Source of the DNA: a virus | IMG/VR virus record: IMGVR_UViG_3300030329_004167 | Location: 1-23,222 of that record | Strand: one strand, 5' to 3' | Length of the DNA: 23,222 bases | Shown: piece after piece, positions 1 to 23,222 of the stretch | How positions within the stretch are numbered: the first letter of the stretch is position 1 | Layout: the number at the start of each line of letters is the position of its first letter | Notes under the pieces: generated by a model | Databases searched by the model: none | The model's input: only the letters and a program-made list of their open reading frames with translations | What the model was told of the DNA's origin: nothing | Translations under genes and position numbers: made by a program

Positions 1-1
1 C

Positions 2-214
2 TCCATTGAGTCTGGGCCTGCACCTGTTGTCTCTATCTCTGCTGCTCGGTGGGTGAGCAAGAACAACAAGAAGCCTGACTTCTTGTTCTCTAGTTGGGTT
101 GATGGAAGAGGGGCTATCACAGAGGCTCTTGTTGAGGAGTTCAGCAAGTGCTTCGGAGTAGACCTCCCTGAAAGCCCATCTGAAGTAGTCAGACTCCTGA
201 AGAAGGAGGCCTGA
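2..214 (+). CDS. C-terminal end of an unrecognised gene (5' end outside window)
   Basis: An open frame runs from the left edge and stops with TGA at 212-214, giving the last 70 residues of a protein. The tail is mixed polar and hydrophobic with a likely C-terminal helix ending LLKKEA. I do not recognise a family from this fragment. It is read as coding because it is uninterrupted, it uses the same codons as the next genes, and the ribosome binding site of the methyltransferase gene (AAGGAGG at about 203-209) lies inside its last codons, as expected within an operon. Its position before a methyltransferase and a helicase suggests replication or nucleotide metabolism, but that is inference only. 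Confidence 0.6.
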   Translation, partial: SIESGPAPVVSISAARWVSKNNKKPDFLFSSWVDGRGAITEALVEEFSKCFGVDLPESPSEVVRLLKKEA

Positions 215-215
215 T

Positions 216-716
216 ATGGGAACGGCTTATCATCCACCTAGTAGCTCTACAGAATGGAGCACCCCCAGAAGCCTGTTTGACAGGGTAGACGAGGAGTTCT
301 GCTTTGAGCTGGATGCCGCTGCTACTGCGCGCAACGCTCTCTGTCTAGACTACCTGTCTATCTGTGGAGACAGCGCCCTAGACACAGAGTGGCTGAGGTC
401 TGGGATGGACAGGAAGACTGTCTGGGTGAACCCGCCTTGGGGTAGGGGCATTGGGAAGTGGGTGGAGCGCGCCTTCACTCAGAGCCAAAGACACAGCCTT
501 ACCGTCGTGTGCCTTCTCCCTGCGAACACAGACACTCGTTGGTGGAGAGACTGGGTGTGGAGGGCCTCTGAGGTGAGGCTTGTCACAGGCAGGCTTCGCT
601 TCGTGTGTGACGACGGCAGGACAGGGCCTTGTCCTACTGGTGCCTGCCTCGTTGTGTTCCGCCCTAGAACAGAGGGGCCCCCTTCTGTGTGCCTCGTTGG
701 CAGGGAGGGGATTTAG
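216..716 (+). CDS. dam: Phage DNA N-6-adenine methyltransferase (Dam-type)
   Basis: This 166-residue protein matches the phage Dam family (DNA N-6-adenine-methyltransferase), which moves a methyl group from S-adenosylmethionine to adenine in DNA. Visible family marks are EWSTP at 13-17, LDAAA at 32-36, the catalytic NPPW motif (class N6-adenine motif IV) at 72-75, LLPANTDTRWW near 100-110, and a GRLRF stretch near 125-129. The length is normal for these compact phage enzymes. The start is set by AAGGAGG just upstream, with a one-base gap after the previous stop. It probably protects phage DNA from host restriction, and the target sequence cannot be read from the protein. It lies directly before the helicase gene with a one-base gap, so the two are probably co-transcribed. 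Confidence 0.88.
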   Translation: MGTAYHPPSSSTEWSTPRSLFDRVDEEFCFELDAAATARNALCLDYLSICGDSALDTEWLRSGMDRKTVWVNPPWGRGIGKWVERAFTQSQRHSLTVVCLLPANTDTRWWRDWVWRASEVRLVTGRLRFVCDDGRTGPCPTGACLVVFRPRTEGPPSVCLVGREGI

Positions 717-717
717 A

Positions 718-2010
718 ATGGGCTTCTCGTCAGAGAGCGCCGTTCTTTGTCTCTGCCTAAGAGACCCTGTCTGTGTTGACGAAGTTGTTTCTTTGGGTCT
801 GAAGAGAGACCACTTCGACTACCCTCACAACAGGATTCTCTGGGGCCAGTTCTTGGACGACAGAGCGTCTGGCATCGGTCCTGACAGAGCGACCCTGTAC
901 GACAAGTTTGAAGACAGGATTGGGAATAGGAAGCCCTTTAAGACTTACGAGGAGTTTCACTCCTTGATTCAGTCGATAGAGAGGACTCCTGCGAACAGGA
1001 CGAACCTAGAGACCTACGTCTCGACTGTGGTTCAGGCTGCTAGGCGTCGCCACATCGTCAGGCTCTGTCAGCAAGTGATTGCGTCTGACTCAGACAAAGA
1101 GCCCTTCTCAGAGATTCTCAAGTACTCCTCTTCCATTGCCTCTGTGACTAGCTGGGCTCCAGAGGGTCGTTCAGAGCCTCGCCTTGCTCATGACATCGCT
1201 AAGGACTACCTAGAGGACCTTGAGGCTCAGCGCCTTGGTCTGAAGACGAGCACTCTTGTGAGGTGCGGCATAGATTCTTTGGACAACATTCTCTACGTCA
1301 GGCCAGGTCAGATGATTGTTGTTGGTGGTCGTCCCAAGATGGGGAAGACGCACTTGATGATCACCCTCTTGAGGAACATCGCAAAGATTCATGAGAAGCC
1401 CACTCTCTTCGTCTCAGCAGAGATGAACGAGATGCAGATAGGCGAGAGAATCGCAACCTCAGAAGCAGAGCTTGGGAAGACCGCAGACGAGGTTCGCAAG
1501 GCAAGAGAGGGGATTCTCAACCAGTGGAACGACGTTCCGATCTACTTCGATGACAAGCCGAAGAGTCTCGGTGCTGCTCTGATGTCTATTAGGCTTCAGA
1601 AGAAACAGCTCGACATATCAGCGGCTGCCATTGACTACCTTCAGCTTCTGAAGCTTCCAGTCTCTACCAGCAGAGAGAGAGCTGTTGCAGAAGCCTCTAG
1701 CGCCTTCAAGAGGCTCTCTATGGAGCTAGACATCCCCATCTTCGTGGTGGCTCAGCTCAACAGGTCTTGCGAGTTCAGGGAGAACAAGAGGCCTATTCTC
1801 TCTGACCTCAGAGACTCCGGTCAGATTGAACAAGACGCAGACGCAGTCCTGTTCGTCTACAGACACGCTGTCTATGACACTGACTACCCAGACCCCTCAG
1901 AAGCAGAGGTGATTGTTAGAGCCCAGAGAAACGGACCAACAGGGACAGCCCTTTGCAGGTGGGAGCCCGGAGTCGGGTGGTTCAAGGGTCGAGGAGCCTT
2001 TGGAAGATGA
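718..2010 (+). CDS. DnaB-like replicative DNA helicase
   Basis: This 430-residue protein is a RecA-fold hexameric helicase of the DnaB/gp4 type, which would unwind DNA at the phage replication fork. An N-terminal helical domain (about 1-140) resembles the DnaB N-domain. The ATPase core follows, with Walker A GRPKMGKT at 204-211, Walker B IDYLQL at 305-310, VVAQLNR at 343-349, and the DLRDSGQIEQDADAV segment at 363-377 with QRNGPTG near 403-409, both typical of DnaB. The frame is open back to 580, but the ATG at 718 is preferred. It follows GGGAGGGG (703-710) at good spacing and starts just after the methyltransferase stop. Arginine is mostly encoded by AGA/AGG (29 of 37 by hand count), unlike the capsid block. 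No primase zinc domain is seen. Confidence 0.92.
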   Translation: MGFSSESAVLCLCLRDPVCVDEVVSLGLKRDHFDYPHNRILWGQFLDDRASGIGPDRATLYDKFEDRIGNRKPFKTYEEFHSLIQSIERTPANRTNLETYVSTVVQAARRRHIVRLCQQVIASDSDKEPFSEILKYSSSIASVTSWAPEGRSEPRLAHDIAKDYLEDLEAQRLGLKTSTLVRCGIDSLDNILYVRPGQMIVVGGRPKMGKTHLMITLLRNIAKIHEKPTLFVSAEMNEMQIGERIATSEAELGKTADEVRKAREGILNQWNDVPIYFDDKPKSLGAALMSIRLQKKQLDISAAAIDYLQLLKLPVSTSRERAVAEASSAFKRLSMELDIPIFVVAQLNRSCEFRENKRPILSDLRDSGQIEQDADAVLFVYRHAVYDTDYPDPSEAEVIVRAQRNGPTGTALCRWEPGVGWFKGRGAFGR

Positions 2011-2429
2011 GCGAGTACGACACCCCGCTCTCCATCGTTAACTACGCTTTCACCGACCCACCTACGAGCAAGGCCATTGTCCCAAGCAGAGAGGAGTGGT
2101 CTGACTGGGCGTCAGACGCATACAGGAAGGCTGTTGTGAAGGCTGGTGGCGTGGTTGGGGAGGGGCCTTTGTACGTTTCTTCCTGGCTAGCCATTAGGGC
2201 GCACGGAAGAGGATGGTCTGACTTGTTCGAGGTCTGGGGGAGGAGGGCTCACCGCTGTGGAGAGCCGACAGAGGAGAACTTGACTACTCCTAGGTTCAAG
2301 GCTCTGGGCAGAAAGCTCGCTCTGGATGAGAGGCTCTGCGTTTCCTGGGGTCGCTTCTCCAGGGAGTATGAGTCGGAGGTTGGCTACCCTCTTAGGTGTA
2401 GCTCTCTGTGGGAGGACTACGCGATATGA
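2007..2429 (+). CDS. Hypothetical protein between helicase and resolvase
   Basis: This frame encodes 140 residues rich in Trp, Glu and Arg. I do not recognise a family. It begins at an ATG overlapping the helicase stop (ATGA at 2007-2010), with GAGGAG at 1991-1996 as ribosome binding site. It ends in another ATGA overlap with the resolvase gene at 2426. The frame is open further upstream to 1953, but that would overlap the helicase by 58 bases. Translational coupling on both sides argues that it is a genuine member of the replication operon. There are no membrane segments, cysteine clusters or obvious nucleotide-binding motifs. A small soluble replication or recombination accessory protein is possible but not shown. 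Confidence 0.7.
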   Translation: MSEYDTPLSIVNYAFTDPPTSKAIVPSREEWSDWASDAYRKAVVKAGGVVGEGPLYVSSWLAIRAHGRGWSDLFEVWGRRAHRCGEPTEENLTTPRFKALGRKLALDERLCVSWGRFSREYESEVGYPLRCSSLWEDYAI

Positions 2430-2926
2430 GGGTGTTTGTTGGGATTGACCCTGGGATGACTGGTGGTCTTGCCGCTGTCAGGGAAGATGGGTCGCTTCTT
2501 TCGGCTGTCCCAATCCCCAGAGTAAAGGGGAGCAGCGGTCCTCAGGACTACCATGCGATCAAGGAGTGGTTCGCCTCTATGAAGAAAGAGGGGCGCGTAG
2601 AAGCTGCTCTAGAACGGATCTCTGTCAGGCCAGGTGAGGGGGTTAAGTCGACACTGACAGCAGGAACAAACTGGGGCTTCCTCAAAGGAATGCTCGTCGC
2701 TATCGGAGCCCGTTACGTCGAGCCAACACCCCAGGCATGGAAGAAGGCACTCGGTCTCCCAAAACGCTCTGGCAAAGAGAGGCAGCAAGGAAAGGAAGAT
2801 GCTGTAGTCCTCGCTACTCAGCTCTTCCCTGGCATCAACCTCACACCAGGGAAGAAGAGAGTCCCACATGACGGTATGGCCGATGCTGTCCTTATTGCGG
2901 AGTATGCGAGGAGGACCCTGGCCTAG
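2426..2926 (+). CDS. RuvC-like Holliday junction resolvase
   Basis: This 166-residue protein has the RNase H-fold layout of RuvC-type resolvases, which cut four-way DNA junctions in a metal-dependent way. The first acidic residue is D8 in GIDPGMTGG. The second is probably E63 in the ALERI strand. The last pair is D149 and D153 in HDGMADAVLIA, the usual closing motif. In phages such enzymes resolve branched replication or recombination products before packaging. The ATG at 2426 overlaps the upstream stop and has GGGAGG at 2410-2415. A GTG at 2408 in frame would add six residues and is less likely. The next gene starts 102 bases later after a region with no clear promoter. Confidence 0.85.
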   Translation: MRVFVGIDPGMTGGLAAVREDGSLLSAVPIPRVKGSSGPQDYHAIKEWFASMKKEGRVEAALERISVRPGEGVKSTLTAGTNWGFLKGMLVAIGARYVEPTPQAWKKALGLPKRSGKERQQGKEDAVVLATQLFPGINLTPGKKRVPHDGMADAVLIAEYARRTLA

Positions 2927-3028
2927 CTAAGAGGCCAAAGGGGCTGAGGGAGTTCTTTGTGTCTGGGCTCTGAGACAACCTTAGGATTACAGTACACCAC
3001 GCCTATCAACACAAGGAGCCAGGCTTAA

Positions 3029-3376
3029 ATGTACACATACAAGGCGAAGGCCATCTCCGTATACGATGGAGACACAGTCACCCTGGTTGTTGACCTTGGC
3101 TTTAAAATATCCACAGAGGTAAAGCTAAGGCTAGAGGGCATCGACACTCCAGAGCTTCGAGGGGGCTCTGACGAGACGAAGCAGAAGGCAAGGGAAGCAA
3201 GGGACCACCTGAGGAGAAGGCTCGATGAGGGGCCCGTGAGAGTGCAGACAACCAAAAAGGGGAAGTACGGTCGTTGGCTTGGAGTTCTCTGGGTTGGCGA
3301 TTCTACGGAGTCCATCAACGACGAGTTGGTTCGCCTTGGGCACGCGAAGCCGTACAGTGGTGGCAAGCGAGGATAG
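3029..3376 (+). CDS. Staphylococcal nuclease-fold (SNase) nuclease
   Basis: The 115 residues match the thermonuclease/SNase domain, a calcium-dependent nuclease on an OB-fold barrel. All active-site positions are present: YDGDT at 12-16 (metal ligand D15), LRLEGIDTPE at 33-42 with R34, D39, T40 and E42, and KYGRWLG at 79-85 with R82. These correspond to R35, D40, T41, E43 and R87 of the staphylococcal enzyme. The domain is short and there is no signal peptide, so it probably acts inside the cell on host or branched DNA. AAGGAG at 3013-3018 gives the ribosome binding site. The 102-base gap upstream contains only a weak TGTCT/AGACA inverted repeat and no convincing promoter. Confidence 0.87.
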   Translation: MYTYKAKAISVYDGDTVTLVVDLGFKISTEVKLRLEGIDTPELRGGSDETKQKAREARDHLRRRLDEGPVRVQTTKKGKYGRWLGVLWVGDSTESINDELVRLGHAKPYSGGKRG

Positions 3377-3382
3377 GGCCCT

Positions 3383-3862
3383 GTGTCAGAATCTGACGAC
3401 GACCGCTTCACAAAGACCGGGGTCTATCGGGTTACCCGAGAGGCTATCGAAGAGGCTATTCGGTCTCAGTCCTTGCAGACGGGGGAGTACGAAGTACCCA
3501 AGGCAATCCAGCCCACCCCAGACATCACAGAATCCAAGCTGCCACTGAGGACCGTCGTGGCCCTTGTAGTCTTCGCTGTCACCCAGGTCCTTGCCATCAC
3601 TGGGGTCTACTACGACCTCAGAGGGGACGTTCGCTCTCTTCAAGAGGCAGCAGGCTCAGACAAGCCAGAGGTCGAAGTTGCAGAGCTTCGACTGAGGGTG
3701 AGCCAGCTAGAGAAAGAAGTTGGGCGGGTGGAGAAAGACATCCAGCAGCCGCCAACTGTTATGGACAACATGCACAGGATTGGCGAGCTAAACGCGGACG
3801 TTCGTGAACTGATGGCTCGCGTTGACTCGCTAGAGAGGGCTGCTGGCGAAAGCTCTGACTGA
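3383..3862 (+). CDS. One-pass membrane protein with coiled coil
   Basis: This 159-residue protein has a polar N-terminal region (1-52), one clear transmembrane helix at about 57-76, and a heptad-like C-terminal half (about 97-121 and 132-153), interrupted by a QQPP segment. No family was recognised. The layout could suit a holin/XhlA-like or spanin-like lysis accessory or a membrane-anchored scaffold, but no lipobox, endolysin or partner spanin gene is seen nearby, so lysis is only a guess. The start is GTG at 3383 with GAGG at 3369-3372. It is the last gene of the first plus-strand block and faces the minus-strand block across about 20 bases. Confidence 0.65.
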   Translation: MSESDDDRFTKTGVYRVTREAIEEAIRSQSLQTGEYEVPKAIQPTPDITESKLPLRTVVALVVFAVTQVLAITGVYYDLRGDVRSLQEAAGSDKPEVEVAELRLRVSQLEKEVGRVEKDIQQPPTVMDNMHRIGELNADVRELMARVDSLERAAGESSD

Positions 3863-3880
3863 TTCAGCCTGTCAGCTTTT
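3849..3880. terminator. Candidate bidirectional terminator at convergent junction
   Basis: An imperfect hairpin lies where plus and minus genes converge. AAAGC (3849-3853), a TC bulge and TGAC (3856-3859) pair with GTCA (3871-3874) and GCTTT (3875-3879) around an 11-base loop. It is followed by T on the plus strand and, because of the terminal A/T pairs, has a short T run in both directions. It overlaps the last codons of the membrane protein gene. The loop is long and the stem modest, so activity is uncertain. Confidence 0.4.
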
Positions 3881-3882
3881 GC

Positions 3883-5166
3883 CTAGCGGATAGGGCCAAG
3901 GACTTCAGCGAGGTCTTCGATCCTAGCGTTGTCAGAAACCACGAATCCAGCCGCTCGGGCCTCCTCGATGTACTGCTGCCTTCTTGCTTCTCTCTCAAGC
4001 TCCTTGCTCTCTGCGATGGCAAGGATGTCTGCCTGAGTAAGAGCGTCTTCGTAGCCAGGGCCTGGCGGAGTAAACACTCCAGCAGACCTGGGCCTAGACC
4101 ACTCATAGCCAGCAAGAGCAGAGCCAGCTCCAAGGACAGAGCCAATGAGGGCATCTGTGATGACGTTCTTCGGCCTAATGGCTTCCTTAGCCGCGCTCTT
4201 CAGGAGCTGGATGGCCCTGGCTCTCTTGGATGGCTGGAAGCGAGGGTCGTTTGGCACCTCTGCGAGCACCCTTCTCAGGTCTTCCTGGGAGAAGGACTCG
4301 CTCTCGGGCCACAGGATCTTCTCGGTGGACTGGTTTGGCTCGGGCGCTCCCAGGTTGGCTAGCAGATCGTCAGTCAGGGCCTTCTCTCGTTCTGGGGCGA
4401 GATCATAGCCCTTCCCGATAACCCTCCCTGGACCAGAGAACCTGCCGCCCTCAAGGCCAGCCCTTTCCGCAGACCTGTGCATCAGTCCCGCAACCTCCTC
4501 TGCGCTCATCGGGGCAGAGGCTGGAGAGGCAAGCCCTTCTGGGTGGGTCCACCCGTAAGTGTCTTGGCGGAACCCTGCGGATCGACCGCCCTCTCCGGTT
4601 GGCTTTGGGCCTGGGTCATAAACGTCACGGATAACCACTGCCTCACCCGGCAGGGTCATTCGGGCAGCATCATCGAATGACACCATATCGAAGGCTCCGC
4701 GAGGCTTGGCGAGCCAGGAATAATCCCGAAGGGATCCTCTGCGCTTGGCAGGGGAAAGCCTGATTGGATGAACGGCGGCACCCACCCCCGTGGACGGGTC
4801 TCCGAGAACGTCTTTGATGCGAGGGTCTCCAGCGTAAGAAAGCGCAGTTGCTGGATTGTTCGATGCGAACGCTGCGTACCCAGGGCGCGAAGCCATCGGG
4901 TCATCCACCGCAGCGCTGAGGCCACGGAAGACCACAGGCTGGCCCTTGACCCCACGAAGCCAGTCCTCGTAGGACAGGCCAGCTCTGCCCACATTTCCAC
5001 TCACAGCCCCACCAAGAGCCCCAGCCTGCGCGGCGGCAAGAGCAAGCTCGTAGAGACCCAGGTCTCTCTCTGCGTCTAGCTGGATTGGAGAGGCTGATCG
5101 AGCGGCTTCAGCAGCGGCGATGCCTTCTTCTGTGTAGGGATACTCTTTCCCCGCAACGACCGGCAT
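3883..5166 (-). CDS. Possible virion protein with ADP-ribosyltransferase-like domain
   Basis: This 427-residue protein opens with MPVVAGKEYPYTEEGIAAA, a short N-terminal pattern that I associate with small proteins of marine and related phages. Residues 78-186 resemble an ADP-ribosyltransferase (ART) fold of the kind found in phage polyvalent proteins: VVFRGLS at 78-84, AFASNNPATALSYAGD at 99-114, AVHPIRLSPA at 131-140, and PGEAVVIRDVYDPG at 173-186. Candidate active residues are R81, S102 and E175. Residues 220-325 are helical and charged. A Gly/Ala-rich hydrophobic stretch at about 338-353 could touch a membrane, and a helical tail (about 375-425) follows. AGGAG lies six bases before the ATG. 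It ends the minus-strand operon. Residue similarity is judged by eye, so the catalytic claim is tentative. Confidence 0.6.
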   Translation of the reverse strand: MPVVAGKEYPYTEEGIAAAEAARSASPIQLDAERDLGLYELALAAAQAGALGGAVSGNVGRAGLSYEDWLRGVKGQPVVFRGLSAAVDDPMASRPGYAAFASNNPATALSYAGDPRIKDVLGDPSTGVGAAVHPIRLSPAKRRGSLRDYSWLAKPRGAFDMVSFDDAARMTLPGEAVVIRDVYDPGPKPTGEGGRSAGFRQDTYGWTHPEGLASPASAPMSAEEVAGLMHRSAERAGLEGGRFSGPGRVIGKGYDLAPEREKALTDDLLANLGAPEPNQSTEKILWPESESFSQEDLRRVLAEVPNDPRFQPSKRARAIQLLKSAAKEAIRPKNVITDALIGSVLGAGSALAGYEWSRPRSAGVFTPPGPGYEDALTQADILAIAESKELEREARRQQYIEEARAAGFVVSDNARIEDLAEVLGPIR

Positions 5167-5175
5167 GACTTACTC

Positions 5176-5400
5176 CTAGTAGGCGGCGCTGAGAGCGTCT
5201 TCCATCGGGCCAGACCCGCCGATTCGCTTAGCCTTCATCTTCTTTTTCATCTTCTTCTTCATCGGCATGGGTCGATGAGAAGGAGGTCCGCCAGCGTTGA
5301 TGACGATCTTGATGCCAAGCTCTGGCCTCTGCTGAGGACGACCGCCCTCCTCCAAGAGCTTCTCGATGTCTTCGACTGGATGCTTGTCTGGGATGTGCAT
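5176..5400 (-). CDS. Small basic hypothetical protein
   Basis: This 74-residue protein has an acidic-to-neutral N-terminal half (VEDIEKLLEEGG) and a strongly basic patch at about 48-60 made of Met and Lys (PMKKKMKKKMKAKR). It ends in MEDALSAAY. No family was recognised. The basic patch suggests binding to nucleic acid or to an acidic virion partner. AGAGGAA lies five bases before the ATG and overlaps the end of the upstream gene, with a two-base gap. It precedes the ART-like gene by nine bases, so the two are probably made together. Confidence 0.6.
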   Translation of the reverse strand: MHIPDKHPVEDIEKLLEEGGRPQQRPELGIKIVINAGGPPSHRPMPMKKKMKKKMKAKRIGGSGPMEDALSAAY

Positions 5401-5402
5401 GA

Positions 5403-6002
5403 CTATTCCTCTGCGAGAGCAGCCCTAGAAAGAGCACTCTCAATCGTCTGTGGTGATTCAGACATTTGTTGGATCTCCTGAGCAAGCAGACGCCTCCTCA
5501 GAGCCTCGGCTGAGGCCGCTTCCCTCTGTTGAGCCATCCTGTACTGACTGCTAACAGAAGGAGCTTCGCCAACCGGGATGAGCGGAACGTCAGGACGAGA
5601 AGACACGGACGCAACGTCTGCAGCCCTCTGAGCCTCTCCCGCAACCCAGTCAGCCCGAGCGCGGGAAAGAGCAGACTCCAAGGCAGACATCCTCTCAGCA
5701 TCAAGACCACGGTCTCCGTGAAGCCAAGAAGCTCCCCTCTGAGGAGAGGTCTCGATTACGCGCCGCATGCCAGGAGGAATAGAGCCCTCCGCAACATAAG
5801 CCTCAGTGAGGCCGCGAGCCCAGTCCGTTGCCGGTACGCCAGGAACCCTCTCCTGCTTTAGGATGAGGTCGCTCAGAATGGACTCAACCTCAGGACTTGA
5901 TGGAATTCGCTGGATAGAAGCGATCTCACGCTCCCTAGGCGCGACTTCCCTCAGCCCCCTCGCTTGCTCCACCGTGGGAACGAAGTATCTAAAGTTCGGC
6001 AT
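5403..6002 (-). CDS. Hypothetical Ala/Arg/Glu-rich protein
   Basis: The 199 residues are rich in Ala, Arg, Glu and Ser and are predicted to be mainly helical, especially from about 95 to 199. MPNFRYFVPTVEQAR at the start looks like a small folded N-terminus. There is no cysteine, no membrane segment and no recognised motif. The composition resembles that of internal or ejected virion proteins at the right end of this window, but no specific similarity is claimed. ACGGAG sits about 11 bases before the ATG. Six bases separate it from the upstream small basic gene, so it belongs to the minus-strand operon. Confidence 0.62.
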   Translation of the reverse strand: MPNFRYFVPTVEQARGLREVAPREREIASIQRIPSSPEVESILSDLILKQERVPGVPATDWARGLTEAYVAEGSIPPGMRRVIETSPQRGASWLHGDRGLDAERMSALESALSRARADWVAGEAQRAADVASVSSRPDVPLIPVGEAPSVSSQYRMAQQREAASAEALRRRLLAQEIQQMSESPQTIESALSRAALAEE

Positions 6003-6008
6003 TGCTGT

Positions 6009-6152
6009 CTAACTCCGTCTCGACTGGGAGGCCTTGATGGCTCTCCCCTGTCTCTTTGCTTTGGATGAAGCCTTCTTCCCCGTGTAGCACTTTCCTTTGG
6101 TGCCCCACTTCTTTCCAGCCTTACCCTTTGATGAGCACTTCTTGACCGGCAT
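6009..6152 (-). CDS. Very small Lys-rich phage protein (47 residues)
   Basis: The frame encodes MPVKKCSSKGKAGKKWG, then TKGKCYTGKK and an arginine-rich tail ending QSRRS, 47 residues in all. The MPVKKC..GK...WG..GKCYTG pattern, with two cysteines, a Trp and a following QGRAIKAS segment, is one that I recognise from many small uncharacterised phage proteins, and this argues that the frame is real. The role is unknown. Being very basic with two Cys-containing turns, it could bind DNA or RNA. Its start overlaps the preceding stop in TGATG, indicating translational coupling with the 40-residue gene upstream. Confidence 0.72.
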   Translation of the reverse strand: MPVKKCSSKGKAGKKWGTKGKCYTGKKASSKAKRQGRAIKASQSRRS

Positions 6153-6274
6153 CAGTACTTACCCTTAGCCCCTCCAGGCTTCAGCTTCTTTCTGGAGGTT
6201 CTCATCTTGTTGCGCGGCTGAGCGCCTCGCTTCTTTGGGGTGCATTTCGTTGAAGACTTCTTCTTTGCCGGCAT
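6152..6274 (-). CDS. Very small Lys-rich protein (40 residues)
   Basis: A 40-residue frame, MPAKKKSSTKCTPKKRG followed by a basic segment ending GGAKGKY, is linked to both neighbours by one-base stop/start overlaps: TAATG with the upstream gene and TGATG with the 47-residue gene downstream. Exact coupling on both sides is the main evidence that it is translated. About 40% of the residues are Lys or Arg, and there is one cysteine. It may bind nucleic acid or pack in the virion. No family is claimed. Confidence 0.6.
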   Translation of the reverse strand: MPAKKKSSTKCTPKKRGAQPRNKMRTSRKKLKPGGAKGKY

Positions 6275-6579
6275 TACCACTTCTCCTTATCGGCCCAATA
6301 GGCGGCTGACATCTTACCTTTTGCGATGTTCTTACGGTGTCTTGCCTTGAAGCTCGCTCGCTTCTTCTTCATTGCGTCGCTCTCTCCAGCCTTCGGCTTC
6401 CCAGCGGTCTTTGCGCCTTGCTCACCGAAGCGGATCGTCTTCACCTTGCTCCCGTCAGAAGCGACCACGATGTGGCTCTTCTTCGGGTGGTTGGGAGTTC
6501 TCTTTGGCTTGTTTGGGCCAGAGACACCAGCCCTCTTTACGGCTCTAGAGAGGATCTCTCTGTATGATTGGCTCGCCAT
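6274..6579 (-). CDS. Conserved basic phage protein with ARHRKN...AAYWA C-terminus
   Basis: This 101-residue basic protein begins with a short helix (SYREILSRAVKRAGV) and carries VKTIRFGEQGAKT near 46-58 and a C-terminal KARHRKNIAKGKMSAAYWAD segment. The IRFG...ARHRKN...S/TA.(Y/F)WA layout is familiar from small conserved proteins of unknown role in many phages (DUF5754-like), so the frame is considered genuine. AAGGAG lies seven bases before the ATG. It is the first gene of the minus-strand block. The 56-base divergent spacer to 6636 should hold promoters for both directions, but no clear -35/-10 pair was seen. Confidence 0.75.
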   Translation of the reverse strand: MASQSYREILSRAVKRAGVSGPNKPKRTPNHPKKSHIVVASDGSKVKTIRFGEQGAKTAGKPKAGESDAMKKKRASFKARHRKNIAKGKMSAAYWADKEKW

Positions 6580-6635
6580 GTCTTTGCTCCTTGGCTTTGC
6601 TTGAGTTATTGTGTCGGTCTACCTGAGGAGAAGTT

Positions 6636-6956
6636 ATGTTTGATCCTAGCGAACTTACCGTCAAAGAGGCTCGGTCCAAGCTCTCTGGGCTTGACCTTGA
6701 TGACCTTGAGGCTGTCCTTGTTTCTGAGATTGACGGCAAGCACAGGTCGTCTCTTATTGCTGAGATTGGCCGAGCCATCGACGCTTTGAAGACGGAAGAA
6801 GAGGCTGCTCCGAAGGAGGCCGTGGTTGAGGTGGCTGCCCCCGTTGAGGCTGCCCCGCCGAAGGCGGTCATCCCTGAATCCCAGTGGATTCGTTATCCGC
6901 GCCACGTTCGTCGTGGCTACGTCATCCGACCGGATGGGATGTTTGAGGAGATCTAG
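6636..6956 (+). CDS. Small hypothetical protein with acidic N-terminus
   Basis: The 106 residues start with a helical, acidic region (6-55; LTVKEARSKLSGLDLDDLEA) resembling short SAP/Rho-N-like helical repeats seen in phage head-associated proteins. A Glu/Ala/Pro linker follows (about 55-82), then a compact C-terminus with WIRYPRHVRRGYVIRPDG. No function is recognised. GAGGAG at 6625-6630 lies five bases before the ATG. The next gene starts directly at the base after its stop. It opens the packaging block, so a role in packaging or head formation is possible. Confidence 0.65.
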   Translation: MFDPSELTVKEARSKLSGLDLDDLEAVLVSEIDGKHRSSLIAEIGRAIDALKTEEEAAPKEAVVEVAAPVEAAPPKAVIPESQWIRYPRHVRRGYVIRPDGMFEEI

Positions 6957-7355
6957 GTGAGCAAAGAGAAGAGGTGTACCCGGTGCGGCAACACCTATCC
7001 TCTAAGCAAGTTCCACAGAGATTCTCGCGGCAAGGATGGTCGTCGCTCTAGCTGCGCTAAATGCGTTTCAGAGCTAAGCAAGGAGGCGTCAAAGCGCCCA
7101 CCTGTTGTCGATCCTGATGTCACCCACAAGGTGTGTGGCAGATGCGAGAGGCTTGGGAGAGAGTCCCTTCACCCCATCGAAAGCTTTGGGATAGCTAGGC
7201 GTATGAAGGATGGAAGGAACTCTTGGTGCAAGACTTGCTGCTCTGAGGCCACAAGCGACTGGCAAAGAACAGAGGTCGGACGAAGGAAGCACATCGAAGC
7301 AGTCAAGAGGTACAGGGAGCGCAAGAAGTGGGGCTCCAGTGCGACCAATACCTAA
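6957..7355 (+). CDS. Protein with two tandem CxxC zinc knuckles
   Basis: The 132-residue protein has two similar Cys motifs. The first is C7..C10 and C33..C36 (CTRCGNTYPLSKFHRDSRG then SCAKC). The second is C60..C63 with a C91..C94/C95 pair near NSWCKTCC. Each has the CxxC-G-x-L-x-x-F layout also found in phage endonuclease VII-like and small zinc-ribbon proteins, but no His-Asn nuclease core follows, so DNA cutting is not supported. The tail is basic. It probably binds nucleic acid. The start is GTG, immediately after the previous stop, with GAGGAG a few bases upstream. It overlaps the next gene by about 17 bases. Confidence 0.68.
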   Translation: MSKEKRCTRCGNTYPLSKFHRDSRGKDGRRSSCAKCVSELSKEASKRPPVVDPDVTHKVCGRCERLGRESLHPIESFGIARRMKDGRNSWCKTCCSEATSDWQRTEVGRRKHIEAVKRYRERKKWGSSATNT

Positions 7356-7794
7356 GTTCAAGAACGACTCTGAGCGTTACGACTGGGAGATTGATCAGAG
7401 ATACAACAGGATGGATGAGCTAAACAGGTGGCTTGCTGCTGATGGCATCTACACCCTAGGCCCGCCAATCCCTCCCTCCGCTCTTGTCTTCACCCACGAG
7501 GTTGCGACTGAAGCTTTCAAGCTGGCAACAGGCCGTGGCTACATTGCAATCAGGCCTGTTTGTGAAGAGCTAAAGCTGAGCCGACCAACGGTTCGACGCA
7601 TCTTCGACAGGATGCCCAACCTCAAGGTTGCCTACGTCACCTACCCAGGAACCCTTGCTGGGACTAGGTGGCATTGCAGGATGCTTCACAGGGACAGTGT
7701 TAAGCACATCAAGAAGAACGTTGATCTTTGGGTAAAGAGGTCCAAGCGTGGCGGGAAAAAGACGACAGCAGAAACCGTCTGCAGAAATCGCTGA
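7339..7794 (+). CDS. Helix-turn-helix protein, candidate terminase small subunit
   Basis: Taken from the GTG at 7339, this is a 151-residue protein with a helix-turn-helix at about 68-91 (YIAIRPVCEELKLSRPTVRRIF) and a wing-like strand pair (VAYVTYPG...TRWHCRML). The C-terminus is basic. It lies directly before the large terminase and overlaps it by 47 bases, the usual place for a small terminase, which binds DNA and hands it to the large subunit. The identification rests on position and the DNA-binding fold, and a regulator is an alternative. The frame is open back to 7210, but that part would overlap the zinc-knuckle gene completely. The Shine-Dalgarno signal for 7339 is weak, so an ATG at 7411 cannot be excluded. 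Confidence 0.6.
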   Translation: MRPIPKFKNDSERYDWEIDQRYNRMDELNRWLAADGIYTLGPPIPPSALVFTHEVATEAFKLATGRGYIAIRPVCEELKLSRPTVRRIFDRMPNLKVAYVTYPGTLAGTRWHCRMLHRDSVKHIKKNVDLWVKRSKRGGKKTTAETVCRNR

Positions 7795-9688
7795 GATTGA
7801 ACTCACCTCAGGTGAGCATGACGACTTCACGTCGTTCGCTGAGAACCACCTCTTCATTCAGACGAAGAGAGGGGAGCTTCTCCCTTTCAAGCTGAACAAG
7901 AGCCAGTTGCTCCGACAGAAGATGTTGGACGAGATGGATGAGGCTGGAATCCCTGTTCGGGTGTGGGAGGCAAAGGCTAGGCAGGCTGGGTGCAGCACGC
8001 ACATCCAGGGTTGGATGTTCCATAGGTGCATCACAAAGAGGGACGAAGTAGCGCTTATCGCTGCTCACGCAGATCACTCAGTCCACAGCATCTTCACGAA
8101 GGCGAAGATGTTCTACGACAACCTGCCTGTCCGACTTCAACCCCTAACGAAGTACAACAACAGGGCTGAGCTGGACTTCAGGGCCCCTGTTGGAGCCACA
8201 GGACTTAGAAGTCGTCTTACTGTTATGACGGCGAAGAGCGCTGAAGACGCTCGCGGAACGACAGCAAGGCTTGCTCACTTCTCAGAGGTCGCCTTCTACA
8301 AGCAGCCAGAGAGGTACTTCCTAGCAACCCTACAGTCTATGCCAGACGAGCCAGGCACGTTTGCCTACGCAGAATCAACCTGTAATGGCTCTGGTGACTT
8401 TCACCATTCGATGTATTTGGGGGCAAAGGTTTGGGGTGGTGAGCCCTACCCCTGGATGCCCTTGAAGAAGAGGTACCCAGGAGATCCTGACTCTGCTTGG
8501 TATGCCTACTTCACCCCTTGGTTCATCGTTGAGGATTACAAGAGAGACATTGGCTGCTCTAGGGAGGAGTTCAAGAAGTCTCTTACTGGCGAAGAGAAGG
8601 AGCTTCTTGAGAAGTTCGGTGAGTGGATTGACTACGAGAACCTCTCGTGGAGAAGGGCCACTATCGCAACAAAGTGCGGAGGCTCTACAGAGAGGTTTCA
8701 TCAGGAGTATCCGAGCACAGATCAGGAAGCGTTTAGCGCGTCAGGATCTCCAGTATTCGACAAGGACAGCGTCGAGTCTCAGAAGAGGGTTCATGGCTGT
8801 TGGTGTGACCTATGCCTCCCTTATGCTGGCGCGACTCCCCCAGCGGAGAACGTGTGCCCTCCACACAAGTGGTACGAGATAAGGGATAGCAGCGACTACC
8901 CTCTTGGCAGAGAGCGCCTCTACTCGACTTATAAGCCTGTTGTTGAAGAGACTATGGAGGGCTCTGGCCGGCTGTCTGTCTGGAAGCATCCAGAGCCTGG
9001 CCTGCGTTACGTGGTTGGTGCAGACGTAAGCAAGGGGGCAAACAGCAGAGACTGGGATCACCTTTATGTCTGCGATCTGTCCACTCTTGAGCAGGTTGCT
9101 GAGTGGCGGGGGAAGGTAGAGCTAGATGAGCTTGCCCCTCTCTGCCTTCTTGTTGCCCTCTATTACAACAATGCGATCCTGGCCCCAGAGGTAACTGGTC
9201 TCGGTGCTGGACTGATTGCTCTTCTTGAGAGGTCTAAGTACTGGAACCTCTACAGGCGAGTCACCACAGACACCATTGGCGGACCTACGGTGATGCTTGG
9301 CTGGGATACTACGAAGAAGACGAAGCCAGCGATGGTTGGCTTGATGCAGAAGGCTCTAAAAGAGGGGTACGTCAAGATCCATTCTCGCCAGGTACTAGAC
9401 GAGATGGAGGCCTATACGCGAACCGTTCTCCATAGCAAGGACGGCATTGACTCTCTCCAGGCGAGAATGAGCGCTCCTCCGGGGAAGAACGATGACGCCT
9501 GCGTCGCTGCCATGATCGCCACAGCGGTTACCCACTACACCCCAGGTGGGATGACAAAGATCAACGCCACTGAGGTCAACATGGAGAAGGCGATGGACCA
9601 CAGGCTATGGACTGACGAAGACTGGGATGCCTACGAGAAGTCGTCTGCTGTTACGCGGAGGCTTCTGTCTGGGAAGCGTCGCCAGTAA
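7748..9688 (+). CDS. terL: Terminase large subunit (packaging ATPase and nuclease)
   Basis: The 646-residue protein is the DNA-packaging motor. The ATPase domain has a Walker A-like ARQAGCST at 77-84, a Walker B-like RLAHFSEVAF at 174-183 with E180, and a coupling motif ESTCNG at 209-214. The RNase H-fold nuclease, which cuts DNA concatemers, shows D426 (VVGADVSKG), E481 (APEVTG) and D582/D583 (KNDDACVA). The length is normal. A Cys cluster (C351, C353, C356, C370 with H373) lies between the domains and may bind zinc. The start is GTG at 7748, with AGAGG seven bases upstream. Its 3' end overlaps the end of the convergent minus-strand gene by 38 bases. The protein works with the portal, which here lies on the other strand. 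Confidence 0.95.
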   Translation: MAGKRRQQKPSAEIAEIELTSGEHDDFTSFAENHLFIQTKRGELLPFKLNKSQLLRQKMLDEMDEAGIPVRVWEAKARQAGCSTHIQGWMFHRCITKRDEVALIAAHADHSVHSIFTKAKMFYDNLPVRLQPLTKYNNRAELDFRAPVGATGLRSRLTVMTAKSAEDARGTTARLAHFSEVAFYKQPERYFLATLQSMPDEPGTFAYAESTCNGSGDFHHSMYLGAKVWGGEPYPWMPLKKRYPGDPDSAWYAYFTPWFIVEDYKRDIGCSREEFKKSLTGEEKELLEKFGEWIDYENLSWRRATIATKCGGSTERFHQEYPSTDQEAFSASGSPVFDKDSVESQKRVHGCWCDLCLPYAGATPPAENVCPPHKWYEIRDSSDYPLGRERLYSTYKPVVEETMEGSGRLSVWKHPEPGLRYVVGADVSKGANSRDWDHLYVCDLSTLEQVAEWRGKVELDELAPLCLLVALYYNNAILAPEVTGLGAGLIALLERSKYWNLYRRVTTDTIGGPTVMLGWDTTKKTKPAMVGLMQKALKEGYVKIHSRQVLDEMEAYTRTVLHSKDGIDSLQARMSAPPGKNDDACVAAMIATAVTHYTPGGMTKINATEVNMEKAMDHRLWTDEDWDAYEKSSAVTRRLLSGKRRQ

Positions 9689-10196
9689 GCCCGTAGGTGC
9701 CCCAGCCAACCTTCTGGATTCGGCCTGGGTCTCGGTAGATGACATCGTGGACAGCCTGGCTCTCCAGGCCTGTCTCAGAAATGATGTCTTTGAGCTTCAT
9801 CTCTCCCTGCTTCTCAAGGAGCTTAGTGATGGCTTCTCTTGCTCTGTCTCTCTGAGACCTAGACGGAGATCGCTTGCTCTTGTCGAGAGTCCCCTTGTCG
9901 TTTCCGTCTTCTGTGACGATCCGACCAGAACTGCTGAGCTGCCTCTCGTATTCCTGCTTCGTGTAGTAGTCCTTCCCACGAAGCTCTGGGCTCGCATGCT
10001 TCCCCCAGGTTCCCTTGACTGTCAAATCGGCTGGAGCCTTGGAGAAGGCCCTTTTTGCCCCTCGCCTCCCACAGAAGAAGCAGGTGACATCCCTGAACCC
10101 ATCACGCTTGCTGATGTTGTAGATGTCAGGCTTGGTGTGCCAGTCAAACACTCGTCCGCAAAGCGGGTGAGTGCACCGCATGTCGTAGATACGCAT
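9651..10196 (-). CDS. Zinc-ribbon (FmdB-like) plus winged-helix protein
   Basis: Residues 1-50 form a FmdB-like zinc ribbon: C8 and C13 (MRCTHPLCG), then C39 and C42 (TCFFCGRRG). After a charged linker, residues 115-171 look like a winged-helix domain (EAITKLLEKQGEMKLKDI...VGWGTYGL). The closing G.GTYGL is typical of HARE-HTH-like and related wings. A DNA-binding regulator or packaging helper is likely. AGGGGG lies four bases before the ATG and overlaps the portal stop region, so it is co-expressed after the portal. Its last 38 bases are antisense to the end of the terminase gene. Confidence 0.72.
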   Translation of the reverse strand: MRIYDMRCTHPLCGRVFDWHTKPDIYNISKRDGFRDVTCFFCGRRGAKRAFSKAPADLTVKGTWGKHASPELRGKDYYTKQEYERQLSSSGRIVTEDGNDKGTLDKSKRSPSRSQRDRAREAITKLLEKQGEMKLKDIISETGLESQAVHDVIYRDPGRIQKVGWGTYGLTGDASQTEASA

Positions 10197-10205
10197 TGAT
10201 ACCCC

Positions 10206-12170
10206 CTAGTTTTGGAATCTGTTCAGGACTGCGTCCTGGCTCCCTGGGGCGACCTCTCTCGGTCCAGTTCCGGCAAGCGGTTGTCCGACAGCGTTCATCC
10301 CAGTGTCTTCTACCCCCTGAGTCTGGGGCTCTTCTGGCGGTTGTCCAGGGCTTGCTGCTCCCATTGCTGCTCCTTGGAGCTGAGAGAGCGGTCCAGTGAG
10401 GGCCCTCTTGTCCTGTCTCCAGACCCTGAACGCTTGATCCATAAAGCTCTGGATTGCACTTGGAGGAAGCATCCCTCCTTGAACGAGAGGGGCAAGGGTG
10501 GCTGCCACTCCCTGGATCGTCTGCAGCAGTCCCATGAAAGCTCGCTGCTCTTCGGCAGGGTCAGTTGGGATTGTTGATCCAGCCTGGACGTTTACGTCGA
10601 AGAAGCCCTGGATGTCCGAAGCGGTGAATGCAATGAACTGCTCTTCTCCCGCCTCTCCGTCAATCCTCAGGTACCTGACCTCGTCCCAGTACTGCCTGAT
10701 GATTGCGAGGATCTTCCTGCCGATCTTCGAGATAAGTCGCTCTGTCGCTTCAAGCCTCATCCCGACTCGACCCTTAGTTGCAGCAGAAGCGATAGCCACC
10801 TCAGTGGCCGTTGTTCCCTTTCTGCTGCCACCACCACGCTGGAAGGTGTCGATCCCAGAGATCTCGTACATCAGCCTGGCGAGGCCCTGGATAACCATCG
10901 GGGTAGTGCTGGGGGGAGGGGCTTCTGGGAGAAGCATCAGAGCATCTTGAATCCTGGCGACACTGGCTGGAATCTCAGCAACAGCCATGTCTTCGTCAGA
11001 CTCAAGCAGGCCAGACAACTGACCCGACTCAAGAGCCCCCGGAGCAGCAACGAACTTGCGCCTTGAAGACAGCCTGTGATGGCGAAGGATGTAAGCCCAC
11101 TCGTCATTGAGTCTGTCAGCAATGCCCTTGATGGAAGCGAGGTCAGAAACCTTGGTGCTGTAGAAGTCGTTAGGAACATCTACGAACCGAAGGACCTCGT
11201 ATGGATATCCCTTCATCTCGATGGGATCTTCAACGTGACGAAGGATTGAGTCCTGAGCGTCTCCGGTTCCAGGGTTGCGGATCAGCCACATGACATGGCG
11301 ACGCATGCCATCGCTCGTGTTACGCCAGTATCGGATCTCGTAGAGAGTGACGTACTCTGCTGGGATCTCTGGCTGGTTGAGGTTGTTCCCAGAACCCATC
11401 CCACTAAGCGAAGCTGGGACAGACTCGCTGAGCCATGAATCAGCCTCTACCCCATCAGGGACATCGAATCTCTCGTCGTTCCTGAGGTCGTCAAGCCTCA
11501 CCAGCATTCGCTCGCATACCCAGGGGCACTGACCGATCTCAGTGTAGCCAGGAGGAACGATCAGGTTCCAGGGGGCGATTCGGGTGAAAGACGGGTTGTC
11601 TGCTGGCTCATCGTCAAGAGCGAGACCATCGTCAGCAAGGAGGCTTCTCAACTGCCTCCTCTGGACAGAGCTAAGCTCATCCTCGTCTTGGTCCACCTTC
11701 TCTGGCCCGCTGTCGTAATCCTCCTCTGTGTAGAAGGACCCGCTTCCGTCGTAGCCAACCTTGCCAACGCCAATGCCAAACAGAAGGGTGTCCAAGACAA
11801 TGCTTCTGACTGTCTTGCTTCCGTCGATCTCTCGCCAGACGTAGTTGAGTGCAGTCTCTGCGATCCTCGCTGACTCCCGGTCTCCCGGCCTTCGAGGCTT
11901 CACATAGATGTACGGGTTAGCAGAGATAACGCCTGGGAGGATCGTGTTGGCATTGGAGAGCAGGAAGTTGAATTTGACTACGTCTCCGTCGTCGTATTCA
12001 AGACCATCAAACAGGGTTCCCCCGTCGTCTTCCGCTGAGTAGTCTTTTTGGATAGACCGCCACAGCGGGAGATGGTTTTCCTCCAGAACCTCCTCTGCCC
12101 CTCGGATCTTCTCAATCCAGTCAGAGATTTCTGCGTTGGAAAGCTGAATTGTGTTCTGTTCGTCTGGCAT
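10206..12170 (-). CDS. Portal protein
   Basis: This 654-residue acidic protein has the layout of large podovirus-type portals. A long helical N-terminus is followed by a wing region (PYIYVKPRR, WNLIVPPGYT, YVTLYEIRYWRN), a central clip/stem helix region (SDLASIKGIADRLNDEW near 350), and RGGGSRKGTTATEVAI with a long helix to about 520, typical of portal crowns. The C-terminal 90 residues are Gln/Pro/Gly-rich. The portal forms the ring at one capsid corner through which terminase pumps DNA. It lies on the minus strand between plus-strand terminase and scaffold genes, which is unusual. No good Shine-Dalgarno sequence precedes the ATG (CATCAAACG), so initiation may be weak or leaderless. It diverges from the scaffold gene across 73 bases. 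Confidence 0.88.
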   Translation of the reverse strand: MPDEQNTIQLSNAEISDWIEKIRGAEEVLEENHLPLWRSIQKDYSAEDDGGTLFDGLEYDDGDVVKFNFLLSNANTILPGVISANPYIYVKPRRPGDRESARIAETALNYVWREIDGSKTVRSIVLDTLLFGIGVGKVGYDGSGSFYTEEDYDSGPEKVDQDEDELSSVQRRQLRSLLADDGLALDDEPADNPSFTRIAPWNLIVPPGYTEIGQCPWVCERMLVRLDDLRNDERFDVPDGVEADSWLSESVPASLSGMGSGNNLNQPEIPAEYVTLYEIRYWRNTSDGMRRHVMWLIRNPGTGDAQDSILRHVEDPIEMKGYPYEVLRFVDVPNDFYSTKVSDLASIKGIADRLNDEWAYILRHHRLSSRRKFVAAPGALESGQLSGLLESDEDMAVAEIPASVARIQDALMLLPEAPPPSTTPMVIQGLARLMYEISGIDTFQRGGGSRKGTTATEVAIASAATKGRVGMRLEATERLISKIGRKILAIIRQYWDEVRYLRIDGEAGEEQFIAFTASDIQGFFDVNVQAGSTIPTDPAEEQRAFMGLLQTIQGVAATLAPLVQGGMLPPSAIQSFMDQAFRVWRQDKRALTGPLSQLQGAAMGAASPGQPPEEPQTQGVEDTGMNAVGQPLAGTGPREVAPGSQDAVLNRFQN

Positions 12171-12183
12171 CGTTTGATGGTAC

Positions 12184-12212
12184 TTGACAAGAGATTGTGT
12201 TTAAACTCATAT
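12184..12212 (+). promoter_or_regulatory. Candidate sigma70-type promoter before the scaffold-capsid block
   Basis: A perfect TTGACA -35 box (12184-12189) is followed, after 17 bases, by a weak -10 (TCATAT at 12207-12212). It lies in the 73-base divergent spacer and would drive scaffold and capsid genes. The weak -10, and the lack of a known host, leave it uncertain. The spacer also holds the palindrome GTTTAAAC at 12199-12206. Confidence 0.4.
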
Positions 12213-12236
12213 CCGGTAGCGCAATTTCGCGACCGG
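12213..12236. repeat. Imperfect inverted repeat in the portal/scaffold spacer
   Basis: CCGGT (12213-12217) pairs with ACCGG (12232-12236), and GCG (12219-12221) pairs with CGC (12228-12230) around CAATTT, with one A/G mismatch. It starts right after the candidate -10. Its right arm runs into the scaffold GGAGGA ribosome binding site (12235-12240). It could be an operator or an RNA hairpin that influences ribosome entry. Confidence 0.5.
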
Positions 12237-12243
12237 AGGAACC

Positions 12244-13062
12244 ATGACAGCAGAGACACCTATCGACAACTCCGAAGGGATCCTTTCTGAGGACAACCTT
12301 GAGGGGATCGAACACGAGGATGGCGATGCTTATGGTGATGAAGAAGAATCTCACGAGGTTTCTAATTCAGAGCCAAGCGAAGACGGGGACAGCTTTTGGG
12401 GTGGAAATCCTGAGGAGCTTCCCGTTGAGCTGAAGTCCGTTTACAAGAACATGCAGGCTGCGTTTACCAAGCGTCAGCAACGCCTCGCTGCTCTTGAGAA
12501 CAAGTACTTTGAGTCTATCGACGCAGCTAACGCAGCAGTGCTTGCACGCAGCCAACAGCCGCCAACCCAAGATCATGTTGAAGAGGAGGCTCCCGAGCCG
12601 CCCCAGCTTGACAAGGGAGCGAAGCCAGAGGATGTGATTCAGCACTATGTGAACATGGCTGTGAAGGAGGCTATCGAGGGCTCTGGCATTAAAAACATTG
12701 CCAAAGAGATTCAACCCGTTGCCCATCGAGAGAGGGTTGTCTCTGCATACAAAGCGTATGCAGAACAGAACCCAGACCTCGACCATCAGCAGCTTGCTCC
12801 GCTTGCGGGGAGGATCATTGATTCCGACTCCGAGCTTTCGGAGCTTGCTCAAGTCAATCCAAGTGCGGCAATTCGCCTAGCTACTCGTATTGCGAGTGCG
12901 GAAATTAAGGCTACTGCCACGAAACAGAAGAACAAGAAGCGCCGTCAGGCTGCTCCTGTTGCTGCTCGAAATGGTACGCCAGTCAAGCGTCGTCGTGAGT
13001 CGATGCTTGATGCTGCCACTAGGGCGCTCAAGGAAGCTGGCTTGAATGCGGATAGCTTTTAG
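12244..13062 (+). CDS. Capsid scaffold protein
   Basis: The 272-residue protein sits directly before the capsid gene. It has a very acidic N-terminus (10-55, rich in Glu, Asp and Ser), helical coiled-coil-like parts (about 60-95 and 130-215), and a basic C-terminal tail (KQKNKKRRQ and VKRRRES with a final helix). Acidic first half and basic capsid-binding tail are typical of scaffolds, which guide shell assembly and then leave. GGAGGA (12235-12240) lies unusually close to the ATG (about four bases). Arginine uses mostly CGN codons (about 13 CGN to 3 AGG), close to the capsid gene. It probably shares an operon with the next three genes. Confidence 0.82.
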   Translation: MTAETPIDNSEGILSEDNLEGIEHEDGDAYGDEEESHEVSNSEPSEDGDSFWGGNPEELPVELKSVYKNMQAAFTKRQQRLAALENKYFESIDAANAAVLARSQQPPTQDHVEEEAPEPPQLDKGAKPEDVIQHYVNMAVKEAIEGSGIKNIAKEIQPVAHRERVVSAYKAYAEQNPDLDHQQLAPLAGRIIDSDSELSELAQVNPSAAIRLATRIASAEIKATATKQKNKKRRQAAPVAARNGTPVKRRRESMLDAATRALKEAGLNADSF

Positions 13063-13079
13063 TTCGGAGGAAATAGGAA

Positions 13080-14180
13080 ATGCCTGCTGTTACAGCGACT
13101 ATCCCGTTTGATCGGGTTTATTCGACCACTGCAGCCGCTGAGCGGTCCACGGTGGCGATGGAAATCGTCCAGTCCAACCCCCTTCTCTGGCACTTCTACC
13201 GCCAGGGTTCGGTGATCTACGAAGGCGGTACTGAGTGCCGAGTGCCTATCGTGCTCACCGAGTCGTCCAACGTGGGAGCCATTGGCACCTACGCCACCTT
13301 CGCCACCACCCCTGAGGATGGCCCGGACAAGGCTCGCTACCACACTTGGTACAAGAACCGAGCCTCGATGGTGATCGACAACACTGAGCTTGCCCAGAAC
13401 CGTGGCAAGTACCAGATTGTCAACCTCCTCAAGGCCAAGCAGGCCATTGCCAAGATCAGCATGGTCAATGACCTTGCTCGTCAGCTTTACGCTGATGGCG
13501 GTACTGAGTCCGCGACCTCGGCAGCTCCCCTGGAGCTGAACGGTCTGAACTCGATGATGCTGTTCGATGTCCCGGCGAACCAGACCCGGACCGTCGGTGG
13601 CATTGCTAAGGCTGGCGCTGCTGGTGGTTACGCTCGATGGGCGAACCGATACGGTCAGATCACCGCCTTCGGCACGGACGGTCTCGATGTTTGGGAGCAG
13701 GTCTACATGGACTGCTCGCAGCGCGGAACCCACCCCGACATCATCCTGACGGACCCCCAGGTTTACCGCTTCTTCAAGCGGCTGGTGGCTCCCAATCAGG
13801 AGGAGCGGGATGTTGCGATGTGGAACCAGGGATTCGAGAACCTGCTCTTCAACGGAACGCCGGTCGTTCCTGACGAGGAGCTTGCTACCACGGGTCGGAC
13901 CTACTTCCTGACCACCACTGGCAAGCGGCAGGTGACGGACTTCAACCTGAAGCCCGAGTACTTCGAGGTCCCCGGCAAGAACCCCCTGGTTCAGGGCAAG
14001 GGCACCGGAATCGGTCTCCAGCTCGCCATCCTGTCCTCTGATGACTTCCGCCAGACTGAGTTCCTCACCCCGCCCAACAGCGACGTGATCCTCAGCCACA
14101 CCTATTTCACCTCGATGCTTGTTGCTTCTTCGCTGGGTCGCCAGGGATGCACTAGCTTCGCTGGTGCGATCCAGTTTTAA
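13080..14180 (+). CDS. Major capsid protein
   Basis: The 366-residue protein follows the scaffold, has the size of a HK97-fold capsid subunit, and shows alternating helical and beta parts: a helix with IVQSNPLLWHF at 29-39, a strand region with CRVPIVLTE, a long helix at about 102-138 with an ELAQNRGKYQIVNLLKAKQ segment, and a beta-rich C-terminus ending SFAGAIQF. Position, length and codon use support the call, though no single motif proves the fold. Codons are strongly biased to C-ending forms, and all 19 arginines use CGN, none AGA/AGG, as expected for the most abundant phage protein. GGAGG lies about 11 bases before the ATG, with a further AGGA closer in. Confidence 0.88.
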   Translation: MPAVTATIPFDRVYSTTAAAERSTVAMEIVQSNPLLWHFYRQGSVIYEGGTECRVPIVLTESSNVGAIGTYATFATTPEDGPDKARYHTWYKNRASMVIDNTELAQNRGKYQIVNLLKAKQAIAKISMVNDLARQLYADGGTESATSAAPLELNGLNSMMLFDVPANQTRTVGGIAKAGAAGGYARWANRYGQITAFGTDGLDVWEQVYMDCSQRGTHPDIILTDPQVYRFFKRLVAPNQEERDVAMWNQGFENLLFNGTPVVPDEELATTGRTYFLTTTGKRQVTDFNLKPEYFEVPGKNPLVQGKGTGIGLQLAILSSDDFRQTEFLTPPNSDVILSHTYFTSMLVASSLGRQGCTSFAGAIQF

Positions 14181-14201
14181 GAAGAGAGAGAGGACACTAA
14201 A

Positions 14202-14669
14202 ATGTCTACATTCATGTTTGGCGGTTCAGCTCTCGCGCTGGACATTGCGGGTCGCGCGCATGCTGCGCTTGAAGCCGGTGATGTTGTTATGCTTGACCCA
14301 GAGGCGTCGTCTGCCGCCGATGGCCTTACGACGCGAACGCCTGTTGTTAACGCTGGCGTTGGTCAGATTGCTCCTTATGGGGTGGTGCTTGGGTCTAGCG
14401 GGAAAAGCAGTTTTGCCGTTGGCGAGGACATTCTGATTCGGATTATCGGTGTCGTTAATGTCAAGATGAACCCCGCTAGCCCGTCTGTTGTTGGCGAGCT
14501 TGTTCAGATTGCTGGTGGTCAGACCTACCTCAATCCAGCCGGTGGAGCAGGGGCGTTTGTCGCCACCTCTGCAACGGTGCGTCCTTGCGGCATGGCCCAC
14601 ACCGTTTCCGCAGCAGGAACTGACAACAAGGCAGATGTTTACTTTAACGGCCTCACTACCTGGGGCTGA
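14202..14669 (+). CDS. Probable capsid decoration or head-stabilising protein
   Basis: The 155 residues are Gly/Ala/Val-rich and look like short beta strands (AGDVVMLDP, YGVVLGSS, DILIRIIGVVNVKM, VGELVQIAGG). This is the composition of small capsid-cementing proteins, including DUF2190-like ones, and it sits directly after the capsid gene. The four arginines all use CGN, like the capsid gene, suggesting high expression. GAGAGAGGA lies upstream of the ATG. A GC-rich hairpin follows 15 bases after the stop. The role is inferred from position and composition, and there is no motif that proves it. Confidence 0.65.
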   Translation: MSTFMFGGSALALDIAGRAHAALEAGDVVMLDPEASSAADGLTTRTPVVNAGVGQIAPYGVVLGSSGKSSFAVGEDILIRIIGVVNVKMNPASPSVVGELVQIAGGQTYLNPAGGAGAFVATSATVRPCGMAHTVSAAGTDNKADVYFNGLTTWG

Positions 14670-14671
14670 TA

Positions 14672-14754
14672 ACTAACGTGTGTTGACGGGGGGGCTTCGG
14701 CCCCCTCGTCATCGCAACTAGGAGATAGAAATGGCAGTTGCAACACACGTTAGT
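14672..14754 (+). promoter_or_regulatory. 14-nt perfect inverted repeat enclosing hairpin, RBS and start codon
   Basis: ACTAACGTGTGTTG (14672-14685) is the exact reverse complement of CAACACACGTTAGT (14741-14754). In the mRNA the two arms could close a structure that holds the UUCG hairpin, AGGAG (14720-14724) and the ATG (14731) in its loop. The right arm lies in codons 4-8 of the following gene. The left base G14685 is shared with the inner hairpin, so the two stems compete by one pair or stack. This is a strong candidate for control of translation or message stability. Confidence 0.7.
14685..14710. promoter_or_regulatory. GC-rich UUCG hairpin between two virion genes
   Basis: GACGGGGGGGC (14685-14695) pairs with GCCCCCTCGTC (14700-14710) around a TTCG tetraloop, an 11-bp stem with one G-T wobble. 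It should be extremely stable as RNA. No T run follows, so a classic intrinsic terminator is doubtful. RNA processing, partial attenuation or 3' protection of the upstream capsid messages are alternatives. Confidence 0.8.
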
Positions 14755-15198
14755 CGGGTGTCGAAGGACTACGCTCCTCACGGCTACTCGATCATGGAAA
14801 CCGTCTGCGCCACCGTGACAACGGCGGCGGCGACGGATCTTACCGACCCCGTCATCTCGCTGATGGTGGACGATGCCGACATCTGGATTGAGAAGGTGCA
14901 GCTTGTCGCCCTCTCCGCCCTCACTGCGGACGTCACCAATTACGTCGAAGTGTCGGTGAACTCGATGGACAGTGGTGCTGGGGTGGAGTCGGTTCACGCC
15001 AGCGCTACGAGCGAGCCCACCGGCAGCGGAGGGCTCGGCAATCTGGTGGAAGACACGTTCTACGATGTCCCCATCTCGGACGCCCACGTTCCCTCTGGTC
15101 GCGTCTTGCTGCTCGGCCTGATGAAGAGTGTTCCGGGTAATGCGGGCATCTCGGGCATCTCGGGCACCGTGATGGTTCGGTACCGACGCAAGGCTTAG
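14731..15198 (+). CDS. Probable abundant virion protein of unknown function
   Basis: The 155-residue protein is beta-rich (VISLMVDDADIWIEKVQLVAL, NYVEVSVNSMD, SGRVLLLGLM, GTVMVRYRRK) without known motifs. The five arginines all use CGN and most codons end in C, as in the capsid gene, so it is probably made in large amounts, for example as a capsid head-fiber, cement or neck protein. A GISGISG repeat sits near the end. AGGAG lies six bases before the ATG. The start region is inside a perfect inverted repeat, so its translation may be regulated. After it, 33 bases separate the adaptor gene. Confidence 0.68.
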   Translation: MAVATHVSRVSKDYAPHGYSIMETVCATVTTAAATDLTDPVISLMVDDADIWIEKVQLVALSALTADVTNYVEVSVNSMDSGAGVESVHASATSEPTGSGGLGNLVEDTFYDVPISDAHVPSGRVLLLGLMKSVPGNAGISGISGTVMVRYRRKA

Positions 15199-15231
15199 TC
15201 CTAAAACTCACTCGCTCTTTGGAGGTCGTTC

Positions 15232-16581
15232 GTGAACCTCTCGGAACTCAGAACGGCCCTCAAAGAGCGTCGTGAGGACTATTCATCTTCAGACGCTAAG
15301 CTTGATCGAAAGATCAACCAGGCCTACCTAGACATCTGCTCTAGGAGGAAGTGGGGCTGGCTTCGCAGGGAATACACTGCGAACACCTACGCGCCTCACA
15401 CAGTCACCGGCCATGGCCCTCCTGTTAACCCAGGTGACCCGGCGGCTACGCCCAACTTCGCAGCGACCAATGGCTCAAGGCAGATGGGCTTCATGGCTGG
15501 TCCTGGCACAGCGGATGGCCATCTTCCCCTGAACTCTTTGGGGAAGCGGATTCTAGTTGGCGGCTCTTTCTACAGAATTGTTCAGCTTAACAACGACAGC
15601 GCCAACGCAGACCTAGACAGACCGTACACCGGGTCTACCTTCCCGTTTGCCCCCGGACCGCCTGTTGAGCCAGACTACGGCTCTGCTCAGCTCGTATACA
15701 ACGAGATCGCCCTTCCAATCGGGGCTCAGTCTGTGGTCGAAGCGACGCTGTTTAGCGGGACCACCTCTTACCCGCTCAGCCTCGACTCTGTGCGACCAGC
15801 CTCTATGTCTGGGTCTGACAAGAACGTGGTTGCTCAACCGACTCGATTCTCGGTCGTTGAGAAGGCACCTATCAGAAGCCCCTTGTCTGCGATCTCTGGG
15901 CTCTCTGGGACGACGGGTGGCTCTCTTACCCCTGGGGCCACGTACACATACTGGTACAGCCACTACGACAAAATCACGGGGGCAGAGTCTGCTCTTAGCC
16001 CTTCTGCTTCGGTAACTCTAGCGCCGATTCAGAACGCTGTAGACCTCCCCACGATCACCGCGAGGAACGACTTCCGGGTTCGCATCTACCGAAGTAGGGC
16101 TGGGGGGAACATCCCGTACATCCTCGTGGACGAGGACCAGGCGAGTAAGGTTGCTTTCTCTGACGACATTGGTGACGAGTACCTCGGTCGGCGCGGCCCA
16201 GACAGCGCCTCTACGATGTTCATGACGCTGTACCCGTCGCCTAGCGCTACCTATCAGATCCACATTCTCTATCAAACAGAAGCAACCACGCTTGGAGCTG
16301 ACAACGACAGGCCGCTTTTTGACTCCACCTTCTCTAACGTCCTCCTTGATGGCGCTGAGATGCTCATGCTTACGTCTAACGACGAGCAGAGCCGAGCTGG
16401 GTCTGTCCAGGCTAGGTATGAAGCTGGCATTCAGAGGATGGTCATGCAGGACAGGATGGACTTGGAGAACCATGTCCTCATCGGTCGTAGTGGTCGTAGG
16501 GTTCGGGGTGGAAGAAACTGGTGGTATGGGTCTATCCCCGACTATGGGTCTGGCGGCATGGGCGGCTTTGGGGCTCCCTAG
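15232..16581 (+). CDS. Head-tail adaptor (gp4/gp16-like) with inserted beta module
   Basis: The 449-residue protein starts with MNLSELRTALKERREDYSSS and KINQAYLDICSRRKWGWLRR (1-47), the helical N-terminus seen in P22 gp4/HK97 gp6-type adaptors that attach to the portal. The C-terminal part has YQIHILYQTEATTLGADNDR (341-360), VLLDGAEMLML and a helix with YEAGIQRMV (396-404), like the end of that family. Between them lies a beta-sandwich-like module (229-322; TPGATYTYWYSHYD, ESALSPSASVTL, RVRIYRSRAGG). The protein ends in a Gly-rich tail. It starts with GTG, with GGAGG six bases upstream. It probably binds the portal and the following hub protein. Confidence 0.75.
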   Translation: MNLSELRTALKERREDYSSSDAKLDRKINQAYLDICSRRKWGWLRREYTANTYAPHTVTGHGPPVNPGDPAATPNFAATNGSRQMGFMAGPGTADGHLPLNSLGKRILVGGSFYRIVQLNNDSANADLDRPYTGSTFPFAPGPPVEPDYGSAQLVYNEIALPIGAQSVVEATLFSGTTSYPLSLDSVRPASMSGSDKNVVAQPTRFSVVEKAPIRSPLSAISGLSGTTGGSLTPGATYTYWYSHYDKITGAESALSPSASVTLAPIQNAVDLPTITARNDFRVRIYRSRAGGNIPYILVDEDQASKVAFSDDIGDEYLGRRGPDSASTMFMTLYPSPSATYQIHILYQTEATTLGADNDRPLFDSTFSNVLLDGAEMLMLTSNDEQSRAGSVQARYEAGIQRMVMQDRMDLENHVLIGRSGRRVRGGRNWWYGSIPDYGSGGMGGFGAP

Positions 16582-16583
16582 AC

Positions 16584-18839
16584 GTGACAAAGGCTCGTGG
16601 CAAAGAAGAGAAGCTTGATCTGCTTCAGGTGGCGGGGATTGATACCCGCATCTGGCAGAAAGACGGAACGTCTACAGACAACAAGGGGATTGTCTACACC
16701 CTAAAGGGCGAGGTTGCGAAGGTTGATGGTATTCAGCCTCTTGTTGACTGGGCCTACCGTCGTGGGGCGAAGAAGTCCTCAGATCCTGTAGATCAGTCTC
16801 CTTTCTACAACCCTGTCAGCGGTCGTCTCTACCCGATCATGTCGGTTGGCGCGTTCAACCTCCTTGGTGCGGTAGAGATCCTTGTTGAGTTTGGCGGCAA
16901 CATCGCTGTCGTCCGTGGGAACACGCTTGAGATCATTGCTTCTGGGAGAAGGGTTGCAGAGAGGCCCTCTGAGGGGACTCAGTTCATCCAGATCGGAGAC
17001 TGTGTCCTTATCCTTAACGGCGTAGACCCCAACCTGAAGTGGGATGGCTACAAGGCGACTCCACTTGGGATATCGAGCGCTCCTAGCTCCCCGATTCTCC
17101 CTGGGTTTAGCGACGGCTACCTTCCGAATCAGGTGGTTCTCAGTGCCTACTCTGAATACTTCTACCCAGGCGTTGGGATTGAGAAGGTTGCAGAGGACAC
17201 CACCAACTCGTTCACCTATCGGATGACATGGTTGAACGACCAGGGGGCTGAGTCAGAAGCGAGCGACGCATCAGTTACGGTAACGGACAAGAACATCCTC
17301 CCAGACGTGCCCACATCTGGTGGTGCTCAGACGGCAGCGGAGTATGTGTCCTTCTTCGTAAAGGTTGCTGGCCTGGGCCAGGCTCCTCCTCAGAGCGACA
17401 TCATTGCTAGGCGTCTATACAGGGCTGGGAAAGGTGGCCAGGTTTACTACCTCCTTGCCGATCTCCCTGGGACACACTCAGACACCTACCTAGACACAAC
17501 GGTTGTCGCATTCACCCAGGACAACGCCCCGCTAAGGCTGTCTAACGCAGGGACAAACCTCCCTCCGCCTCTCTCGAAGTTCTCCATCTTCTTCAGAGAG
17601 GTCGCTTTCTATGCTGGGAATCCAGCGTCTCCCCGGTCTCTCTACTACTCGAAGCCTGGCGGGGAGAAGGAGGCTGTTCCTCAGCCTACGAACATCATCC
17701 AGATCACCACAGAGGACGGCTCGGACTACATCACCGCAATGGCTGTAGCAGCGGACTACGGCTTGGTGTTTACGAAGAGAAGCATCCACATGCTGACGAT
17801 GAGTCGGGATGGGGTAACGCCTAGGCTTAACCCAGTCAGTCAAACCATTGGTGCATGCGGTAACCGAGCTGTTGCGACCTTTGAGGGTCAGACGTACTTC
17901 TTCTCTTCTCAGGGAGTGTTTGTCTTTGATGGAGCCGCTCCTAGGCCTTTGTCCAGGGAGCTTAACGACATGGTTAAGTCTCTCCCCAGGGCCTACTTGA
18001 AGGATGCTGTTGCCTTCGTAGACCCTGACGAGAGGCGTGTCCTCTTTAGCGTTGTTGCTGGTCCTACGTCGAAGAACAACGAAGTGTGGGCTGTCCACGT
18101 TGACACGGGTGCGATCTCAAAGATCGGCGCTCCTGTTTACGACGCTGTTCGATACAAGGATGAGACCCTTGTGGCCTTCTCTTACCCGCATACAGGCTTC
18201 CTCACGAAAGAGACTTCTGGCCCAGACGGAGAGAAGACCGTTGTTCTAAAGAGGTCAACGTTTGACGTAACAGATCTCGGCGTCTGGGGATGCAAGAACA
18301 GTCTTGCTGAGAAGGCTGCCATTGACGGGTTCTTTGAGACGAAGTGGTTTATCGGCAACAACCCTGAGGACGACAAGACCTTCCACAGGATTGACTTGTT
18401 TTATGTTCAGACTGGCGACTACCCGCTGGACATCGAATGGTCTACGGACTGGTCTAGGGAGTCTGTCAACTCAACCTCTGTGACGATGAAGGATCCAAAT
18501 GGTCTTGCCTGGAATGAGACGGTCCTGTCGTCGGATGGGCTCACTTCTCTGAAGAGGACGTGGAACGATCAGTACCCAGCAGGGTTTACTCCGAATAGCC
18601 TGAAGGACTGGGATGAGGAGCGGATCAGGTCTGTTCGCATCGACCTGTTTAGCTCAAGCACTACGGATGTTCCTGACTCTGAGCTAACTGCTAAGTCTAT
18701 CAAGTTCAAGTTCAGCTCGACCAGTTCCTCTTCTGCTGAGGTAGATGAGATGTGGAGACGGTGGAAGATCGTTGGGTTTGTCCTCTTCTACTCAGACCAC
18801 GGTATGCGTGCTGAGGGAACGGATGTTCCTAGTGCGTGA
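16584..18839 (+). CDS. Tail hub / DNA stabilisation protein (P22 gp10/T7 gp12-like)
   Basis: The frame gives 751 residues from the GTG at 16584. It resembles the large beta-propeller hub proteins of podovirus tails that close the portal channel: NLLGAVEILVEFGGNIAVVRG (92-112), QIGDCVLILNGVDPNLKWDG (136-155), YGLVFTKRSIHML, IGACGNRAVATFEGQTYFFS, and repeated W/Y/G blades. Residues 208-312 hold a beta module like that in the adaptor (YRMTWLNDQGAESEASDASV, RRLYRAGKGGQVYYLL). The frame is open back to 16521, but that overlaps the adaptor. The 16584 start has only a weak GGGG upstream, so coupling to the adaptor stop two bases earlier is likely. Exact family assignment is by eye. Confidence 0.72.
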   Translation: MTKARGKEEKLDLLQVAGIDTRIWQKDGTSTDNKGIVYTLKGEVAKVDGIQPLVDWAYRRGAKKSSDPVDQSPFYNPVSGRLYPIMSVGAFNLLGAVEILVEFGGNIAVVRGNTLEIIASGRRVAERPSEGTQFIQIGDCVLILNGVDPNLKWDGYKATPLGISSAPSSPILPGFSDGYLPNQVVLSAYSEYFYPGVGIEKVAEDTTNSFTYRMTWLNDQGAESEASDASVTVTDKNILPDVPTSGGAQTAAEYVSFFVKVAGLGQAPPQSDIIARRLYRAGKGGQVYYLLADLPGTHSDTYLDTTVVAFTQDNAPLRLSNAGTNLPPPLSKFSIFFREVAFYAGNPASPRSLYYSKPGGEKEAVPQPTNIIQITTEDGSDYITAMAVAADYGLVFTKRSIHMLTMSRDGVTPRLNPVSQTIGACGNRAVATFEGQTYFFSSQGVFVFDGAAPRPLSRELNDMVKSLPRAYLKDAVAFVDPDERRVLFSVVAGPTSKNNEVWAVHVDTGAISKIGAPVYDAVRYKDETLVAFSYPHTGFLTKETSGPDGEKTVVLKRSTFDVTDLGVWGCKNSLAEKAAIDGFFETKWFIGNNPEDDKTFHRIDLFYVQTGDYPLDIEWSTDWSRESVNSTSVTMKDPNGLAWNETVLSSDGLTSLKRTWNDQYPAGFTPNSLKDWDEERIRSVRIDLFSSSTTDVPDSELTAKSIKFKFSSTSSSSAEVDEMWRRWKIVGFVLFYSDHGMRAEGTDVPSA

Positions 18840-19026
18840 TCTCAACAACAGGTTGTACCGAGCTATCAAGGACCTTGACCTGGGGATCCCGCTTACTCTG
18901 ATGAAGACAAAGAGGCTGGAGGCCACGAACATGGCTCTTCGGTTTGTTGGCGCTCCCCAGGTAGAGAACCTCGACTCAAGAGCGAGAGTTCTTCGGGCAG
19001 TTGTTTCTTTGGAGGAGGCCTCTTAG
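18823..19026 (+). CDS. Small hypothetical protein of tail operon
   Basis: The 67-residue protein is mainly helical: MFLVRDLNNRLYRAIKDLD, a MKTKRLEATNMALR middle and DSRARVLRAVVSLEEAS at the end. The ATG at 18823 overlaps the end of the hub gene by 17 bases, and GAGGGA lies just before it. A GTG at 18832 is an alternative start that would shorten the protein by three residues. No family is recognised. Its place between hub and beta-rich appendage genes suggests a small tail or tail-assembly role. The next start follows the stop directly. Confidence 0.62.
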   Translation: MFLVRDLNNRLYRAIKDLDLGIPLTLMKTKRLEATNMALRFVGAPQVENLDSRARVLRAVVSLEEAS

Positions 19027-19674
19027 ATGCACTACGTCCCAAAGAAGAAGTTTGCCCGTGGCTTGTCTGGGTCTGCTGAGGACCTTGCTCAGGAGTTCTA
19101 CCGTGCTCAGGAGAAGCTCGTTGAGCTTGACCAGAACAACCTGGGGACATCTGGTGGAATCTATATCCCAGGAAGCTCAGCAACCCTGAACACAGGGATT
19201 GCCAGGTCTGCTTTCCCACTCCCAACCAGTGGCACAGCGGAGGGCAGCCAGGACTCCCTCACCAGATGGCATTACGCAACGTCTGCCTCTGGCGTAGACG
19301 TGACGACGACAGACACCTGGGTGGATCAGACAACTGCAGTTATCAACTTCAAGGTCTATAGGACAGGCCCGTACATGATACTAGGCGGGGCTCAGCTTGA
19401 AGAAGATGGGAGCGTGACGCCGCTCACAGACGACGAGAACCCACTAAGGGCGAATATGTCTGTCCGCTTGAATGGCGAGCTTCTTACTCCTTATGTGACT
19501 GTTGGTTACGGCGTTGGGTCATCAGCTTCAACGATCAAAGCGCCCATGTTCTTCATTGGGTCTAGAGTCCTCTACCCAGGAGACTGGACTGCGATGGTCT
19601 CTGTGAATCAAAGCCCAGGCGGGAGTGCGACGGTCTCTAATGTAGACATCGGCGCAGTTGGGTTTATCCGATGA
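19027..19674 (+). CDS. Beta-rich probable tail appendage protein 1
   Basis: This 215-residue protein opens with a helix (SAEDLAQEFYRAQEKLVELDQNN, 15-37). A beta-rich body follows, with FKVYRTGPYMILGGAQLEED near 108-127 and a hydrophobic end GAVGFIR. A helical start with a beta body is typical of fiber or appendage proteins, and two similarly built proteins follow. GGAGGAGG at about 19010 is a strong ribosome binding site. It ends in a ATGA overlap with the next gene. No receptor-binding or enzyme motif is visible. A 25-base stretch of its DNA is nearly repeated in protein 3. Confidence 0.66.
   Translation: MHYVPKKKFARGLSGSAEDLAQEFYRAQEKLVELDQNNLGTSGGIYIPGSSATLNTGIARSAFPLPTSGTAEGSQDSLTRWHYATSASGVDVTTTDTWVDQTTAVINFKVYRTGPYMILGGAQLEEDGSVTPLTDDENPLRANMSVRLNGELLTPYVTVGYGVGSSASTIKAPMFFIGSRVLYPGDWTAMVSVNQSPGGSATVSNVDIGAVGFIR
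19352..19376 (+). repeat. Direct repeat copy 1 (in appendage gene 1)
   Basis: AGGTCTATAGGACAG (19352-19366) recurs exactly at 20504-20518. Ten more bases agree except for two changes. In both genes it codes for VYRT(G/D)P(Y/F). It points to shared ancestry of genes 1 and 3. Confidence 0.7.
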
Positions 19675-20303
19675 GCAAGGTTGACTTTTCTACGATCCCA
19701 ACGCCCGCAACCGCCAGAGACGGCGACGCGGTTAGAGAGAACTTCGAGACGCTCTCCACAGCAAGCCAGGCGATCACAGCAGAGAACATCCAGAAGTCGT
19801 CTGTATTTAATCGGCACCTGTCCGATGTAGATGGGTCATTTAAGACGATCCTTGATTACTCGCCCATCAACACTGATGCCTCTAACGGGGCTCTCGGTGG
19901 GACAGAGCTAGTCCTTGCTACGTCAACAAGCTTTGCAACGCTCTCTGGGAACCCTGTACTGGCGATTGGCAAGGTCCCTTACAGGATCCACACGCCGACA
20001 TCTGTGTCGTTCTGTCGCATTGAACTACAACAACAGCCTCTTGGGGCTGGGTCTTGGACGACGATCAGCAGAAAAGAACTCTCCTTCTATACAGAAGAGC
20101 GAGTTGATTCTGCTTCGTATACGAACGAGGAGACCTCAATAAACCTGTTTGGGATGTTTGAGGCTACGGCTGTCAGTCACACAGTGCGGCTTGTTGCAAT
20201 AGGAACTGTCCTTGGTGTGCCGTACACTCAGAACTATGACTTTAGTGGGTCTGCCTCAACAAACTATGAGACACAACTGACTCTGTTTGTGATTAACAAC
20301 TGA
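19671..20303 (+). CDS. Beta-rich probable tail appendage protein 2
   Basis: The 210-residue protein starts inside the previous stop (ATGA). Its N-terminus (TPATARDGDAVRENFETLS, 12-30) looks like a short helical attachment segment. The remainder is beta-rich (ALGGTELVLATSTSFATLSG, TVRLVAIGTVLG, ETQLTLFVINN). It seems to be the middle of three similarly organised proteins and probably forms part of the tail fiber or collar. There are no cysteines beyond one (SFCRIEL) and no catalytic motif. The downstream gene starts one base after its stop, with no ribosome binding site of its own. Confidence 0.65.
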   Translation: MSKVDFSTIPTPATARDGDAVRENFETLSTASQAITAENIQKSSVFNRHLSDVDGSFKTILDYSPINTDASNGALGGTELVLATSTSFATLSGNPVLAIGKVPYRIHTPTSVSFCRIELQQQPLGAGSWTTISRKELSFYTEERVDSASYTNEETSINLFGMFEATAVSHTVRLVAIGTVLGVPYTQNYDFSGSASTNYETQLTLFVINN

Positions 20304-20304
20304 C

Positions 20305-21069
20305 ATGCAGTACACAGCGCCAACGCCAACAAACCTCTCTCCAGGGAAAGACTTCTCTGCAGATGTGATTGAGGGGACTCTGTCAGACCTTAGGTCTGCG
20401 CTGAACGGGACGGTTGGCTGCTACCGGCATCCCGGTGGTCGGAACATCGTAAACGACAACCAATCTATTGTTGCAGACACTCTCCAGCCAGGAGCGTGTG
20501 TTGAGGTCTATAGGACAGACCCGTTCATTGTCGGCCCACAGTCCTTTGTTGCTACGGACTCTCAGTCCACCGACCGGGTTGCCTTTGCTGATTACGCATC
20601 TGACGGTTATCCGGCTGGGGCTTCAGTGTCTTTTGTTGCCGGGGCAAGCGGCAAGGCGTTTGTGACTACCTCTTGCTCCCTTGAGAAGAGTTCAAGCGCA
20701 CACATGATCTCTCAGACCGGATACAAGTTTCATGAGACTAGGATTGTCTCGTCTCTCTATGTGTCTGTGGATGGGGCAGCCCCTGTTGTCATTGGAAGTG
20801 CGACGAGCAGTCGGATGTGGCGTATGGACGGAGACACTGCTGCCAGCGCACCCGGAGACAGCCATCAGGTGACCTCTCCAAACTGCTTTGCGGTGTACGA
20901 TGTTTCGGCTGGCTCTCAGTACAGCTTCTTTATGAGGCTTCTCTTGACAACAACCTTCTCAGATCAGGACCTCACTCCTGGGTTCCACGGGAATCCATCG
21001 AGCACCACAACGTTTATCCAGCTTGTGGGTAACGGGTCGTCTGCTACAGCGTTCCTTGTCACGGCTTAG
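20305..21069 (+). CDS. Beta-rich probable tail appendage protein 3
   Basis: The 254-residue protein has an N-terminal helix (FSADVIEGTLSDLRSALNG, 17-35) and a beta-rich body with EVYRTDPFIVGPQSF near 67-81, similar to protein 1, and ends TAFLVTA. No Shine-Dalgarno sequence is seen before the ATG (CAACTGAC), and the start lies one base after the previous stop, so ribosomes probably re-initiate. The role is inferred from layout and neighbours as a tail appendage or fiber, and no receptor-binding family is recognised. It is followed after eight bases by the next gene. Confidence 0.65.
   Translation: MQYTAPTPTNLSPGKDFSADVIEGTLSDLRSALNGTVGCYRHPGGRNIVNDNQSIVADTLQPGACVEVYRTDPFIVGPQSFVATDSQSTDRVAFADYASDGYPAGASVSFVAGASGKAFVTTSCSLEKSSSAHMISQTGYKFHETRIVSSLYVSVDGAAPVVIGSATSSRMWRMDGDTAASAPGDSHQVTSPNCFAVYDVSAGSQYSFFMRLLLTTTFSDQDLTPGFHGNPSSTTTFIQLVGNGSSATAFLVTA
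20504..20528 (+). repeat. Direct repeat copy 2 (in appendage gene 3)
   Basis: This is the second copy of the repeat described at 19352-19376, in the same reading frame relative to its gene. Confidence 0.7.
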
Positions 21070-21077
21070 GGAGAGAC

Positions 21078-21443
21078 ATGAGTTACGAGAATATGTTTGA
21101 CGAGGCTAGGCGGGCCTATATCGCTCAGCAGGTTCTCACTCCTCGGTTTGTTTCTGTTCCCGTTATGCGAGAAGAGGAGCGGATTGCGAGAGAGAGCGAG
21201 GCGGCCCTCCGCGATATGGAGGCGAACCGTCGTGCTGCGGCGAGAGAGGCGAGAAGGATCCGTGGGCAAAAGCGTATTGCTCAGGCGATTGGGGAGCCAA
21301 TTGGTCAGATCGGAGGGTCGCTTCTTGGCGCTTACGAGGATGAGCTTGCCTCTGCTTTCGCCCCATCTGACTACGAGATTGCTAGGCGTGAGCTTGGCCT
21401 CCCTCTAGCAACGAGTGTTTCTGGCGTGTACGGCGCATTCTAG
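21078..21443 (+). CDS. Small helical hypothetical protein (possible internal virion protein)
   Basis: The 121-residue protein is dominated by a charged helix (about 28-70, Arg/Glu/Ala-rich, EEERIARESEAALRDMEANR). A Gly-containing stretch (IGEPIGQIGGSLLGAYEDEL, 71-90) and a short tail follow. AGGGAGAG lies before the ATG. Composition and place at the end of the virion operon suggest an internal or ejected protein, but no family match is claimed. Confidence 0.62.
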   Translation: MSYENMFDEARRAYIAQQVLTPRFVSVPVMREEERIARESEAALRDMEANRRAAAREARRIRGQKRIAQAIGEPIGQIGGSLLGAYEDELASAFAPSDYEIARRELGLPLATSVSGVYGAF

Positions 21444-21452
21444 GAGTTAGTT

Positions 21453-22457
21453 ATGTCAGAGGCTCAGGACCAGTGGCAGCAGTGGCTAGACCAGGGCTAC
21501 ATCGAGTACGAGGGCTGGGTTCCAGCGACGGCGCATCAGGGCCAGACGGTCAGAGATTATGGCCTTTCTCCTGGCACGGCTGGCGGAAGTGACGCTGGCC
21601 CTAGGCGTGCTGGTGGTGGTGGACTTCCGTTTAGGCGGGATCCGTTTGGTGGTGCTGGGGTTGGAACGAGTCGCACTGGCACCTGGGAAGTCAAGAACAA
21701 GCAGGACATCCTTAACTACCTAGAGTTTGTCAACCGCATGGGTGTCCATGACCCTAAGCGACGGGAAAAGCTTGGAGTTGGGGACTACACATCTACGGAT
21801 GTTTGGGAGTTCTTTGAGCGACCTCAGGAGATGGCTCGCTTGGAGTCTGGCCGAGAGGGGATTGTCTCTGGCATCGAGCGCGCGAGAAGGGGGGCTGCCT
21901 CTGAGGCTGCAAGGCGAGGGGCTACTCGGTTTGGTGAGGGACAGTCTGAGTTCCAGGCACGCCTACCTGCAGCGCTTGCCTCTTACGGTGGGGTTGGAGC
22001 CGAGCAGGCCCTTCTTCGGGGAGAGAAGCGAATCGCTGAGGGCATTGAGGGGTCTGCTGCCCGTGGCTCTACAGCGAGCAACCTCCTTGCTGCGGCAGAG
22101 CGTGGGTTCGGTGGTCAGATGACCAACGCGTCGAACTGGGCAGAGCAGGGGAGGAGCATGACGGGTGCAGCTACGGACACTGGAAGTTCTGGTGGGGCGG
22201 CAGGGGGGATAGCTGCTGCGTTTCTCAGTGCCATCGGTGCCCCTCTGAAGATTGGCGGGTCTGTGGAGACTGAGAAGTACAGGGAGCGTCTTGAAGACAT
22301 CCGTGGCGATCTTGCCCCTGTGACTCTTCCGAAGTGGTCTTCTCGGATTGCTGACACAACCGGCTCCCCTGCATCTGTTGGTACAACTGAGAGCGCTCTT
22401 GGCCAGCTATTCCCTAGCAGCGGTCGTCGTCGTAAGACTGGATTTGAGTACACCTAG
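21453..22457 (+). CDS. Hypothetical Gly/Ala/Arg-rich protein (possible ejection protein)
   Basis: The 334 residues begin with SEAQDQWQQWLDQGYIEYEGW, then a Gly/Pro-rich linker (about 30-75). A helical Ala/Glu/Arg-rich centre (110-240) follows, then a Gly/Ala hydrophobic stretch (SSGGAAGGIAAAFLSAIGAPL, about 245-265) that might contact a membrane. TAGGAG lies seven bases before the ATG. The pattern suits internal virion proteins that leave the head with DNA, though no lysozyme or transglycosylase motif is visible. The call rests on composition and position. Confidence 0.6.
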   Translation: MSEAQDQWQQWLDQGYIEYEGWVPATAHQGQTVRDYGLSPGTAGGSDAGPRRAGGGGLPFRRDPFGGAGVGTSRTGTWEVKNKQDILNYLEFVNRMGVHDPKRREKLGVGDYTSTDVWEFFERPQEMARLESGREGIVSGIERARRGAASEAARRGATRFGEGQSEFQARLPAALASYGGVGAEQALLRGEKRIAEGIEGSAARGSTASNLLAAAERGFGGQMTNASNWAEQGRSMTGAATDTGSSGGAAGGIAAAFLSAIGAPLKIGGSVETEKYRERLEDIRGDLAPVTLPKWSSRIADTTGSPASVGTTESALGQLFPSSGRRRKTGFEYT

Positions 22458-22469
22458 TAGGGATTCCCG

Positions 22470-23222
22470 ATGGCAAACGACAGACAAGATCCCAGGTACG
22501 ACTACGGAGGCTACCGAGCCCGTGGCGAGTTTGAGGCTGCACTTGGTGGGGTTAACTCGGCAGTAGACGCTTTCAGGAAAGCATACAGCGTGGCCTCTGC
22601 GGCAAAGGATCGCAGGGAGGCTCGTAGGCTTGCTAGGGCAGCTCAGTTCCCAAGTGAGGCGGCTGTGGCGGCTGAGGGTTATGGCCCTTCGGTGTCTGGC
22701 TCTCTGGGTGCAGGGGGTGGTTCTAGGCGAAGGTCTTCTGGCTCTGCTGCTGGCGTTGCCTATCCAGTAACTCTGGCTGAAGCGGCTGAGGCTCAGAGTC
22801 TCCAGAGAGAGGCTGACATAGCCTCAACTCGGGAAGCCCTTAGGGAGGCTGAGCGTGGCAGGGAAGATCTTCAGAGAGCTGTGGGTCTTTTCGATGCAAA
22901 GCTAGAGACCCCCGAAACGGTCCGAAGAAACGAGTTGGCTGCGCTCCTTGAGGCTCCTCCTGTTGAGGAGTTTGACCTTCTGGAGGCTGCTCTTTCTGGA
23001 AAGCTTGGTTGGGATCGCTTGCCAGAGACGAGAGAGATTACCCCGGAGTACATTCAGGCTCGCCGCAATGACTCGGCTCGGCTGGAGGAGGCTCTTACCG
23101 GAAAGCTTGGTTGGTCAAACCTGCCAGAGACTAGAGAGATCACTCCAGAGTACGTTGCGTCTATCCTTGATGGTTCGGATGCGGTGGCTGTGCGTGAGCC
23201 TGAAGCCGCTCCACCGATGCCT
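22470..23222 (+). CDS. Start of a repeat-containing helical protein (3' end outside window)
   Basis: An open frame of 251 codons runs from the ATG at 22470 to the window edge without a stop. AGGGA lies before it, 12 bases after the upstream gene. The N-terminus has NDRQDPRYDYGGYRARGEFE, followed by Ala/Arg/Glu-rich helices and a Gly/Ser linker (about 81-100). From residue 171 two 34-residue units follow, each with LE.AL.GKLGW..LPETREI and TPEY. More copies may lie beyond the edge. No family is recognised, and its position with two other Ala-rich proteins suggests an internal or ejected virion protein. Confidence 0.7.
   Translation, partial: MANDRQDPRYDYGGYRARGEFEAALGGVNSAVDAFRKAYSVASAAKDRREARRLARAAQFPSEAAVAAEGYGPSVSGSLGAGGGSRRRSSGSAAGVAYPVTLAEAAEAQSLQREADIASTREALREAERGREDLQRAVGLFDAKLETPETVRRNELAALLEAPPVEEFDLLEAALSGKLGWDRLPETREITPEYIQARRNDSARLEEALTGKLGWSNLPETREITPEYVASILDGSDAVAVREPEAAPPMP
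22980..23183 (+). repeat. Two tandem 102-bp coding repeats
   Basis: Units 22980-23081 and 23082-23183 are in frame, 34 codons each. GGAAAGCTTGGTTGG is identical in both. The shared protein core is LE(A/E)AL(S/T)GKLGW followed by LPETREITPEY. The last part of each unit differs. Confidence 0.85.

Follow-up and report, generated by a model that had tools for sequence, protein, structure and literature searches.

The stretch of DNA analysed (the window) spans 23 kb, positions 1–23,222 of the IMG/VR virus record IMGVR_UViG_3300030329_004167. A DNA similarity search of a phage collection was empty, and no close relatives of the window were found among sequenced phages; in the protein search, the best matches of the major capsid protein (MCP) shared approximately 24% identity (phage Mx8 and one unannotated record). 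The RNA element described below lies between two genes of the head region, which is organized as follows.

13080..14180, + strand: major capsid (head) protein gene (phrog_9953 major head protein, E 6.9e-33)
14202..14669, + strand: capsid cement/decoration gene, the 5' neighbour of the element (stop codon TGA, 14667–14669)
14731..15198, + strand: gene whose start is enclosed by the element; jelly-roll product, probable capsid decoration/cement protein (AF2 pLDDT 86)
15207..15276, + strand: second start-site RNA, a long hairpin that buries the SD (15221–15225) and the GTG start (15232) of the adaptor gene
15232..16581, + strand: SU10-type head-tail adaptor gene (PF24175, E 5.9e-11)

The terminase-like gene 7748 and the capsid gene 13080 lie on the plus strand and the portal gene (10206–12170; PF23899, SU10 portal) on the minus strand, an uncommon order for a head module.

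Structural comparison of the gene 14202 product (AF2 model, pLDDT 86) revealed matches to the capsid cement/decoration chains of phages Pam3, XM1, T1, TW1, and E217, with VIA-align Z values of 9–12. For the gene 14731 product, the best PDB matches of the predicted model are the trimeric cement proteins of the Helicobacter phages KHP30 and KHP40, with a Z of 8.3 that is scarcely higher than that of unrelated jelly rolls in the same fold list, so that the cement assignment is a lead rather than proof. The original prediction regarded the message of gene 14731 as that of the capsid. This part does not stand, with the MCP encoded at 13080–14180; judged from the model, gene 14731 probably encodes a capsid decoration/cement protein, a jelly roll nearest to trimeric phage cement proteins. 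Residues 1–20 of this protein are modelled with low confidence, yet they carry most of its invariant residues.

At the start of gene 14731, the original prediction had described a perfect 14-nt inverted repeat (14672–14685 / 14741–14754), the left arm of which starts 3 nt past the upstream stop codon and the right arm of which pairs exactly although it lies within coding sequence, the two arms surrounding a UUCG hairpin, the AGGAG site (14720–14724), and the ATG (14731). All of these features were confirmed on the sequence. The UUCG stem likewise has the proposed length of 11 bp, one of its pairs being G-U. No other perfect inverted repeat of at least 14 nt with a spacer of up to 100 occurs in the whole window, and none occurred in 40 block shuffles. 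At minimum energy, the predicted fold takes the form of a three-way junction between a clamp (P1), the UUCG hairpin (P2), and a short RBS hairpin (P3), with the following parts.

14672..14684, + strand: left (5') strand of the P1 clamp, noncoding
14675–14682, + strand: invariant core of the P1 left strand, AACGUGUG
14685..14710 (14685–14695 / 14700–14710), + strand: P2, 11-bp UUCG hairpin with strong covariation in relatives
14714..14741 (14714–14719 / 14736–14741), + strand: P3, RBS hairpin, from fold prediction and relatives
14742..14754, + strand: right (3') strand of P1, in codons 4–8 of gene 14731
14744–14751, + strand: core of the P1 right strand, CACACGUU, with frozen synonymous sites

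The outer helix comprises 13 bp rather than 14, because G14685 joins the UUCG stem and C14741 joins the third helix, P3, a part of the predicted fold that was absent from the original prediction. P1–P2 and P3–P1 are contiguous with 0 unpaired bases, while P2 and P3 are linked by 3 bases. The P3 loop carries AGGAG and the AUG (14731–14733), and in the window the SD and the AUG are mostly located in this loop (unpaired 0.84 and 0.82). Among the relatives, the SD is mostly paired in one clade and the AUG in another, and many copies are largely unpaired at both.

Folding of 14660–14770 gave −52.5 kcal/mol, compared with −33.0 ± 3.6 kcal/mol for shuffled sequences (z = −5.4), and none of 200 shuffles equalled the native value. 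In a scan of 1157 segments of 100 nt, the element was one of the three most structured by z. It shares this rank with the segments 14941–15040 and 15201–15300 of the same region, all three lying within 14660–15300. The most extreme of all, 14941–15040 (−54.0 kcal/mol, z −5.4), is inside the coding sequence of gene 14731, the body of which is highly diverged. Consistent with the earlier view that the structure is not a plain terminator, no T run follows P2 and no terminator-like match was detected there on this strand. No sigma-70-type promoter was found within the element; phage-specific promoters lie outside such a scan. A search against Rfam 15 returned no match to the element at the gathering score (best sub-threshold match, BASRCII26, 23.7 bits against 218 required), and no description of this element was found in the literature.

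Relatives of the window, all uncultured viruses of microbes, were gathered from IMG/VR by protein scans and DNA-pattern scans. This yielded 33 distinct copies of the element (window counted), related and partly redundant, every one of which is located between a 14202-type cement gene and a cement-like 14731-type gene; a covariance model applied to 67 sources identified no further convincing site. In the alignment, 98.8% of the P2 cells are standard pairs, and two-sided changes occur in 6 of the 11 P2 pairs. When all helices were taken together, the paired cells, the cells with two-sided changes, and the covariation score exceeded 500 of 500 shuffles, and all slid controls were far lower. Counted by pairs rather than cells, two-sided changes in the whole element are unremarkable (reached by 186 of 500 shuffles); the case for covariation is therefore based on the cell counts, the covariation score, and P2. 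Strict column covariation of P3 was not supported in the alignment. Its helix is re-formed by clade in other registers (GCAAC/GUUGC, ACAGC/GCUGU, GCUAG/CUAGC, and GACUAG/CUAGUC), and the native left/right pairings fold better than swapped ones except in 33 of 2000 trials, which is moderate evidence. A test of the 14-nt arms for compensatory changes in related phages had been proposed; the pairing of the P1 core is almost never broken, but no compensatory double change occurs, and since the core AACGUGUG/CACACGUU lacks two-sided changes, other evidence is needed for P1, which is predicted weakly or poorly in two copies (L002 and L021). In 33 of 33 copies, the stop codon of the upstream gene lies 2–6 nt 5' of the ACGTGTG clamp motif, despite upstream proteins that are just 30–60% identical to that of the window.

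Other evidence for P1 comes from sequence conservation and codon usage. The left strand is noncoding and nearly invariant across copies, and the right strand spans the codons NCA CAC GTT, whose third positions are fixed in 32/33, 32/33, and 31/33 copies, against background frequencies of the same choices in the same genes of 0.19, 0.80, and 0.48. Nearby R, V, P, and G codons are variable (1.3–1.8 bits). Four homologues of the gene have no leader, namely tandem paralogues in two loci (L048:7175–7700, approximate, and L007:348–845) and the distant relatives L057 and L060. The CACACGTT core is present in 0/4 of them versus 29/33 leader-bearing genes (Fisher p = 0.001, an optimistic value because the sequences are related). 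The original prediction had regarded a protein kept without the pairing as evidence against itself, and all four fulfil this in part, keeping the protein without the element; beside the pairing, however, they also lack the left arm and the UUCG hairpin. It seems that the decoration genes are duplicated and exchanged as cassettes whose N- and C-terminal ends are conserved.

The conservation of the P1 core as sequence, beyond pairing, whereas P2 drifts with compensation, would also be expected of a protein-binding operator, in which a phage protein (perhaps the decoration protein) or a host protein reads P1 or the junction and represses excess 14731. MS2 coat protein and T4 gp32 and gp43 exert autoregulation through operators in the phage message, and the present element resembles these in having a hairpin at or near the start site, but it differs in its three-way junction, with no binding protein known. 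The invariance of P1 also follows from pairing to protein-constrained codons, 5 of the 8 core positions being amino-acid-fixed, and no RNA-binding fold was seen, the body of the 14731 product being a widely variable jelly roll; we therefore consider an operator unlikely. The same helices may instead guard the upstream 3' end or be cut by RNase III, splitting the cement and decoration messages, as the UUCG-capped hairpin stands a few nt past the stop codon in all copies and the contiguous P1 and P2 make a near-continuous helix of >20 bp. Protection or processing of the message had been suggested in the original prediction, and no sign of either was seen here. Cleavage in P1 would hit codons of gene 14731, P3 and the frozen synonymous sites indicate a start site rather than an RNA end, and neither a terminator nor a sigma-70-type promoter match accompanies the helix, so that such a processing role appears somewhat less likely still.

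A second structure covers the start of the adaptor gene. Comparison of 24 distinct sequences revealed two-sided changes in 15 of the 27 pairs of the 15207–15276 hairpin, a number reached by 0 of 500 shuffles. The hairpin is present in all relatives in which the 15232-type start was located, and L055 and L057 form it from very different sequence. Opening of the 15232 start was calculated to cost 26.8 kcal/mol, the highest among 18 starts tested, and the hairpin would fit a lock on a low-copy adaptor protein.

Comparison of the regions flanking the first element revealed a sharp contrast in conservation, with a median identity of 29% for the upstream protein body, 81% (nucleotide) for the element, and 24% for the downstream protein body. 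Upstream and downstream relationships are nearly uncorrelated (Mantel r = 0.08), and swaps were found on either side (upstream/element/downstream identities of 99/98/34% for L002/L008 and 29/89/80% for L017/L052). A conserved element between diverged bodies, together with the uncorrelated sides and the swaps, makes recombination at or near the element likely, as judged from these alignments. On the strength of the same profile, the element might be retained mainly as a joint for homologous exchange of the flanking cassettes, with the RNA fold secondary. This reading, however, does not predict the matching arms, the P2 covariation, the re-formed P3, or codon freezing confined to the paired stretch; recombination leaves the covariation and the frozen codons unexplained and may be an added consequence, and we regard it as improbable that exchange is the main role. 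A broader proposal, that the two start-site RNAs are portable expression handles that flank highly variable decoration cassettes, fix the translation of each irrespective of its body, and serve as homology joints for their exchange between phages, is possible but doubtful. Far less probable than any of these is a recently spread segment of no function, in which common ancestry and chance account for the pairing: the copies are indeed related and the P1 core shows no double changes, but the arms stayed complementary while the flanking proteins diverged to 24–29%, and no shuffle matched the covariation of P2 or of the second hairpin. Comparative evidence thus argues that the element at the 14731 start is a functional RNA structure, not chance, and this structure is well supported.

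Several further candidates were rejected. Two matches of the pattern scan of genome_contigs (L113 and L114), neither with the flanking anatomy, were judged to be chance. An apparent leader before a T7-like capsid gene (L036) proved to be an assembly chimera, and an apparent right arm without a left arm (L106) was the reciprocal chimera. The L036/L106 junction is a 21-mer, TAGGAGATTATTATGGCTGTT, common to T7-like loci such as L116; its presence in two unrelated capsid loci calls for caution among users of these IMG/VR contigs. In L116 (approximately 920–1005) and 26 similar loci, another noncoding core, TGCCCCATGCGTGGGATAACTC, hardly varies in a leader that is otherwise different. This stretch sits 5' of T7-like major capsid genes in another virus group, and no Rfam match was found in L116 or L118.

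The anatomy at the 14731 start suggests a cis-acting RNA translation gate, in which the ribosome on gene 14202 opens the start of gene 14731 while the second hairpin keeps the adaptor low; we give this reading about an even chance. In the free message, P1 would join the first nucleotides past the 14202 stop codon to codons 4–8 of gene 14731, and the three-way junction of P1, P2, and P3 would hinder 30S loading even though the P3 loop holds the SD and the AUG. On terminating at the TGA (14667–14669), a ribosome would cover the left strand of P1 and melt the clamp, leaving P2 and the weak P3, and gene 14731 would then be translated in step with gene 14202, so that the two decoration proteins would be made together. 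The stronger hairpin over the adaptor start would keep that low-copy protein scarce. Formation of the structure in the cell, its opening by ribosomes, the direction of control, and a stoichiometric purpose are all what we infer from these features.

By geometry and calculation, the arrangement is that of coupling by RNA unfolding, as the start region is enclosed and an upstream ribosome would reach and open the structure. Clearing the 30S footprint of gene 14731 was calculated to cost 21.1 kcal/mol in the window, falling to 10.3 kcal/mol once the P1 left strand is covered, near the opening cost of the MCP start (9.6 kcal/mol). Across the 33 copies, the mean cost falls from 17.1 to 11.7 kcal/mol; in L040, covering P1 gives no fall. 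The original proposal that the element may set the ratio between the products of genes 14202 and 14731 therefore remains the best fit to the anatomy, namely the 2–6 nt stop spacing and the drop in opening cost. Any block would perhaps be incomplete, since neither the SD nor the AUG is paired to a large extent in many copies, and compaction of the genome could account in part for the tight stop spacing. Against the gate stand the distant relatives and paralogues that do without the element, as well as one screen in which structure just 3' of the upstream stop codon correlated with lower coupling (PMC12548453).

The proposed gate shares features with several known systems. In coupling by RNA unfolding (PMC12548453), as in the present case, a downstream start is structured and the upstream stop codon lies a few nt 5' of its 5' strand; unlike plain unfolding, the element combines a clamp, a stable UUCG hairpin, and an RBS hairpin, with a stop–AUG gap of 61 nt. 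The structures of T4 genes 25 and 38 lie between the SD and the AUG and raise initiation (PMC3014915). They resemble the element in being conserved within a clade and missing from distant relatives, whereas the element encloses both the SD and the AUG. Start-site RNA structures that limit initiation occur in T4 soc, e, 49, and I-TevI, where the SD and/or the AUG itself is helical and gene e escapes through late promoters inside the structure (PMC3014915). The message of the window is similarly predicted to have its start region folded to limit initiation; in contrast to the soc type, its SD and AUG are predicted to lie mostly in a loop of the three-way junction, with one or the other mostly paired in some clades of relatives, and a scan for sigma-70-type promoters detected none within the structure.

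T4 soc is itself a capsid decoration gene. The proteins of a phage particle have to be made in fixed proportions, frequently from a single message, and the RNA means of achieving this are, to our knowledge, little known except in RNA phages and a handful of T4 genes. The present analysis provides a clade-wide RNA element that is not in Rfam, together with a base-pair model, natural controls in the form of leaderless paralogues, and another covarying lock on the next gene, which make the control of stoichiometry by RNA gating directly testable. The position of the element at a mosaic joint suggests a tie between gene exchange and expression control in these viruses.
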